From: Haloimpatiens lingqiaonensis
Lineage (GTDB): Bacteria; Bacillota; Clostridia; Clostridiales; Clostridiaceae
Direction: 5' to 3'
DNA: 64,000 nucleotides
NCBI RefSeq assembly: GCF_901447495.1
Contig: NZ_CABDWS010000002.1
Location: 1-64,000, forward strand
The position numbers and the translations under genes are program-made. Of this stretch, positions 1 through 64,000 are shown in pieces; position 1 is the stretch's first letter, and every line of letters starts with the position of its first letter. The notes under the pieces were generated by a model. That model was not told the origin of the DNA. It did no database searches and worked only from the letters and a program-made list of their open reading frames with translations.

Positions 1-179
1 TAGGGGTAAGTGTATCTATTTTTGCGACCTATCGGTCTGCGGGCTTACCAGCCCTTTAAGTAAATGTAAAAAGATACAATTCCAGTAAAAATAAAATTTT
101 TACTGGAATTTAGGTGCTAAATCTCTGATACATTTAAAAATAACTTGATTTAATTTTTTTACTGTGATAATATAATATT
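1..179. other. Leading spacer with RNA-like hairpins, no gene
   Basis: No coding region is visible. Bases 11-76 can fold as an outer stem (GTATCT near 11 with AGATAC near 71) enclosing two short hairpins, GACC/GGTC and GGGCT/AGCCC. A second perfect inverted repeat of 15 bp, AATTCCAGTAAAAAT, lies at 78-92 and 96-110 with a 3-base loop. The second hairpin could end a transcript that begins left of the window. I cannot assign the first fold to a known RNA class, and the window edge may cut it. Confidence 0.35.
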
Positions 180-552
180 TGCGAGTAAGCTAGACAGTCG
201 CTGCCAGATAGTATCTGGGAGAGGAAAGTCCGGGCTCCGTAGGGCAGGGTGCTGGGTAACCCCCAGTCAGGGTGACCTGAAGGAAAGTGCAACAGAGATA
301 TACCGCCAGAATGAAGTTTACTTCATGAGTGCAGCTTAGCTGCCTGGCAAGGGTGGAAAGGCGAGGTAAGAGCTCACCAGCGCAATGGCGACTTTGCGGC
401 TATGTAAACCCCACTTGGAGCAAGATCGAATAGAGAGACATATGGAGTTGCCCGCTCTGTCTCCGGGTAAGATCGCTTGAGCCTATTGGTAACAATAGGC
501 CTAGATAGATGACTGTTCACGACAGAACTCGGCTTATCGGTTTAGTCGCACA
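180..552 (+). ncRNA. rnpB: RNase P RNA (bacterial class A)
   Basis: Catalytic RNA of ribonuclease P, which removes the 5' leader of tRNA precursors. The conserved core signatures are all visible: GAGGAAAGTCCGGGCTC near 220, the ACAGAGA-TATACCGCC block near 293, GGTGGAAAGGCGAGGTAAGAGCTC near 351, and GACAGAACTCGGCTTA near 522. The 5' TGCGA at 180 pairs with TCGCA at 546-550, giving the terminal P1 helix and setting the ends to within a few bases. The layout is that of class A rather than the Bacillus class B type. It is followed at once by a terminator. Confidence 0.95.
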
Positions 553-556
553 TTTG

Positions 557-590
557 AAACACTAGGTTTTGAACTTGGTGTTTTTTATTT
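557..590 (+). terminator. Rho-independent terminator of rnpB
   Basis: AAACACTAGGTT at 557-568 pairs with AACTTGGTGTTT at 572-583, with two wobble pairs, followed by a T-rich run. Confidence 0.85.
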
Positions 591-660
591 TGCCACCGTT
601 TCGCCACAAACAAGTGATTTTGATATATAATATATATTATATACATTGGGGAGGTGCTTT

Positions 661-2439
661 ATGGTAAACGGTACTAATAAAGGAACAAAGGAAAATGTAT
701 TTAGATTACTTTCAATGATTTCAATAATTTTGGGAATTGTAATAGGATACACTTCAATAATAAATATAGGAATTAATAAATTGTATGCTATTGGAATAAT
801 TTTATCGGTGGTATTAATATGTTTAGGTATTTATTTTTGTTTAAAAATGAAAAGTTATAAAAGAATAAGAGAATTAAGTAATAACTGGGGAAATGAAGTT
901 AATAAGAAAAGAAAATTTGAACATATTAGGAAATTACATGATGTATTAAAAAGTAAAGAAGAATTTTATGTGGATGAGCAAACTTGGTTAGATTTAGATA
1001 TGGATAAGGTATTTTTAAAATTGGACAGGACTCTGTCTACTCCAGGGGAGCAATATCTTTATCATATGCTTAGAAAGCCATGTTTTAGCCAGGATAAACT
1101 TAAAAGAACTGGGGAAAAAATAGAGTATTTTACAACAAATAAGGATACAAGGGATAAAATAAGATTTTTCCTAGATAAATTAGGCAGGGATAGAAAGGCT
1201 ACCCTTGTTGAATTTTTAAATGGTGAATTTCAATATTCAAAAGTTCTAAAGGTAGTATTGAATTTGCTTGCCCTATTAGCATTAATAGCGGTTATATATG
1301 CTGTGGAGAAAAATCCTTCTATAGGTGTTTTGGAAGTATTTGGTATATATTTTATAAATTTGTCTATTCACTCAAGGGTTAAAAGAAGGATAGGAGCAGA
1401 TACCTCTTGTATAAAGTATATGTACAGGGTTTTAGCTGCTGCAAAAAATATATCCTCATTAAATAATTGTAGTAAAAATATTGAAGAGATAAATGTTCTA
1501 AAGGAAGAGATGGGCAAATGTAATAAACTTATAAAGAGTTCTGCCTCTATTGCAATGGCTGGAACTGAAGGAGTAGATGTATTTTTAGATTACATAAATA
1601 TATTCTTTTTAATGGAAATTAGATCATATTTCTCCGTAGTTAAGGAAGTAGAAAAACAAAGGGAAAGTATAAAAAGAATATATGAAAATATAGGTAAAAT
1701 AGATGCTTTAATTTCTGTAGCATCTTATAGAGAAGGTTTGAAAGAATATACAGAACCTGTTTTTGTAAATAATGATAATAAGCTTTTATTAAAGGAGGTT
1801 AGTCACCCATTAATAGAAAATCCTGTATGTAATTCTTTGAATATGGACAATAATATAATAATAACAGGATCAAATATGTCTGGTAAATCTACATTTTTGA
1901 GAACTGTAGGAATAAATGCTCTCTTTGCTCAAACAATATATACTTGTATTTGTAAGGAATATAGGGGAAGCTTCTTTAGAGTTATAACCTCTATAAGTGT
2001 AAATGACAATATAACTGAAGGAAAAAGTTATTATTTAGGTGAAGCAGAAGCTCTTCAAAGAATAATAAACTCTTCTGGTTTTGATAAATATCCTATACTT
2101 ACATTAATAGATGAGATATTTAGAGGCACAAATCCTGTGGAGAGAGTAAATGCAGCTGCAGAGATTTTAGATTATTTAGCTAAAAATAATTGTTTGGTTA
2201 TGGTGGCTACTCATGATTTGGAAATAACCAATATGGTAAAGGAAACCTATTACAACTATTACTTTACTGAAAATGTAACTAAAGAAGGGTTGAATTTTGA
2301 ATATAAAATAAGAGAAGGGATATCACCTACTAGAAATGCAATTAAGATACTTGAGTATTTAGGATATCCAGATGAAATAATAAATAATATAAATAAGAGA
2401 ATAGAACATAAGGAAGATAATATAAATTTGGGACTTTAA
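661..2439 (+). CDS. Membrane-anchored MutS-family ATPase
   Basis: 592-residue MutS-related protein. The ABC-type ATPase domain is in the C-terminal third: Walker A GSNMSGKSTFL, Walker B LIDEIFRGTN, and the ATHDLE switch histidine. The N terminus has two hydrophobic segments (about residues 15-62) and there is another near residues 200-230, so the protein is probably membrane-bound. That is unlike MutS1 or MutS2, and no mismatch-recognition domain (Phe-x-Glu) or Smr nuclease domain is visible. I chose ATG 661, preceded by GGGGAGGT, rather than the upstream TTG 646, which lies before that site. It is 20 bases from topB and possibly co-transcribed. The family is commonly annotated as mismatch repair, but a repair role is not shown by the sequence. 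Confidence 0.85.
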   Translation: MVNGTNKGTKENVFRLLSMISIILGIVIGYTSIINIGINKLYAIGIILSVVLICLGIYFCLKMKSYKRIRELSNNWGNEVNKKRKFEHIRKLHDVLKSKEEFYVDEQTWLDLDMDKVFLKLDRTLSTPGEQYLYHMLRKPCFSQDKLKRTGEKIEYFTTNKDTRDKIRFFLDKLGRDRKATLVEFLNGEFQYSKVLKVVLNLLALLALIAVIYAVEKNPSIGVLEVFGIYFINLSIHSRVKRRIGADTSCIKYMYRVLAAAKNISSLNNCSKNIEEINVLKEEMGKCNKLIKSSASIAMAGTEGVDVFLDYINIFFLMEIRSYFSVVKEVEKQRESIKRIYENIGKIDALISVASYREGLKEYTEPVFVNNDNKLLLKEVSHPLIENPVCNSLNMDNNIIITGSNMSGKSTFLRTVGINALFAQTIYTCICKEYRGSFFRVITSISVNDNITEGKSYYLGEAEALQRIINSSGFDKYPILTLIDEIFRGTNPVERVNAAAEILDYLAKNNCLVMVATHDLEITNMVKETYYNYYFTENVTKEGLNFEYKIREGISPTRNAIKILEYLGYPDEIINNINKRIEHKEDNINLGL

Positions 2440-2459
2440 TTAGATTGCGAGGATTTTTA

Positions 2460-4727
2460 ATGGGTAAATCGTTATTTGTAGCAGAAAAGCCTTCTGTGGC
2501 CATGGAGTTTGTAAAACTTTTAAATGTAAAAGGAAATAAGAGAGATGGATACTGGGAAGGTGATAAGGCAGTTTTCACCTGGTGTGTAGGTCATATGGTT
2601 ACCATGAGTTATCCAGAAGTCTATAATCCAGAGCTTAAAAGATGGTCTTTGAATACATTGCCTTTTTTACCTGAGGAATACAAATACGAAATAATTCCTG
2701 CGGTGGCAAAACAATTTGAGATAGTTAAGGAACTTATTTTAAGAGAAGATATAGAAAAAATATATGTGTGTACAGACTCAGGAAGAGAAGGAGAATACAT
2801 ATATAGGCTAGTGGACATGATGGTTGGAAATCCTAAAAAGGAAAAGAAGAGGGTTTGGATAGACTCTCAAACAGAAGAAGAAATAAAAAGAGGAATAAAA
2901 GAAGCAAAGCCTTTAGAGGAATATGATGCATTGGCGGACTCAGCTTATTTAAGGGCTAAAGAGGATTACTTACTTGGAATTAATTTTTCAAGGCTTTTGA
3001 CAATTATATATGGAAAAACCCTTTCCAATTCTATAAATGCAGATAATTCAGTAGTGGCAGTGGGAAGAGTAATGTCTTGTGTTTTAGGCATGGTAGTAGA
3101 TAGAGAGAGAGAAGTTAGAGAATTTAAGGAAACACCCTTTTACAGAATAATAGCTTCATTAAATATAATTAAAGATGAAAATTCAAATTACGAAGGTGAA
3201 TGGAAAGCAGTAGAGGGATCTAAATATTATAGTTCCCCTAAGCTATACAGTGAAGTTGGTTTTAGAGAAAAGGAAGAAGCAGAAAAATTCATAAAGGAAA
3301 TTTTAAATAGTTTAGAGGAAGGTAAAAAGGCATTTATTGAAAATGTTGAGAAGAAGGTTGAAAATAAGAATCCACCTCTTTTATTTAACTTAGCAGAACT
3401 TCAAAATGAATGTTCTAAAAGGTTTAAAATAGATCCGGACAAGACTCTTAGCACAGTTCAAAGCTTGTATGAAAAGAAGCTTCTAACCTATCCTAGAACC
3501 GATGCTAGGGTTTTATCTACTGCAGTGGCAAAGGAAATTCATAAAAACCTAAAAAAGCTTACTTTATTTAAATGGGATGAAGAGGCAGCGGGATTTTCAA
3601 AGAAGATTTTGGAAGAAAAGTGGAATAGCAAGATTATAAAGAGTAAATATGTAAATGATAAGAAAATTACAGATCACTATGCTATTATTCCTACAGGAGA
3701 AGGTTTTGAAAACTATAATACATTAAAACCTTTAGAGAAGGATGTTTATAAATTAGTACTTAGAAGATTTTTAGCCATATTTTATCCTAATGCCAAGTAT
3801 ACAAAGTTTTCTCTTACAACTAAAGTAGGAGATGAGAGGTTTTTTACCAATGCAAAAACCTGTACTTCTAAGGGATACTTAGAGGTTTTAGGGGAAGAAA
3901 AAGAAAATAAAAATACTATTTCCCCGGAGTTTTTTAAAAACTTAAAAAAAGGTGAAGAAGTAACTGTAGATGCCATGGATATTAAAGAGGGAAAAACCTC
4001 TCCGCCTAAAAGATATACATCAGGAACCATGATAATAGCCATGGAGAATGCAGGTAAACTAATAGAAGATGAAGAACTTAGAGAGCAGATAAAGGGCAGT
4101 GGTATAGGTACCAGTGCCACTAGAGCTGAAATACTGAAAAAGCTAAATAGAATAGAATATATAAGAACCAATAATAAGACCCAGGTGGTAACTCCAACAG
4201 TTAAGGGAGAAATGATATACGAAGTTATAAAAAAATCCATTCCATCCTTATTGAACCCTAAGCTTACTGCTAGTTGGGAAAAGGGGTTAGGTATGGTGGC
4301 AGAAAAAGAAATTCAGCCAAAGGAATTTATGGATAAATTAGAGAACTACATACGAGGCAATGTAGAAAAGGTATTAAAGGGAAGTAGAGTAATAGAAGGC
4401 GAAAGGCTCTTTGGGAGAGTTTTACAGGACAATGATTTAAAATTAGATAAAGAAAAAGTTCAACAGGTATTGGGTATATGCCCCTTTTGTCACAATGGAC
4501 ATATAGTTAGAAATAAAAAGGGTTATGGATGCAATAAATGGCAAGAGGGCTGTAACTTTTTTATAGGAGAAATTTGTGGGGTTAAAATACCTAGGCAGCA
4601 GGTTCAAAAGCTTATACAAACTGGCAGCACAGATGTAATTTCGGGATTTAAATCTAAAAAAGGAAATATATTCAGTGCCAAATTAATATTGGAAGGTAAC
4701 AAAATAAATTTTAGTTTTGAAAAATAA
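2460..4727 (+). CDS. topB: DNA topoisomerase III
   Basis: 755-residue type IA topoisomerase that passes and decatenates DNA strands through a covalent tyrosine link. It shows the N-terminal Toprim motif (VAEKPSVAMEF), the acidic DSGREGEYIYR motif, and the catalytic tyrosine in LLTYPRTDAR. A C-terminal zinc-finger-like segment CPFCHNGHIVRNKKGYGC follows, probably for DNA binding. Start ATG 2460 follows GCGAGGA; an in-frame TTG at 2445 is upstream of that site and is unlikely. The length is normal for clostridial TopB. It lies downstream of the MutS-like gene in the same direction with 20 bp between them. Confidence 0.95.
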   Translation: MGKSLFVAEKPSVAMEFVKLLNVKGNKRDGYWEGDKAVFTWCVGHMVTMSYPEVYNPELKRWSLNTLPFLPEEYKYEIIPAVAKQFEIVKELILREDIEKIYVCTDSGREGEYIYRLVDMMVGNPKKEKKRVWIDSQTEEEIKRGIKEAKPLEEYDALADSAYLRAKEDYLLGINFSRLLTIIYGKTLSNSINADNSVVAVGRVMSCVLGMVVDREREVREFKETPFYRIIASLNIIKDENSNYEGEWKAVEGSKYYSSPKLYSEVGFREKEEAEKFIKEILNSLEEGKKAFIENVEKKVENKNPPLLFNLAELQNECSKRFKIDPDKTLSTVQSLYEKKLLTYPRTDARVLSTAVAKEIHKNLKKLTLFKWDEEAAGFSKKILEEKWNSKIIKSKYVNDKKITDHYAIIPTGEGFENYNTLKPLEKDVYKLVLRRFLAIFYPNAKYTKFSLTTKVGDERFFTNAKTCTSKGYLEVLGEEKENKNTISPEFFKNLKKGEEVTVDAMDIKEGKTSPPKRYTSGTMIIAMENAGKLIEDEELREQIKGSGIGTSATRAEILKKLNRIEYIRTNNKTQVVTPTVKGEMIYEVIKKSIPSLLNPKLTASWEKGLGMVAEKEIQPKEFMDKLENYIRGNVEKVLKGSRVIEGERLFGRVLQDNDLKLDKEKVQQVLGICPFCHNGHIVRNKKGYGCNKWQEGCNFFIGEICGVKIPRQQVQKLIQTGSTDVISGFKSKKGNIFSAKLILEGNKINFSFEK

Positions 4728-4811
4728 TAAGAATAATGTTAAATATGGAAATATAGCCATCACAAGGGGCTCATTACCTTGTATACTAGATATAAAAGGA
4801 GAGAAAATTTT

Positions 4812-5198
4812 ATGGAAGAAACTACTATAATTTTAATGGAAAGAAACAGTGAAACAGGATATTTAGAAAGAGAAGTAAATAGCTATACTCTTGAGGAAAA
4901 TGGAAATTTAATAGAGGGTATTTACTTAGTAAAGGAAGAGGATGGGGAAGTAGTAAATTTAAAGTTAACTACAGATAGAGATGTGGAAGACGATGAATTT
5001 GATTCTATATATGATAATTACAATATGGAAGAGTTTGGAGAAATGATAAATTCTATAGAAGAAGTAGATGACACATATAATCCTACTTGGGAAATTAAAT
5101 TACCCTTTATAGAAAATAGAGATATGTTTCAAGATAAGCTTCAACAGCTAGTAAACAAACATAAAGAAATTTTAGATAAAGCAGAAAAATCCATATAA
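4812..5198 (+). CDS. DUF1292 family protein
   Basis: 128 residues, strongly acidic (many Glu/Asp, including a VEDDEFDSIYDNY-type stretch). The N-terminal part ETTIILMERNSETGYLEREVNSYTL is the sort of short beta-strand repeat seen in DUF1292 proteins, which are widespread in Firmicutes and have no settled function. Start ATG 4812 follows AAAGGAGAG; the upstream ATG 4779 has no such site. No membrane or signal segment is seen. The assignment to DUF1292 is by pattern only. Confidence 0.75.
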   Translation: MEETTIILMERNSETGYLEREVNSYTLEENGNLIEGIYLVKEEDGEVVNLKLTTDRDVEDDEFDSIYDNYNMEEFGEMINSIEEVDDTYNPTWEIKLPFIENRDMFQDKLQQLVNKHKEILDKAEKSI

Positions 5199-5235
5199 TA
5201 ATATAAATAATAATATAAATAATAATATAAATAGT
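5199..5235. repeat. 12-bp AT-only tandem repeat
   Basis: About three direct copies of AATAATATAAAT follow the stop codon of the DUF1292 gene and run up to the inverted repeat at 5236. There is no coding signal. Confidence 0.7.
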
Positions 5236-5363
5236 AATCCCCAATACATAAGTAACAGCTAATTAGTAGTAACCATAGGTTCCTTATGAGGCATATGAGT
5301 GAGATACCTACAACAGGTATAAAATGGTTCACTAAAATTAGTTTTACTCTATATTGGGGATTA
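5236..5363. repeat. Inverted-repeat element between convergent genes
   Basis: The ends AATCCCCAATA (5236-5246) and TATTGGGGATT (5353-5363) are exact inverted complements. Inside, AACCAT pairs with ATGGTT and ATACCT-ACAAC-AGGTAT forms a tight hairpin, so the whole ~128 bases can fold into a closed branched structure. It may serve as a two-way terminator for the DUF1292 gene and fbp, a small mobile repeat or an RNA. I recognise no known riboswitch class in it. Confidence 0.6.
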
Positions 5364-5420
5364 ATGTTTTGAAATTTATGCTTTAAAGTTTAGAATATTT
5401 TCTTAAATTTGCAAGTTGCA

Positions 5421-7409
5421 TTATTTCTTTTCTTTTATAAGACCTTTTCTATAAGCAATTAATAACATTTCTAAATCTTTAATTTGTTTTTTTAATTCAT
5501 TTCCTATGTCCGTATCCGCAACTCTCTTTCTGCTATTTACATGTTCTAATATTATAGTAGAAGAAAGAATATCTTTATTTTCCTTTATAGCCTTTTGAGT
5601 AGATTCAAAAGGTTCGTGTGACGTAAGTAGTAAGCCATAAGAATTATATATTAATGTGTAACCAGCTATACCAGTTTGAGGTTGATAAGCTCTACAAAAA
5701 CCTCCATCAATTACAAAAAGCTTGCCGCAAGCCTTTATAGGACTTTCACCTTCCTTAGATTTCACTGGAATGTGTCCATTGATTATATGAGATGAATCTG
5801 GTTCTAAATCAAATTCTTTTAATATATAACTACAGATTTCTTCGCTATCTCTATATTTATAGTAACTATCTTTTTTCTCTTTATGAGTGCTCTTATCATC
5901 TATAAAGTATCTTTCAAAAGTAGTCATTTTCTCTTTGCCAAACAATGGAGAATCAGGACCACACCATAAATACCATAATATATCCATACCATAGGCTTTA
6001 GACTTTTTATCGTTTTTAAAGAAATAAGCTTCTCTTGCGTATCTATCTAAAGTGTCTAATAAATCCTTACCTTTATGTTTACCATGGGCAATTTCTACTT
6101 CCTTGAAAGAACCATCTTCATTAAGAGGTATGCATCCATGGTACAATAAGTTGGAATTATAAACTGTATACATGCTTCCTTTGCTATACATAAATCTTAT
6201 ATGTCTTTCTAGTTTTTCACTATTTACAAAGGAATTAGTCAACTTATTTATCAAACATTCTTCTTCTTTAGTTAGTTTATAAGGATCCTTCCAGTTTACT
6301 GTAGGGAAATTAGTATCATTAATTTTATAGTTTTTTCCATACAAGTTGATGGTTCCCTTTTCAATATCTATTTTATCCAAAAGCAATCGATCATCCATTA
6401 AAAATTCAGGATGAGATTTTATTAATTGACCTTCTAGTTTAAATTGTATTATAGATATAGCTTTATGCATTCTAGAAAATAAAATAGTATCCGTTTCTGT
6501 AAGAAGCTTGTCTAAAGTTTTAGGTTTGAAGCCTTTGCAATCATCTTTTTCATATTGGTTCATGGCAAAGGTAGCTAGTGGAAGAAGATTTATTCCATAG
6601 CCATCTTCTATGGTAGCTAAATTAGCATATCTTAAAGAAATTCTAAGCACATTAGCAATACAACATTTTGAACCTGCAGCAGCACCCATCCAAAGAATAT
6701 CGTGATTTCCCCACTGAATATCTAAAGAATGATGTTTCATAAGTTTATCCATGATTATATCTGCTCCAGGACCTCTATCATAAATGTCACCTACAATGTG
6801 AAGTCTATCTACTACCAACTTTTGAATTACCTTTGAAATAGCTGTGATAAATTCATCTGCTCTATCTATATCGATTATAGTTTCTATGATTCCATTATAG
6901 TATTCTAGTTTGTTTACCTTTTTATTTCCCTCGTGTAATAACTCTTCTATTATATATGCAAAGTCTTGAGGTAATGATTTTCTTACCTTGGAACGAGTAT
7001 ATTTTGAACAAACCTCTCTGCAAAGCTCTATAAGTCTATAAAGAGTTATTTTGTACCAATCTTTTAAATTGGTTTCATCTTTTTTTATAAGCTCTAATTT
7101 TTGTTCTGGATAGTAAACTAAAGTTGCTAGGCTTTCCTTTTCTTTTTCTCTTAAGGAATTGCCGAATACATCATTTATTTTTCTTTTAGTAACACCAGAA
7201 GCATTTTTTAAAACATGAATAAAAGATTCATATTCACCATGTATATCACTTATAAAATGTTCTGTTCCCTTTGGTAAATTTAAAATAGCTTGTAGATTTA
7301 TGATTTCTGTACTAGCAGCACATATGGATGGATATTGTTTTGCTAGTAATTCTAAGTATCTTAATTCTTCTTTTATTAAATCTATGTTATTTTCGTCACA
7401 GAAGGTCAT
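5421..7409 (-). CDS. fbp: Fructose-1,6-bisphosphatase, class III
   Basis: 662 residues, the usual length of the Firmicutes class III enzyme, which hydrolyses fructose 1,6-bisphosphate in gluconeogenesis. It belongs to the metallophosphatase superfamily: [11 protein letters not shown] near the N terminus, [26 protein letters not shown], and NGHIPVK near the C terminus carry the metal-binding Asp, His and Asn residues. The start has GAGGGGG eight bases upstream on the minus strand. It is convergent with the DUF1292 gene and monocistronic as far as can be seen. The leader at 7410-7628 is AT-rich without a recognisable riboswitch. Confidence 0.96.
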
Positions 7410-7628
7410 GACTTTTCCCCCTCAAAATATTATTAAAATAGCACATAATAATTATACCATTTAATTATATTTTGTACACTATTTATGCTAAAAAAATTAA
7501 TAAGTAGACATATATAACATATAGTATACAATTTATAATGGGTAATTTTAATATATAATATGAGACTTTGGGAAAAAAGTTCTAAATATAATAATAAAAT
7601 ATTTAGTTAAAAAGTATTTTTATAAAAA

Positions 7629-8648
7629 TTAAAGATTTAACTTCATGTCATTTTCCTTTATTAAACCTTTTTTTCTCATAAAAGTAGAGAAAACAATAGT
7701 AAGTATTGCCGGTGCTATAAATTGAAGAAGTGCTATGTATATTATCAATGTAATTGGGGATTTGTAGGAATTCATAGTGGCAAAGGTTCCAATAGGACCT
7801 ACTAGTCCGCTAGTACCCATACCAGCCCCCAAAGGATTATTTTCTAATTTAAATATTGTTGTGGAGAGTGGTCCTAATATAGCACCTGCTAAAGTAGGTG
7901 GTATAAGTATTAAAGGATTTTTCATAATGTTAGATATTTGTAACATGGATGTACCAAGCCCCTGGGATATTAAGCCACCAATTTTATTTTCTCTATAACT
8001 AGCTACTGCGAAACCAATCATCTGAGCACAACAGCCTACGGTAGCGGCACCAGCTGCCAGACCCGACATGTTTAAGGAAATAGCAATGGCTGCACTGCTA
8101 ATAGGAGCTGTAAGAGCAAGACCCATGAGTGTTGATACAGCTATGCCCATAGGAATAGGGTGAAGTGTAGTGGCCAAATTTATCACATGACCTAAATCGC
8201 CCATAAAATTAGATATATATGGACCCACAAATTTGCCTGCAATACATCCAAAGATAATAGTAACAAAAGGAGAAACTATTATATCTACTTTTGTTTTACC
8301 GGAAACTAGATTACCCATTTCTGATCCAATTACGCCAGCTATGTAAGCACCAACAGGACCGCCTAAAGTGTAGCCAAAAGCACCAGTAGCTGCAGAAGAA
8401 AATACCACAAGAGGACTGCATTTAAAACCCCAAGCTATGGCAACAGCTATAGCAGAACCAACTACAGGGGATTTAGCAGATATAACTGTGGTAAATTCAC
8501 CTATAAAATTTAAACCAGGAATTTTAGAAATTTGAGATAGTATAAGTCCTATTATTAATGAAGAAAATAACCCTAAAGCCATGAAACTTAATGCATCAAT
8601 AAAATATCTTTTTAGAAGCTTTTTTAATGAGATTTTTAAATTGTTCAT
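7629..8648 (-). CDS. PTS IIC-like membrane permease
   Basis: 339 residues, almost entirely hydrophobic with Gly/Ala-rich membrane segments, matching the PTS_EIIC_2 type of transporter. The repeated Gly-rich motifs GGPVGAYIAGVIGSEMGNLV and LIPPTLAGAILGPLSTT are typical. No IIA or IIB partner domain or gene adjoins it, so phosphotransfer-coupled transport cannot be assumed and the substrate is unknown. Start ATG 8648 follows GGAGGAAT on the minus strand; the longer frame from 8666 begins at or before that site. A paralogue is encoded at 30276-31343. Confidence 0.8.
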   Translation of the reverse strand: MNNLKISLKKLLKRYFIDALSFMALGLFSSLIIGLILSQISKIPGLNFIGEFTTVISAKSPVVGSAIAVAIAWGFKCSPLVVFSSAATGAFGYTLGGPVGAYIAGVIGSEMGNLVSGKTKVDIIVSPFVTIIFGCIAGKFVGPYISNFMGDLGHVINLATTLHPIPMGIAVSTLMGLALTAPISSAAIAISLNMSGLAAGAATVGCCAQMIGFAVASYRENKIGGLISQGLGTSMLQISNIMKNPLILIPPTLAGAILGPLSTTIFKLENNPLGAGMGTSGLVGPIGTFATMNSYKSPITLIIYIALLQFIAPAILTIVFSTFMRKKGLIKENDMKLNL

Positions 8649-9031
8649 TTTTATTCCTCCATACACTAGTAAAATAATTTAATTTTAGTTTTAAATCTGC
8701 AAAAGTTAAATAAAATAATTAATTATAAATGTATAGCATAATACCATAAAACATATATTTATTTATGAAAATTCATATAATTATGATATATAGTTTAGCA
8801 TAATTATATTGCTTCGTAAATCACAACTAATAATTATTATTGAAAGTATGGAAGGGAAGAACTTATGGCCTTTATATATAGATAATAAGCTAGAAATATG
8901 ATATAATAATCCCATGTTAGTGATAATAATTATTTTTTACAGAAATTAAGGGTAAAATAAAATTATTAAAAGAGATGATGAAAATATTTAAAAAAACAGG
9001 AACAAATTTAAAAAAGAGGAGAAGTAAAATT
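8649..9031. other. Divergent spacer, promoter region only
   Basis: 383 AT-rich bases between a minus-strand and a plus-strand gene. It must hold both promoters. I see no terminator, repeat family or RNA element, and no credible gene. The 159-residue antisense frame that starts to the right (8917-9396) overlaps a small plus-strand gene with a good ribosome binding site and is rejected. Confidence 0.5.
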
Positions 9032-9208
9032 ATGAATGAAAAATACTCAAAAGTAAAAGACATGATAAAAGATACTATTGATAAAATAGAACACATAATA
9101 GATGAGGAAAGTCCAACAGGCTTAGAAGCAGGCATAACTTGTAATGAAATTGATGAACTTATAGCTGCTTTAGATAAGATTTCTGAAATAATAAATAAGT
9201 ACGAATAA
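9032..9208 (+). CDS. Small acidic protein of unknown function
   Basis: 58 residues, highly charged and probably helical (MNEKYSKVKDMIKDTIDKIE...), with a central ESPTGLEAGITCNEIDEL segment. Start ATG 9032 follows GAGGAG; the longer frame from 8975 runs through a Lys-rich stretch before that site. No domain is recognised. Coding status rests on the ribosome binding site and a sensible amphipathic composition. Confidence 0.6.
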   Translation: MNEKYSKVKDMIKDTIDKIEHIIDEESPTGLEAGITCNEIDELIAALDKISEIINKYE

Positions 9209-9305
9209 TAATTACAATAACTTCTGATTTTCAATATATTTTTAGTTATCAAATTTGAATATATAAAAGTGATTTGAATATATAAATTAAATACAGTTGG
9301 GAAAT

Positions 9306-9401
9306 GGGCTGTGGCACTAAGAATAAATACTACCATATATTGTACTAGATTTAAATTTTTAGAACAATATAGCGTATGTAAATTCTTTAATGCCACAGTC
9401 C
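9306..9401. repeat. Palindromic repeat family A, copy 1
   Basis: About 96 bp with inverted ends GGGCTGTGGCAC and TGCCACAGTCC and a central inverted pair around ATATATTGT. It shares long blocks (AATAAATACTAC, TGTGCTAGATTTAAA-like, GTATGTAAATT) with copies at 33228-33357, 34162-34190 and 35215-35312. A T-run follows the right end, so it may also end transcription of the small gene upstream. The size and ends fit a miniature inverted-repeat element. Confidence 0.8.
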
Positions 9402-9431
9402 TATTTTTTGTAATTTGAGCCCGTAAAACCT

Positions 9432-9453
9432 CTTACCCTTATGGTTGGGTAAG
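9432..9453. other. Short hairpin upstream of the L25 promoter
   Basis: CTTACCC (9432-9438) and GGGTAAG (9447-9453) form a 7-8 bp stem. No T-run follows. Function unknown. Confidence 0.4.
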
Positions 9454-9574
9454 TTCACAAGAAATTTAGTATTAAAAAAAGTTCACATTATTTATGTGCA
9501 TATTATAATCAAGATAGGTAATTCATTTACAAATAGTTCATAAAGTTATAGGTGATTGACATAAAAGTAATGCA

Positions 9575-9603
9575 TTGACAAAAATGTATCCCATTGATAC
9601 AAT
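9575..9603 (+). promoter_or_regulatory. Sigma-A promoter of the L25 gene
   Basis: Consensus TTGACA at 9575-9580, an exact 17-base spacer, and TACAAT at 9598-9603. A second TTGACA lies at 9556-9561. The predicted start of transcription is near 9610, giving a leader of about 43 bases before ATG 9653. Confidence 0.85.
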
Positions 9604-9652
9604 GAATTCAAAGGATAATTACATATTGATAATTATGGGGAGGTATGTGGAC

Positions 9653-10198
9653 ATGAATAGTGTTACTGCTTTAAAAAGAAATGAAAAGGGTATAAAGTCA
9701 AGAAAGGCTGGATACATACCAGGAGTTTTGTATGGTACAGAGGTTAAAGAATCTTGCCCAGTAAAATTTCAAAAATCTGAAATGATGAAAATACTTAAAA
9801 ATAGTGGAGATAGTGCAAAATTAATTGTAAAATTGGAAGATGAAAAAAAATATGGAGTTATAAAAAATATTCAAAGAAATTCAATGAATGTGGAAGAAAT
9901 ATATAACGTGGATGTACAATTAGTAACAAAGGACGAAGAAATAAAACAAGCTGTTCCTATTATATTTGAAGGGAGAGCTAGTATAGAAAATAGGGGGCTT
10001 ACTATACAAACTCAACTTACAGAAGTGGATGTAATAGCTAAAGCTGTTGATATTCCAGAAAGTTTCATCATAGATATAAAAGATAAAAAAAATGGTGATG
10101 TAATTACTGTAAAACAAATAGAAGAAAATGAAAAGTTTAAAATAGTTAACGATCCTGATGGAGTTATAGGATCAGTGTTTTATGTAACAAAGGAATAA
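9653..10198 (+). CDS. rplY: 50S ribosomal protein L25/general stress protein Ctc
   Basis: 181 residues. The N-terminal part (ALKRNEKGIKSRKAGYIPGVLYGTEV) is the L25 5S-rRNA-binding beta-barrel, and the remainder is the C-terminal TL5/Ctc beta domain, so this is the long Ctc-type form that also acts in stress in Bacillus. Start ATG 9653 has GGGGAGG ten bases upstream; the frame continues upstream to 9575 but that part overlaps the promoter. It appears monocistronic. No terminator is seen; the next 200 bases are a repeat element. Confidence 0.9.
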   Translation: MNSVTALKRNEKGIKSRKAGYIPGVLYGTEVKESCPVKFQKSEMMKILKNSGDSAKLIVKLEDEKKYGVIKNIQRNSMNVEEIYNVDVQLVTKDEEIKQAVPIIFEGRASIENRGLTIQTQLTEVDVIAKAVDIPESFIIDIKDKKNGDVITVKQIEENEKFKIVNDPDGVIGSVFYVTKE

Positions 10199-10227
10199 AT
10201 GTATCTATGTGAGCTTTAATTGTAAAG

Positions 10228-10408
10228 TATTCAACTTTCGCAGTTATAGAATACAAATATAAAATTTACAGGCAAATAATACTTAGTTAGGTATTAAATG
10301 TTAGGTACTAAGTGCTAGGTGCTGGAATTAAAAATTTCTAGGTAAGTAATACTCTTTACTTTCTTACCTTGTATAATGTAGAACTTAAAATTTATATGCG
10401 AAAGTTTA
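10228..10408. repeat. Palindromic repeat family B, copy 1
   Basis: Bounded by AACTTTCGCA near 10232 and TGCGAAAGTT near 10397. Its left arm (AGTTATAGAATAC...) recurs at 11653-11748 in inverted orientation, at 19485-19560 and, weakly, at 27490-27524. The middle contains degenerate TAGGTACT-type heptamers. Non-coding; probably a miniature mobile element. Confidence 0.65.
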
Positions 10409-10450
10409 GTAAAGTATTAATATAGAGATTGAAAAGTGTAGAGATTAAAG

Positions 10451-10480
10451 GGGGCTGAATTTTATCAGCCTCTTAATTTT
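10451..10480 (-). terminator. Possible terminator of the FMN oxidoreductase gene
   Basis: GGCTGA and TCAGCC form a short stem directly past the minus-strand stop codon. The T-run on the minus strand is short, so the call is weak. Confidence 0.35.
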
Positions 10481-11540
10481 CTTCTGCTTCTATTAATAAA
10501 GTTTGTATAAGATCTTTAACTGGCACTATTTCCTTTAATCTATAAGCATTTTCACCGCAAAATATAAGTCCTTCATCTAAATTCCCATTAGCAGAGTTAA
10601 TAAGTGCTTTAGATATACAATAAGGGGCAGTTTTAGGATTGCAGTGACTTAAACATCTGTAACATTTATCAATAGGTAAATTTTCATTTTTAATTGAATT
10701 TATAAATGAATTTTTAATAGCTCTTCCTGGCATACCTACAGGGCTTATTACGATATCTAGGTCTTCTTTTTTTGAATTTATATATGCTCTTTTGAATTTT
10801 ATATGAGCATCGCACTCTTCTGTTGCTACAAATCTAGTTCCCATCTGAACTCCCGAAGCTCCTAACTTTAGAAATTTAGGAATATCACTTCCGTGAAATA
10901 TACCTCCAGCAGCTATTATTGGTATACTTCTCTTAGCTTCCTCTTCAAAAGGTTTAATAGCCTTAATTACTTCTTCTAATATATTTTCTAATTTTTTATC
11001 TTCTCTAAATAAATCCTCTTTAGAAAACCCTAAGTGACCTCCAGCCTTAGGACCCTCTACTATTAAAGCATCTGGTATATAGTTGTATTTTCTTTTCCAA
11101 AGTTTAGTTATTATCGAAGCGGCTTTTCCAGAGGAAACAATAGGTATTAATTTAGTTATTTTATTTTTCACCAATGCAGGTAAATTTGTTGGAAGTCCAG
11201 CACCACAAATTATTAAGTCAGCCTCACACTGGGAAGCGGTAGTAACTAATTCTTCATATTCATTTGAGGCAGTTAAAATGTTAACACCTATAATTCCATT
11301 GGAGCTTAAAGTTTTAGCTTTTACAATTTCTTTTTTTAATGCTCTTATATTTGCTTCTTTAGAATTAACAGAAAAATCACTTTCTCTAAAGCCTATACCT
11401 ACACCAGAAATTATTCCAATGCCGCCTTCCCTGGCAACAGCAGAAGCTAGGCCGGATAGTGATATTCCTATGCCCATACCGCCTTGAATTATTGGCAATT
11501 TAGCTTTTAAGTTTCCTATAATTAAACTAGGTAATTTCAT
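10473..11540 (-). CDS. Nitronate monooxygenase-family FMN enzyme
   Basis: 355-residue TIM-barrel flavoprotein of the 2-nitropropane dioxygenase/FabK superfamily. Diagnostic parts are the N-terminal LPIIQGGMGIGISLSGLASAVAREGG, the GPKAGGHLGF motif, IPIIAAGGIFHGSD and GASGVQMGTRFVATEE for FMN phosphate binding. A C-terminal Cys-rich insertion (CYRCLSHCNPKTAPYC) is a common variant that may bind a metal or cluster. The sequence alone does not separate nitronate oxidation from enoyl-ACP reduction; FabK usually sits in a fatty-acid operon, and none is seen. Start ATG 11540 follows AAAGGAG on the minus strand. Confidence 0.85.
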   Translation of the reverse strand: MKLPSLIIGNLKAKLPIIQGGMGIGISLSGLASAVAREGGIGIISGVGIGFRESDFSVNSKEANIRALKKEIVKAKTLSSNGIIGVNILTASNEYEELVTTASQCEADLIICGAGLPTNLPALVKNKITKLIPIVSSGKAASIITKLWKRKYNYIPDALIVEGPKAGGHLGFSKEDLFREDKKLENILEEVIKAIKPFEEEAKRSIPIIAAGGIFHGSDIPKFLKLGASGVQMGTRFVATEECDAHIKFKRAYINSKKEDLDIVISPVGMPGRAIKNSFINSIKNENLPIDKCYRCLSHCNPKTAPYCISKALINSANGNLDEGLIFCGENAYRLKEIVPVKDLIQTLLIEAEEN

Positions 11541-11652
11541 ATTAAAATCTCCTTTTATTTGGATTATCAAATATTTTGATTCTCAAAGTATTTTATAAAC
11601 AAAGTATAAATAAATATTATTTTCATGTCAAGGGAAATATATAGTTATTAAC

Positions 11653-11748
11653 TCAACTTTCGCATGTGAATTTTAATTTCTACATTAACTCTTACTTCTT
11701 AGCTCTTACCTATTATTTACCTATAAATTTTATAACTGCCAAATTTGA
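11653..11748. repeat. Palindromic repeat family B, copy 2 (inverted)
   Basis: CAACTTTCGCA begins the copy and TGCCAAATTTGAA ends it as a degenerate inverted end. The inside is the inverted complement of the outer parts of copy 1 (10228-10408). It lies in the divergent spacer between the FMN enzyme and the next plus-strand gene. Confidence 0.6.
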
Positions 11749-11849
11749 ATTATTAAATAATAATGTTAATATTCAGATTAATTCAGTATTTTATACATTA
11801 AGTGATATTATATTTAGGTGATTTTATTACATCAATACAGGAGGAAATT

Positions 11850-12323
11850 ATGTTTAAAGGATATAAAGCAGAAAGCAGTTTAAGTTATTTAATAGCGATA
11901 ATTTTTATAATAATAATTTTTACAACTATAGGAACCAATGTTTCATCAATGATAGAAAAAAATAAAGAGAGAAAATATGTATCAGTATCAGTAAAAGATA
12001 TATCAGCTAATGAAGGGAAAAATATTTCTGAAGCTCAATTAAAAAGAAATATGGTAAAATTTTATGAAATAAATAATGGTAAATATGTTAAATGGACACT
12101 AAAGGTAGCAGAGGTAAATGAATTTTTTGATACAGTTAAATGCCCTGTAAATATAGATGGGGTGGTATATAATGAGCTTTTTATAAAGTGCAAGTTTGAA
12201 AAAGGAATTGCAGGTAAAATAAAAAAAGGTGATGAGATAACAGTATCTGGTCAAGTAATAGGATATTCAGAATTCTATAAGGCTATAGAATTAAAGCACT
12301 GTAGAGTAGAAAATATAAAGTAA
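11850..12323 (+). CDS. Membrane-anchored protein with probable OB-fold
   Basis: 157 residues: an N-terminal hydrophobic segment (about residues 13-33, SLSYLIAIIFIIIIFTTIGT) and an extracytoplasmic domain with KWTLKVAEVNEF...GDEITVSGQVIGYSEF, resembling the tRNA_anti-like/OB fold. Function unknown. Start ATG 11850 follows CAGGAGG; the upstream frame from 11802 precedes that site. It is followed by its own terminator, so probably monocistronic. Confidence 0.65.
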   Translation: MFKGYKAESSLSYLIAIIFIIIIFTTIGTNVSSMIEKNKERKYVSVSVKDISANEGKNISEAQLKRNMVKFYEINNGKYVKWTLKVAEVNEFFDTVKCPVNIDGVVYNELFIKCKFEKGIAGKIKKGDEITVSGQVIGYSEFYKAIELKHCRVENIK

Positions 12324-12454
12324 ATTTCAAAATTTAAAATGTAGAATTAAAAATGGAGGAAAAAACTCTTTTGGAAGTTTTAAAATTAAAAAATATTGTA
12401 GATATTGAAGTTTATTTATGAAAATTAATTGATGTAGAAAAGCATTTATAATAT

Positions 12455-12505
12455 GAAATAAAGAGAAATAGTTATGCAAAAGAAGCTATTTCTCTTTATT
12501 TTTTT
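12455..12505 (+). terminator. Strong rho-independent terminator
   Basis: AAATAAAGAGAAATAG (12456-12471) pairs perfectly with CTATTTCTCTTTATTT (12486-12501), followed by T residues. Confidence 0.85.
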
Positions 12506-12856
12506 ATAGAAAATGCCCTAAAACCTCCGTTGTTTATATGGCAGGTGGTTCACATATAAATGGGAAAAACAATTTACAATAAATATTTTTATATTTTAAA
12601 TGGTAATTGAATATTTAGGTTAAATTACCAAAAAATTATTGATATAACTATAATTAAATAAAAATAAACTAGGAAACAATGTAAGTGGCATGTGAAAAAG
12701 TTCATTAAAAGAATAATAAATGTCAAAAAAGTTTAAAAAAAATTAAAAAGTATCAAAAAGTAAGGAAAAGGAGAAGGAAAAAGTAAGTGGGTATAGAATA
12801 TATAAATATAGGTAGAATGTACTATTATTATTACAAATAATAAGGAGGTAGTTTTT
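12506..12856. other. AT-rich leader of the symporter gene
   Basis: 351 bases. A weak hairpin (AACCTCC with GGTGGTT near 12530-12562) is the only visible structure. The glycine or lysine riboswitch motifs sometimes found before amino-acid transporters are absent. No credible gene is seen. The gene's ribosome binding site AAGGAGGT is at its right end. Confidence 0.5.
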
Positions 12857-14191
12857 ATGCTAGAATTTGTACAAAATATTAACAAAGTGCTTTGGAATTA
12901 TATTTTAATATTCCTGTTATGTGGAACAGGTATAGCATTTACTTTTGGATTAAAATTTGTTCAAGTAAGAAAGTTTGGCGCTGCATTTAAAAAAGCATTT
13001 GGCGGTATATCTTTAAGGGGTAAAAAAGCAGGTGAGGACGGTATGTCTTCATTCCAAGCATTAGCAACAGCAATAGCTGCTCAAGTGGGAACTGGTAACT
13101 TAGCAGGTGCAGCAACAGCTATAGCAGCAGGTGGACCAGGAGCAATATTCTGGATGTGGCTAAGTGCCTTCTTTGGAATGGGTACAATATTTGGAGAAGC
13201 TGTTTTGGCTCAAGTTTATAAAGAAAAAGTTGATGGCCAAATAACAGGTGGACCAGCGTACTATATAAGAAAAGGTTTAAATAGTAAATTTTTAGCAGGT
13301 TTTTTCTCTATTAGTATAATAATAGCATTAGGTTTTATAGGAAATATGGTACAAGCAAACTCAATTGGAACAGCTTTTTCAAAAGCATTTAGTATTCCAA
13401 CTTTAGTAGTGGGTATAATTACTGCAGCTTTGGCAGGACTTATATTTGTAGGTGGTATAAGTAGAATAGCAGCTGTTACTGAAAAAATAGTTCCTTTAAT
13501 GGCTCTTCTATACATAATAGGAAGTTTATTTATCGTAATAGCTAATTGGGCACATATTATTCCAGCTTTCAAAATGATATTTGTGGGTGCATTTAATCCT
13601 AAAGCTGCTACTGGCGGACTTATAGGTGTAGGTGTAAAGGAAGCTGTAAGATATGGTGTAGCTAGAGGATTATTTTCAAATGAAGCTGGTATGGGTTCAA
13701 CTCCTCATGCACATGCTGTAGCAAAGGTTAAACATCCAGAAGATCAAGGTTTAATGGCAATAGTTGGAGTATTTATAGATACTTTTGTAATATTAACTTT
13801 AACAGCACTTGTAATACTTACTACTGGTGCATTGGATGGAAAGACTACAGGAATAGAATTAACTCAAAAGGCTTTTGAATTAGGTTTAGGTAACTTCGGA
13901 AACATATTCATTGCAGTATCATTATTCTTCTTTGCCTTCTCAACTATAATTGGATGGTATTTCTTTGGAGAATCTAATATTAGATATTTATTTGGAAATA
14001 AAGGATTGCCTGTATATAGACTGCTTGTTTTAGCATTTATTGTTGTAGGTACTACTATGGAAGTTAAATTAGTTTGGGAATTAGCAGACACATTTAATGG
14101 TTTAATGGTTATACCAAACGTAATTGCATTATTAGGATTAATGGGAGTTGTTAAGAAATCCCTTAAAAAGTACGAAGAACTAGAATCTTAA
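12857..14191 (+). CDS. Sodium:alanine/glutamine symporter (AGCS family)
   Basis: 444-residue polytopic transporter. The AGCS signature region SFQALATAIAAQVGTGNLAGAATAIA and the GGPGAIFWMWLSAFFGMGTIFGEAVLAQVYK block are clear, as is the later GLFSNEAGMGSTPHAHA motif. It takes up alanine, glycine or glutamine with sodium; the exact substrate cannot be read. Start ATG 12857 follows AAGGAGGT. It is monocistronic with its own terminator. B. subtilis GlnT, a member of this family, is controlled by the GlnK/GlnL system, and a GlnK/GlnL-like pair lies 14 kb downstream; a link would be inference only. Confidence 0.93.
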   Translation: MLEFVQNINKVLWNYILIFLLCGTGIAFTFGLKFVQVRKFGAAFKKAFGGISLRGKKAGEDGMSSFQALATAIAAQVGTGNLAGAATAIAAGGPGAIFWMWLSAFFGMGTIFGEAVLAQVYKEKVDGQITGGPAYYIRKGLNSKFLAGFFSISIIIALGFIGNMVQANSIGTAFSKAFSIPTLVVGIITAALAGLIFVGGISRIAAVTEKIVPLMALLYIIGSLFIVIANWAHIIPAFKMIFVGAFNPKAATGGLIGVGVKEAVRYGVARGLFSNEAGMGSTPHAHAVAKVKHPEDQGLMAIVGVFIDTFVILTLTALVILTTGALDGKTTGIELTQKAFELGLGNFGNIFIAVSLFFFAFSTIIGWYFFGESNIRYLFGNKGLPVYRLLVLAFIVVGTTMEVKLVWELADTFNGLMVIPNVIALLGLMGVVKKSLKKYEELES

Positions 14192-14218
14192 AGCATAAAT
14201 TGCGATGCAATTTATGGC

Positions 14219-14257
14219 TTTAGTGGGCTAGGGTGCCAGTGGGCTAGAGGGCTAGTG
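14219..14257. repeat. GGGCTAG-rich repeat, copy at symporter 3' end
   Basis: Run of TTAGTGGGCTAGGGTGCCAG-type units. Its inverted complement is found at 26106-26145, before purD, and a related direct copy at 25982-26023. Confidence 0.6.
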
Positions 14258-14260
14258 AAG

Positions 14261-14302
14261 GATAACATAATTTCACAATGTGAAATTATGTTATCTTTTT
14301 TT
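14261..14302 (+). terminator. Terminator of the AGCS symporter gene
   Basis: GATAACATAATTTCA (14261-14275) pairs with TGAAATTATGTTATC (14281-14295) around a 5-base loop, followed by seven T. Confidence 0.9.
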
Positions 14303-14340
14303 GGGGGGTAATTTATTTTGATACTATATAGACATTATAT

Positions 14341-14373
14341 AGGTACTAGGTACTAGGTGCTAGGTACTAGGAA
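14341..14373. repeat. Heptamer tandem repeat (AGGTACT)n
   Basis: Four consecutive seven-base units AGGTACT/AGGTGCT. The same unit forms clusters at 19240-19298 and, degenerate, at 10289-10325. Confidence 0.8.
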
Positions 14374-14591
14374 GGATAAAACGCTTGAGGAGTTTTGAGA
14401 AATAACTATAAAATATATAAATTTAAGAAGTTTCATATGGGGATTAGGGATTGGTAACTAAACCAACGGCTACGCCTAAAAAATATTATGAGCGTTCTCT
14501 TTTTATAAATTAAAGATTTTCCGTAACGTAGTGGAGGAAAATCATCCTTTAGTAGGCTGCTCTCTCCCAGTGATGATTTGCGCATGAACTG

Positions 14592-14821
14592 AAAAATCTG
14601 CTTTTAAGGGAACAATAAATATATTTTTTAGACTATTGAGCTAGCTTTAGAAATTCTTTGTTTTTAAATTTGAAGACCCGTTAAGAAGCTTTCACTGCTT
14701 GAGCGAGGAACGAGTGAGTTTGAAAGCTTTAGGGTATTTAAATTTAAAAACATTAGAATTTCTTAGCGTATTGCGAACAGTCTAAAAAATATATTTATTG
14801 TGGACTTAAAAGCAGATTTTT
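14592..14821. repeat. 230-bp long imperfect palindrome
   Basis: The left arm AAAAATCTGCTTTTAAG at 14592 and right arm CTTAAAAGCAGATTTTT ending at 14821 are inverted complements. The similarity continues inward through ATATATTTTTTAGACT and AGTCTAAAAAATATAT and on to the TTTAAATTT blocks. The centre has a nested hairpin AAGCTTTCA...TGAAAGCTT. Non-coding. It lies between the symporter and purL, in a spacer (14303-15027) that otherwise holds only repeats. Confidence 0.75.
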
Positions 14822-14934
14822 CCTATACAGCCTACATCACAATTTTTTTCCGAATAAAAAACTTTCAAAATTCTTTAAAGTGTATTATAATTATAAATAT
14901 AACGTATAATTTTGATTTGAAATATAAAAATATT

Positions 14935-15000
14935 CGTTAGTTGACAGTTAGTTGTTTTAATTTAATAAAGTTAGTTAGTTTTTCAGTTAGTTGTGTTAGT
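14935..15000. repeat. Degenerate GTTAGTT repeats before purL
   Basis: Several GTTAGTT/CAGTTAGTTG units fill the bases just upstream of purL. The purL promoter must lie within or before this block; no convincing consensus or riboswitch is seen. Confidence 0.55.
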
Positions 15001-15027
15001 TTCATAATTTGAAAAGGGGATGAAGGC

Positions 15028-18000
15028 ATGATTAATGAAGTTTTTAGAATCTATGTTGAAAAGAAAAAAGGTTTTGATGATGAGGCTAAAAAATTATTAA
15101 CAAATATTATTAATGACTTAAATTTAAAAGAAATAGAAGGTTTAAGGATATTAAATAGATATGATGTATGTGGCATAGATAAAGAACAGCTTAAGAAATC
15201 TATAGACACTGTATTCTCTGAACCACCAGTAGATAATGTTTATGAGGAAGAAATAGAAGTGGCAGAGGGAAGTAAGGTTTTTGGGATACAATATTTAGAT
15301 GGACAGTATGATCAAAGGGCAGACTCTGCAGCGCAATGTGTTCAGCTTATTACTGAGGGAGAAAGACCTATAGTAAAAACAGCTAAAATTATAGTTATAG
15401 AAGGAAATATAAGCCAGGGGGAATTTGATAAAATAAAAAATTACTGTATAAACCCTGTGGATTCCTGTGAAGCTAAATTAGAAAAACCTTCATCTTTAGA
15501 AATGCAAGTAACTGAACCTAAAGATATAGAAAAAATAGAAACATTCATAGACATGAATGAAAAGGAATTAGAAGGCTTAATAGAAAAATTAGGTTTAGCT
15601 ATGAATTTAGATGACATGCTTTGCTGTCAAAAATATTTTTCAAGTGAAAAGAGAAATCCTACACTTACAGAAATAAAGGTATTAGATACTTATTGGTCAG
15701 ATCATTGTAGACATACTACTTTTAACACTATTATAAAAAATGTAGAAATTAAAGATGGAAAATACAAAGATGTATTGGAAGAAGCTTTTGAAGAATATAA
15801 AAAATCAAGAGAGCTTTTATATAAAGAAAAAAATAAAGAAATGTGCTTAATGGATATGGCGTGTATAATAGCTAAGGAACTTAGAAAAAAGGGAATGCTT
15901 GATGATCTTGAAGTTTCAGAAGAGATAAATGCTTGTAGCGTAGAAATAGATGTGGATGTAGATGGAAAAGATGAAAAATGGCTTTTAATGTTTAAAAATG
16001 AAACTCACAATCACCCTACAGAAATTGAGCCTTTTGGGGGAGCAGCTACTTGTCTTGGAGGAGCTATTAGGGATCCACTATCAGGAAGAGCTTATGTATA
16101 CCAAGCTATGAGAGTTACAGGTTCAGGTGACCCAACAGTGCCTATAAGCAGTACACTGCCATCAAAACTTCCTCAAAGAAAGATAACCACAGAGGCGGCT
16201 AATGGATATAGCTCTTATGGAAATCAAATAGGACTTTCTACAGGTCAGGTAACAGAAGTTTACCATGAGGATTTTAGGGCAAAGAGAATGGAAGTAGGGG
16301 CAGTAATAGCAGCAGCACCTAAGAAGAATGTAAAAAGATTAGAACCTGAAGAGGGAGACGTAATAATACTTTTAGGTGGAAGGACCGGAAGAGATGGATG
16401 TGGAGGAGCCACAGGATCCTCTAAAGAACATGATGAAAATTCCATATACACTTGTGGAGCAGAAGTTCAAAAGGGAAATCCTGTTGAAGAAAGAAAAATT
16501 CAAAGATTATTTAGAAAAGAAGAAGTGGCATCGCTAATTAAAAGATGTAATGACTTTGGCGCTGGCGGTGTTTCAGTGGCTATAGGAGAACTGGCAGATG
16601 GGTTATATATAGATTTAGACAAGGTGCCTAAAAAATATGAAGGATTAGATGGAACAGAGCTTTCTATATCAGAGTCTCAAGAAAGAATGGCAGTGGTGAT
16701 TTCAAAGGAACACCAGGATGAATTCATACAATATGCAAATAAGGAAAATATAGAAGCTGTTGTAGTAGCTAAGGTAACTTCTAACAATAGATTGACTATG
16801 AATTGGAGAGGAAAAAACATAGTGGATATAGATAGAGATTTCTTAAACTCCAACGGAGCTTCTAGATACACAGATATAGTTGTAAATGAGCCAGAAGAAA
16901 GCGAATTCTTAGATAATTTCAACTGGGATTTATATAAGAATTTATCTTTAGAAGATGCATGGATTAAAAACCTTCAAAATTTAAATGTATGTAGTCAAAG
17001 GGGGCTTACAGAGAAGTTTGACTCAACTATAGGTGCGGGCACAGTTCTTATGCCTTTAGGTGGTAAATATCAATCTACACCAATAGAAGCTATGGTAGCA
17101 AAAATACCTGTGCTTAAGGGAGAAACAGAAACTGCCAGCATAATGAGCTTTGGATACAACCCATATATTGCTAAATGGAGTCCTTTCCATGGAGCTATTT
17201 ATGCACAACTAGAAGCTATAACTAAAATAGTTGTAACAGGAGGAGAATACAATAAAATAAGATTAACTCTTCAAGAATACTTTGAAAAACTAGGAGAAGA
17301 TAAGGAAAAATGGGGCAAGCCATTTTCAGCTTTACTAGGAGCTTTATATATTCAAAAGAAATTAAATATACCAGCTATAGGTGGTAAGGACAGTATGTCA
17401 GGAAGCTTTAAGGATTTAAATGTACCACCTACACTTGTGGCTTTTGCTGTGGGAACTTCTAAAATTAATAATATAGTTTCTCCAGAATTTAAAAAGGCAG
17501 GAAGTAAAGTTATTATTTTAGATTTACCTATAGATGATAAGGGCATGCCAAACTTAGAAATATTAAAGGAAAATTATAATATAGTTACAAGCCTTATAAA
17601 TAAGGGTAGTGTACTAGCTGCATCTTCTGTAAAATTTGGCGGCATAAGTGAAACTATATCTAAGATGTGCTTTGGAAATAAAATTGGATTTAAATTTAAT
17701 GATAATGTAGAAAAAGAAGAATTATTTAAATTTAAATATGGCTCTATAATATTGGAATTAAAGGATGAAAGCCTTTTAGAAGGAGTAAATTCAGAAAGAT
17801 ACAGAGTTTTAGGTAATACTATAGAAGAAGAAAAAATAGAAATAAAAGAAACTCATATAAATTTAGCAGAAGCATTAAAGGCTTGGGGAGAAACTTTAGA
17901 AAAAGTATTCCCAACTAAAACAAATAAAGCTGAGGATATAAGTGGAAAGATAATAGAAACATTGTACAAGGATGGAAGTAAAAACACATTAGATAAAACA

Positions 18001-18819
18001 ATATATTTAGGTAAAAATATAAAACCTACAGTGCTTGTACCTGCTTTCCCAGGAACTAACTGTGAATATGACAGCCAAAGGGCATTTGAAAAGGCTGGAG
18101 CTAATGTAGAAACCTTTGTATTTAGAAATTTAACTCCTGCATATATTAAAGAATCTGTACAGGAACTATCAAAAGCTATAGATAATAGCCAAATAATAAT
18201 GCTTCCAGGAGGATTCAGCTCAGGAGATGAGCCAGATGGTTCAGGAAAATTCATAGCTAATATATTTAGAAATCCTTTAGTTAAGGAATCTGTAATGAAT
18301 CTTATAAAAAATAGAGATGGACTTATGATTGGAATCTGTAATGGCTTCCAAGTGCTTATAAAGCTAGGTTTGGTGCCTTTTGGAGAAATAAAGCACATAG
18401 ATGAGGAATGTCCAACACTTACTTACAATAAAATAGGAAGACATATGTCTAGAATAGTAAGCACTAAGGTAGTATCTAATCTATCTCCATGGTTTAGCAA
18501 TGTAAATGTGGGAGATGTTCACAGCATACCTGTTTCCCATGGGGAAGGAAGAATTGTTATTAAAGAAGATTTGGCTAAGAAGCTTTTTGAAAATGGTCAA
18601 ATAGCTACTCAATACGTAGACTTTAATGGAAACCCTACTTATGACATAGAATTTAACCCTAACGGTTCAGCTTATGCCATAGAGGGTATCACAAGTCCTG
18701 ATGGAAGAATTCTTGGTAAAATGGGCCACAGCGAAAGAAGAGGCAATGGCGTTATTAAGAATATTTTAGGAGAAAAGGATCAAAAGATATTTAAAGCTGG
18801 AGTAGAATACTTTAAATAA
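15028..18819 (+). CDS. purL: Phosphoribosylformylglycinamidine synthase, single-chain
   Basis: 1263 residues, the long one-chain form of FGAM synthase, which converts FGAR, ATP and glutamine to FGAM in purine synthesis. An N-terminal PurS-like part is followed by two AIRS-type ATP-binding halves (TYWSDHCRHTTF, FKNETHNHPTEIEPFGGAATCLGG, IGGKDSMSGSF) and a C-terminal class I glutaminase domain: LPGGFSSGDEPDGSGK, the nucleophile cysteine in IGICNGFQVL, and HSIPVSHGEGR. The start follows GGGGATGAAGGC. It is not next to the other pur genes: a minus-strand gene and the riboswitch lie between them. Its stop overlaps the converging gene by 8 bases. Confidence 0.96.
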   Translation: MINEVFRIYVEKKKGFDDEAKKLLTNIINDLNLKEIEGLRILNRYDVCGIDKEQLKKSIDTVFSEPPVDNVYEEEIEVAEGSKVFGIQYLDGQYDQRADSAAQCVQLITEGERPIVKTAKIIVIEGNISQGEFDKIKNYCINPVDSCEAKLEKPSSLEMQVTEPKDIEKIETFIDMNEKELEGLIEKLGLAMNLDDMLCCQKYFSSEKRNPTLTEIKVLDTYWSDHCRHTTFNTIIKNVEIKDGKYKDVLEEAFEEYKKSRELLYKEKNKEMCLMDMACIIAKELRKKGMLDDLEVSEEINACSVEIDVDVDGKDEKWLLMFKNETHNHPTEIEPFGGAATCLGGAIRDPLSGRAYVYQAMRVTGSGDPTVPISSTLPSKLPQRKITTEAANGYSSYGNQIGLSTGQVTEVYHEDFRAKRMEVGAVIAAAPKKNVKRLEPEEGDVIILLGGRTGRDGCGGATGSSKEHDENSIYTCGAEVQKGNPVEERKIQRLFRKEEVASLIKRCNDFGAGGVSVAIGELADGLYIDLDKVPKKYEGLDGTELSISESQERMAVVISKEHQDEFIQYANKENIEAVVVAKVTSNNRLTMNWRGKNIVDIDRDFLNSNGASRYTDIVVNEPEESEFLDNFNWDLYKNLSLEDAWIKNLQNLNVCSQRGLTEKFDSTIGAGTVLMPLGGKYQSTPIEAMVAKIPVLKGETETASIMSFGYNPYIAKWSPFHGAIYAQLEAITKIVVTGGEYNKIRLTLQEYFEKLGEDKEKWGKPFSALLGALYIQKKLNIPAIGGKDSMSGSFKDLNVPPTLVAFAVGTSKINNIVSPEFKKAGSKVIILDLPIDDKGMPNLEILKENYNIVTSLINKGSVLAASSVKFGGISETISKMCFGNKIGFKFNDNVEKEELFKFKYGSIILELKDESLLEGVNSERYRVLGNTIEEEKIEIKETHINLAEALKAWGETLEKVFPTKTNKAEDISGKIIETLYKDGSKNTLDKTIYLGKNIKPTVLVPAFPGTNCEYDSQRAFEKAGANVETFVFRNLTPAYIKESVQELSKAIDNSQIIMLPGGFSSGDEPDGSGKFIANIFRNPLVKESVMNLIKNRDGLMIGICNGFQVLIKLGLVPFGEIKHIDEECPTLTYNKIGRHMSRIVSTKVVSNLSPWFSNVNVGDVHSIPVSHGEGRIVIKEDLAKKLFENGQIATQYVDFNGNPTYDIEFNPNGSAYAIEGITSPDGRILGKMGHSERRGNGVIKNILGEKDQKIFKAGVEYFK

Positions 18820-19123
18820 ATTTTTTAAGCCTTGAAGCTATCTCCTGCTGCTTCATCATTCTCTGTTGTATAGTCCAAGTATTTTGGGGCATTTTAGAAG
18901 GAGTCTTTAGGATTTCATTATCAAAAAATAAATATAAATCTTTTTCTAGGGAAGATATGAAGAGCTTTTTCTGTTGATCGTTTAGCTTTTCATATCTTTC
19001 TTTTAATGTTTCATTAAAAGCATTAAAATTATCAGAAAGATAGTTTGTTCTATTAATATAATTTTTTCTAGAAACTATAAACACTAATATAAAAATAAAA
19101 GCAATTATAATTATTGGCCACAT
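18812..19123 (-). CDS. Small single-pass membrane protein, unknown
   Basis: 103 residues with an N-terminal membrane helix (IIIIAFIFILVFIVS, about residues 4-18) and a charged helical tail rich in Lys, Glu and Gln (NDQQKKLFISSLEKDLYLFF). No known domain is recognised. A site resembling AGAGGATG precedes the start on the minus strand. Its last 8 bases overlap the end of purL tail to tail, so the two messages are complementary at their 3' ends. Good evidence for coding, none for function. Confidence 0.65.
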   Translation of the reverse strand: MWPIIIIAFIFILVFIVSRKNYINRTNYLSDNFNAFNETLKERYEKLNDQQKKLFISSLEKDLYLFFDNEILKTPSKMPQNTWTIQQRMMKQQEIASRLKKFI

Positions 19124-19239
19124 TTTTTAACATCCTCTCTGTAAATAAAGTTATTTTAATTAATAGTCACCAATTCTAAGTCCCTAATCACCAATTTCCA
19201 GTCATTAATTTATAGTAATAGTTATGGTTAGGCGTATTT

Positions 19240-19298
19240 ACTAGGTACTAGGTGCTAGGCGTATTTAGGTACTAGGTACTAGGTGCTAGGTACTAGGA
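19240..19298. repeat. Heptamer tandem repeats (TAGGTAC)n
   Basis: Two clusters of ACTAGGTACTAGGTGCTAGG units separated by CGTATTT. They are followed by AGAGAGCATAATATTTTTTAG, a block whose inverted complement occurs near 14480-14510. Confidence 0.75.
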
Positions 19299-19484
19299 AA
19301 GAGAGCATAATATTTTTTAGAGGGAGACTTTGTTTAGTCATTAATGGTCAAGCTTCAGTCTCTAATTCCAGTTTGTACTTATAAATATATTCAATTATAC
19401 AACAAAAATAAATATATTATAAGGTGGATTTAAGGAGGGCGTTGTATTTAAGGGATATTAAGAATTGAGAATTGAGAATTAAGT

Positions 19485-19560
19485 ATTCAACTTTCGCAGT
19501 TATAAAATAAAAATATAAAATTTGCAGATAAGTAATGGGATTAGCTAAGAAGTAAGTGTG
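19485..19560. repeat. Palindromic repeat family B, copy 3
   Basis: TCAACTTTCGCAGTTATAAA and the following AT-rich block match the left arm of the copy at 10228. The right inverted end is not evident, so this copy appears truncated. It is preceded by degenerate AGAATTGAGAATT units. Confidence 0.6.
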
Positions 19561-19724
19561 AAAGATAAAACTCTTAAAGGAGTTTTTTAAAAAATGGCAC
19601 ATAACTTGAAAGCTATGTACAAAAGTTTAATTGTTTACTAAGAAAACACGAATGATACAACTATAAAATCGAAGTAACATACAGTATTAATACGAATAAT
19701 TAAAAATAAATTTCATAAATTGTA

Positions 19725-19753
19725 TTGATTTTTATAAAACATAGTGTTATTAT
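19725..19753 (+). promoter_or_regulatory. Probable promoter of the purE operon
   Basis: TTGATT at 19725-19730, a 17-base spacer, and TATTAT at 19748-19753. Transcription from about 19760 would include the whole riboswitch. Confidence 0.65.
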
Positions 19754-19789
19754 TTAAATATGATAAAAAACTAAAACTAACACTAACTA

Positions 19790-19942
19790 ACTCATATATG
19801 CTTGATGATATGGATCAAGTGTTTCTACCGGAAAACCGTAAATTTTCTGACTATGGGTAAGTTTTATAGGGATAACTATCTTTTAATAGAGTATATTTCA
19901 TCCGTTATAGAGCTTACTTATGGCTGTATAACGGATTTTTAT
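19790..19942 (+). promoter_or_regulatory. Guanine-class purine riboswitch with terminator
   Basis: The aptamer spans 19790-19858: P1 ACTCATA/TATGGGT, P2 CTTGAT/ATCAAG with loop GATATGG, the core TTTCTACCGG, and P3 GAAAA/TTTTC with loop containing CCGTAAA. The specificity base in GACTATG is C, which marks guanine/hypoxanthine rather than adenine binding. Downstream, TCCGTTATA (19901-19909) and TATAACGGA (19927-19935) plus T-run form a terminator. The 3' side of P1 (TGGGTAAG) can instead pair with CTTACTTA in the terminator loop, so ligand binding should free the terminator and turn the operon off. It lies 129 bases before the purE start. Confidence 0.93.
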
Positions 19943-20070
19943 ATGTAAAAACAAATCTTAATAAAATTTAGAAAATAATTTATAGAATGAACTTTTAGAA
20001 AAGCTTCTTAATTAAATTTTTGCTTAATGCTAAGCATGGAAGTCAATTAAAAAAAGAGAGGAGAATAAAA

Positions 20071-20550
20071 GTGAAAGTAGCTATAATATTTGGAAGTAAG
20101 TCAGATATGGAAGTTATGAAAAAAGCTTCTGAAATTCTAAAGGAATTTGGAATAGAACATAAAGGATATATATTGTCAGCTCATAGAGTGCCGGAAAAAC
20201 TTTCAGAAACCTTAAAGGAATTAGAAGCACAGGGAGTTGAGTGCATAATAGCAGGAGCAGGTCTTGCAGCACATCTTCCAGGGGTTATTGCCTCTCAAAC
20301 AATCCTACCAGTAATAGGGGTGCCTATAAATGCCGCAATAGGTGGCATGGATGCACTTTTATCTATAGTACAAATGCCAAAATCAATTCCAGTAGCAACT
20401 GTAGGTATGAACAATAGCTTTAATGCAGGAATGCTTGCGGTGGAAATATTATCTTTGAAATACCCAGAATTAAGAGTAAAACTTTTAAAATATAGAAAAG
20501 ACATGAAGGAAAAATTTATAAGAGAAAATGAGCAGGGGGTAGAATTCTAA
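20071..20550 (+). CDS. purE: N5-carboxyaminoimidazole ribonucleotide mutase
   Basis: 159 residues, class I PurE, which moves the carboxyl group from N5-CAIR to C4. It shows [12 protein letters not shown] (phosphate loop), SAHRVPE with the catalytic histidine, and [12 protein letters not shown]. No purK is visible next to it. The start is GTG 20071, six bases past GAGAGGAGAA; the longer frame from 20020 precedes this site. It is the first gene of the riboswitch-controlled operon and overlaps purC by one base (TAATG), giving translational coupling. Confidence 0.95.
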
Positions 20551-21266
20551 TGGAAAACTTAAAATTTGAAAAAAAGGAACTTATGTATGAAGGAAAGGCT
20601 AAAAAAGTATACAAAACAGAAAATGATGATTACGTAATAGTACATTATAAGGATGATGCCACAGCTTTTAATGGGGAGAAAAAAGGAACTATAGAAGATA
20701 AGGGAATTTTAAATAACAGTATAAGTTGTGCACTTTTTAATATGTTAGAGAAAAATGGAGTTGAAACTCACTTAGTTGAAAAGTTAAATGAAAGAGATCA
20801 GTTATGTAAGAAAGTAAGCATAGTTCCTCTAGAAGTAATAGTTAGAAATGTGGCAGCAGGAAGCATGGCAAAGAGATTAGGTGTTGAAGAGGGAACAGAA
20901 TTAAAAACTACAATTTATGAAATATGCTATAAAAATGATGACCTAGGAGATCCACTTATAAATGACTACCATGCAGTGGCATTAGGATTAACTACTTTTG
21001 AAGAATTAGATAAAATATATAAAGCTACAGAAAAAATAAACAACTTGTTAAAAGAATTTTTCATAGAAAGAGGAATAAAACTAATAGATTTTAAAATAGA
21101 GTTCGGAAGATTCCATGATGAGGTATTATTAGCAGATGAAATTTCACCAGATACCTGCAGATTCTGGGATGCTAAAACTAATGAAAAGCTAGATAAAGAC
21201 AGATTTAGAAGAGATTTGGGCAATGTAAAAGGTGCTTATGAAGAAATAATGAGCAGAATAAAATAG
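20550..21266 (+). CDS. purC: SAICAR synthetase
   Basis: 238 residues. It joins aspartate to CAIR with ATP to form SAICAR. Motifs: [12 protein letters not shown] at the N terminus for ATP binding, [12 protein letters not shown]-type phosphate segment ([18 protein letters not shown]), [10 protein letters not shown], and [12 protein letters not shown]. Usual length for the bacterial enzyme. ATG 20550 shares its A with the purE stop codon. Confidence 0.95.
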
Positions 21267-21324
21267 GCAACAGTGCTTGGTGATTATTAACCAGTAGCTG
21301 TTACCCATTAAGGAGGGGAACAAC

Positions 21325-22731
21325 TTGCATATGGAAGGCTTTAACTTAGAGGAAGACAAACTAAAAGAAGAGTGCGGTGTATTTGGTATATATTCAAATG
21401 AAATAGATGAGGAAATAAGCCATTTAACTTATTATGGATTATATGCTCTTCAACATAGAGGTCAAGAGAGCTGTGGTATATCAGTAAAAAATGGAGAAGA
21501 AATTAAATGTCATAAAGATATTGGTCTTGTAAGTGATGTTTTTAGTAAAGAAAATTTACAAGATTTGAAAGGGAATATATCCATAGGACATGTGAGATAT
21601 TCTACAGCAGGAGGCGCAGGAAGAGTAAATGCTCAGCCACTTGTAAGTACATTTAAATTGGGCTCTATTTCTATAGCTCATAACGGAAACCTTGTAAATG
21701 CAGATGTGGTAAGAGAACTTTTAGAAGAAACAGGATGTATTTTTCAAACATCCGTAGATACAGAGGTTATAATAAACCTTATTGCCAGAAGCTATAAAAA
21801 AGGCGTAGAGAGATCTATAGTGGATGCATTAAAGTTTGTGAAAGGATCCTATGCTATGCTTTTAATGGCAGAAAACAAGCTTATTGGAGCTAGGGATCCA
21901 AATGGTATAAGACCTCTTTGCCTTGGTAGGATGGGAGAAAAATATATATTGAGCTCTGAAAGCTGTGCATTAGATTCTATTGGAGCTGAATTTATAAGGG
22001 ATGTAGAACCAGGGGAAATAGTCATAATAGATGAAGAAGGCGTAAGAACCATAAAGTTTGCAGAAAAGACAGGCTGTGCCACTTGCTCTTTTGAATATAT
22101 TTATTTTGCAAGACCAGATAGTGTAATTGACGGGGTTAATGTATATGAATCAAGAATTAAAGCTGGAGAAATACTTTATAAGGAAAGTCCAGTGGAGGCG
22201 GATGTGGTAATTGGTGTACCGGATTCAGGAGTGCCAGCAGCTATAGGATATTCCAAGGCTTCAGGCATACCATATGCCATGGGAATAATTAAAAATAAAT
22301 ATATAGGAAGAACATTTATATCGCCTACTCAGGAAATGAGAGAAAGAGATGTTTCCGTTAAATTAAATGTACTTAAGGTGAATGTAGAGGGAAAAAGAGT
22401 TATTATAATAGATGATTCAATAGTTAGGGGAACTACTAGTAAGAGATTAGTAAATATACTTAGAAAAGCAGGAGCAAAGGAAGTTCACTTTAGAGTTTCA
22501 TCTCCTCCAGTAAAGTTTCCATGCTATTTTGGAATTGATACCCCTTACAGAAATGAGCTTATAGGAGCTTTTAGTAGCTTAGAAGATGTAAGGGAAAGAA
22601 TAGGTGCAGACACTTTAGAGTATTTAAGTATAAATGGACTTTTAAAATCTTTAGGAAAAGATAAGGGCTATTGCTTAGGGTGTTTTTCAGGAGAATATCC
22701 AGTGTCAACACCAAGTGAAGACTTTAGATAA
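21325..22731 (+). CDS. purF: Amidophosphoribosyltransferase (purine pathway entry)
   Basis: 468 residues. First committed step: PRPP plus glutamine to phosphoribosylamine. A short N-terminal propeptide ends before ECGVFGIYS, whose cysteine becomes the glutaminase nucleophile after processing, as in the Bacillus type. YALQHRGQES and GNISIGHVRYST belong to the Ntn domain; VIIIDDSIVRGTTSKR is the PRPP loop. Cysteines near the C terminus (CATCSF, CLGCFSGEYP) match the 4Fe-4S-binding ones of the B. subtilis type. TTG 21325 lies seven bases after AGGAGGG; ATG 21331 is a possible alternative. Confidence 0.95.
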   Translation: MHMEGFNLEEDKLKEECGVFGIYSNEIDEEISHLTYYGLYALQHRGQESCGISVKNGEEIKCHKDIGLVSDVFSKENLQDLKGNISIGHVRYSTAGGAGRVNAQPLVSTFKLGSISIAHNGNLVNADVVRELLEETGCIFQTSVDTEVIINLIARSYKKGVERSIVDALKFVKGSYAMLLMAENKLIGARDPNGIRPLCLGRMGEKYILSSESCALDSIGAEFIRDVEPGEIVIIDEEGVRTIKFAEKTGCATCSFEYIYFARPDSVIDGVNVYESRIKAGEILYKESPVEADVVIGVPDSGVPAAIGYSKASGIPYAMGIIKNKYIGRTFISPTQEMRERDVSVKLNVLKVNVEGKRVIIIDDSIVRGTTSKRLVNILRKAGAKEVHFRVSSPPVKFPCYFGIDTPYRNELIGAFSSLEDVRERIGADTLEYLSINGLLKSLGKDKGYCLGCFSGEYPVSTPSEDFR

Positions 22732-22872
22732 AACCTTAGTTCACAGCACATAATTTTTAGTGCAGGTTGGAATTGGATTTTAAAATAGTTATAGTGGAGT
22801 TATGTGCTGTATTAAGGATTGGGGATTAGAAAATAAGGATAAATACAGGTGGAAATATAGGAGGGAATATAA

Positions 22873-23871
22873 ATGATAGATTATAAATCATCAGGAGTAA
22901 ACATAAAAGAGGGATATAAGACTGTAAGCTTAATTAAGGAATACACTAAAAGAACTCAAAACTCAAATGTTTTAAATGGCATAGGAAGCTTTGCAGGAAT
23001 GTTTCAATTAAATGGAGAATACAAAAATCCAGTTTTAGTTTCTGGCACAGATGGAGTAGGTACAAAGCTTGACATAGCTTTTAAAATGAACAAATACGAC
23101 ACCGTGGGTATTGACTGTGTAGCCATGAGTGTAAATGACATATTGTGTCATGGAGCAAAACCATTATTTTTCCTAGACTATATAGCTTGTGGAAGATTAG
23201 AAGCAGAGGTGGCAGCTGGCCTTGTTAAAGGGGTTTCTGAGGGATGTCTGCAATCAGAATGTGCTTTAATTGGCGGAGAAACTGCTGAAATGCCTGGATT
23301 TTATGATGATGGAAAATATGATATAGCAGGTTTTGCTGTGGGAATAGTGGACAGAGATAAAATAATAGATGGCAGCAGCATAAATGAGGGAGATATATTA
23401 ATTGGAATAGAATCTTCAGGAGTTCACAGTAATGGATATTCTTTAGTTAGAAAGGCAATCAAGGACTTAAATGAAGATTTTCAAGGTAAGAAAATAGGAG
23501 AAGTTTTATTGACTCCTACTAATATATATGTAAAAACTATTTTAGGCCTTTTAAAGGAATTTAATATAAAAGGAATGAGTCATATAACTGGTGGCGGTTT
23601 CTATGAAAATATTCCTAGAATGTTTAAAGATGATTTTACAGCAGTAGTGGATAAAAATAGCTTCAATGTACCTGATATATTTAAGCATTTAATGAGTCTT
23701 GGAGTGGATGAAAAAGAAATGTTCAACACATTTAACATGGGAATAGGTTTTGTATTATGTGTAAATAAAGAGGATGAGCATAAAATTATAAATAAAATAA
23801 ATAATTTTGGATTTAAAGCATATAAAATAGGTCATGTAGAACGTGGAGGCAAAGAAGTATGTTTAAAATAG
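22873..23871 (+). CDS. purM: AIR synthetase
   Basis: 332 residues. ATP-dependent closure of FGAM to AIR. Diagnostic: YKSSGVNIKEGYK at the start, LVSGTDGVGTKLDIA, GIDCVAMSVNDILCHGAKPLFFLDY, and GGETAEMPGFY. The start follows ATAGGAGGG. A 141-base gap after purF contains no terminator that I can recognise. purN begins 13 bases before its end. Confidence 0.96.
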   Translation: MIDYKSSGVNIKEGYKTVSLIKEYTKRTQNSNVLNGIGSFAGMFQLNGEYKNPVLVSGTDGVGTKLDIAFKMNKYDTVGIDCVAMSVNDILCHGAKPLFFLDYIACGRLEAEVAAGLVKGVSEGCLQSECALIGGETAEMPGFYDDGKYDIAGFAVGIVDRDKIIDGSSINEGDILIGIESSGVHSNGYSLVRKAIKDLNEDFQGKKIGEVLLTPTNIYVKTILGLLKEFNIKGMSHITGGGFYENIPRMFKDDFTAVVDKNSFNVPDIFKHLMSLGVDEKEMFNTFNMGIGFVLCVNKEDEHKIINKINNFGFKAYKIGHVERGGKEVCLK

Positions 23872-24449
23872 CAGTACTTATATCCGGAGGAGGAACAAAT
23901 CTTCAATCTATAATTGACAATATAGAAAATGGATATTTAGAAAACTGTGCTATAGAAATGATCATAAGCGACAGAGAGGGTGCTTATGGTTTAGAAAGAG
24001 GGAAAAAAAGTGGTATAAAAACCTACTGTGTGGATAGAAAAAAACATAAGGGAAATTTATCAGAAGAAATATTAAAAATAGTAGATGGTAAGGTTGATTT
24101 AATAGTTTTGGCAGGGTATCTTTCAATACTAAAAGGGGATATAATTAAAAAGTTTAAAAACAAAATAATAAATATACATCCATCTTTAATACCAGCCTTT
24201 TGTGGAAATGATATGTACGGAATTAAAGTTCATGAAAGGGCTTTAGAGTATGGAGTTAAAGTTTCTGGATGTACTGTCCATTTTGTAGATGAGGGTACAG
24301 ATACAGGTTCTATAATAATTCAAAAGACAGTGCCAGTATACGTAGAGGATACTCCAGAAGAACTTCAAAAGAGAGTGCTAGTGCAGGAACACAAAGCATT
24401 ATCAGAGGCAATTAAGTTGATTTCACAAGGAAAGATATCTATTAAATAA
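23859..24449 (+). CDS. purN: GAR transformylase (10-formyl-THF dependent)
   Basis: 196 residues. Formylates GAR using 10-formyltetrahydrofolate. Motifs: AVLISGGGTNLQSII, LVDLIVLAGYL-type segment (VDLIVLAGYLSIL), IINIHPSLIPAF with the catalytic Asn and His, and GVKVSGCTVHFVDEGTDTG with the catalytic Asp. It overlaps the purM end by 13 bases, with GTGGAGG inside purM as ribosome binding site. Confidence 0.95.
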   Translation: MFKIAVLISGGGTNLQSIIDNIENGYLENCAIEMIISDREGAYGLERGKKSGIKTYCVDRKKHKGNLSEEILKIVDGKVDLIVLAGYLSILKGDIIKKFKNKIINIHPSLIPAFCGNDMYGIKVHERALEYGVKVSGCTVHFVDEGTDTGSIIIQKTVPVYVEDTPEELQKRVLVQEHKALSEAIKLISQGKISIK

Positions 24450-24467
24450 AAAAGGGGAGGAATAATA

Positions 24468-25967
24468 ATGTTAAAAAGAGCTTTAATAAGTGTATTTGAC
24501 AAAAATGGGGTACTAGATTTAGCTAAATTCTTAGTGAACAGAGGCGTAGAAATAATATCCACTGGGGGAACATATAGATACCTAAAAGAAAATGGCATAG
24601 ATGTAATAGAAGTTAATCAAGTTACAGGCTTTGATGAAATACTAGATGGAAGAGTTAAAACATTAAATCCATATATTCATGGTGGAATACTTGCCATAAG
24701 AGATAAAGAAAGTCATATGGAAACAATAAAAGAAAAAGGCATAACTCCAATAGACATGATAGTTGTAAACTTATATCCATTCTTCAATAAGGTTCAAGAA
24801 GATTTAGCTTTTGAGGAAAAAGTAGAATTTATAGATATCGGCGGACCTACTATGCTAAGATCTGCAGCTAAAAACTTTAAAGATGTTATAGTATTAACTA
24901 AAGTAGAGGATTACGAAAAAATAATAAGTCAAATAGAAGAAAATGGAGATGTTTCTTTCAAAACTAGAAAAGAATTAGCAGGAAAAGTATTTAATTTAAC
25001 ATCTGCTTATGATGCAGCTATAAGCAATTTCTTATTAGATGAGGAATACCCAGAGTATTTATCTCTATCTTACAAAAAAATGATGGATTTAAGATATGGA
25101 GAAAATCCACATCAAACCTCGGCTTACTACGTGTCTACTTATGAAAGAGGCGCTATGAAAAACTTCCAACAATTAAACGGAAAAGAATTGTCTTATAACA
25201 ATATAAAAGATATGGATATAGCTTGGAAAACTGTATGGGAATTTGATGAAATTGCCTGCTGCGGTTTAAAGCATAACTCACCTTGTGGAGTGGCTATAGG
25301 GGAAACTGTTTGCGATGCATATAAAAAAGCTTATTCCTGTGACCCAGTATCTATTTTTGGTGGTATAATAGCAGTTAACAGAACTTTAGATAAGGAAACT
25401 GCTGAAGAAATTGTGAAGATATTCTCAGAAATAGTAATAGCACCAGACTTTACTGAAGAAGCACTTGAAGTTCTTAAAACTAAAAAGAATTTAAGAGTTA
25501 TAAAGGGAGAACAAGTTCCTAAGGATAAAGTTGAGTTAGTAAAAGTAGATGGAGGAATTTTAGTTCAAAGTGCTGACGATAAATTATTAAATGAAACTAA
25601 AGTTGTTACAGAAAAAGCTCCTACTGAAGAGGAAATGAAGGATTTAATATTTGGAATGAAAGTTGTTAAATATGTTAAATCTAATGCAATAGTAGTAGTT
25701 AAGGATGGAAAAGCTGTAGGAATAGCTGGAGGCCAAGTAAACAGAATATGGGCAGCTACACAGGCTTTAGAAAGAGGAGAAGAAGGAGTTATATTAGCAT
25801 CAGATGCATTCTTCCCATTTGGCGATGTAGTGGAAGAAGCGGCTAAACACAATATAAAAGCTATAATTCAACCAGGCGGATCTCTAAAGGATCAAGAGTC
25901 TATAGATGAATGCAACAAAAATGGAATATCCATGGTATTTACAGGAATGAGACACTTTAAACACTAA
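24468..25967 (+). CDS. purH: AICAR transformylase/IMP cyclohydrolase
   Basis: 499 residues, bifunctional, catalysing the last two steps to IMP. The N-terminal cyclohydrolase (MGS-like) domain shows [18 protein letters not shown] and GGRV-type segments ([18 protein letters not shown]). The transformylase domain shows the KHNSPCGVA catalytic Lys-His region, [25 protein letters not shown], and a C-terminal [12 protein letters not shown]...FTGMRHFKH. The start follows GGGGAGGA. It is 18 bases after purN and in the same operon. Confidence 0.96.
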
Positions 25968-26166
25968 ACGAGGAGAATATTAGTGTACTAGATGTTAGTG
26001 TGCTAGTTGGCTAGTGTGCTAGTGAAGGAGGATTTTCCTTCGCGATGCTACGGAAAATCTTTAAATTAAAAGTTTTTGAGAGTGAAGCGAACAAAAACAA
26101 CTTTATCTAGCCCTCTAGCCCTCTGACACCCTAGCCCACTAAATTAAATCGGGGGGGGGGATATAA
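25968..26166. repeat. Repeat-filled purH-purD spacer
   Basis: Left part: TAGTGTGCTAG-type units (25982-26023). Centre: hairpins GATTTTCC/GGAAAATC (26033-26061) and AAGTTTTTG/CAAAAACAACTT (26079-26103). Right part: TAGCCCTCTAGCCC units (26106-26145), the inverted complement of the repeat at 14219-14257. The central hairpin is also found, inverted, near 14505-14550. The whole spacer therefore looks like an inserted inverted-repeat element in the pur operon. It ends in a run of ten G (26151-26160). Confidence 0.6.
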
Positions 26167-27423
26167 ATGAAGCTATTAGTTATTGGTAGCGGTGGAAGGG
26201 AACATGCTATAGCATGGAAGCTTTCAAAAAGTAATAAGGTAGATGAGATTTATTGTGCTCCTGGTAATGGAGGAACGGCTTTAGAAGAAAAATGTATCAA
26301 TGTAAATTTAAACAGTATAGATGAGTATCTTTCCTTTGCAAAGGAAAATAAAATAGATGTAACAGTGGTTGGGCCAGAAGCACCATTGGTTGAAGGCATA
26401 GTTGATACATTTAAAAAAGAAGGACTAAAAATATTTGGACCAGATAAAAAAGGCGCTCTTTTAGAAGGAAGCAAGGCCTTTGCTAAAGAATTCATGAAAA
26501 AGTATGGAGTTAAAACTGCTGAATACGAAACATTTACTGATTTTGAAAAGGCAAAGGAATATATAAGAAACTGTGCTTACCCTGTAGTTGTAAAGGCAGA
26601 TGGCCTTGCAGCTGGAAAAGGCGTAGTTATTTGTGAAGAAGAAGCAGATGCTCAAAAGGCTTTAGAAGATTTTATGGTTAAGGATGTATTTAATGGTTCT
26701 GGTAAAAAGATAGTAATAGAGGAGTTTTTAAATGGAGTAGAAGCTTCCATACTTTCTATAACAGATGGGGAAACCATAATACCATTTATATCTTCTAAGG
26801 ATCATAAGCAAATTTATGATGGAAATAAGGGACCAAACACTGGAGGAATGGGTGTTATAGCACCTAATCCATATTGCAGTGATGAGGTAATAAAGGAGTT
26901 TAAAGAGAATATATTAGAGCCAACGCTTAAAGGAATAAAAAATGAAGCTATGGACTATATTGGGGTTATATTCTTTGGAATAATGATAACAGAAAAGGGA
27001 GTTTATCTTTTAGAATACAACGTTAGAATGGGAGATCCAGAAACCCAAGCAGTGCTTTACTTAATGGAATCGGATTTGATGGATATAATAATGGGGGCTT
27101 TAAATAAGGATTTAGCTAATATAAATATTAAATGGGAAAATAAGCATAGTTGCTGCGTAGTAGTTGCTTCAGAAGGCTATCCTTCCTCATACAAAAAAGG
27201 TTATCCTATAGAAATAGAAGATAATTTAGAAAGCAAGGTAATAGCAGCAGGTGCAAAACTTGAGGAGGGCAAATTAGTAACTAACGGAGGAAGAGTTCTT
27301 TGTGTAGTTGCTAAAGGAGACAGCTTAGATAGTGCTAGAGAAAAGGCTTATAGAGATGTGGAAAAGGTTAAATTTCAGGGAAATTATTATAGAAAAGACA
27401 TTGGGGAATTAATTAACAATTAA
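26167..27423 (+). CDS. purD: GAR synthetase
   Basis: 418 residues. ATP-grasp ligase joining phosphoribosylamine and glycine. Motifs: LVIGSGGREHAIAWKLS, VTVVGPEAPLVEGI, PVVVKADGLAAGKGVV, GPNTGGMGVIAP, and LEYNVRMGDPETQ with the metal-binding Glu and Asn. Its ribosome binding site is a pure run of ten G seven bases before the ATG, which is unusual in this AT-rich genome and prone to slippage. It probably reads through from purH, though an extra promoter in the spacer cannot be excluded. Confidence 0.95.
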   Translation: MKLLVIGSGGREHAIAWKLSKSNKVDEIYCAPGNGGTALEEKCINVNLNSIDEYLSFAKENKIDVTVVGPEAPLVEGIVDTFKKEGLKIFGPDKKGALLEGSKAFAKEFMKKYGVKTAEYETFTDFEKAKEYIRNCAYPVVVKADGLAAGKGVVICEEEADAQKALEDFMVKDVFNGSGKKIVIEEFLNGVEASILSITDGETIIPFISSKDHKQIYDGNKGPNTGGMGVIAPNPYCSDEVIKEFKENILEPTLKGIKNEAMDYIGVIFFGIMITEKGVYLLEYNVRMGDPETQAVLYLMESDLMDIIMGALNKDLANINIKWENKHSCCVVVASEGYPSSYKKGYPIEIEDNLESKVIAAGAKLEEGKLVTNGGRVLCVVAKGDSLDSAREKAYRDVEKVKFQGNYYRKDIGELINN

Positions 27424-27489
27424 CAATTAATAATTAAGAATTAATAATTAAGAATTGAAAAGTAAGAGCTAAGGAGTAAGTAAGAAGTA

Positions 27490-27524
27490 AGTTAACTTTT
27501 GTAGTCATAGAATAAAAATGTGTG
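27490..27524. repeat. Palindromic repeat family B, degenerate copy 4
   Basis: GTTAACTTTTGTAGTCATAGAATAAAAAT resembles the left arm of the copies at 10228 and 19485. It follows a run of degenerate TAATTAAGAATT and GTAAGAAGTAAG units (27408-27490). Confidence 0.4.
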
Positions 27525-27563
27525 CTTTGTGTTATTGATACTTTGTAAAATTTGGGTATTGAT

Positions 27564-27583
27564 AGTGCAAGGCACTTTTTTCG
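27564..27583 (+). terminator. Possible terminator after purD
   Basis: AGTGC-AAG-GCACT with six T following. The stem is only 5 bp, so the call is tentative. Confidence 0.45.
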
Positions 27584-27704
27584 GTGTAGGAATTTGTTAG
27601 AAAAGGATGTTGATAATGTTTACTTTTTATTGGATAATGTGTTTTAATATAAATGAAAAAGTAAAAAATAAAATTCTAAATTACTATAGAAAGGGGATAT
27701 TTTC

Positions 27705-29003
27705 TTGGAGCAGATTAAAAGGGCAAAAAATAGGGATATGTTTAAAAAGATGATATTTGTAGTTTTAATAGTTTCTCTTTCTTCACAAATTTATTTGGAT
27801 TTATTTATAGCAAACTTTAGAATCTCCTTTGCTATAATATTATTTGGGGTGTTTATGTATTCCTTTGAGGAATTAAACTCCGTAATAACAGGGGCATATA
27901 CATCCATAGGAGTTTATATCCTTAGAGTATTTGTACACACTACAAGAGGGGGTAAGATGGTAGATGGAATGCAATTTTACTTCCCAGAAATATTTTTCTA
28001 CTTTTCTTACGCAGTATTTTTTTATTTAGTACTTAAAAAAGTTTCTAGAAGAAATATAAATAGGATGTTTATTTATATAGTATTCAGTGATTTTTTCGCA
28101 AACTTTATAGAATTACTTATAAGGGATATAAACAATATTAAACCCTTATATAATTATCATATTAAATGGACTTTATTTATAGTGGCCATAGTTAGAACGG
28201 TAATTTTGTGGCTTAGCTTAAATTTTATTAAATATTATAAAATGCTATTATTAAAGGAAGAACACGAAAATAGATATAGAAAGCTATTACTTATGACTGC
28301 AAGACTGAAAACTGAAACCTATTGGATGAAGAAAACCATGGATAGTCTTGAAAAAGTAATGGCAGAGGCCTATGATTTATTTGAAAAAATAACTTTAGAC
28401 AAGGAAAGAGAGCTTTGGGCTTCAAGAGCAGTGAATATAGCAAAGAACGTTCATGAAATAAAAAAAGAATATGGCATAGTAGTAAGAGGCGTTGAGGAAG
28501 TTACAAGTTCTCCAGATGAAGGAAGGGGAATGTATTTTAAAGACTTAATAAACATATTAGAAATAAGTATGAAAAATGAGATAAAGTATAAAGAAAAAGA
28601 TATAGGTGTGGAATTTAAAATAAGAAATAATTTTTATACTGAAAAGCACTACTTTTTAATGTCTATATTTAGAAATTTACTTATGAATGCCATAGAAGCT
28701 TTAGAGGGCAAAGAAAAGGGATTTATATACTTTCATCAGGACAAAGAAGGAGAAAATTATATATTTATTATAGAAGATAATGGATGTGGTATAAAAGAAA
28801 TAGATAAGGAATACATATTTTCTCCTGGATACTCTACCAAGATAAACTACGGCACTGGAGAAATAAACAGGGGTCTTGGACTTAGTATAGTAAAGCACAT
28901 AATTGAAGGTGAATTAAAAGGTAAAATAACCATAAGTTCTGGAGAAAATAAGGGAACAACTTTCAATATAGCCATACCTAAAAAAGTATTGGAGGAAGAA
29001 TAA
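27705..29003 (+). CDS. GlnK-type sensor histidine kinase
   Basis: 432 residues. An N-terminal membrane domain of about six hydrophobic helices (residues 10-185) is followed by a coiled linker, the phospho-acceptor region AKNVHEIKKEYG (His250), and an HATPase domain with N box FRNLLMNAIEAL, G1 IEDNGCGIKE and G2 GLGLSIVKHIIEG. The membrane domain and HEIKK-type acceptor resemble B. subtilis GlnK/YcbA, which senses glutamine. It starts at TTG 27705, seven bases after AAAGGGGA. The response regulator begins one base after its stop. The signal is unknown; the glutamine link is family knowledge only. Confidence 0.85.
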   Translation: MEQIKRAKNRDMFKKMIFVVLIVSLSSQIYLDLFIANFRISFAIILFGVFMYSFEELNSVITGAYTSIGVYILRVFVHTTRGGKMVDGMQFYFPEIFFYFSYAVFFYLVLKKVSRRNINRMFIYIVFSDFFANFIELLIRDINNIKPLYNYHIKWTLFIVAIVRTVILWLSLNFIKYYKMLLLKEEHENRYRKLLLMTARLKTETYWMKKTMDSLEKVMAEAYDLFEKITLDKERELWASRAVNIAKNVHEIKKEYGIVVRGVEEVTSSPDEGRGMYFKDLINILEISMKNEIKYKEKDIGVEFKIRNNFYTEKHYFLMSIFRNLLMNAIEALEGKEKGFIYFHQDKEGENYIFIIEDNGCGIKEIDKEYIFSPGYSTKINYGTGEINRGLGLSIVKHIIEGELKGKITISSGENKGTTFNIAIPKKVLEEE

Positions 29004-29004
29004 A

Positions 29005-29868
29005 ATGAGAATTATTATAGTAGAAGACGATATAAGCGTAATTAAAATATTAGAAAAAATAGTATATGATAGAGAATTAGGAGAAATTGTGGATTATGCC
29101 ATGGACGGCCAGGAGGGTGTTGAAAAAATAAACAAATACAAACCAGATATAGTTTTGGTGGATCTTTTGATGCCGGAAAAGGATGGTTTGTCACTGGTAA
29201 GAGAGGTTACAAAGTATAATAGTAAAGTTAATTTTATTATGATATCTCAGGTTATGTCTAAGGAAATGATAGGAAAGGCCTATGAATACGGAGTGGAGTA
29301 CTACATAAACAAGCCTATAAATGCAGTAGAAGTGGAAAATGTAATTAAAAAGGTACAAGAAAAAATTAAATTAAATAAAACCTTAGAACAAATACAGCAT
29401 ATATTTTCAGAAAATATTTCAATAAATCCTGTTAAGAATGATATTACTGCAGAGATACAAAATAAACCTTTGGAAAACTATGAAGAAAAAATAAGAGAGG
29501 TAATGAGTAAAATAGGAATAATGGGGGAAGTGGGCAGTGAGGATATAGTAAAGATAGTTTCATTTTTAATAAAATCCAAAAAAACTATGAATGAATACAG
29601 CATTAAAGATTTATGCAGCAAGTTCACAAATAATCCTAAATCCATGGAGCAAAGAATAAGAAGAACTGCCACAGTAGGAATGGTAAACTTGGCTAACATA
29701 GGCATAGAAGACTATATGAATGATGTGTTTGTGGATTATTCTAATGGCATATATAATTTTGAACAAATAAAGAAAGAAATGGACTTTATAAGAGGTAAAA
29801 GCAATGAACGTGGAAAAGTGAGTTTGAAAAAATTCATACAGGGAATGGCCTTTTATTGTGAGAAATAA
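29005..29868 (+). CDS. GlnL/YcbB-type response regulator
   Basis: 287 residues. Receiver domain with acidic pocket VEDD at 6-9, phospho-acceptor Asp53 in VDLLMPEKDG, and Lys in YINKPI. The C-terminal part (about residues 165-285, with YSIKDLCSKFTNNPKSMEQRIRRTATVGMVNLANIGIEDY) matches the YcbB DNA-binding domain found in B. subtilis GlnL, not a common OmpR or NarL output domain. Good ribosome binding site GGAGGA. It forms an operon with the kinase, closed by a terminator at 29916. Confidence 0.88.
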   Translation: MRIIIVEDDISVIKILEKIVYDRELGEIVDYAMDGQEGVEKINKYKPDIVLVDLLMPEKDGLSLVREVTKYNSKVNFIMISQVMSKEMIGKAYEYGVEYYINKPINAVEVENVIKKVQEKIKLNKTLEQIQHIFSENISINPVKNDITAEIQNKPLENYEEKIREVMSKIGIMGEVGSEDIVKIVSFLIKSKKTMNEYSIKDLCSKFTNNPKSMEQRIRRTATVGMVNLANIGIEDYMNDVFVDYSNGIYNFEQIKKEMDFIRGKSNERGKVSLKKFIQGMAFYCEK

Positions 29869-29915
29869 TAAAATAGTTAAAAAATTAAAAAAATAAAAAA
29901 TATATTTTGATACTT

Positions 29916-29950
29916 TCCTAAGTTTTTAGAAACTTAGGATTTATTATTAT
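29916..29950 (+). terminator. Terminator of the two-component operon
   Basis: TCCTAAGTTT (29916-29925) pairs with AAACTTAGGA (29930-29939), loop TTAG, followed by TTTATTATTAT. Confidence 0.85.
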
Positions 29951-30275
29951 ATACAAGAAGAAAATAGTGGTATCTCCATTTTAAATGTAAACGAATTGAA
30001 TGTTAAAACTTTATCTTATAGAAATGTAAATATTAATTTTAAAAGATATATTAAGGTAATTGTTTTATTGATAGGTTTAACGGAATATTAAAATTTATCA
30101 ATTGGGTGGGACTGTTGGTAAATTTTATTATATAAATTAAAAGATTCTATTAGCTAATGTGGGAAAAGGTTAATGGAATTGTCAACCAGTTTGTTAATAA
30201 AATATATTTTAAATTGTGGGAATTTAAATTTATTTTATTGATGGACTTATAAAATTGAAAAATGGAGGGATAAAT
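29951..30275. other. AT-rich spacer, no gene seen
   Basis: 325 bases before the permease gene. No terminator, repeat family or recognisable RNA element is visible. It presumably holds the permease promoter, possibly the target of the adjacent response regulator. Confidence 0.45.
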
Positions 30276-31343
30276 TTGTTTGTTATTGTTAAGGGATTAG
30301 GTTTATTGATTTTTGCATTGGTATTATTTTCAATTTTTAGCCTTAAGGCTCCAAAGGGAGATAAAGCCATGTCTGGGTTAGCTAATGCAGCAGTGGCAAG
30401 TTTTCTTGTAGAAGCTATTCATAAGTATATTGGTGGAAATTTCCTTGGACTAAAGTTTATAGGAGAAGTGGGAGCCACAGCAGGAAGCTTAAGTGGTCCT
30501 GCAGCAGCTATACTTGTGGCATTAAATATGGGAGTAAATCCAGTGTATGCAGTAGTTATGGGTGTTGCAGTGGGTGGTCTTGGAATATTGCCAGGATTTA
30601 TAGCTGGATACCTAGTAAGTTTAATAGCACCAAAGGTAGAAGAAAAATTACCAGAAGGATTGAATATAATTTTTGGAGCACTACTTTTAGCTCCTTTGGC
30701 TAGATTTATAGCTGTGGGAGTTAATCCAATAGTAAATTCAACTTTACTTACAGTTGGAGACGTAATTTCTGTGGCAGCTAACCAATCTCCAATAGTTATG
30801 GGATTCCTTTTAGGTGGAATAATGAAGATAATATGTACATCACCATTGAGCTCTATGGCAATAACTGCCATGTTAGGACTTAAGGGACTTGCTATGGGTA
30901 TAGCAGGTATTGCCTGTGTAGGTGGAGCATTTGCCAATGGAGTTACATTTAAGAGACTAAAATTAGGTGAAAAAAGTAAAGTAATAGCAGTTATGTTAGA
31001 GCCACTTACTCAGGCAGATATTGTAACAGCAAATCCATTGCCTATATATGGTGGAAGCTTCTTAGGAGGAGCATTGGCAGGTTTATCTGCAGCATACTTT
31101 AAAATAGTAAACAATGCACCAGGAACAGCATCACCAATACCAGGTTTTTTAGCATCCTTTGGATTTAACAAGCCATTGACAGTTCTTATGGCAGCTGCAC
31201 TTGCAATAGTTGGAGGAATAATAGGTGGCCTTGTGGTATCACAGATATTTAAGATGATGGGATACCAAAAGAGAACTCATGCTACAGCAAAACCAGTAGC
31301 AAATGAAGAGATTAAAGAAGGAAAAGTTCAAGAAGCTATTTAA
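30276..31343 (+). CDS. PTS IIC-like membrane permease, second copy
   Basis: 355 residues, Gly/Ala-rich and polytopic, in the same PTS_EIIC_2-type family as the product at 7629-8648: GGNFLGLKFIGEVGATAGSLSGPAAAILVAL and QSPIVMGFLLGGIMKIICTSPLSSMA. A short charged tail ends the protein. No IIA/IIB genes are near. Start TTG 30276 lies six bases after GGAGGG; the TTG at 30255 precedes that site. Position directly behind a GlnK/GlnL-like system suggests, but does not show, that the system controls it. Confidence 0.8.
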   Translation: MFVIVKGLGLLIFALVLFSIFSLKAPKGDKAMSGLANAAVASFLVEAIHKYIGGNFLGLKFIGEVGATAGSLSGPAAAILVALNMGVNPVYAVVMGVAVGGLGILPGFIAGYLVSLIAPKVEEKLPEGLNIIFGALLLAPLARFIAVGVNPIVNSTLLTVGDVISVAANQSPIVMGFLLGGIMKIICTSPLSSMAITAMLGLKGLAMGIAGIACVGGAFANGVTFKRLKLGEKSKVIAVMLEPLTQADIVTANPLPIYGGSFLGGALAGLSAAYFKIVNNAPGTASPIPGFLASFGFNKPLTVLMAAALAIVGGIIGGLVVSQIFKMMGYQKRTHATAKPVANEEIKEGKVQEAI

Positions 31344-31363
31344 TAAAAATTTAATTTGATCAC

Positions 31364-31395
31364 AAGATGGTAATTAATTTTGCCATCTTTTTTTA
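31364..31395 (+). terminator. Terminator of the second IIC-like permease
   Basis: AGATGG (31365-31370) with CCATCT (31383-31388), followed by seven T. Confidence 0.75.
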
Positions 31396-31481
31396 CTTTA
31401 TTATCATTATTAATAGAGGAATTATGACTTTTGTATTGAATTCATATAGAATAACTTTAAACAAATTTTTAAGTTTATCCG

Positions 31482-31610
31482 ATGACTACCTGCCGTAAAA
31501 CCCTACTTCTAACAAAGTGGGAGATAACGGCAGCTACGTCCCTGGATAACGATCTCTAACCTTCAGTTGGAGTAAAAAAAACTCCATCTGAAGCTAAGAG
31601 CTCTGTTTAT
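31482..31610. repeat. Double-hairpin repeat family C, copy 1
   Basis: TGACTACCTGCCGT, then a hairpin ending ACGGCAG, a conserved single-stranded link CTACGTCCCTGGATAACGA, a second long hairpin around TTGGAGT-A-ACTCCA, and CTGTTTAT at the end. The second copy at 34191-34319 differs mostly at paired positions that still pair. This copy ends 31 bases before the next start codon. Confidence 0.8.
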
Positions 31611-31641
31611 AAAATTTAATTTAGTATAGGGGGCTTTCAAA

Positions 31642-33219
31642 ATGACAAAAAAAGTGAGACGTATTTTTCTATTAGTTACAGTAGTGTTAGCAGTGGCTAT
31701 ATTAGCAGTGCAATATAAAATAAATTATGATATAAATAAAGAACCGCCTTCACAAAAGTGGGGAAAGGGGAAATTCTTAGGTCAATATAAAGTGAATTCA
31801 TATCCTAAGATACAAATAGAAGGAGATAAATATCTTTTAGCTATAGGAGATAAGAGCAAAGTAAGAGTAATAAAAATAGATAATATGGGTAATAAGGTAG
31901 GAGAAAAGGAAATACCAGTTAAGGATGAAATCATAAATAACGTTACTTTTCTAAAAGCTAAGGGAGATAATTATTTCCTAAGCTGGGACTCTAGAAAGTT
32001 AGAAGCAAATGAAGAGGGCTATGTTATTTTGGATAAGGATTTAAATAAAGTAAAGGATGGAAAAATTTCAGGGGTAAACCAAACGGTTCAACTGGATGAC
32101 AGTACTTTGATAAGAGCTTACGATGGATGGATAGAGGTTGAAGATTTATTAACTGGAGATAGACAAAAATCAAACATAGCTAAATCAGACTTTATAAGTG
32201 GTGCAAAAATATCTAAAGATAATTATTTAATTATGAGTGTAACAAAAGACGGCATGATTAAATATTGTACTTCCAAGGGAGGAAATTTAGGAGAACCTAA
32301 GGTAGCAGCAAGCTTAAATTTATCCACAGGGCAAGCTATATTAAATACAACTGTGGGAATAGATAATAAGTATGCATATTTGATACTACACAAGAAAACA
32401 AAGTTTGGTTTTGAAGCTGAAAAATACAACTTCCCATTGGAGGACATGGCAAAGTATTCTAGAGGAAAAATGGAGTTACCAGGAATAGATGAAGTAAGAG
32501 ATGTAACATATGTTTCCACAGAAAATGGCACAGCTAAATTTTTAGCTGGAGTATCAAGATATTTTGGAATAAAGAAGCAATATGAAGATATAGCAGAGTT
32601 TTATATAAAAGAAAACAAAATAACCATGGGGGATTTCGTAAGTAAATCTAGAAATGTATCTTCCTACGGTTCTTCCAAGGGGGACGTAGCTGTATATTGT
32701 GATTACATGCCTAAAAATGAAGACTATAAGGTATACGTCACATCCTTAAAGGATGCATTTAAAAATGAAAATAATGGTTTAAAACGAGAAGAAAAAGATA
32801 TAGCTTTCCAAGATACACTACAGGGCTTTGTTTATAGCTTTGTTTATATAATCGTTTTGGGAATAAAATGGATTTTGCCAGCATTGATGTTAATAGGCTT
32901 AATAAGCTTTCTAGAATATAAATTCAGTAAAAAAACTAAGAAATTGCTTTATATAGGTACAGCTATTATCACATTTTTGATTAAATATGAAGCTATATAT
33001 TCAACAAATTATAAAAAATATGCTTACTACTTACCTGAGAAGTTTTCATCTGTCACACTAGGATTTTTCATATGTTTAATTCTAAGTGTTACATTCTATT
33101 CATTTGGATATTTAAGTTATAAGGATGATTTAGATGCTATGCCAGTAGCTAAATTCATACCATATTTACTTTTAGATTCTATTTTTACATTGATGGTGTT
33201 TGCACCATTTATGCTTTAA
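31642..33219 (+). CDS. Membrane protein with extracellular propeller-like domain
   Basis: 525 residues. An N-terminal membrane helix (about residues 8-24) is followed by roughly 360 residues rich in beta-strands with repeating KYLLAIGDKSKVRVIKID and TLIRAYDGWIEVEDL units, suggesting a beta-propeller outside the membrane, then four hydrophobic helices (about 400-520). I do not recognise the family. Start ATG 31642 follows GGGGGC. A repeat of family C sits just upstream and would be in its leader if transcription starts before it. Confidence 0.65.
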   Translation: MTKKVRRIFLLVTVVLAVAILAVQYKINYDINKEPPSQKWGKGKFLGQYKVNSYPKIQIEGDKYLLAIGDKSKVRVIKIDNMGNKVGEKEIPVKDEIINNVTFLKAKGDNYFLSWDSRKLEANEEGYVILDKDLNKVKDGKISGVNQTVQLDDSTLIRAYDGWIEVEDLLTGDRQKSNIAKSDFISGAKISKDNYLIMSVTKDGMIKYCTSKGGNLGEPKVAASLNLSTGQAILNTTVGIDNKYAYLILHKKTKFGFEAEKYNFPLEDMAKYSRGKMELPGIDEVRDVTYVSTENGTAKFLAGVSRYFGIKKQYEDIAEFYIKENKITMGDFVSKSRNVSSYGSSKGDVAVYCDYMPKNEDYKVYVTSLKDAFKNENNGLKREEKDIAFQDTLQGFVYSFVYIIVLGIKWILPALMLIGLISFLEYKFSKKTKKLLYIGTAIITFLIKYEAIYSTNYKKYAYYLPEKFSSVTLGFFICLILSVTFYSFGYLSYKDDLDAMPVAKFIPYLLLDSIFTLMVFAPFML

Positions 33220-33227
33220 TATAAAGT

Positions 33228-33357
33228 AGGGCTGTTGAATTAAAGGGCTGTGGTACTAAAAATAAATAATACGATATATTGTGCTAGATTTAAAAATTCA
33301 TGACAATATATCGTATTATTTATTTTTTATTGCAACAGTTATTTGGTTTAACAGTCT
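33228..33357. repeat. Palindromic repeat family A, copy 2
   Basis: GGGCTGTGGTACTAAAAATA and the ATATATTGTGCTAGATTTAAA-type block match the copies at 9306 and 35215. Here the right arm is ATCGTATTATTTATTT and there is an extra outer inverted pair (GGGCTGTTGAATTA with TTTAACAGTCTT), as if one copy sits inside another. Confidence 0.75.
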
Positions 33358-33467
33358 TATTTCAAAGTTTAAATATTCTAAATTTTTTGAGAATGAGAAG
33401 GAAATAGCAATATATTATAGAAATATTAATATAAATAAACATTGAGTATTTGAGAGGGGGAAAAAAT

Positions 33468-33713
33468 TTGAGTAAATTGTATTATTGTAATGATTGTAAA
33501 AGGGTGTTTAAAAATGCGGATAAGTGTGATTTCTGCAATAGTTTTTATGTAAAAGAATTAAAGGTGGGTAAATCTGTAAATGTAATAGGTACTAAACAAA
33601 AGGGCAAGGTTTTGAAGATTAAGGGAGATGATGTTACACTAATATTAATAGATGAAATGAACAATAAATATACAAAGGATTATAAAGTAGAGGAACTTAG
33701 GAAAGTACTATAG
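33468..33713 (+). CDS. Small zinc-ribbon protein
   Basis: 81 residues. The N-terminal CxxC-x9-CxxC pattern (CNDCKRVFKNADKCDFC) is a zinc ribbon, followed by a small beta domain (KVGKSVNVIGTKQKGKVLKIKGDDVTL) resembling an SH3-like barrel. Start TTG 33468 follows GAGAGGGGG; the frame's ATG-equivalent at 33450 lies before that site. Function unknown; a nucleic-acid or protein-binding role is inference from the fold type. Confidence 0.65.
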   Translation: MSKLYYCNDCKRVFKNADKCDFCNSFYVKELKVGKSVNVIGTKQKGKVLKIKGDDVTLILIDEMNNKYTKDYKVEELRKVL

Positions 33714-33822
33714 TTAAAGGAGTTTACTTAAAATATAGTTTTTAGTGGTGCAATAGCCTTTAATAAATAAAATTTAGGTAGACTTTAATTTAAAATAATA
33801 TACTAATGAACGGAGGGATAAA

Positions 33823-34080
33823 ATGAAGGTAGTTAAGAGAGATGGGAGATTACAGGAATTCGATATAAACAAGATAATGATTTCCATAGAGAGGTCTTCT
33901 GATGATGCAGGAAATCCTATGAACTCTTCAGACATACTGAACTTATCAGGGGATATTAAGAATAAGTTATGGAAGGATTTTAATGAAAGCGTAAGCTATA
34001 AGGACATAAGAAAAACTGTTATAGAAGTGTTACAGGATGCTGGTTTTAAAAGTGTTGCAAAGGCTTACGAATCACAATAA
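33823..34080 (+). CDS. Free-standing ATP-cone domain protein
   Basis: 85 residues consisting almost solely of an ATP-cone: VVKRDGRLQEFDINKIMISIERSSDDAG, then the helical remainder ending VLQDAGFKSVAKAYE. ATP-cones normally regulate ribonucleotide reductases or NrdR; here no catalytic or zinc-finger part follows, because a stop comes directly after the domain. It could be a regulatory subunit or the remnant of a longer gene. Start ATG 33823 follows ACGGAGGG. No nrd gene is in the window. Confidence 0.75.
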   Translation: MKVVKRDGRLQEFDINKIMISIERSSDDAGNPMNSSDILNLSGDIKNKLWKDFNESVSYKDIRKTVIEVLQDAGFKSVAKAYESQ

Positions 34081-34161
34081 TATTTTTGTTTAGTGATAAA
34101 AGATTATGGAAGTAAAAGGTAAGAAGTAAGAAGTAATAGGTAAAAAGTAAGAAGTAAAAGT

Positions 34162-34190
34162 GGGGCTGTGGCATTAAGAATAAATACTAC
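34162..34190. repeat. Palindromic repeat family A, truncated copy 3
   Basis: GGGGCTGTGGCATTAAGAAT and nine more bases of family A, broken off exactly where family C begins at 34191. The right half is not found on the other side. Confidence 0.75.
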
Positions 34191-34319
34191 TGACTACCTG
34201 CCGTAACACTCCCACTTCTAACAAAGTGGGAGATAACGGCAGCTACGTCCCTGGATAACGACATCTAACCTTCAGTTGGAGTAAAAACTCCATCTGAAGG
34301 TTAGATGTCTGTTTATTTT
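34191..34319. repeat. Double-hairpin repeat family C, copy 2
   Basis: Hairpin 1: CTGCCGT...ACGGCAG enclosing CTCCCACTT/AAGTGGGAG. Link: CTACGTCCCTGGATAACG. Hairpin 2: CATCTAACCTTCAG pairs with CTGAAGGTTAGATG enclosing TGGAGT/ACTCCA. It adjoins the broken family A copy and lies between convergent genes. Confidence 0.85.
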
Positions 34320-34344
34320 AATGTATTTACTTTGAAGTTTTAGT

Positions 34345-35097
34345 CTATGTAAATAATTTGAAAACCATTTTTCCCGCAACAGCTAAAGACATGGTTATAA
34401 AAATAGGTTTTATGAGCTTAGAGCCTTTTTTTAAGGCTACCTTTGTTCCAAACTGAGCACCCAATATCATAAATATTGCCACAGGTATTGCATAGGCATA
34501 AAAAATCCTTCCATGTATTGCAAATAGAACTAAGGAAGATATATTGCTCACAAAATTTAAAATTCTAGCATTTCCACTGGCATTTACAAAATCATATCCA
34601 AATATGTTTATAAATCCAAATATTAAAAATGAACCAGTGCCGGGACCAAAAAATCCATCATAAAAGCCTAAAGAAAAAGCCAGAAGTATTCCAAGAGACA
34701 TATTCTTTTTATTTATGCCTTTAAAATTATTAGTAAGTCCTAAAGACTTAGAAAATAAGCTATATATACCTATAAATAATATAAGGACTAAAACTAAAAC
34801 ATTTAGTATTGCTTCATCAATAGAAAGTACCGTATTTACCCCTAAATAAGCACCTATTAAAGTAAAAGGTATAAGGAATTTTAATATTTTAAAGTTTACT
34901 TTTTTAGAAGTAATAAATTTAATGGAGCTGGTAAGTGATGCAGTGGTGGCAGAAAATTTATTTGTTCCAAGTACATAAGTAGGTGAAAGGCCTGCTAACA
35001 TAAAGGCAGGAACACTAATAAGTCCTCCTCCGCCTGCAATGGAATCCACAAAGGCAGCTAAAAATCCCGCTACACATAAAAACACAATATTAAACAT
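34345..35097 (-). CDS. TauE/TSUP-family membrane transporter
   Basis: 250 residues with about eight hydrophobic segments in two repeated halves. The signatures are FVDSIAGGGGLISVPAFMLAGLSP in the first half and GFYDGFFGPGTGSFLIFGFI in the second, characteristic of the sulfite exporter TauE/SafE (TSUP) family. Substrates include sulfur-containing anions, but cannot be read here. Start ATG 35097 on the minus strand follows GGGGGAGA; the longer frame from 35181 runs upstream of that site. Confidence 0.88.
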   Translation of the reverse strand: MFNIVFLCVAGFLAAFVDSIAGGGGLISVPAFMLAGLSPTYVLGTNKFSATTASLTSSIKFITSKKVNFKILKFLIPFTLIGAYLGVNTVLSIDEAILNVLVLVLILFIGIYSLFSKSLGLTNNFKGINKKNMSLGILLAFSLGFYDGFFGPGTGSFLIFGFINIFGYDFVNASGNARILNFVSNISSLVLFAIHGRIFYAYAIPVAIFMILGAQFGTKVALKKGSKLIKPIFITMSLAVAGKMVFKLFT

Positions 35098-35214
35098 AAA
35101 AGATCTCCCCCAAATAAAAAGTATAATACTCACGTTTTTATTATACATCATAAACCATTTAAAACATAGTGCATTTAACACTTATGTGAAATTAAAATAT
35201 TTAATAAGAAAAAA

Positions 35215-35312
35215 GGGGCTGTGGCACTAAAAATAAATACTACGATATATTGTGCTAGATTTAAATCTTTATAATAATATATCGTATGTAAATTTTTTAA
35301 TGGGACAGTCCC
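35215..35312. repeat. Palindromic repeat family A, copy 4
   Basis: GGGGCTGTGGCACTAA at the left, GGGACAGTCCC at the right, and internal ACGATATATTGTG/ATATATCGTATG inverted blocks. This is the copy closest in sequence to that at 9306. It lies between two minus-strand genes. Confidence 0.85.
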
Positions 35313-35334
35313 TTTTTACCTATTTATTGATTTT

Positions 35335-37224
35335 TTATTTGCTCATTTCATTATTTTCCGTAAATTTTTTGATTAAGTTGTGGTCTAATAGGGTATCACT
35401 GTAATCCAATTGCTTTAAAGCTTCTTCCTTTTTCTTTTTTAAAGCATCGGTTTCTGCTACTTCTTCGCCGGTTTTTAAATCATAGTATTTTTTAGAGGAA
35501 GAGGAGTAGAAAACTTTATTATCCATAAAGGAACCAGTTCTAAATACTACTAGCCTATCCTTAACATTAAACAGATCTCGTCCAAACTTATATGGAGTTT
35601 TAAGGTCAAACATATTACATAAAGTAGGGAATATATCCATTTGACCAGAAACTACACTATTAACTCCCTTATGGGCATCCTTAGGGAAGTGCATTATTAG
35701 TGGAACCTTTTGATGTCTCATCCATGCAAATTCATCATTACCGGTTTCTCCTACAAAGGAAAACAGTTCTTCAGAGTGATTTCTTGGTATTGCAAAGTGG
35801 TCACCATATAAAACTATTATGGAATTGTCCATTGTGCCGTCTTTTTCTAATTGGTCTAAAAACATTCCCAATTGTTTATCAGTATAATGTATGGATTTTA
35901 GGTAATTTCCCATAAAGGTTCCTTCTAAATTTCCAACATTAAAATCTCCATATTTATCCGTAGCTTCAAAAGGAAAATGGCTAGTTAGGGTTACTAAGAA
36001 TGAATAATATGGTTCTTTAAAGGATTTAATCTGTTCTAAAGATTGTTTAAAGAAGGATTCATCACTTAGTCCAAGCCCTATTTGCTCATCTAAATTAAAG
36101 CTTTTTTCACCATAAAATTTATCAAAGCCTTCTTTTACATACATAGCATTTCTATTCCAAAAGCCCTCTTTATATCCGTGGAAAGCAGCAGAATAGTAAC
36201 CTTTTTTATCTAAAAGTTTTGGAAGAGAATTAAATTCGTCTCCACTGTATATGTAGTAGGCAGCTCCTGAAGATGCAGGATAAAGTGAGTTATTGGACAT
36301 AAACTCCGCATCAGAAGTATTTCCGCCAGCTACTTGATAATAGTAGTTATCAAAATACAAGCTTTTCTTCAACCATCTATTTAAGTTAGGGGTAATTTCT
36401 TCACCTTCAACCTTTTTGTTTATTACAAAGCTTTGAAGGGCTTCAACTTGTATCATTATTAGGTTTTTGTCTTTACCTATATTCTTAAATTTACTGCCAG
36501 AAGTCTTTGTATTTTCAGTTAAATAAGTTTTTATTTCATTAGCCTTTTCATCATCCAAAGATTTTTTATCAAAAAGGCTTTTTTTAGCAAAGTTATACAC
36601 GTCTAAGGCATGACAGTTTAAATTCCCAAGGGCATTGGTTATATAAATTTTATTATACATACCCTCAATAAGTCTTGGCTGTTCTACATTTAGTTTATGT
36701 ATGAAGTATCCGTCATAAGAAACGGATAAAGCTAAAACTAATGCAAAACTTAAGGCTCTTAATTTAAACGGCATAGAAACATTTTTTATTTCCATATAGT
36801 TAGAGTATATATTATTAAACTTAAGCTTTAATATTTTCTTGATTATAGGAATTAGAAGTATATCTATAAGTAATAATAAATCATGAGGCTGTAATATACT
36901 TTTTACCGCTTGGTTTACAGCTCCTAATAAGAGACCATTTTTAATAACTGGTATAGATATAATATCTTTATAATACCTAAAATAGTTTATATCAGCTATA
37001 AGAATGCAAGTAATTACTATATTACATATATATAAGTATCTGCTTCTTCCCTTAGGCTTAAATAAAAGGGATATAGATGCAAGCACCAACAAAGAGGCTA
37101 TAGTAGGGTATAGGATACCTTTAAGAGTAAAATATGGATTAACCATATCGCCATAAACTACTAGCTTTACAGTGACTAAAACTAAAAAGAGAACTAGGTC
37201 TAAATAACCCAATAGTTTTTTCAT
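35335..37224 (-). CDS. LTA synthase-family sulfatase-fold enzyme
   Basis: 629 residues. Five N-terminal membrane helices (about residues 7-190) carry an extracellular alkaline-phosphatase-fold domain: LIMIQVEALQSFV with the metal-binding Glu, GGNTSDAEF with the catalytic Thr near residue 303, and LYGDHFAIP with metal-binding Asp and His. These residues are those of lipoteichoic-acid synthase LtaS, which transfers glycerol phosphate; related enzymes transfer other phosphoglycerol groups. Start ATG 37224 follows AAAGGATT on the minus strand. It is probably monocistronic. Confidence 0.92.
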   Translation of the reverse strand: MKKLLGYLDLVLFLVLVTVKLVVYGDMVNPYFTLKGILYPTIASLLVLASISLLFKPKGRSRYLYICNIVITCILIADINYFRYYKDIISIPVIKNGLLLGAVNQAVKSILQPHDLLLLIDILLIPIIKKILKLKFNNIYSNYMEIKNVSMPFKLRALSFALVLALSVSYDGYFIHKLNVEQPRLIEGMYNKIYITNALGNLNCHALDVYNFAKKSLFDKKSLDDEKANEIKTYLTENTKTSGSKFKNIGKDKNLIMIQVEALQSFVINKKVEGEEITPNLNRWLKKSLYFDNYYYQVAGGNTSDAEFMSNNSLYPASSGAAYYIYSGDEFNSLPKLLDKKGYYSAAFHGYKEGFWNRNAMYVKEGFDKFYGEKSFNLDEQIGLGLSDESFFKQSLEQIKSFKEPYYSFLVTLTSHFPFEATDKYGDFNVGNLEGTFMGNYLKSIHYTDKQLGMFLDQLEKDGTMDNSIIVLYGDHFAIPRNHSEELFSFVGETGNDEFAWMRHQKVPLIMHFPKDAHKGVNSVVSGQMDIFPTLCNMFDLKTPYKFGRDLFNVKDRLVVFRTGSFMDNKVFYSSSSKKYYDLKTGEEVAETDALKKKKEEALKQLDYSDTLLDHNLIKKFTENNEMSK

Positions 37225-37438
37225 TGTCTTCAATCCTTTCAACAATATTTTTTATTAGACAAAAGAAAATTTATTTGATAACATTATAGTCGATAATTTA
37301 TATTTTTATGCCTATAAAAGTATATCACACTGAGGCATTTTTTCAATAAATATAGAGGAAAATTAATTGGAAATTAACAAAAAGTACAGAAAAAAATTAC
37401 AATATAAGGATTAAACTACAAAGGGGACGATGTGGTAG

Positions 37439-37687
37439 AATTATGAAATTTCTCTTCCATGACTTGCATAAAAGCTCAGAACAATAAATTTAATTTAAGA
37501 AATTCTAATCTTTTAGCCAGATAAAATTATCTAACGCTCACATTCAGCGTCCTGCCTCAGGTTCACTAGCCTGGCGTCCTTGCCAGACTTACGATAATTT
37601 TATCTGTCTAAAAGAAGAATTTCTAAAATTAAATTTAAATAGTTCCTTCGCTTTTTATGCAAGTCATTTCAGAGAAATTTCATAATT
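37439..37687. repeat. 250-bp long palindrome
   Basis: AATTATGAAATTTCTCT at the left and AGAGAAATTTCATAATT at the right are exact complements. The arms continue with TGACTTGCATAAAAGC/GCTTTTTATGCAAGTCA and AGATAAAATTAT/ATAATTTTATCT, covering about 92 bases each side. The GC-richer centre (37531-37592) has further small hairpins. It fills the divergent spacer between the LTA-synthase-type gene and rlmD. Confidence 0.85.
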
Positions 37688-37760
37688 TAGGTACTTTCAT
37701 GATTTTGCAGGTTAATCATTGTAATACATTAAAATAAAACATAAGTAGAGGAGATTTTTT

Positions 37761-39122
37761 ATGAGAAAAGGAAAAGAATACATATTCGATATAGTGGATA
37801 CAGAATTTCCAGGCATGGGTGTTGCTGAGTATGAGGGAGAAAAGGTATATGTAAAAGGCACTCTTCCAGGACAAAAGATACTTGCCCAAATAACTAAGAA
37901 AAAAGGCGGCAAAATAGAAGGAAGATTAAAAGAAATAATAGAGGATGTGGACTACAAAATAGATGCAAAATGCCCACACTTTAATTACTGCGGCGGCTGC
38001 TCTCACCAATTCATATCCTACGAAAAGCAGCTAGAATTTAAAAAGGATCAGGTGTTAAAGCTTTTTAAGGATGCAGGAATAGAAAACTTTGAATTTCTAG
38101 GTATAGAGGGAAGTCCAGAGATTTGGGAATACAGAAACAAAATGGAGTTTACTTTTGGAGACCTAGAAAAAGGCGGAGAGTTAAACCTAGGAATGCACAA
38201 AAAAGCCTCAGCTTTTGGCATAATCAACACAAATAGCTGCCAAATAGTAGATGAAGACTTTAGAATGGCTCTAGATGCGGTGGTAAATTACTTTAGGGGA
38301 AAGGATTTTCCTCACTACAGAATAATGAGTCACCAAGGCTATTTAAGAAATCTAGTTATAAGAAAAGGAAAAAATACAGGGGAAATACTTATAAATTTAG
38401 TAACAACCTCTCAAATAGATTTCAATTTAGGGGAAATAACGGAAATATTAAAGGCACTGCCATACGAAGGCAAGCTTAAGGGAATAGTTCACACTATAAA
38501 TGACTCTCTTTCCGATGTGGTTCAAGCGGACTCCATGGAAACACTATATGGTGAAGATTACATAATAGAGGAACTTTTAGGCCTTAAGTTTAAGATAAGC
38601 CCGTTTTCATTTTTTCAAACTAATTCTAAGGGTGCAGAAAAACTATATTCAATTGTAAAAGATTTCCTGGGAAATGCTGAAAATAAAACTGTTTTTGATT
38701 TATACTGCGGCACCGGCACTATAGGCCAAATAGTAGCCCCTAGTGCCCAAAAGGTAATAGGCGTTGAACTTATCGAGGAAGCCGTGGAAGCTGCCAAGGA
38801 AAACGCCAAACTAAACGGTCTAGACAACTGCCAGTTTATTGCCGGCGATGTGGCCAAGGTGATCCAGGATATAAAGGATAAACCAGACATAATAATCCTA
38901 GATCCACCAAGACCAGGAGTGCACCCAAAAGCCATGGAATACGTAATCAAATTCAATGCCCCAGAGATCGTCTACGTATCCTGCAACCCTAAGACATTGG
39001 TCAATGACTTGAGGGTATTGGAGGAGAATGGGTATGTGGTTGAGAGGGTGAAGGTGAAGGACATGTTTGCGCATACGCCACATGTTGAGACGGTCGTATT
39101 GATGTCAAGGGTTGAGAAATAG
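37761..39122 (+). CDS. rlmD: 23S rRNA (uracil-5)-methyltransferase RlmD/RumA type
   Basis: 453 residues. An N-terminal TRAM domain, the Fe-S cysteines in [14 protein letters not shown], then the SAM-binding fold: [26 protein letters not shown] and the catalytic cysteine in [10 protein letters not shown]. It methylates a uracil in 23S rRNA; the exact position (1939-like) is by family. Start ATG 37761 follows GAGGAG. Codon use changes inside the last 400 bases (many ATC, GGC, GCC), and AT content falls, as expected when an element replaced the 3' end on integration while keeping the frame. The protein looks full length and functional. Confidence 0.92.
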
Positions 39123-39345
39123 GAGTATTCAAAATACTGATAAATAAAGGGTTTTCAAGGTTGGAAGATTTTATGCCTGATGTCTGGCAGTGCCTTTTAA
39201 CCTCGGAAATCCTTGTTTTTGTTTATGAGGAAATAGGTCAACTATAAAAAATGTGTGTAGGGTTGAGTTGACAGGTTAGATATTTTTGCGGGGTTGTGGA
39301 GACAGGCTGGATGCGAAATAATGTTATGCATTTATCACGTTGATA
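39123..39345. other. Probable left attachment region of the mobile element
   Basis: No gene is seen between rlmD and the abrB-like gene apart from the promoter at 39346. Composition is mixed. If integration was in the 3' end of rlmD, the crossover lies within the last part of rlmD, roughly 38,700-39,120. The core site cannot be fixed without the right end, which is outside the window. Confidence 0.4.
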
Positions 39346-39374
39346 TTGACATCAGACTAAAAAAATGCTAAAAT
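39346..39374 (+). promoter_or_regulatory. Promoter and operator-like repeats of the R-M module
   Basis: TTGACA at 39346-39351, a 17-base spacer and TAAAAT at 39369-39374. Within and just after it are CAGACTAAA (39353), TTAGTCTAAA (39374) and CAGACTGA (39385), arranged as direct and inverted copies of AGACTAA, a plausible binding site for the AbrB-like product encoded next. Confidence 0.75.
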
Positions 39375-39408
39375 TAGTCTAAATACAGACTGATTTAAGG
39401 AGTAAAAA

Positions 39409-39585
39409 ATGCCAAATAAAAAGTGCATCTATTTAGATACTTATGTTCTTCAAAAAGATATGCGTATACGTTTACCCAAGCAGATACTTACTAATCTTGA
39501 TGTTAAGAAGGGGGAAACGTTATTTGATGTTTATGTTGATACAAAAACCAAAGAAATAATTTTACGTATTTCTAATAAAAACTAG
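39409..39585 (+). CDS. AbrB/SpoVT-like DNA-binding protein
   Basis: 58 residues (MPNKKCIYLDTYVLQKDM...). The stretch MRIRLPKQILTNLDVKKGETLFDVYVD followed by KEIILRI has the alternating pattern of the swapped-hairpin AbrB fold. Start ATG 39409 follows TTAAGGAG. It sits between a consensus promoter with repeated half-sites and the first methyltransferase gene (13 bases away), so it is likely an autoregulator or controller of the methyltransferases. Confidence 0.75.
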   Translation: MPNKKCIYLDTYVLQKDMRIRLPKQILTNLDVKKGETLFDVYVDTKTKEIILRISNKN

Positions 39586-39598
39586 GAAGGAAATAGAG

Positions 39599-40687
39599 AT
39601 GAAAGCAAGGAATCCAATTATACATTTTGAAAAGATAGACAGTGTTAATAATCCAAATTCAATGCATGGGATTTATCCATATAGAGGGAAAATTTCTGCT
39701 ATAGATGCGCAGAATATAATTAGACAATTACCATCAAAAGGAACTATTTTGGACCCGTTTTGTGGTTCAGGGACTATAGTGTATGAGGGACAAAGGCATG
39801 GCTTGAAGGCTATAGGAGTTGATAACAATCCGCTTGCAGTTCAGTTGTCTAAAGCCAAAATACATAAAGAAGTAGGAAATAGTATCGAAGAATGTAAGTA
39901 TTTGATCGAAATGGCTAAGAAAGATTTTGACTCTAAAAATTACGAGAAAATGCCAGAAGGACCTTTAAAATCTTTTCATGAGCAAACAGCTTCAGAAATT
40001 ATGTGCATGAAAAACTATTATGAATCCATGAACGATTACCTTAAAGGTGTCTTTTTTGGTGCTATTGCACTAGCTGCAAGAGGTTGTAATGGATATGTTT
40101 GGACTTCAAGTACAGTAGGAAAAAATATTGAACCAAAACGATATATTAATTTCTTTGAGAAAATGTTATCAAAGGCAAAGAAACACTCTAAGTATTTTAA
40201 TCCTCTTGAATGCGAAGCTGCTAGAATTATTCAGGGTGATAGTAGAAAATTATCAGAAATGATAGAACCACATAGTATCGACTTTGTTTTTACAAGTCCA
40301 CCATATTTTGATGGATTAGACTATACAGCATATTATGGAAAGCTTGTGTATGAAATTTTTGGAATAGATAGAGTTGAGGTAAAGAAAAATCTAATTCAAT
40401 ATGTTGATACATATGAAGCTGATATGAGAGCTGTTATTGAAGAACTAGAGAAAGTTACAACTGAGAATGCGTTAATCATATTTGTAGTTGGCGATAAAAA
40501 GGTTAAAGGTGGAGTTATTAATGGTGGAGACTTTTTTAGAAATATAAGAGAGGCTTCATATGTTGAAGAACGAAGTTATAGTGGTAGTTCAAGTCAAGTA
40601 TTTGATGTTTTAAATAGAACTAAAAGGAAAGAGCAAATTGTTGTTTGGGATAAATATAAAGGAGAAGTAATTAAACATGAATTTTAA
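39599..40687 (+). CDS. SPPY-type DNA methyltransferase 1
   Basis: 362 residues. The SAM-binding motif DPFCGSGT (52-59) comes before the catalytic motif TSPPY (232-236), the order of alpha/gamma-like enzymes; the N-terminal HGIYPYRGKISA block is common in split-architecture methyltransferases. SPPY usually marks N4-cytosine methylation, sometimes N6-adenine. Start ATG 39599 follows AGGAAGGA. It overlaps methyltransferase 2 by 11 bases. It differs in class from its neighbour, so the pair is not a tandem duplication; two enzymes often mean a non-palindromic target, each modifying one strand. Confidence 0.88.
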   Translation: MKARNPIIHFEKIDSVNNPNSMHGIYPYRGKISAIDAQNIIRQLPSKGTILDPFCGSGTIVYEGQRHGLKAIGVDNNPLAVQLSKAKIHKEVGNSIEECKYLIEMAKKDFDSKNYEKMPEGPLKSFHEQTASEIMCMKNYYESMNDYLKGVFFGAIALAARGCNGYVWTSSTVGKNIEPKRYINFFEKMLSKAKKHSKYFNPLECEAARIIQGDSRKLSEMIEPHSIDFVFTSPPYFDGLDYTAYYGKLVYEIFGIDRVEVKKNLIQYVDTYEADMRAVIEELEKVTTENALIIFVVGDKKVKGGVINGGDFFRNIREASYVEERSYSGSSSQVFDVLNRTKRKEQIVVWDKYKGEVIKHEF

Positions 40688-41516
40688 ACCGAAAGCTGAT
40701 ATATATATAGGTGATAGTAGAAATATGAAAGAAGTTGCGGATGGAAGTGTACAATTAATTATTACAAGTCCTCCGTACGGTGATTTGAAAGATTATGATA
40801 ATGAAGGCCAGATTGGTCTAAACCAATCATATGAAGATTATATTAATGACCTTAATGAAGTTTGGAAAGAGTGCATAAGAGTCCTTGGGCCAGATGGAAA
40901 GTTATGTATAAATATTATGCCTTTATTTGAATCTGGGAAAGCAACCCCTTTTAATAGAAGAGTTACGCATACAGTAATCTCAGATATTGAAAAGTTCATG
41001 GATTCAACAGGTGAAATGTTCACATTAGCTCTTTATATATGGGATAAGAGAAAGATTGCAAGATTTAGCTCTTTTGGAAGTTACCCATATCCGACTAACA
41101 TTTTTTCAACATTCCCATATGAATGGATTATTGTATTTTGTAAAAAGGGGAAAAGGGCTAAAGTAAGTGAAGAAATTAAAGAAAAATCAAAGTTAACACA
41201 GAAGGAATGGGCCGATTGGGCAGTTAATTCATTTTGGGAAATGCAACCAGCAAAAGCAAAGTCAGAAGGACATCCAGCTCCATTTCCGAAAGAACTTCCA
41301 TATAGGTTAATCAAATTGTACAGTTTTTATGGAGATACTGTGTTAGATCCATTTATGGGAACTGGTACAACAGCAGAGGCAGCATTAGAATTAGGTAGAA
41401 ATGCTATAGGATATGAAATAAATCCTGAATATAAACATCTTATTGAAGCAAAATTAGACAGAGTAAGGAATGAATGTCAACAAGTGTCGCTTTCAGAAAT
41501 GCTTACTGAAGATTGA
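40677..41516 (+). CDS. SPPY-type DNA methyltransferase 2 (beta class)
   Basis: 279 residues. The catalytic motif TSPPY (30-34) precedes the SAM motif DPFMGTGTT (224-232), which is the beta-class order seen in N4-cytosine enzymes such as M.PvuII. A middle segment with FSSFGSYPYPTNIFSTFPYEW is typical of this class, and no separate target-recognition domain is obvious. It is translationally coupled to methyltransferase 1 and ends at a two-way terminator opposite the converging restriction-like operon. Confidence 0.9.
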   Translation: MNFKPKADIYIGDSRNMKEVADGSVQLIITSPPYGDLKDYDNEGQIGLNQSYEDYINDLNEVWKECIRVLGPDGKLCINIMPLFESGKATPFNRRVTHTVISDIEKFMDSTGEMFTLALYIWDKRKIARFSSFGSYPYPTNIFSTFPYEWIIVFCKKGKRAKVSEEIKEKSKLTQKEWADWAVNSFWEMQPAKAKSEGHPAPFPKELPYRLIKLYSFYGDTVLDPFMGTGTTAEAALELGRNAIGYEINPEYKHLIEAKLDRVRNECQQVSLSEMLTED

Positions 41517-41543
41517 AGCGGTCAGATTATATAATATAATAAA

Positions 41544-41587
41544 AAACTAGGATTGTAAGTATATTCTAATACTTGCAATCCTAGTTT
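41544..41587. terminator. Two-way terminator between methyltransferase and nuclease operons
   Basis: The 19-base arms starting AAACTAGGATTG and ending CAATCCTAGTTT are complementary with one mismatch, flanked by an A-run on the left, so it can end transcription in both directions. Confidence 0.85.
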
Positions 41588-41588
41588 G

Positions 41589-42476
41589 CTAGAAAGACTC
41601 AATGGAGATGATGTCATTACGATTAACAACTTTTCCAGCAGATAGTAATCCTATACAGTGAGATTCAGAAAATAATTTACTAATAAAGATATCCCAAGAA
41701 TATTTATCACCATGTTCAAGATACCGGCAACATAAGCACCAAAGAGCGTTTGCAGAAATGAACTTAATATTATTCGTAGTAACAATTTCGTAAAAACGTT
41801 CTGATTTTGAACCAATTTTTCCTGTACAATATGGGCTTGTAGGGGGATATAAATCAGTCTCTTTACCACCAAAAAGTGTGATATAGTTATAATCTGTTAT
41901 CGACTTTTCAATTTCTGTTGTGTATTTATAATGTTGTTCAATAAATCGTTCATCTTTTAACGCATCATCTAATGAGATTTTTGTTTCAATTGCAAGTAAT
42001 TTATCTGAAGTCATAGAACACACATCTAAACGGCCATTGCGATCATAATCGTTGTTATAAATTGGAACTTCCATACCGACTCTATTAGAAGTTGAACACA
42101 TGTGATTAATTATGCCTGAAGTCCATGGTTGTATATTTGAAGTTTCATCGACTCCTGTAAATTCTTCAAGGTTTTTTATTGGGTTTTTTAAGGATTTTTT
42201 TGCAGTTGGCATAGTTACAGGTTTACCTTGGAATGATTCTTTTGAATACTTATTAATGAAGTCATCACCCCAAAAAACATTGAAATATTTTATAATTTCA
42301 TCATTATTAAAAATGCAAAATAGACAACCGAAGCATTTTTGTGTAAATGGATTAGGTTTTGAAAAATCTAATCCATTACATTTATAGACAATTGTATATT
42401 CTTCATCATTCTTCGTTTTTGGGATGTTTTTTATAAAAGAATCAATGTCTTTGTATTTTCTAAATTTATATATCAT
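41589..42476 (-). CDS. Probable PD-(D/E)xK nuclease with four-Cys cluster
   Basis: 295 residues, third gene of the minus-strand operon. LDVCSMTSDKLLAIETKI places Asp151, Glu164 and Lys166 as a PD-(D/E)xK active site, the commonest restriction-endonuclease fold. Upstream, Cys33, Cys48, Cys51 and Cys54 form a C-x14-C-x2-C-x2-C cluster able to bind zinc or an Fe-S centre. Cys-rich spacing next to such a nuclease is known in the Cas4/AddB type, but the order differs here. Its ATG overlaps the stop of the preceding gene. Facing two methyltransferases, it is the best candidate for the cutting subunit. Confidence 0.7.
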   Translation of the reverse strand: MIYKFRKYKDIDSFIKNIPKTKNDEEYTIVYKCNGLDFSKPNPFTQKCFGCLFCIFNNDEIIKYFNVFWGDDFINKYSKESFQGKPVTMPTAKKSLKNPIKNLEEFTGVDETSNIQPWTSGIINHMCSTSNRVGMEVPIYNNDYDRNGRLDVCSMTSDKLLAIETKISLDDALKDERFIEQHYKYTTEIEKSITDYNYITLFGGKETDLYPPTSPYCTGKIGSKSERFYEIVTTNNIKFISANALWCLCCRYLEHGDKYSWDIFISKLFSESHCIGLLSAGKVVNRNDIISIESF

Positions 42477-43678
42477 TAGTTAACCTCCATTTCTTCTATT
42501 ATTTTTTTGGCCAATTCTATTGATTCCTTGGGTGCATCTTCAATAAGGACATCATTATTAATAGTTGTTTTAGGAACTAGCATACCATAATCATCTATAT
42601 CAAACGGTATTCCTGCAATATCAGCGATATCACTTTCCGATTCCATTATAGTGGTAGGATCATTATTCTCTGAAAAGAATTCATCTGAGTATTCACTCAT
42701 TGCAGCTACTAGCTTTTCAAAATCTAGAGATTTATTTAATTTACTATAGTAGTTCAATGCGTATACAAAAACAAAACGTCTATTTAATATATTGTTGTTA
42801 TACTCCAGTGTAGCATTTCTTAAATCTTCGCCCCCATTCTCTCTTAAAGAAGCGACATTTTTGTGTAATCTCGAATAAGAAAGTGGATTGCTAACATAGG
42901 GTTTTGAATTGAATAGATTTATACAATGATCGGTTTTTTTATAGTTGCGTACTGTAAGTGTTTCTGAATTTACGAATTCTCTATATTTTATATGAGCAAG
43001 CGGAGAATCGTTAGCAGGGAAGTCTAAGGGCTCAATCAGTCCTACAGTGACGCACCAGCCAATTAATCGGGACATTGTTCTCGTATTACTATCACGTTGG
43101 CTATCTGTGGAAATATCAATATATACTGTATTGCCAGAACTATCAGTATACTTTACTATTTCTGTAGTATGAGGGTAGCTTAAATAAATGCCTGAATAGG
43201 AAAAGTTTGTAGGTAGCTTTGCTATTTTATTCAAGAATCCAATTGTAACCCCGTATGATAATACACCTTTTCTTGCGATAGCTTCCCATTCCGATGAATA
43301 AAAATCACTATTAACCCACTTTTCACCCTCTGAAGAAATTTTAAATTTCCTTTTATTACGGGAAACAAAGCCAAGAGCTTCAAGTGAACCGGCAATATCG
43401 CTTACAGCTTTTGATTTTGTAGAATCACTATCAACAGACTGAGTAGCATAGCATTTAGATAAATTAAGTGGATTGACTAAATAGGGGCAACATTTCCTGC
43501 CAACAATATTTTTCAAGAGGTTACAATAATTATGAACATTGTACGCATCATTTGGATCAAATTTTAAATCTTTAAGATTAAATTCTTTTGTAACACCATA
43601 CTTTTTATAACATGATGTTAATATGTAATAAAGGCATTCAAGACGACTACCATATTTTCTATTAAGTAATAAAGCCAT
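42476..43678 (-). CDS. Unknown protein with Cys cluster, R-M operon
   Basis: 400 residues, second gene of the operon. Cys52, Cys63, Cys64 and Cys76 (C-x10-CC-x11-C) form a possible metal site in the N-terminal part. Helical segments such as SDIAGSLEALGFVSRNKRKFKISSEGEKWV look like a winged-helix unit, suggesting DNA binding, perhaps target recognition. The acidic C-terminal part (ESESDIADIAGIPFDIDDYG) has no recognised domain. Its TAATG junctions on both sides tie it to its neighbours, so the product is likely part of one complex. The family is not recognised. Confidence 0.6.
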   Translation of the reverse strand: MALLLNRKYGSRLECLYYILTSCYKKYGVTKEFNLKDLKFDPNDAYNVHNYCNLLKNIVGRKCCPYLVNPLNLSKCYATQSVDSDSTKSKAVSDIAGSLEALGFVSRNKRKFKISSEGEKWVNSDFYSSEWEAIARKGVLSYGVTIGFLNKIAKLPTNFSYSGIYLSYPHTTEIVKYTDSSGNTVYIDISTDSQRDSNTRTMSRLIGWCVTVGLIEPLDFPANDSPLAHIKYREFVNSETLTVRNYKKTDHCINLFNSKPYVSNPLSYSRLHKNVASLRENGGEDLRNATLEYNNNILNRRFVFVYALNYYSKLNKSLDFEKLVAAMSEYSDEFFSENNDPTTIMESESDIADIAGIPFDIDDYGMLVPKTTINNDVLIEDAPKESIELAKKIIEEMEVN

Positions 43679-44307
43679 TAGTAATTACCTCCTACTTTAA
43701 TAAATAACTGTTCTAGATCGTATGTTTGAGCATCAAAGGGCAATTTGACGTTCAGTTTAGATGTTGGAATTAGATTACCATAAGTAAAATTTATATTAGG
43801 GTAAAGTTTATTATATGTATCAATTACTTCACCATATGAACGAGAATAAAACGGTATCTTTTCTAAGTTCTTTATTAGTTTTATAAGGTAAGCAGTTTTA
43901 TTTAAAAAGATTACTAAATCAATACGTTTTGTTCGAAAATTCCCTTTGACTTGTACCTCAGATGCTACAATTGCAGACGGAAATAAGGATTGAAATAGAA
44001 TGCTTGCTTTTCCTAAGTCACGAAAAAGGACACTTTCTAATTTTCTATTGAATAAACTAGTAATTGCAGCTGGAGTTTTTTTACAACATGCAATTTGGCA
44101 TAATCCGCAGTCGTCACATGCTGGTGTAATAACAAGTTTATTGTTTTCAAAACCCTGAGCAAACTTGTGGCAGATAAAATATTCTGAGTATTTTAACTCT
44201 GAATTTTCGATAATATCTTCTATGTAACTATTGCTAGGTATATTTTGAATAATACATTTTGGCATGTCTTTTACTTCAGGACAACCAATACAAAAATTTT
44301 TATCCAT
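43678..44307 (-). CDS. Ferredoxin-motif protein, first gene of nuclease operon
   Basis: 209 residues. Cys64, 67, 70 and 74 form a CxxCxxCxxxC motif (ACDDCGLCQIACCKK), the standard 4Fe-4S ligand pattern. Cys6, 9, 18 and 46 could form a second site. The C-terminal half (TKRIDLVIFLNKTAYLIKLIK) has the strand-Asp-strand-Lys rhythm of a PD-(D/E)xK core, with Asp130 and Lys143, but lacks the middle acidic residue of the E-x-K motif, so it may be an inactive subunit or a nuclease with a shifted residue. Start ATG 44307 follows GAAAGGAT; the upstream TTG at 44328 precedes it. A redox protein in a restriction operon is unusual. Confidence 0.65.
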   Translation of the reverse strand: MDKNFCIGCPEVKDMPKCIIQNIPSNSYIEDIIENSELKYSEYFICHKFAQGFENNKLVITPACDDCGLCQIACCKKTPAAITSLFNRKLESVLFRDLGKASILFQSLFPSAIVASEVQVKGNFRTKRIDLVIFLNKTAYLIKLIKNLEKIPFYSRSYGEVIDTYNKLYPNINFTYGNLIPTSKLNVKLPFDAQTYDLEQLFIKVGGNY

Positions 44308-44358
44308 TGATATCCTTTCTTTTGACAATTTGCTACCCCCTTAGTAAATAAAAACTAA

Positions 44359-44568
44359 TTAGTTATCATCATCTACGATTTCCATAATATCTGAAATATC
44401 ACAGTTAAGAGCCTTACATACTTTTATTAAGATATCAGTATTAACATTTTCATTTTTTCCGAGTTTAGCCATCGAGGCAGTACTAATACCAGCGGCTTCT
44501 CTTAAGTCCTTTTTCTTCATGTCTCTATCAATAAGAAGTTTCCATAGTTTTTTATAACTTATGGACAT
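44359..44568 (-). CDS. XRE-type HTH regulator
   Basis: 69 residues with a single helix-turn-helix domain: SYKKLWKLLIDRDMKKKDLREAAGISTASMAKLGKNENVNTDILIKVCKALNCDISDI. It resembles C-proteins of restriction systems as well as small phage repressors. It lies 51 bases upstream of the nuclease operon, same direction, so it may control it. Start ATG 44568 follows GCGAGGTGG; the longer frame to 44595 is upstream of the ribosome binding site. Confidence 0.88.
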   Translation of the reverse strand: MSISYKKLWKLLIDRDMKKKDLREAAGISTASMAKLGKNENVNTDILIKVCKALNCDISDIMEIVDDDN

Positions 44569-44763
44569 AATTGCCACCTCGCTTTTGTTACACATATTAG
44601 TTACAAATAAAAGTGTATCACAAAATCAGTGTTGGTACAATTAAAATTTACGAAAGCAAAATAAATATTGAGATGATCATAATATATGCTATAATTTACC
44701 TATGAGCTGATTTTTATCTATTTAATTAAGATGCATTTTCATATGGGGTCAGGAGGGAGTGTT

Positions 44764-46635
44764 TTGGCAAGCAATCGTTCATTTAAAGACTATGTGGCAG
44801 ATAGATTCTATAATGAAGTATTTGCTGCTATACAAAGTTACACCACGGACAACTACGATGATTTGGACTTAAGGCTATATAGGGTTCGAAATATTGGAGG
44901 CATAGAATTATCAGATATAGAGGTAAAGTTTGTATCTGTTAATGACTTGCCAGATATGAAAATAGAATTTGATATTGTTGTGGAAGCCGAATTAGAAGTC
45001 CGTGAGTCGGACTATCATTATGATGAATCGGAAAACTGTAGACAGTGGTTTATGCTGAAATGCACAGGTGATTTAGATTGCAATTTAGATGATTTCACAA
45101 TCTCCAGTGTAACTGAGTATTCCAGCAAAAATAGGCAGCCCAAACCTATGTCAGACTCTCTGGTACCTATCATTTACAAGGAACAACTGGAATCTGTTGC
45201 TACAGACTTCCTTCGCAGACATTACCCAGAAGCATTAAAAACCCCAATGGCAATTGAACCACAAGTACTAGCAGAAAATATGGGTCTTACAGTGGAAATG
45301 AGAGAAATTACAAAGGATTTCTCTGTTTTTGGACAGCTATACTTTCATGATTGTGATGCAGTATTCTATGATAAAGACAGTAACGAAATGGTGCAGACCC
45401 ATGTAGATGCCAGAACTATCATAGTTGATCCAAAAGCGTTCTTCCTACGTAATCTAGGATCGGTAAACAATACCATTGTCCATGAGTGTGTTCATTGGGA
45501 TCAGCATAGAAAAGCATTTGAATTGGAGCGGCTCTATAACAACAGCTTAACACGAATTAAGTGTCAGGTAGTTGGTGGCATAAAGGACAATAGCAGAGAT
45601 GCAACTGATTGGATGGAATGGCAGGCAAATGCTCTCACTCCAAAGATACAAATGCCTCTTGCAATGTTTAAAACCCAAGCGTTTAAGTATATTAAGCAAT
45701 TTCGTACGGAGTTAGGAACATCTGAACTTATAGATGTAATGGAGCCAGTTATTGACGCTTTGGCTACGTTTTTCTGTGTTTCTCGAACCGCTGCAAAAAT
45801 CCGAATGATTGATGCTGGGTATGAGGAAGCAATTGGAACTTTTACTTACATAGATGGTCGTTACGTCAAACCTCATAGGTTTAAGAAGGGTGCACTTGAA
45901 AAAAACCAGACATTTTCCATTGGTGCGGAAGATGCGGCAATTCAGGGACTTACCAACCCTACATTAAGTGCTCTTGGAAGGGATGGTAGTTACCAATATG
46001 TTGATGCACATTTTGTTTTAAACCATCCCAAGTATGTAACTCAGGATATATTTGGGGAGACCGTACTAACTGACTATGCACGTAACCATATGGATGAGTG
46101 CTGCTTGATATTTGATTTATCAATAAAGTCGGGATGTAAGGAACGATATCATAGTGAATGTTTCTTAAATAGGGATGAAACTTCAGATATCGCCTTTGAT
46201 ATAGTATATGGAAGAGGATATCAGCATGCTTCGCCAGAAAAAAAGGCAGAAATGCTGGCAGCAAAACTTATGGAAGAGAATCGTATATATGGTGAACTGC
46301 CAACTAACTATCATACTAGTCTGAAAATAGTGCGTGAGTGGAAAGATGTAACATTTAAAGAATTAGCGGAGAGAACGATGGTTAACGAACGCACTATAAG
46401 GCGAATCGTTAATGGTGAAGAACAAGGGTCATTAAATTCAATCATTTTAATTTGCCTTGGATTACATCTCCCACCTAGAATCAGCTATCATATAATTAAC
46501 AACTCTCCTTTTCGGTTGAATTTTCATAATAACAATAGTCATATCTGGTATGATTTTGCTCTAACATACCTTTACCCCCAAACGATGGACGAAATACGAG
46601 CTTTCTTGCTAAAGCAAGGTGCAGAACCATTATAA
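44764..46635 (+). CDS. ImmA/IrrE-family metallopeptidase with C-terminal HTH
   Basis: 623 residues. The zinc-peptidase motif HECVHWDQH (about residues 240-248) is preceded by IVHE-type strand context and an N-terminal helical domain. Near the C terminus FKELAERTMVNERTIRRIVNGEEQGSL is an HTH of the lambda-repressor type. ImmA/IrrE proteases cleave phage or element repressors to trigger excision. The product is longer than simple ImmA. It starts at TTG 44764 after AGGAGGG; the ATG at 44731 lies before this site. From here on GC content and codon use differ clearly from the host region. Confidence 0.85.
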   Translation: MASNRSFKDYVADRFYNEVFAAIQSYTTDNYDDLDLRLYRVRNIGGIELSDIEVKFVSVNDLPDMKIEFDIVVEAELEVRESDYHYDESENCRQWFMLKCTGDLDCNLDDFTISSVTEYSSKNRQPKPMSDSLVPIIYKEQLESVATDFLRRHYPEALKTPMAIEPQVLAENMGLTVEMREITKDFSVFGQLYFHDCDAVFYDKDSNEMVQTHVDARTIIVDPKAFFLRNLGSVNNTIVHECVHWDQHRKAFELERLYNNSLTRIKCQVVGGIKDNSRDATDWMEWQANALTPKIQMPLAMFKTQAFKYIKQFRTELGTSELIDVMEPVIDALATFFCVSRTAAKIRMIDAGYEEAIGTFTYIDGRYVKPHRFKKGALEKNQTFSIGAEDAAIQGLTNPTLSALGRDGSYQYVDAHFVLNHPKYVTQDIFGETVLTDYARNHMDECCLIFDLSIKSGCKERYHSECFLNRDETSDIAFDIVYGRGYQHASPEKKAEMLAAKLMEENRIYGELPTNYHTSLKIVREWKDVTFKELAERTMVNERTIRRIVNGEEQGSLNSIILICLGLHLPPRISYHIINNSPFRLNFHNNNSHIWYDFALTYLYPQTMDEIRAFLLKQGAEPL

Positions 46636-46659
46636 AATTCCAAAATATTTTTGAAAAAG

Positions 46660-46686
46660 CGGACACGGGATGTCCGTTTTTTTTTA
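46660..46686 (+). terminator. Terminator of the ImmA/IrrE gene
   Basis: CGGACA-CGGGA-TGTCCG followed by ten T. Confidence 0.9.
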
Positions 46687-46701
46687 GCTGTTAGGCACAT
46701 G

Positions 46702-46747
46702 AGCCATACATGAATCCTTTTAAGGGTTTGTGTATGGCTTTTTTTAT
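46702..46747 (+). terminator. Second terminator-like hairpin
   Basis: AGCCATACATGAATCC pairs with GGGTTTGTGTATGGCT around TTTTAA, followed by seven T. Confidence 0.8.
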
Positions 46748-46846
46748 TGCTGTTTTTAGGTGTTTATGTGGAAAAAAGCATCATTTTGAGTCTGAAATTA
46801 CCGGGCATGAGGTGTCCGCCAAGGCTGTCCATTTCTACCTTACAAT

Positions 46847-47105
46847 AATATTAGACGAAGGAAAGGTCCTTCGTAAGTAGCTAGGTTAAGACCGTTCCTC
46901 GTCTAAAAAAATATCGAATGCCTGATTTGCAATAAGGGCAGAGGATACATATTGTTTCGCTTCAATCCGTAAGGATTGTTGCGGTGCAATAGAAGTACCT
47001 TACCTTATTGCGCTCATTTTCAGGATATAAAGGTCTGTGTACTTCTGGTACAGGCCTATTTTTGTATCCTTTGCCGCCAATGCAATCCGGCGGAAAGGAT
47101 GCAAA
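46847..47105 (+). promoter_or_regulatory. Structured leader before the sigma-like gene
   Basis: Consecutive nested hairpins: TTAGACGA (46851) with TCGTCTAA (46899), enclosing GAAGGA/TCCTTC; GCAATAAGG (46929) with CCTTATTGC (47003), enclosing CAATCC/GGATTG; AGGATA (47022) with TATCCT (47065), enclosing GTGTAC/GTACAG; and CCGCC/GGCGG close to the ribosome binding site AAAGGAT. No gene fits here. It probably controls early element transcription or is a separate RNA; no known class is recognised. Confidence 0.6.
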
Positions 47106-47639
47106 ATGAAAATTAGAATTCAGCACGAAAACAAATCAATCTATCTGGAGGTACCAGACGAGGACTTTACCTTAATGATTGAGGCGGATTATGAGGACAG
47201 GCTATCTTCTGCAGAGGACAAAGAAAGTGTGACTCGGCGTTCTCCACAGGAGATAATGGACGAACGTTTCAACAAGCCGGAATACAATAACTGGCATAAA
47301 TATGACAGACACAGAGGTATGCCAAAGAAACCATTCCGCAAGGATGACCAAGAGGTTGATGAAACCGACCATATGGACTACTTCCCTGACTACTCAGATG
47401 AAATGGCTAGAGAGAAAAAAGAAGAGTATGAGCATATCTGTGAAATTATTCGCAAGGCTCTCAAGAAAAAACAAGCGGAGCTACTGATCGCTATAGTCTT
47501 AGATGGTGTTTCGGTAACAGAGTATGCAGAACGTGAGGGAGTAAGTGTAAGTGCCATTTCCCACCGTTTAGATACAGCAAAAAAGAAATTAAAAAAGATT
47601 TTTCCAAAATCCTCAACTTTCCCCTCTTGCCATGGCTAA
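47106..47639 (+). CDS. Sigma-70-like regulator of the element
   Basis: 177 residues. The C-terminal part (LLIAIVLDGVSVTEYAEREGVSVSAISHRLDTAKKKLKKIF) is a sigma region 4-type helix-turn-helix; no region 2 is evident, so it is either a truncated sigma factor or an HTH activator. The N-terminal half is charged and unassigned. Start ATG 47106 follows GAAAGGAT; the frame extends upstream into the structured leader. It opens the early gene cluster. Confidence 0.7.
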   Translation: MKIRIQHENKSIYLEVPDEDFTLMIEADYEDRLSSAEDKESVTRRSPQEIMDERFNKPEYNNWHKYDRHRGMPKKPFRKDDQEVDETDHMDYFPDYSDEMAREKKEEYEHICEIIRKALKKKQAELLIAIVLDGVSVTEYAEREGVSVSAISHRLDTAKKKLKKIFPKSSTFPSCHG

Positions 47640-47650
47640 TAGTTAGAGGG
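47622..47650 (+). other. Recurrent hairpin, copy 1
   Basis: CCCTCT...AGAGGG hairpin overlapping the end of the sigma-like gene, within a 50-base block TCCAAAATCCTCAAC...AGAGGG that recurs at 51903-51953 after the DNA polymerase gene. Confidence 0.55.
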
Positions 47651-47684
47651 CAGCACATAAACGCTCTCGGAAAGAGGTGAATAC

Positions 47685-47903
47685 ATGAAGCACAACTTGA
47701 AAATCAGTGTTTCAAAAAAACCACAGACTGGCGGGGTTGTTTCCTGTCGAAACGTCACCATTAGGGAGCGTTTCCTTCGTTTCTTACTTGGTGATAAGCA
47801 GAAACTAACCATCCTTGTTCCGGGTGACACCGTACAGGAACTCGCCATCAGTGAGATTAAGGAAGGAGGAATAAGCCATGAGCAAGATCAAGCTACTCCT
47901 TGA
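47685..47903 (+). CDS. Small protein of unknown function
   Basis: 72 residues: basic N-terminal part (MKHNLKISVSKKPQTGGVVSCRNVTIRERFLRFLLGDKQK) then a short acidic tail. Similar small proteins are common between sigma-like and DUF2800 genes in clostridial phages; no function is known. The start follows GAAAGAGGTG. Its last 26 bases overlap the next gene. Confidence 0.65.
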   Translation: MKHNLKISVSKKPQTGGVVSCRNVTIRERFLRFLLGDKQKLTILVPGDTVQELAISEIKEGGISHEQDQATP

Positions 47904-48201
47904 TGTGGTTTCCGATATGCGCTCTTTGGCAGACAGCATACAAGCGGTTGCTGATGTAATGGCGGGCAATGAACCTGTCGAAACAAAAGAACCGACTACA
48001 ACTGTAAAAGAGCCTGAACCAAATAAAAAGGAAATCACTCTGGAAGAAGTCAGAGCAAAACTCGCTGAAAAGAGTCAAGCCGGTCTTACTGCCCAAGTAA
48101 GGGAAATTATCCAAAAATACGGTGGCTCTAAATTAAGCGAAGTGGACCCAAAACATTATGCAGATATGTTAAAAGATGCGGAGGTACTTGGGAATGAGTG
48201 A
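47878..48201 (+). CDS. Small phage protein ('rrp5-like' by annotation habit)
   Basis: 107 residues: helical N terminus, Pro/Glu/Lys-rich linker (ETKEPTTTVKEPEPNKKE) and a C-terminal helical domain EEVRAKLAEKSQAGLTAQVREIIQKYGGSKLSEVDP. Similar proteins in phage databases are often labelled 'rRNA biogenesis protein rrp5', which is not supported by the sequence. The second half resembles helical DNA-protein adaptors. The start follows AAGGAGGA, within the preceding gene. Confidence 0.65.
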   Translation: MSKIKLLLDVVSDMRSLADSIQAVADVMAGNEPVETKEPTTTVKEPEPNKKEITLEEVRAKLAEKSQAGLTAQVREIIQKYGGSKLSEVDPKHYADMLKDAEVLGNE

Positions 48202-49342
48202 TCATGCAGTTCTTTCCGCATCAGGAGCCTATAGGTGGCTGAATTGCCTTCCGTCTGCACGATTGGAACTGGAGTTTGTAAATAACGAATCCAGTGCAGC
48301 CGCCGAAGGCACCGCTGCCCATGCTCTCTGCGAACATAAACTTAAAAAAGCACTTCATATGAGAAGTAAGCGTCCTGTCTCAGTTTATAACTCCGATGAG
48401 ATGGAAGAACACAGTGATGCCTATGTGGAATTTGTAATGGAGCAGTTGGAGCTGGCAAAGCAGAGCTGCACAGACCCTTTAATACTAATCGAACAGCGTC
48501 TTGATTTTTCTTGCTATGTTCCACAGGGATTTGGAACCGGTGACTGCATCATTATTGCCGATAAGAAACTTCACATTATCGATTTCAAGTATGGCATGGG
48601 AGTATTGGTAGATGCGGTGGACAATCCACAGATGAAGTTGTACGCACTGGGTGCTTTAGAAATTTACGATAGTTTGTACGACATCGAGGAAGTTTCCATG
48701 ACCATTTTCCAGCCACGCAGAGAGAATGTCAGCACATGGACAATACGGGTAGAGGATCTGAAAGATTGGGCAGAAAAAGAACTAAAACCAAGGGCTAAAA
48801 AAGCTTATGACGGTGAAGGTGAATATCTTCCGGGTGAGTGGTGTACTTTCTGTCGAGCGGCAGTTAAATGCCGTGCTAGGGCCGAGGAAAAACTGAAATT
48901 GGCACAATCGGAATTCAAGCTACCCCCACTACTTACGGACTCTGAAATCGAGGAAGTTCTATCTAAACTGTCCGATCTTACGAAGTGGGCAAATGAAATC
49001 ATTGCTTATGCCACTGATGCAGCTGTTAATCATGGTAAAGAGTGGCATGGTTTTAAGGTTGTTGAGGGCAGATCTGTCCGCAAATACAAGGATGAAGATG
49101 CTGTGGCTGAAGTAGCCAAAGCAAACGGTTATAAAGATATCTTTCGTCAGAGTCTCATCACTCTTACGGAAATGGAAAGGCTGATGGGCAAATCAAAATT
49201 TGAGAAGATACTCGGTGATCTTATATACAAGCCACCGGGAAAGCCGACTCTGGTCCCGCTATCGGATAAGCGTCCGGCTATGAACGTATCAAACGCAAAA
49301 AACGAATTTAACGAAATAACGGAGGAATGTGAATATGAATAA
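48194..49342 (+). CDS. DUF2800 protein, RecB/Cas4-like nuclease fold
   Basis: 382 residues. The N-terminal ASGAYRWLNCLPSARLE, AAAEGTAAHALCEHKL and the strand LHIIDFKYGMGVLVDAVDNPQMKLYALGAL carry the His, Asp and Lys residues of the RecB-type PD-(D/E)xK family, and CTFCRAAVKC with earlier Cys residues can bind a 4Fe-4S cluster as in Cas4. Phage DUF2800 proteins sit with DUF2815 and polymerase genes and probably act as a recombination exonuclease. Start ATG 48194 follows GGAGGT, inside the preceding gene. Confidence 0.85.
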   Translation: MSDHAVLSASGAYRWLNCLPSARLELEFVNNESSAAAEGTAAHALCEHKLKKALHMRSKRPVSVYNSDEMEEHSDAYVEFVMEQLELAKQSCTDPLILIEQRLDFSCYVPQGFGTGDCIIIADKKLHIIDFKYGMGVLVDAVDNPQMKLYALGALEIYDSLYDIEEVSMTIFQPRRENVSTWTIRVEDLKDWAEKELKPRAKKAYDGEGEYLPGEWCTFCRAAVKCRARAEEKLKLAQSEFKLPPLLTDSEIEEVLSKLSDLTKWANEIIAYATDAAVNHGKEWHGFKVVEGRSVRKYKDEDAVAEVAKANGYKDIFRQSLITLTEMERLMGKSKFEKILGDLIYKPPGKPTLVPLSDKRPAMNVSNAKNEFNEITEECEYE

Positions 49343-49883
49343 TAAAAACAGAACGAAGGTTATTACTGGTGTAAACACACGTCTCAGCTACTTTCATGGC
49401 TGGGAACCGGTATCCATCAATGGTGGGGCAGAAAAGTATAGTGTATCGGTATTGATTCCTAAATCGGATAAGGAAACCATTAATGCCATCAATGCAGCAG
49501 TTGATGCAGCTATTGAAGAGGGCATTGCAAAGTTTGGCGGTAAAAAACCAAATAAGGCTGCTATCAAGCTGCCGCTTCGAGATGGTGATGTAGAGCGAGA
49601 TGATGAGGCTTATAAAGGACATTATTTTGTAAATGCCAACAGCACTACTCCGCCTCAGATTGTAGATAAAGCAGTCAAGACTATTCTGGATCGCAATGAG
49701 GTATACAGTGGTTGCTATGCAAGAGTGTCACTTAATTTTTATGCTTTCAATTCTAACGGGAACAAGGGTGTGGCCTGCGGACTTGGTAACATCCAGAAGA
49801 TTAGAGATGGAGAGCCTTTAGGCAGCAGAACCACAGCGGCTGATGATTTCACCACAATTGAAGATGATGATTTCCTAGCATAA
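49335..49883 (+). CDS. DUF2815 ssDNA-binding-type protein
   Basis: 182 residues. Pattern TRLSYFHGWEPVSINGGAEKYSVSVLIPKSD, GHYFVNANSTTPPQIVD and YSGCYARVSLNFYAFNSNGNKGVACGLGNIQKIRDG is that of DUF2815, thought to be a phage single-strand-binding OB-fold protein; the acidic C-terminal tail (DDFTTIEDDDFLA) fits. It pairs with the DUF2800 nuclease next to it. Start ATG 49335 lies eight bases after GGAGGA; the GTG at 49329 is too close. Confidence 0.88.
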   Translation: MNNKNRTKVITGVNTRLSYFHGWEPVSINGGAEKYSVSVLIPKSDKETINAINAAVDAAIEEGIAKFGGKKPNKAAIKLPLRDGDVERDDEAYKGHYFVNANSTTPPQIVDKAVKTILDRNEVYSGCYARVSLNFYAFNSNGNKGVACGLGNIQKIRDGEPLGSRTTAADDFTTIEDDDFLA

Positions 49884-49961
49884 CAGCTAAAGTATGAATA
49901 CAAACGGGGTGGTGGAAGTTGTTCTTCTGTCACCTCGTTTGCATTGGAAAGGGTGTAATAC

Positions 49962-51896
49962 ATGAATTCTATTTCAATTGATATTGAAACATTTAGTAGT
50001 GCCAATCTTCAAAAATGTGGAGTCTACCGTTATGCCGAGAGTGATGATTTTGAAATCCTATTGTTTGGTTATTCGGTTGATGGCGGTGCAGTTCAGGTGG
50101 TCGATCTTGCCTGCGGAGAGAAAATCCCTAATGAAATAATCAATGCTCTTATGGATAATTCCGTTACCAAATGGGCCTTTAATGCTATGTTTGAGCGTGT
50201 TTGCCTATCAAAATGGCTTAACCTTACTGATTATCTTGACCCTACATCCTGGAAATGTTCAATGGTATGGTCGGCTTATATGGGACTTCCGCTTTCTCTT
50301 GAGGGTGTCGGTGCAGTCTTAGGATTGGAAAAACAAAAATTGACGGAAGGCAAAGACCTCATTAAATATTTCTGTACACCTTGCTCCCCTACTAAATCAA
50401 ACGGAGGACGAGTTCGTAATCTGCCAAAACACGATATTGATAAATGGGAGCGATTTAAAGCATATAACCTCCGTGATGTGGAAGCCGAGATGTCAATACA
50501 GCAGATACTATCTAAATTCCCGCTTCCAGAGAATATATGGTCAGAATATCATCTTGACCAGAAAATCAATGATCGTGGTATCGCTATTGACATGGCTTTT
50601 GTAAAACAAGCCGTCAAGATGGATGAACAGTCGCGGGAAAAGCTAATGGCTTTAATGCAGGATATAACTAATTTGGAGAATCCAAACTCTGTACAACAAA
50701 TGAAAGAATGGCTTGCTGATAACGGATTGGAAACAGATAGTCTTGGTAAAAAAGCAGTTGCTGAGATGTTAAAGACAGCACCTGAACCACTAGGCACCGT
50801 TTTGGAACTTCGTCAGCAGCTTGCAAAATCATCGATAAAAAAATACACGGCAATGGAGAATGCAGTATGCAAAGATGGTCGTGCAAGAGGAATGTTTCAG
50901 TTTTATGGAGCAAACAGAACTGGTAGGTTTTCGGGCAGGCTTATTCAACTACAAAATCTCCCTCAAAACCATATGCCTGATTTGGAACAGGCTCGTGCTT
51001 TAGTTCGTAGCGGAAACTTTGATGCTCTTACCTTACTTTATGATTCTATCCCGGAGGTACTGTCGGAACTTATCCGAACTGCTTTTATACCGAATGAGGG
51101 CATGAAGTTTATAGTTGCAGATTTTTCAGCGATTGAAGCCCGCGTTATCGCCTGGATTGCGGGAGAAAAATGGAGAATAGATGTATTCCAAAATGGCGGT
51201 GACATTTACTGTGCAAGTGCATCTCAGATGTTTAACGTACCTGTGGAGAAAAACGGTGTCAATGGACATCTTCGTCAGAAGGGAAAAATTGCTGAATTAG
51301 CCCTAGGTTACGGTGGATCTGTTGGAGCTTTGAAATCAATGGGTGCTTTGGAGATGGGAATTGAAGAAGAGGAACTTCAACCTCTTGTAATGGCTTGGAG
51401 ACAATCCAATCCCAATATTACAAAACTATGGTGGGATGTTGACCGTGCTGTAAAAACCTGCGTTAAGCAGAAAATTCCTACAGAAACACACGGTATTAAA
51501 TTTATATATCAAAGCGGAATGCTCTTTATTGTCCTTCCTTCCGGCAGGCGGCTTTCCTATGTGAAGCCTCGCATAGGAGAGAATATGTTTGGCGGTGAGT
51601 CGGTTACTTATGAAGGGATCGGCGGGACGAAGAAATGGGAAAGAATCGAAAGCTACGGTCCAAAATTTGTAGAGAATATTGTCCAGGCAATCAGTCGTGA
51701 CATTTTGTGTCATGCCATGCAGGCATTAAAGAATTGGTCCATTGTGGCTCATGTACACGATGAAATTATAATCGAAGCGGATATGAGGATGTCACTTTCT
51801 ACTATTTGTGAACAAATGGCTAGGACACCAACATGGGCAAAAGGCCTGTTACTTAGTGCTGATGGCTATGAATGTCAGTTTTATCAAAAAGATTAA
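49962..51896 (+). CDS. Phage family A DNA polymerase
   Basis: 644 residues. An N-terminal 3'-5' exonuclease domain (SIDIETFSS with Asp and Glu metal ligands, YNLRDVEAE) precedes the polymerase: FQFYGANRTGRFSGRLIQLQNLP, motif A VADFSAIEARVIAWIAG, O-helix-type RQKGKIAELALGYGGSVGALKSMG, and motif C VAHVHDEIIIE. No 5' nuclease domain is present, as usual for phage polymerases. Start ATG 49962 follows GAAAGGGTG. It replicates the element genome with the VapE and SNF2 gene products encoded nearby. Confidence 0.95.
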   Translation: MNSISIDIETFSSANLQKCGVYRYAESDDFEILLFGYSVDGGAVQVVDLACGEKIPNEIINALMDNSVTKWAFNAMFERVCLSKWLNLTDYLDPTSWKCSMVWSAYMGLPLSLEGVGAVLGLEKQKLTEGKDLIKYFCTPCSPTKSNGGRVRNLPKHDIDKWERFKAYNLRDVEAEMSIQQILSKFPLPENIWSEYHLDQKINDRGIAIDMAFVKQAVKMDEQSREKLMALMQDITNLENPNSVQQMKEWLADNGLETDSLGKKAVAEMLKTAPEPLGTVLELRQQLAKSSIKKYTAMENAVCKDGRARGMFQFYGANRTGRFSGRLIQLQNLPQNHMPDLEQARALVRSGNFDALTLLYDSIPEVLSELIRTAFIPNEGMKFIVADFSAIEARVIAWIAGEKWRIDVFQNGGDIYCASASQMFNVPVEKNGVNGHLRQKGKIAELALGYGGSVGALKSMGALEMGIEEEELQPLVMAWRQSNPNITKLWWDVDRAVKTCVKQKIPTETHGIKFIYQSGMLFIVLPSGRRLSYVKPRIGENMFGGESVTYEGIGGTKKWERIESYGPKFVENIVQAISRDILCHAMQALKNWSIVAHVHDEIIIEADMRMSLSTICEQMARTPTWAKGLLLSADGYECQFYQKD

Positions 51897-51902
51897 ATAT
51901 AT

Positions 51903-51953
51903 TTTTTCAAAATCCTCAACATTCATTACCTCCTGTGGCTATTAGGTAGAGGG
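51903..51953 (+). other. Recurrent hairpin, copy 2
   Basis: TTTTTCAAAATCCTCAAC then CCTC...GAGG, the same order as at 47599-47650. It lies between the polymerase stop and the antirepressor. The downstream TTACAGGAGGT is that gene's ribosome binding site. Confidence 0.55.
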
Positions 51954-51989
51954 GTTTCCTCTCTGACTATATTACAGGAGGTAATTCGT

Positions 51990-52742
51990 ATGGACGAATT
52001 AGTAAGAATCAATTATGAAAATGACCGCCCCACAGTGCTTGGCCGTGATTTGCATGCAGTTTTGGAAGTGAAAACACCCTATGATAAATGGTTTCCAAGA
52101 ATGTGTGAGTATGGATTTGTGGAGGGTACGGACTTTTCGACATTTCTGTCGGAAAGTACAGGTGGAAGACCAGCTGTTGACCACCAAATAACAATTGATA
52201 TGGCAAAAGAGCTATGCATGATACAGCGTACTCCAAAAGGAAAACAATGCCGCGGGTACTTTCTTGAAATTGAAAGACGATGGAACTCTCCAGAAGCAAT
52301 CATGGCAAGGGCATTACAGTTTGCCAATCAGCAACTAAATCAAGTAAGGAATCAAAATAAATTACTTGAAGGTACGATTGCTGTTCAGAATCAGCAGATT
52401 GCGGAAATGAAACCGAAAGTCTCCTATTATGATGTAGTTCTAAATTGCAAAGACCTCATTTCTACATCAGCAATTGCCAAAGATTACGGCAAGTCAGCTA
52501 TTTGGATGAACCGCTATCTTAATAAAAAGGGCATCCAATTTAAACAAGGTGGTATCTGGCTTTTATATCAGAAGTATGCAGAAAAAGGCTATACCAGCAC
52601 CAAGACACATAGCTACATCGGTAGTAACGGTGAACTGCATACAAAAGTCCATACATATTGGACTCAAAAAGGCAGACTCTTCATTTACGAACTGTTGAAG
52701 GCAGATGGTATTTTGCCGCAGATAGAAATGGAGGGTGTGTAA
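51990..52742 (+). CDS. AntA/KilAC phage antirepressor
   Basis: 250 residues. The AntA-type N terminus (VLGRDLHAVLEVKTPYDKWFPRMCEYGFVEGTDF and GRPAVDHQITIDMAKELCMIQRTPKGKQCRGYFLEIER) is followed by a coiled linker and a KilA-C domain (KDLISTSAIAKDYGKSAIWMNRYLNKKGIQFKQGGIWLLY). These proteins oppose phage repressors. The start follows CAGGAGGT. It overlaps the next gene by one base (TAATG). Confidence 0.92.
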   Translation: MDELVRINYENDRPTVLGRDLHAVLEVKTPYDKWFPRMCEYGFVEGTDFSTFLSESTGGRPAVDHQITIDMAKELCMIQRTPKGKQCRGYFLEIERRWNSPEAIMARALQFANQQLNQVRNQNKLLEGTIAVQNQQIAEMKPKVSYYDVVLNCKDLISTSAIAKDYGKSAIWMNRYLNKKGIQFKQGGIWLLYQKYAEKGYTSTKTHSYIGSNGELHTKVHTYWTQKGRLFIYELLKADGILPQIEMEGV

Positions 52743-53176
52743 TGGGAATTGATAAATTCAATCATGAAGGATACCATGACCCAACTCCCCATGAGGCACT
52801 GACCAACATAATAAGAAAGAAAAAGGCAGAGAAAAAATCTGCCTTTAAGCCGCTTGTATATATTTGTTCTCCCTATTCCGGTGATGTAGAAGGAAACGTT
52901 AAAAAGGCTCGCAACTTTTGTAGATTTGCCTTGGAGAATAATTGCATCCCAATTGCTCCCCACCTTATGTTTCCGCAGTTTATGGATGATGAAAACCCAG
53001 AGGAACGAGAGCTTGCCATATTTATGGACATCGTGCTTATGGGCAAATGCTCCGAGGTGTGGGTGCTGGGCAATACCATCTCAAGCGGTATGGCGAGGGA
53101 AATTGAAGTAGCCAAGAAACGCAGACAAATGGTCAGGTATTTTAGTCCGGAGCATGAGGAGGTTGATAGCTTATGA
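52742..53176 (+). CDS. DUF4406 protein (nucleoside deoxyribosyltransferase-like)
   Basis: 144 residues. PLVYICSPYSGDVEGNVKKARNFCRFALENNCIPIAPHLMFPQFMDDENPEERELAIFMDI and GNTISSGMAREIEVAKKR match DUF4406, a fold like nucleoside 2-deoxyribosyltransferases; a role in phage nucleotide metabolism is plausible but unproven. ATG 52742 uses the last base of the previous stop; the longer frame from 52658 would overlap the antirepressor by 85 bases. Confidence 0.85.
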   Translation: MGIDKFNHEGYHDPTPHEALTNIIRKKKAEKKSAFKPLVYICSPYSGDVEGNVKKARNFCRFALENNCIPIAPHLMFPQFMDDENPEERELAIFMDIVLMGKCSEVWVLGNTISSGMAREIEVAKKRRQMVRYFSPEHEEVDSL

Positions 53177-55539
53177 AAATTGCAGTAGGCAATAGCCGGA
53201 TGGATAGAAAATGGAAAAACAAAGATATCTCGTGGGAGGATTTTTGTGCCCGAGTAAAGACAACACAACGTACTACGGAAACAGTAGAAGAATATCGGAA
53301 ATTAAAAAGAGGTCAACAAGATGATATCAAAGATGTGGGTGGTTTTGTTGGAGGGCATTTAAAAGGAGGAAGGCGAAAGAAGGGCAATGTTCTGTGTCGT
53401 TCTTTGCTTACCCTTGATATGGATTACGGTAGACCGGATATCTGGGAACAAATCAGTATGCTTTTCGACTACAAATGTTGCGTTTACTCCACCCATAAGC
53501 ACACACCCGAAAATCCAAGACTCAGGCTTATCGTTCCCCTTGCTCGTGAAATCAGCGAAGAAGAATATGCAGCCGTTGGACGTATGGTGGCAAAAGAAAT
53601 TGGTATTGATCTTTTCGATGATACGACTTATGAAGCCCATCGCCTTATGTATTGGCCATCCACTTCCTCTAACGGTGAATTTGTCTATGAAGAGCAGGAT
53701 GGAGAATTGCTTGACCCTGATGTTTATCTTTCAAAATATCAAAACTGGCGGGATACATCAACATGGCCAGTATCAAGCAGGCAGTCTGAAGTTATAAATC
53801 GCAGTCTTAAAGAGCAAGCAGACCCGCTTTTAAAGGAAGGTGTGGTAGGAACATTCTGTCGTGCTTACTCCGTTCGTGAAGCAATTGATAAATTCTTAGG
53901 TGCAGTTTATGCACCTTCTGCTATGGAAGGGCGATACGATTATATTCCAGCTGATAGTAGTGCCGGTGTGATTATCTACGATGATAAATTCGCATACAGC
54001 CATCATGCTACAGACCCAGCAAGTGGATTACTCCTCAATGCTTTTGATCTCGTTCGTATTCATAAATTCGGTTCTTTAGATGATAAAGCTTCTACCACTA
54101 CAGCTCCTGGTAAGATGCCATCTTTTGTGGCAATGTGCGAGTTTGCTATAAAAGATGAAAGAGTAAAAGCTGAGTTTTCTAAGGAAAGACAGGCACAGGC
54201 TGAAGAGGAGTTTAGTGATGAGGATTGGCAGACAGCTTTGGAATTGGATAAGCAAGGCCGAATAAAAGACACTCTAGACAACATCGTTTTGATTATTCGT
54301 CATGACAAGGAATTACAGCATATAGCTTTTAATTGCCACCGTGATGGTATTGATGCCAAAGGTGGCCTGCCTTGGGAACAGATCAAGGCGGGTTGGAATG
54401 ATTCAGATAATGCACTTCTTAAAGTGTATTTAAGCAGCAAATACGGAGTTTATTCACCTACCAAGACCAAGGATGCTGTGTTAGCTGTAGCGTCAGAACG
54501 AGCCTACCATCCTGTTAAGGAGTATCTGGACTCCCTGCCAAAATGGGATGGAATTAGGCGAGTAGATAATCTATTAATTGATTATTTCGGTGCAACAGAT
54601 AATTCCTATACAAAAGCAGTCATCCGCAAAACGATGGTTGCAGCGGTAGCCCGCATTTATAGACCAGGCACAAAGTTTGATAGTGTCCTTATCTTAAACG
54701 GTCCTCAAGGTATCGGTAAGTCAACCTTCTTTGCAAAACTTGCTGGAGATTGGTTTTCAGATAGTTTGACCATTACGGACATGAAAGATAAATCCGGAGC
54801 TGAGAAACTTCAGGGATATTGGTTATTGGAACTGGGTGAGCTTGCTGGTATGCGTAAGACGGATGTGGAAATTGTGAAGTCTTTTATTTCGAGGGCAGAT
54901 GATAAGTACCGGGCAAGTTATGGAGTCAATGTGGAAAGCCATCCCCGTCAGTGTGTGATTGTAGGTTCAACAAATGCAGAAAGCGGGTTTCTTCGAGATA
55001 TAACTGGCAATCGAAGATTCTGGCCAGTCCGTATTAGCGGTAATGGTAAAAAGAAAGCTTGGCAGATGACTAAAGAGGAAGTACAGCAGATTTGGGCAGA
55101 GACACTAGTGCTATATGAGAAAGGCGAAAAACTCTACCTTGAAGGTGATGATGCATCCATGGCAACTAGTGAGCAGGCAGATGCCATGGAAACAGATGAA
55201 CGAGAAGGATTGGTTCGTACCTATCTGGATACTCTTTTGCCGGATGATTGGGACACTATGTCTTTATACGAACGTAGAAATTTCCTCGGCGGTAGCGAAT
55301 TTGGCGGCGGAACCCGTGTTGGAACAGTAAAAAGAACCCTTGTCTGCAATATGGAGATTTGGTGTGAATGTTTTGGAAAAGATGCATCCTCAATGAGAAC
55401 ATCTGATTCTTATGCCATCGGTGCCATTATGAGAAAGATCAGTGGGTGGAACAAGTACACCGGGAACAAGAACGGAACAATCAATTTTCCTATCTATGGA
55501 AAGCAACGAGCTTATTCCCGAGTCGAGGAACAAAGCTAG
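53173..55539 (+). CDS. VapE-type primase-helicase protein
   Basis: 788 residues. The N-terminal half has LLTLDMDYGRPDIWEQI with a primase-like catalytic Asp pair and RLRLIVPLAREI, as in the bacterial-type AEP primases of phages. The C-terminal half is the VirE/VapE P-loop ATPase: VLILNGPQGIGKSTFFAKLAGDWFSDS (Walker A about residues 510-518), LQGYWLLELGELAGMRKTDVE and CVIVGSTNAESGFLRDITGNRRFWPV. It would prime and unwind DNA for the neighbouring polymerase. The start overlaps the previous stop (ATGA) after GAGGAGGT. Confidence 0.92.
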   Translation: MKIAVGNSRMDRKWKNKDISWEDFCARVKTTQRTTETVEEYRKLKRGQQDDIKDVGGFVGGHLKGGRRKKGNVLCRSLLTLDMDYGRPDIWEQISMLFDYKCCVYSTHKHTPENPRLRLIVPLAREISEEEYAAVGRMVAKEIGIDLFDDTTYEAHRLMYWPSTSSNGEFVYEEQDGELLDPDVYLSKYQNWRDTSTWPVSSRQSEVINRSLKEQADPLLKEGVVGTFCRAYSVREAIDKFLGAVYAPSAMEGRYDYIPADSSAGVIIYDDKFAYSHHATDPASGLLLNAFDLVRIHKFGSLDDKASTTTAPGKMPSFVAMCEFAIKDERVKAEFSKERQAQAEEEFSDEDWQTALELDKQGRIKDTLDNIVLIIRHDKELQHIAFNCHRDGIDAKGGLPWEQIKAGWNDSDNALLKVYLSSKYGVYSPTKTKDAVLAVASERAYHPVKEYLDSLPKWDGIRRVDNLLIDYFGATDNSYTKAVIRKTMVAAVARIYRPGTKFDSVLILNGPQGIGKSTFFAKLAGDWFSDSLTITDMKDKSGAEKLQGYWLLELGELAGMRKTDVEIVKSFISRADDKYRASYGVNVESHPRQCVIVGSTNAESGFLRDITGNRRFWPVRISGNGKKKAWQMTKEEVQQIWAETLVLYEKGEKLYLEGDDASMATSEQADAMETDEREGLVRTYLDTLLPDDWDTMSLYERRNFLGGSEFGGGTRVGTVKRTLVCNMEIWCECFGKDASSMRTSDSYAIGAIMRKISGWNKYTGNKNGTINFPIYGKQRAYSRVEEQS

Positions 55540-55604
55540 TTGTACCTTACCTTGTTCTCATACTGGTTCTTTCCCCAAAGCTAGTAATCAAAAGGAAAAT
55601 CTAC

Positions 55605-55740
55605 GGTTCGGAACAAGTGGAACAAGAAGTACCCTATTTATTTATAAATAGTAAAAAAGAGGAAAGTGTAGCCTGTGCATACACGCATACGCGCGCGTAT
55701 AGGAAAAATGGGTCAAAGTTGTTTTCTTGTTCCGAGCCTT
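55605..55740. other. Spacer with long-range inverted repeat and alternating purine-pyrimidine tract
   Basis: GGTTCGGAACAAG (from about 55604) is complementary to CTTGTTCCGAGCC (ending about 55740). Between them, 55674-55701 is a 28-base strictly alternating purine-pyrimidine tract containing the perfect 14-base palindrome ATACGCGCGCGTAT at 55687-55700. No gene is seen; the frames here are shadows. A regulatory or origin function is possible. Confidence 0.6.
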
Positions 55741-55758
55741 TTTATATGGGAGGTATTT

Positions 55759-56040
55759 ATGCTTGAAAAATATATCGAAAAGAAACTGGTGGCTGAGGTA
55801 AAAAAGATGGGAGGCATTGCAGCAAAGTTTGTTAGTCCGGGTTTAGATGGGATGCCAGACCGCTTAGTGCTTTTACCGCTAGGGAAGATCGCTTTTGTGG
55901 AATTAAAGGCTTCCGGAAAGAAACCTCGACCACTACAGATTAGAAGAATAAAGCAATTACAAAAGTTAGGCTTTACCTGCTATGTCATTGATGATGTTGA
56001 GCAGATTGGAGGGATACTCTATGAAATACAATCCTCATAA
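55759..56040 (+). CDS. VRR-NUC domain protein
   Basis: 93 residues, entirely a VRR-NUC nuclease: MLEKYIEKKLVAEVKKMGGIAAKFVSPGLDGMPDRLVLLPLGKIAFVELKASGKKPRPLQ, with Asp34, Glu48 and Lys50 as the PD-(D/E)xK site. In phages it is typically fused or adjacent to a SNF2-type helicase, as here. Start ATG 55759 follows GGGAGGT; the longer frame from 55675 runs through the spacer. It overlaps the helicase gene by 20 bases. Confidence 0.9.
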   Translation: MLEKYIEKKLVAEVKKMGGIAAKFVSPGLDGMPDRLVLLPLGKIAFVELKASGKKPRPLQIRRIKQLQKLGFTCYVIDDVEQIGGILYEIQSS

Positions 56041-57382
56041 ATATCAAACATATGCTACGAATTTTATACTTGAGCATCCCATAGCAGCGGTGTTTTTAGA
56101 GATGGGTCTTGGCAAAAGCGTAATCACTTTAACTGCTATATTTGATTTATGCCTTGATAGTTTTGAAATTGGAAAGGTTCTGGTCATTGCCCCACTAAGG
56201 GTAGCAAGGGATACTTGGCCAGCTGAGATAAACAAATGGGAGCATTTAAAAGGACTGGAGTATTCAGTGGCTATTGGAACAGAACAGGAGCGGTTAGCAG
56301 CTCTTAGGAAACCAGCAAGTGTCTATCTTATAAACAGAGAAAATGTTGACTGGTTAGTAAACAAAAGTGGCATTCCTTTTGATTATGACATGGTGGTCAT
56401 TGATGAATTGTCATCTTTTAAGTCCTATGGAGCAAAAAGATTTAAGAGTTTACTAAAAGTCAGACCTAGGGCGAAACGTATCGTGGGTCTTACAGGTACT
56501 CCATCCAGTAACGGGTTAATGGATTTGTGGGCAGAGTTTCGTATTCTCGACATGGGTAAAAGACTCGGCAGATACATAACTCACTACCGCAATTCCTTCT
56601 TTACTCCAGATAAACGTAATCAGCAGATTGTATTTTCATATAAACCGTTACCTGGGGCAGAAGATGCCATATATCGGCTAATTTCAGATATTACCATTTC
56701 AATGAAGTCGGTTGATTTTCTGAAAATGCCAGAATGCGTGATAAATGAAGTGTCGGTGTATCTAAATGATAAAGAACAATCAGTATACGATCACTTTCGT
56801 GAAGAGATGGTTCTTGAGCTTGCAAATGAGGAGATTGATGCCATGAATGCAGCAGTCCTTTCTGGCAAACTCCTTCAAATGGCAAACGGTGCTGTCTATG
56901 ATGATGATAAAAATACTCATATTATCCATGACCGCAAGCTGGATGCTCTTGAAGATTTAATCGAAGGTGCAAACGGCAAACCTGTTCTTATTGCATATTG
57001 GTATAATCACGATTTAGAGCGTATTAAAGCAAGATTTAATGTTAGAGAAATTAAAACATCTAAGGATATCAAAGACTGGAACAACGGAGATATTTCTGTG
57101 GCGGTTATCCATCCCGCATCAGCAGGACACGGTCTCAATTTACAAAGTGGAGGTTCAACACTTATTTGGTTTGGTCTTACCTGGAGTCTGGAACTCTATC
57201 AGCAAACAAATGCAAGACTTTGGAGACAGGGACAAAATGAAACGGTGGTTATCCATCACATTGTTACTAAAGGCACGATTGATGAAGATGTGATGAGAGC
57301 CTTGAAACGAAAGGAAAAGACACAGTCCGATCTTATTAACGCTGTCAAAGCAAATCTGGGGAAAGCGAGGGGTGTTGTATGA
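56021..57382 (+). CDS. SNF2-family helicase
   Basis: 453 residues. Superfamily 2 motifs in order: Q-like YQTYATNFI, I LEMGLGKS (26-33), II DELSSFKSYG, III LTGTPSSNG, V AGHGLNLQSGG and VI QTNARLWRQGQ. The short SNF2 form is usual in phages; VRR-NUC and SNF2 probably work together on branched DNA. Start ATG 56021 follows GGAGGG, inside the VRR-NUC gene; ATG 55982 is upstream of that. Confidence 0.93.
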   Translation: MKYNPHKYQTYATNFILEHPIAAVFLEMGLGKSVITLTAIFDLCLDSFEIGKVLVIAPLRVARDTWPAEINKWEHLKGLEYSVAIGTEQERLAALRKPASVYLINRENVDWLVNKSGIPFDYDMVVIDELSSFKSYGAKRFKSLLKVRPRAKRIVGLTGTPSSNGLMDLWAEFRILDMGKRLGRYITHYRNSFFTPDKRNQQIVFSYKPLPGAEDAIYRLISDITISMKSVDFLKMPECVINEVSVYLNDKEQSVYDHFREEMVLELANEEIDAMNAAVLSGKLLQMANGAVYDDDKNTHIIHDRKLDALEDLIEGANGKPVLIAYWYNHDLERIKARFNVREIKTSKDIKDWNNGDISVAVIHPASAGHGLNLQSGGSTLIWFGLTWSLELYQQTNARLWRQGQNETVVIHHIVTKGTIDEDVMRALKRKEKTQSDLINAVKANLGKARGVV

Positions 57383-57600
57383 TGGATGCATTTGAAAAGC
57401 TGGCAAATGCCATTATTCTACAGGCGGTCAAAGATTATCGTTTTGCTCTGAAAAGACTAGCAAAATACCCTCGCAATGATTCTGCTAGATATACGAAACG
57501 TGAGATTGAGCGTTTCTTCCATTCCGGGTATTTCACTACCCTGACATCTCTCGATCCTGAGATGCTAATTAAAAAGCTACATGAGGAGGTGGTGCGATGA
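57379..57600 (+). CDS. Small phage protein, unknown
   Basis: 73 residues (MMDAFEKLANAIILQAVKDYRFALKRLAKYPRNDSARYTKREIERFFHSGYFTTLTSLDP...). Short proteins of this kind are frequent between SNF2 and DUF1492 genes in clostridial phages and have no known function. It overlaps the helicase stop by 4 bases and the next gene by 4; ATG 57382 is an alternative start. Confidence 0.7.
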   Translation: MMDAFEKLANAIILQAVKDYRFALKRLAKYPRNDSARYTKREIERFFHSGYFTTLTSLDPEMLIKKLHEEVVR

Positions 57601-58007
57601 CGGCAAAGGAATTCTTGAAACAAGCTTATCGCTTAAATGAGCTGATTAATTCCGATCTTGAGGAGTTGCAAAATCTAAGGGAACTCTCAAGAAGTGTTTC
57701 ATCTCCTGTTCTTGAGGAAAAAGTCAGTAAAACAAAAAGTACTGATCCACCTTTTGAAAAATACGTGATTAGAATAGTAGATTTGGAGAAGCAGATACAA
57801 CAAGAGGTGGAACGTTTAATAAAGCTTAAGTCAGATATTCGTGAAGCGATTAACCAGATGGAAAACGTGGATGAGAAGCTGCTTCTTCGCTACCGTTACA
57901 TTAACTTTCTTAACTGGGAAGAAATCTGTGTCAACCTTAATGTTTCTATGAGAACTGTGCATAGACTTCACTCATCAGCCTTGCAGCATTTAAAGGTGCC
58001 TAAATAA
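57597..58007 (+). CDS. DUF1492/ArpU-type late regulator
   Basis: 136 residues. The coiled N-terminal part ends in a sigma region 4-like HTH: KLLLRYRYINFLNWEEICVNLNVSMRTVHRLHSSALQHLKV, as in the ArpU/DUF1492 proteins that control late genes of phages in Gram-positive hosts. ATG 57597 follows GAGGAGGTG and overlaps the previous stop. Direct repeats at 58012-58043 are possible targets. Confidence 0.85.
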   Translation: MTAKEFLKQAYRLNELINSDLEELQNLRELSRSVSSPVLEEKVSKTKSTDPPFEKYVIRIVDLEKQIQQEVERLIKLKSDIREAINQMENVDEKLLLRYRYINFLNWEEICVNLNVSMRTVHRLHSSALQHLKVPK

Positions 58008-58011
58008 AAGT

Positions 58012-58050
58012 TGGCACACTTTGTCACAGGTTGGCATACGATGACACTGT
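58012..58050. promoter_or_regulatory. Direct repeats before the packaging genes
   Basis: GTTGGCACAC at 58011 and GTTGGCATAC at 58030 are spaced 19 bases apart, immediately after the ArpU-like gene; TATAAT-like TATATAATGG follows at 58068. A plausible activator-dependent late promoter. Confidence 0.5.
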
Positions 58051-58101
58051 TTGTCCGTAGTGAAAGTTATATAATGGTAGTATGGAATAATAGCAAACAG
58101 A

Positions 58102-58140
58102 AGCCTTCACGGGAGCATTTCTCCTGCGAGGGCTTTTTCT
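58102..58140 (+). terminator. Terminator or attenuator before the HNH gene
   Basis: AGCCTTCACGGGAG pairs with CTCCTGCGAGGGCT with wobble pairs, followed by TTTTT. It lies in the leader of the packaging genes and may be read through. Confidence 0.75.
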
Positions 58141-58161
58141 ATGGGCAAAAGGAGGTGTAGT

Positions 58162-58521
58162 ATGCCAAGGAAACCTAAGCGACCATGCTCTTATCCTGGT
58201 TGTCCAGAACTGACTGACAGACGGTTTTGTGAAGAACATGCTAAAAAGGAAGCCGCACGGTATGAAAAGTATGACCGCGATCCAGCAACCCGTAAGCGAT
58301 ATGGTCGTGCATGGAAAAGAATACGTGACCGCTACATTGCGGCTCATCCTCTTTGCGAGGAGTGTAAAAGACAAGGAAAGCTGACCCCAGCAACCGAGGT
58401 GCATCACATTCTTCCTCTTGCAAGAGGTGGAACACATGATAGAAGCAATCTTATGTCCCTTTGTACTTCCTGTCACTCTACCATCACTGCAAAAGATGGA
58501 GACCGTTGGGGAACCCGGTAG
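58162..58521 (+). CDS. HNH endonuclease next to terminase
   Basis: 119 residues. Zinc-binding cysteines CSYPGC...CEEH, CEECK and CTSCH frame the HNH core EVHHILPLARGGTHDRSNLMSLC. Phage HNH nucleases beside the terminase genes help DNA packaging. Start ATG 58162 follows AAAGGAGGTG; the frame from 58141 includes that site. Confidence 0.92.
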   Translation: MPRKPKRPCSYPGCPELTDRRFCEEHAKKEAARYEKYDRDPATRKRYGRAWKRIRDRYIAAHPLCEECKRQGKLTPATEVHHILPLARGGTHDRSNLMSLCTSCHSTITAKDGDRWGTR

Positions 58522-58632
58522 GGGGAGTCAAATCTTCACAGCTTTTTTGATGTGCAACGGGCGTGGGGTAACGCGTGAAAATTCGCGGTTTCAAACAGGG
58601 TAATAGACCCATCAACGAAAAGAGGTGAGTGA

Positions 58633-59184
58633 ATGGCCAAAGATGGAACAAATCGTGGCGGTGCCCGTATAGGCTCTGGTCAAAAAAAGAAACCACTTGC
58701 TGATAAAATTGCACAGGGTAATCCAGGTAAGAGAAAGCTAGAAATTATCGACTTCCAAAATACCGCTGATTTAAAGGGGCAGGAAATGCCAAAGCCAAGG
58801 GCCATGCTCTCAGCGGTGCAAAAGGACGGGAAAACCCTAGTAGCCAGCGAGATTTATGAAATTACTTGGAAATGGCTTGAGGAGCGAGGCTGTGCCCATT
58901 TGGTGCTCCCACAGCTTCTAGAACGATATGCCATGAGTGCGGCCAGATGGATACAGTGTGAGGAGGCGATAACTGAGTTTGGCTTTCTTGCCAAGCATCC
59001 AACTACCGGCAATGCTATTCAAAGTCCTTATGTAGCTATGAGTCAGAACTTTATGAGTCAGACAAACAGATTGTGGATGGAGATTTATCAAATCGTTAAA
59101 GAGAATTGTGCTACAGAGTATTCTGGTTTAAACCCACAGGACGATGTGATGGAGCGACTGCTATCTGCCCGCAGAGGAAAATAA
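58633..59184 (+). CDS. P27-family terminase small subunit
   Basis: 183 residues. N-terminal GTNRGGARIGSGQKKKPLADKIAQGNPGKRKLE, a basic extension typical of P27-type small terminase, followed by a helical body. It would recognise phage DNA for packaging together with a large subunit that is not visible in the window, because metK follows directly. The start follows AAGAGGTGAG. Confidence 0.9.
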   Translation: MAKDGTNRGGARIGSGQKKKPLADKIAQGNPGKRKLEIIDFQNTADLKGQEMPKPRAMLSAVQKDGKTLVASEIYEITWKWLEERGCAHLVLPQLLERYAMSAARWIQCEEAITEFGFLAKHPTTGNAIQSPYVAMSQNFMSQTNRLWMEIYQIVKENCATEYSGLNPQDDVMERLLSARRGK

Positions 59185-59186
59185 AG

Positions 59187-60380
59187 ATGAGTAGATATAT
59201 AATGAGTAAAAGATATTTAACAGCTGAAAGTGTATGTGCTGGACATCCTGATAAACTATGCGACATCATAGCAGATAGCATTTTAGAAGCATGTTTACGT
59301 AAAGACAAAGCATCACGTGTCGCTTGTGAGGTAATGGCAACCAAAGGGAAAATTATCGTGGCGGGTGAGATCTCCTGCAGCGAGAAAATTGATATCAGAT
59401 ATATTGTGAAGAATGTGCTTAAACAACTGGGTTATAACCCTTTGAAATTTTTAATTTATGTATATGTACACAATCAAAGTCCTGATATTGCAGCTGGTGT
59501 GAATACAGCACTAGAAGCACGAAATGGAATAAACGAACAGTATGGTTCTATCGGTGCTGGTGACCAAGGGACTATGTATGGATATGCCACAAAAGAAACT
59601 AGAGAAATGCTACCTCTTCCCCTTGTTTTATCTCATAGGATTGTAAAAAGAATAGATGAAGCAAGAAAAGGTAAGCTCATTAAAGGGATCCTTCCTGATG
59701 GGAAGGCACAGGTTACAATTGAGTATGATGGGGAGCTTCCAGTGAGAGTTAAGACCATTGTAGTATCTGTTCAGCATGAAAATAATAAAAGCCAGGAAGA
59801 GTTAAAAGCGGATATTATAAATTATGTATTATGGCAGTGCTTTGAGGACTTTCCTTTTGATAACGAAACAGAAATCTTAATTAATCCATCTGGCCAATTT
59901 ATATTAGGAGGACCTGCTGCAGATACAGGCTTAACTGGTAGAAAAATCATGGTAGATACTTATGGAGGTCTTGCTTCCCATGGTGGTGGCGCACTTAGCG
60001 GGAAGGATCCAACCAAAGTAGACCGAAGTGGTGCTTATATGGCCAGGTATATTGCTAAACATATCGTATGGTGTGGTTTTGCTGAGAAATGTGAAGTCAG
60101 TATTTCCTATGCCATCGGTAAGGCAAATCCTGTGGCTTTTTCAATAAATACATTTGGTACAGGAACTGTTTCAGATGAAGTTTTAACCCTAGCAGCTCAA
60201 GAGGTTTTCAACCTAAGGCCTGCAGCAATTATTGAAAAGCTTAGACTTAGAAACATTCACTACTCTGATACAGCGGTTTATGGACATTTTAATAGTTGTC
60301 TTTTCCCTTGGGAGGATGTTGATAGATACAATGAATTAAAAGCAGCGGTGGAAAAATATGTAGATAGGGAATATGTATAA
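59187..60380 (+). CDS. metK: S-adenosylmethionine synthetase encoded by the element
   Basis: 397 residues, full length. Makes SAM from methionine and ATP. All key motifs are intact: ESVCAGHPDKLCD (ATP/metal), GAGDQGTMYGYAT, GLTGRKIMVDTYGG, GGGALSGKDPTKVDRSGAYMARYIAK and GTGTVSDE. It sits where the large terminase would usually follow, two bases after the small-subunit gene, so it looks like an inserted accessory gene. Start ATG 59187 follows AGAGGAAAA; ATG 59202 is an alternative. Nearby methyltransferase genes give it an obvious use. Confidence 0.93.
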   Translation: MSRYIMSKRYLTAESVCAGHPDKLCDIIADSILEACLRKDKASRVACEVMATKGKIIVAGEISCSEKIDIRYIVKNVLKQLGYNPLKFLIYVYVHNQSPDIAAGVNTALEARNGINEQYGSIGAGDQGTMYGYATKETREMLPLPLVLSHRIVKRIDEARKGKLIKGILPDGKAQVTIEYDGELPVRVKTIVVSVQHENNKSQEELKADIINYVLWQCFEDFPFDNETEILINPSGQFILGGPAADTGLTGRKIMVDTYGGLASHGGGALSGKDPTKVDRSGAYMARYIAKHIVWCGFAEKCEVSISYAIGKANPVAFSINTFGTGTVSDEVLTLAAQEVFNLRPAAIIEKLRLRNIHYSDTAVYGHFNSCLFPWEDVDRYNELKAAVEKYVDREYV

Positions 60381-60439
60381 GTAGTTATCTGCTAGAAAAA
60401 AATGCTCCAGACTTTTTATCTAGAAAGCACAGAATCAAC

Positions 60440-60535
60440 TTTATCTAAATAACCATAATTTATCATTAATTTATCTAAATTTATCATTGACAAAAAATCA
60501 AAAATAACATATGATTAAATTAGATAAATTAAAGG
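60440..60535 (+). promoter_or_regulatory. Promoter with repeated TTTATC sites
   Basis: TTGACA at 60487-60492, a 17-base spacer and TATGAT at 60510-60515 give a consensus promoter. TTTATC units at about 60440, 60459, 60470 and 60480, two as TTTATCTAAAT, plus an inverted AGATAAATT near 60521 flank it: a dense operator-like array. Confidence 0.75.
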
Positions 60536-60545
60536 AGGTGTTACG

Positions 60546-61139
60546 ATGAATTATGAAAAAGTAATTCTTGAAATGCTTACACGGATAAAGGACCTGGAAG
60601 AAAAAGTAGATATGTTACAAGAATACCAGCAAGAGTTGCAAAACAAAGATGAGGGTGAAGATGATGTAACTAGCGGAGAAGAAAAAAAGGAAAGTGGAAG
60701 GAAACGAACCCGCAGAGAGATTATGGCAATTCTAGAAGAAAAGTATGGGTATAGTGTTCGAAAAGGAAATCGCTCTGAAGGAAGTGGTATTGTAGCAAGT
60801 AAGAATGGGAAATCATACAATATCAAGGTTTCATATAGTCGTTCATACACTGATAGCGATGAGGTAATTTGCTCTGGATGGCATACTGTATTTGATAAAG
60901 AAATAGATAATCCAGATTTCCCATATTTCATCTTTGTAGTTGAAGGCAAAGAGGGTGAATTCCATTACTTTATTTTTAAACGTGAAGACCTTATTAATGA
61001 GTTTGACGATAAGGCTTATGATGCCAACAAAAAACTCCACTTCTATTTCCGAGTAACAAAGGATGGTAAACCACTTGAGGTCAGAGAGACGGAAAAAGAT
61101 ATGTCTGCCTATTATAACAACTGGGATATATTCAAATAG
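60546..61139 (+). CDS. Unknown protein, coiled coil plus alpha/beta domain
   Basis: 197 residues. N-terminal coiled coil (LTRIKDLEEKVDMLQEYQQELQN), a charged hinge, and a C-terminal domain (GKSYNIKVSYSRSYTDSDEVICSGWHTVFDKEI and PYFIFVVEGKEGEFHYFIFKREDLI) whose strand pattern recalls small nuclease-like or ligand-binding folds; the family is not recognised. It has its own strong, operator-rich promoter and AAGGAGGTG site, so it is regulated apart from its neighbours. An independently expressed defence or counter-defence protein is conceivable, but this is only inference. Confidence 0.65.
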   Translation: MNYEKVILEMLTRIKDLEEKVDMLQEYQQELQNKDEGEDDVTSGEEKKESGRKRTRREIMAILEEKYGYSVRKGNRSEGSGIVASKNGKSYNIKVSYSRSYTDSDEVICSGWHTVFDKEIDNPDFPYFIFVVEGKEGEFHYFIFKREDLINEFDDKAYDANKKLHFYFRVTKDGKPLEVRETEKDMSAYYNNWDIFK

Positions 61140-61218
61140 TAAAAGCAAAACTTAAAGATTCATCAATCAATAACACGCTTCTATTAAATGAGGCGTGTTT
61201 TTATTTTGGGAGGTTAGC

Positions 61219-62460
61219 ATGAATATAGATAAGATTTCTATCAAGAAGTTGATCCCTGCCGACTATAATCCTAGAAAGGATTTAAGGCCAGGAGATCCAG
61301 AGTATGAAAAACTAAAAAGGTCATTTGAGGAGTTTGGGTATGTTGAACCAATTATTTGGAATAAAACTACAGGTAGAGTGGTTGGTGGCCATCAGAGACT
61401 GAAAGTTCTACTGAGCATGGGTATGGATGTAGTGGATTGTGTAGTTGTAGAGATGGATGAGGAAAAGGAGAAGGCTCTTAATATTGCATTGAATAAAATA
61501 AGCGGAGAATGGGATAAGGAAAAACTGGCACTTCTTATTACAGATTTAAACGCTGCAGACTTTGATGTATCTCTGACTGGATTTGATCCAGGAGAACTGG
61601 ATGATCTTTTCAAGGATTCTTTAAAAGACAAAATAAAAGAAGACGATTTTGATATAGATAGCGAGCTGAATAAGCCCGCTATTTCGCGTTTAGGGGATGT
61701 TTGGATACTTGGTAGGCACAGACTGGTATGTGGAGATAGTACAAATAAGGAGACATTCAATACATTAATGGATGGAAAAGTTGCTAATCTGGTGGTAACT
61801 GATCCCCCATACAATGTTAACTATGAAGGTACTGCAGGGAAAATCAAGAACGATAATATGGCAAATGATGCTTTTTATAAGTTTCTGTTAGATGCCTTTA
61901 TAAATATTGAAACAGCACTGGCAACAGATGGAAGCATTTATGTATTCCATGCCGATACAGAGGGACTTAATTTTAGAAAGGCATTTGTCGATGCAGGTTT
62001 TTATCTTTCTGGTACTTGTATTTGGAAGAAGCAATCCTTGGTTCTTGGAAGATCTCCTTATCAGTGGCAGCATGAACCAGTACTCTTTGGTTGGAAAAAG
62101 AAGGGTAAGCATCTCTGGTATTCAGACCGCAAGCAATCAACTATCTGGGAATTTGATAAACCTAAAAAGAATGCAGACCACCCAACGATGAAGCCTGTTT
62201 CCTTAATTGCTTATCCAATTATGAACTCAAGCCTAACAAATAGTATAGTGTTAGACCCTTTTGGAGGTTCAGGAAGTACACTGATTGCTTGTGAGCAGAC
62301 AGATAGAATCTGCTACACCATTGAACTGGATGAAAAGTACTGTGATGTCATTGTGAAAAGGTATATTGAGCAAGTTGGAAACTCAGACAGTGTGTTTCTT
62401 TTAAGAGATGGTTCGAAAATAAGATATTGTGACCTGCCAGACGTTGCTACCGCCGATTAA
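61219..62460 (+). CDS. ParB-domain DNA methyltransferase
   Basis: 413 residues. The N-terminal ParB/sulfiredoxin-like nuclease-type domain (IKKLIPADYNPRKDLRPGDPEYEKLKRSFEEFGYVEPIIWNKTTGRVVGGHQRLKVL) is fused to a beta-class methyltransferase with VVTDPPYNVNYEG first and LDPFGGSGSTLIACEQ later; DPPY points to N6-adenine methylation. Such fusions are common in phages and protect or mark element DNA. Start ATG 61219 follows GGGAGGTT. It lies beside the element's SAM synthetase gene. Confidence 0.92.
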   Translation: MNIDKISIKKLIPADYNPRKDLRPGDPEYEKLKRSFEEFGYVEPIIWNKTTGRVVGGHQRLKVLLSMGMDVVDCVVVEMDEEKEKALNIALNKISGEWDKEKLALLITDLNAADFDVSLTGFDPGELDDLFKDSLKDKIKEDDFDIDSELNKPAISRLGDVWILGRHRLVCGDSTNKETFNTLMDGKVANLVVTDPPYNVNYEGTAGKIKNDNMANDAFYKFLLDAFINIETALATDGSIYVFHADTEGLNFRKAFVDAGFYLSGTCIWKKQSLVLGRSPYQWQHEPVLFGWKKKGKHLWYSDRKQSTIWEFDKPKKNADHPTMKPVSLIAYPIMNSSLTNSIVLDPFGGSGSTLIACEQTDRICYTIELDEKYCDVIVKRYIEQVGNSDSVFLLRDGSKIRYCDLPDVATAD

Positions 62461-62498
62461 TGGAAGAGTATTTTCTACAGAAAGATGCTCTAAATGAC

Positions 62499-62545
62499 TT
62501 GATATTAACAGCCTTTAGAGTGATATATGTATGTACCGAAAATAG
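62499..62545 (+). promoter_or_regulatory. Duplicated upstream motif, copy 1
   Basis: TTGATATTAACAGCC, then TTTAGAGTGATATATGTA, then ACCGAAA. The same order occurs at 63638-63682. It lies directly before the ribosome binding site of the next gene, so it could be a shared promoter or leader. TTGATA and TATATG are weakly promoter-like. Confidence 0.5.
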
Positions 62546-62561
62546 AAAGGCGGTATAAAAA

Positions 62562-63350
62562 ATGCAGATAAATTATAATGTCACAGGAGCAAAAAGAAAA
62601 GAGCTAGTCAACGCAATCAGCCAAAAACTGAATGCTCCTGCAAGATATCTTGGAGCACCTACATTTGCATATGAAGTGGCAGACTACAACATTGACAAAA
62701 ACGGGGTAGTCAGAGGACCAGATAATTCTGAACTGGTTAATAATCTATTAGGCCTTCATGACTTTAAGGCGGTTACAGTAGAATTTGACACACCACTTCC
62801 AGCAGCAGAGCCTGTTCTTGAAAATATTCAAGTTCCCAATGAAGCGGCTCTTGGGGGTAGGGTAAATCCAAATAGTGATTACGAAGAACCTCCCGTATAC
62901 AACGAATCAAATGAAACCGAAGAAGCTATTAGTTTGATTATTCAAATGCCGAGGGAGGGTTTTAGCGAAACTGCACTTGGTAACCTAAAAGGATTGGTAG
63001 AAAGCAAAGAAACCCTTATAAAGAAAGCACTTGATACTGACTCTATTCCCATTATCATAAATGAGGAATTTATAACCTTCCCTTGGTTCCAGAGTGAGTG
63101 CTCCGCAGAGGAGGTTAAGGCTTATACCCACTTTGTAACAGCACTTTGTGAAATGGCAAAGAAACAGACCCGCGTCAACTCGACCGAGAAATCAGTGGAG
63201 AATGAAAAGTACGCTTTCCGTTGTTTCCTTCTAAGACTTGGCTTTATCGGGCCAGAATACAAAACAGAACGAAAAATTCTCCTCTCCAAACTGTCGGGTA
63301 GCTCTGCCTTCAAAAGCGGAAGTGCCAAGCATCAGGAGGTGAGTGAATAA
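62562..63350 (+). CDS. Unknown phage protein ('virulence'-type annotation)
   Basis: 262 residues. The N terminus (MQINYNVTGAKRKELVNAISQKLNAPARYLGAPTFAYEVADYNIDKNGVV) is a conserved domain often labelled 'virulence protein' in phages and conjugative elements without functional proof. The middle is acidic and low in order, and the C-terminal part is a Lys-rich helical domain. No catalytic motif is seen. The start follows GAAAGGCGG. It overlaps the next gene by one base. Confidence 0.7.
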   Translation: MQINYNVTGAKRKELVNAISQKLNAPARYLGAPTFAYEVADYNIDKNGVVRGPDNSELVNNLLGLHDFKAVTVEFDTPLPAAEPVLENIQVPNEAALGGRVNPNSDYEEPPVYNESNETEEAISLIIQMPREGFSETALGNLKGLVESKETLIKKALDTDSIPIIINEEFITFPWFQSECSAEEVKAYTHFVTALCEMAKKQTRVNSTEKSVENEKYAFRCFLLRLGFIGPEYKTERKILLSKLSGSSAFKSGSAKHQEVSE

Positions 63351-63577
63351 TGAATATCATTCATCCAGAAATGCTAAAGCAACTTAGAAGTTATTACACT
63401 CCAGGAACTCGTGTCATGCTACTTAAGATGAATGACCCTTATACCAAGCTTCAGCCAGGAGATAAAGGTACGGTTACTAGTGTTGATGATATGGGAACTA
63501 TCCACGTCAGTTGGGATTCAGGCAGTTCTCTTGGAGTGGTCTTTGGAGAGGATTTATGCAAGAAAATCGAAGAATAA
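63350..63577 (+). CDS. DUF4314 protein
   Basis: 75 residues: LRSYYTPGTRVMLLKMNDPYTKLQPGDKGTVTSVDDMGTIHVSWDSGSSLGVVFGED is the DUF4314 SH3-like pattern. Typically found beside amidoligase and 'virulence' genes in elements like this one. Function unknown. The start uses TAATG with the previous stop after GAGGTGAG. Confidence 0.85.
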   Translation: MNIIHPEMLKQLRSYYTPGTRVMLLKMNDPYTKLQPGDKGTVTSVDDMGTIHVSWDSGSSLGVVFGEDLCKKIEE

Positions 63578-63637
63578 AAATACACATTTTAAGCCCAATA
63601 TGGCAGTAAATATGTAGATTTATATTGCAGAATTGTC

Positions 63638-63682
63638 TTGCTATATAAGCCTTTTAGAGTGATATATGTACATGCCGAAAGG
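63638..63682 (+). promoter_or_regulatory. Duplicated upstream motif, copy 2
   Basis: TTGCTATATAAGCC, TTTAGAGTGATATATGTA and GCCGAAA, matching the copy at 62499-62545. It lies about 30 bases before the amidoligase gene. Confidence 0.5.
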
Positions 63683-63712
63683 ACAAACACACTTTAAAAG
63701 GAGCGAGATACG

Positions 63713-64000
63713 ATGTTAAGTGCAAAATTCGGGATTGAGATTGAATTTACCGGGATTACAAGGGAAAGGGCGGCTAGAGTCGCTGCAGAGTATTTGCAAG
63801 GCATTTACAGTGAAGGCGGGACATACTACGACACCAAGAAGGTAAAAACTCCAGATGGTCGAGTGTGGAAGTTTATGTACGATGGGAGCATCAACTGCCA
63901 AAGAAAAGAAGGTAGAAGAAAAGTAGCTGCAGGTAGAGATTATAGCGTTGAGCTGGTTAGTCCAATCCTAACCTACCGGGAGGACATTGAAACTTTGCAG
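63713..64000 (+). CDS. Amidoligase family protein (cut by window end)
   Basis: First 96 codons only. LSAKFGIEIEFTGITRERAARVAAEYLQG and GRDYSVELVSPILTYREDIETLQ match the N-terminal part of the amidoligase (COOH-NH2 ligase, ATP-grasp-like) family, whose members form amide links to amino acids or peptides and often pair with gamma-glutamyl cyclotransferase genes in phages. The start follows AAAAGGAGCG. The partner, if any, would be to the right. Confidence 0.8.
   Translation, partial: MLSAKFGIEIEFTGITRERAARVAAEYLQGIYSEGGTYYDTKKVKTPDGRVWKFMYDGSINCQRKEGRRKVAAGRDYSVELVSPILTYREDIETLQ

What the first reader, a model, noticed from the sequence alone, without database searches (positions are those of the whole stretch)
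39346..44568. Candidate undescribed restriction/defence module with three cysteine-cluster proteins
Sequence: an AbrB-like gene, two SPPY-type methyltransferases of different motif order, and a converging operon of three coupled genes behind an XRE gene. All three operon proteins have four-cysteine sets: C6/9/18/46 and a ferredoxin CxxCxxCxxxC at 64-74 in the first, C52/63/64/76 in the second, C33/48/51/54 in the third. The third has D151...E164-x-K166; the first has a similar but incomplete core. Knowledge: Type II systems with two methyltransferases and heteromeric nucleases (BbvCI type) exist, but I know of none with a ferredoxin-type subunit. Inference: a multi-subunit, possibly redox-sensitive Fe-S restriction complex.
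Basis: partly seen in the sequence, partly recalled or inferred. Interest (0 to 1): 0.82.

Follow-up and report, generated by a model that had tools for sequence, protein, structure and literature searches.

The report
Prophage restriction system with ferredoxin-like subunit
A bacterial virus sleeping in a Clostridium-family genome carries a compact DNA-defence cassette of two DNA-marking enzymes and three unfamiliar partner proteins, two of which carry the cysteine signature of iron-sulfur proteins; no described restriction enzyme is known to be built this way, though that is a prediction from sequence.

Summary
Six genes form a module: abrB-M1-M2, converging on C-B-A (39409-44328). The same order recurs in Clostridium tyrobutyricum ATCC 25755 (85-94% protein identity) and in a genome of another clostridial family (26-67%). 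M1 and C pick out the same three of 391 genomes of the class, so the genes travel together. A, B and C match nothing in Pfam, NCBIfam, PADLOC, PHROGs or the PDB above threshold; M1 and M2 are amino-methyltransferases with opposite motif order. The conserved cysteines are A C53/71/74/77 (+C25), B C15/52/64/76 (not C63) and C C33/48/51/54. CxxCxxC occurs in only two of 91 ORFs of the contig, A and C. C keeps an invariant D151...E164-x-K166; in A the Glu is Leu.

The XRE gene and the 634-aa gene are prophage backbone. The module fills the slot next to rlmD where related phages carry LlaJI-type restriction systems or resistance genes. Best reading: a mobile Type II-like restriction-modification system with two methyltransferases and a three-subunit endonuclease; C cuts, B reads DNA, A is a ferredoxin-like pseudo-nuclease. 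Metal, nuclease activity and defence are untested; structure prediction failed because only three sequences exist.

The parts
39409..39585 (+). abrB: 58-aa AbrB/MazE-like DNA-binding protein, first gene of the methyltransferase operon; probable regulator
   Evidence: Weak MazE_antitoxin/AbrB-type hits; conserved in all three copies, 93% and 50% identity
39599..40687 (+). M1: amino-methyltransferase, FxGxG motif at 52, SPPY at 233
   Evidence: Pfam N6_N4_Mtase 1.5e-12; motif positions; 92% and 59% identity
40677..41516 (+). M2: beta-class amino-methyltransferase, SPPY at 31, FxGxG at 224; overlaps M1 by 11 bases
   Evidence: Pfam N6_N4_Mtase 1.9e-47; PDB 2zie 1.1e-37; 94% and 67% identity
41545..41590 (.). 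Hairpin between the converging operons, probable bidirectional terminator
   Evidence: Long stem in the -28 kcal/mol fold; comparable hairpins at the same place in L005 and L012
41589..42476 (-). C: candidate PD-(D/E)XK nuclease subunit (E136...D145RNGRxD151...E164xK166) with N-terminal C33-x14-C48xxC51xxC54
   Evidence: All these residues invariant in three copies; dN/dS 0.10; no family hit
42476..43678 (-). B: 400-aa candidate DNA-recognition subunit with conserved C15, C52, C64, C76
   Evidence: 92% and 44% identity; the L012 copy has a sub-threshold AAA_assoc_C match 2.1e-4; no P-loop
43678..44328 (-). A: half-ferredoxin-like N-terminus (C53 + C71xxC74xxC77) followed by a PD-(D/E)XK-like core with the Glu replaced by Leu (E124...D137...LxK150)
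   Evidence: Invariant positions; weak ferredoxin hits; dN/dS 0.25
44359..44595 (-). XRE regulator: prophage backbone, not part of the module
   Evidence: Absent in L012; same position in S. suis rum prophage
44731..46635 (+). phrog_4031 protein: prophage backbone gene that marks the cargo slot
   Evidence: PHROG hit 1.1e-197; 56 phage records

Best explanation
It is a mobile Type II-like restriction-modification cassette carried by a prophage integrated at the 3' end of rlmD. M1 and M2 each methylate one strand of a (probably asymmetric) site and protect the cell. A, B and C form one heteromeric endonuclease: C supplies the PD-(D/E)XK cutting site, B binds DNA and reads the site, and A is a ferredoxin-like, catalytically degenerate nuclease paralogue that acts as structural or regulatory partner, probably holding a [4Fe-4S] cluster. 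AbrB regulates the methyltransferase side. It protects the lysogen from other phages. Shown here: gene content, order, co-occurrence, selection, conserved residues, cargo-slot location. Inferred: complex formation, cutting, metal type, site, defence.
For: Same six genes in the same order in three genomes, including another family at 26-67% identity. M1 and C pick out the same 3 of 391 genomes. Nuclease core residues of C are invariant. All genes are under purifying selection, dN/dS 0.10-0.25. CxxCxxC only in A and C among 91 ORFs. The cassette genes are about 87-94% identical in DNA to C. tyrobutyricum while flanking rlmD is 67-70%. The same slot holds LlaJI/McrBC-type restriction systems in three gut phages, resistance genes in S. 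suis, and the related prophage Phi1207.3 carries SpyI, a methylase plus LlaJI-type subunits (PMC4260502).
Against: No sequence family confirms that C is a nuclease. AlphaFold models of C and A failed (pLDDT 32 and 34) and fold searches gave nothing. A and C are not detectably homologous by profile. Only three independent copies exist in what was searched. No activity data.
Confidence: 0.6

Rival explanations
1. The same restriction system, but the Cys4 sets of A, B and C bind zinc (or a single iron) as structural sites, as in BslI, DpnI, PacI or NotI. There is no Fe-S cluster and no redox role.
For: Cys4 zinc sites in Type II enzymes, and Cys4 iron in NotI, are established (PMC4081073). B has no CxxCxxC. 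Ferredoxin profile matches are far below cut-off.
Against: A and C use C plus CxxCxxC, typical of [4Fe-4S] sites, not the CxxC...CxxC of zinc ribbons. In the L012 copy the first Cys is CP, as in ferredoxins.
Confidence: 0.25
2. A defence system that is not a classical endonuclease: M1/M2 mark self DNA and A-B-C block replication or kill the infected cell, as in BREX- or DISARM-like logic.
For: No endonuclease family hit; the nuclease core rests on motif conservation only.
Against: No ATPase or helicase, which those systems need. D/ExK invariant in C.
Confidence: 0.09
3. A McrBC/LlaJI/BsuMI-type system in disguise, like its neighbours in the same slot.
For: Same slot, two methyltransferases and several restriction genes.
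Against: No P-loop in A, B or C in any copy. No AAA_5, RE_LlaJI or McrBC match, while the neighbours' genes match these strongly.
Confidence: 0.02
4. A-B-C are phage or regulatory genes that merely sit beside an orphan methyltransferase pair.
For: They are transcribed from the opposite strand, next to the phage regulators.
Against: Same arrangement in two families; M1 and C occur in the same 3 of 391 genomes; the XRE gene is missing between A and the phage gene in L012 while A-B-C and M1-M2 stay together.
Confidence: 0.04

Closest known systems
Type IIT heteromeric enzymes (BbvCI, Bpu10I) and the heterotetramer BslI
   Same: Restriction enzyme made of different subunits; Cys4 zinc sites in BslI (PMC4081073); two methyltransferases in BbvCI/Bpu10I (general knowledge)
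   Different: Three subunits here, of which only one has an intact catalytic core; no sequence-family match found; CxxCxxC clusters rather than zinc-type pairs
LlaJI / SpyI / BsuMI (McrBC-like Type II systems)
   Same: Several restriction genes plus methyltransferase(s); LlaJI has two for an asymmetric site (PMC12707154); same prophage cargo slot (PMC4260502)
   Different: LlaJI and SpyI use an AAA NTPase and a LlaJI/McrC nuclease; here neither is present. BsuMI is compared from general knowledge only
NotI (Fe-Cys4 restriction enzyme)
   Same: Restriction enzyme with iron on four cysteines as a structural site (PMC4081073)
   Different: Single homodimeric protein (general knowledge); no half-ferredoxin spacing; no similarity found in the PDB search
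Cas4 / AddB-type Fe-S nucleases
   Same: PD-(D/E)XK nuclease with four cysteines holding an Fe-S cluster (PMC5704561)
   Different: In Cas4 the cysteines flank the nuclease (general knowledge); in C all four lie before it, and in A the nuclease core is degenerate. No sequence match

Membership tests
Type II restriction-modification system | Cognate DNA methyltransferase(s) encoded with the restriction genes | tested here: met
   M1 and M2 are N6/N4 methyltransferases; M1 occurs only with C in the class sample
Type II restriction-modification system | Endonuclease cutting at or near the site without ATP | not testable with these tools
   Only motif evidence: D151/E164/K166 invariant; no P-loop
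Type IIT | Two different catalytic sites, often on two different subunits | tested here: inconclusive
   C has an intact D...ExK; A has D...LxK in all copies
LlaJI/McrBC-like | AAA/GTPase subunit with P-loop | tested here: not met
   No Walker A and no AAA ATPase hit in A, B, C
LlaJI/McrBC-like | RE_LlaJI or McrC-type nuclease | tested here: not met
   No hit for A, B, C; neighbours in the same slot do hit
[4Fe-4S] ferredoxin-type protein | CxxCxxC plus a distant Cys, conserved | tested here: met
   A C53+C71/74/77 and C C33+C48/51/54 invariant
[4Fe-4S] ferredoxin-type protein | Significant match to a Fer4 family | tested here: not met
   Best Pfam E 0.038, below the curated cut-off; PDB profile hits E 0.5-3
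[4Fe-4S] ferredoxin-type protein | Bound cluster | not testable with these tools
   Needs purified protein
PD-(D/E)XK nuclease (C) | D...(D/E)xK residues conserved on the core fold | tested here: inconclusive
   Residues invariant; fold not modelled, pLDDT 32
Cas4 | Sequence membership of the Cas4 family | tested here: not met
   No Pfam or NCBIfam hit for A or C

The most novel reading that the evidence does not exclude
A new class of restriction enzyme: a three-subunit complex in which a ferredoxin-like pseudo-nuclease and a nuclease each hold a [4Fe-4S] cluster, so that DNA cutting depends on, or senses, anaerobic or redox state.
Probability: 0.25. Interest if true: 0.85.

Novelty: new variant of a known kind. 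Interest (0 to 1): 0.6.

Why it matters
No restriction endonuclease with an Fe-S ferredoxin-type subunit turned up in the libraries or papers searched here. If real, it would link restriction to iron-sulfur chemistry, otherwise known in defence from Cas4 nucleases and phosphorothioation enzymes, and would add a three-protein architecture without ATPase. It also shows that a known prophage cargo slot (Phi1207.3/Phi-m46.1 type) is a good place to look for undescribed restriction systems. C. tyrobutyricum ATCC 25755, an industrial strain, carries a copy, so activity could be tested in a culturable host and may matter for its transformation.

Tried and rejected
AlphaFold of C and A from three-row alignments: pLDDT 32 and 34, so no fold claim. 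In A's model the order of elements over 97-185 (helix, three strands, helix, strand) fits a PD-(D/E)XK core, but confidence is far too low to count. Foldseek of both models: no match below 0.001.

Profile comparison of A with C: not significant.

Weak genome hits L003, L007-L010, L028, L032 and L033 were taken as chance (short, most with stops inside, no partner genes found where looked; L032 and L033 were not read). The G264 methyltransferase hit is a different system with a fused double methyltransferase; A/B/C do not match its neighbours.

Searches of phages, plasmids and viral contigs for C, B, A and M1 gave no copy beyond the C. tyrobutyricum prophage. No paper on a C. tyrobutyricum methylome or on this system was found. 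The XRE and the 634-aa gene were considered as module parts and rejected.

Full report
What is there. The window lies on contig C2 of a genome whose relatives place it in the same family as C. tyrobutyricum. From 39409 to 44328 six genes form two converging operons: abrB, M1, M2 on the + strand and A, B, C on the - strand. M1 and M2 overlap by 11 bases; A/B and B/C overlap by one base, and a strong hairpin lies between the two operons in all three copies.

Methyltransferases. M1 has the SAM motif first and SPPY second; M2 has SPPY first. Both are N6_N4_Mtase proteins; M2 resembles PDB 2zie. SPPY suggests, but does not prove, N4-cytosine methylation (general knowledge). Two different enzymes suggest an asymmetric site, as in LlaJI (PMC12707154).

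The three orphan proteins. None has a family match in Pfam, NCBIfam, PADLOC or PHROGs above cut-off, or a significant PDB sequence match. The L012 copy of B has a sub-threshold AAA_assoc_C match (2.1e-4), which I read as a hint of a winged-helix region.

Relatives. Two further full copies were found: C. tyrobutyricum ATCC 25755 (L005; 85-94% identity) and G213 (L012; another family of the class; 26-67%). A near-identical fragment is in a clostridial metagenome bin (L004). In 391 genomes of the class, the M1 profile and protein C find exactly the same three genomes, apart from one distant methyltransferase (113 bits against more than 700) and weak chance hits of C. The phylum samples (398 genomes) add none. 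The system is rare.

Conserved residues. C: C33, C48, C51, C54, E136, D145, R146, N147, G148, R149, D151, E164, K166 are invariant. A: C25, C53, C71, C74, C77, E124, D137, K150 are invariant, with Leu where the ExK Glu would be. B: C15, C52, C64, C76 and C209 are invariant. CxxCxxC is found in two of 91 ORFs on the contig, A and C, against 0.07 expected. All genes are under purifying selection (dN/dS 0.10-0.25 against L005). The A profile's only PDB hits, all weak (E 0.5-3), are five Fe-S proteins, aligned within residues 52-86.

Context. The 634-aa gene at 44731 is phrog_4031, and a phage genome follows: replication genes, SAM synthetase, terminase, tail, and serine recombinases to about 88.1 kb (functions read from the sequences by eye). 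The prophage starts beside rlmD (rum), a known insertion hotspot (PMC5053989). In S. suis phage phi-SsuSSJ28_rum the stretch between rum and XRE/phrog_4031 holds resistance genes. In three gut phages the genes upstream of phrog_4031 belong to a LlaJI- or McrBC-type restriction system. The related Phi1207.3 carries SpyI, a methylase with LlaJI-type subunits, near polymerase and DUF2815 genes (PMC4260502). The module is thus cargo in a slot used for restriction systems. Its DNA identity to C. tyrobutyricum is about 87-94% over the genes, against 67-70% in rlmD and 60-70% in the 3' half of phrog_4031. Its G+C is 31.7% against 40.8% for the phage backbone in the window and 31.2% for the host part. 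It has moved as a cassette.

Mechanism. Shown: content, order, co-occurrence, selection, conserved residues, slot. Inferred: C cuts, B reads the site, A is a structural or regulatory subunit derived from a nuclease. I give about 0.85 to restriction or restriction-like defence, 0.6 to the full model as stated, about 0.6 to an Fe-S cluster in A and about 0.45 in C. Redox control is speculation.

Comparison. Cys4 metal sites are known in Type II enzymes: zinc in BslI, PacI and DpnI, iron in NotI (PMC4081073). So a metal-bearing restriction enzyme is not new; a ferredoxin-type subunit and a three-subunit ATPase-free enzyme would be. LlaJI-type membership is excluded by the missing P-loop. Hence 'new variant of a known kind'.

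Limits. Three sequences are too few for structure prediction; the fold searches are uninformative. The genome collection holds one genome per species, so prevalence within species is unknown.

Noticed in passing
window 59106-60380: The prophage encodes its own S-adenosylmethionine synthetase, as do an S. suis rum prophage and Phi1207.3; possibly a methyl-donor supply for phage methyltransferases.
   Followed up: partly
window 44731-46635; L029, L034, L035, L030: The gene family phrog_4031 (metalloprotease-like region plus HTH) marks a cargo slot that carries LlaJI/McrBC-type restriction systems or resistance genes in other phages; it could be used to hunt for new defence systems.
   Followed up: partly
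L022 3395-7595: Another unfamiliar restriction candidate in G264: an 838-aa fused double methyltransferase followed by 405-aa and 157-aa proteins without Pfam hits; the small one has a PD...ExK-like motif.
   Followed up: partly
L035 7174-7992: A 272-aa HTH protein sits between the LlaJI-type genes and phrog_4031; a gene of the same length sits there in L029. Probably a regulator of the slot.
   Followed up: no
L024, contig C2 102738-103364: A fragment resembling a Type I HsdM protein near the end of the contig, so the host may have another restriction system.
   Followed up: no
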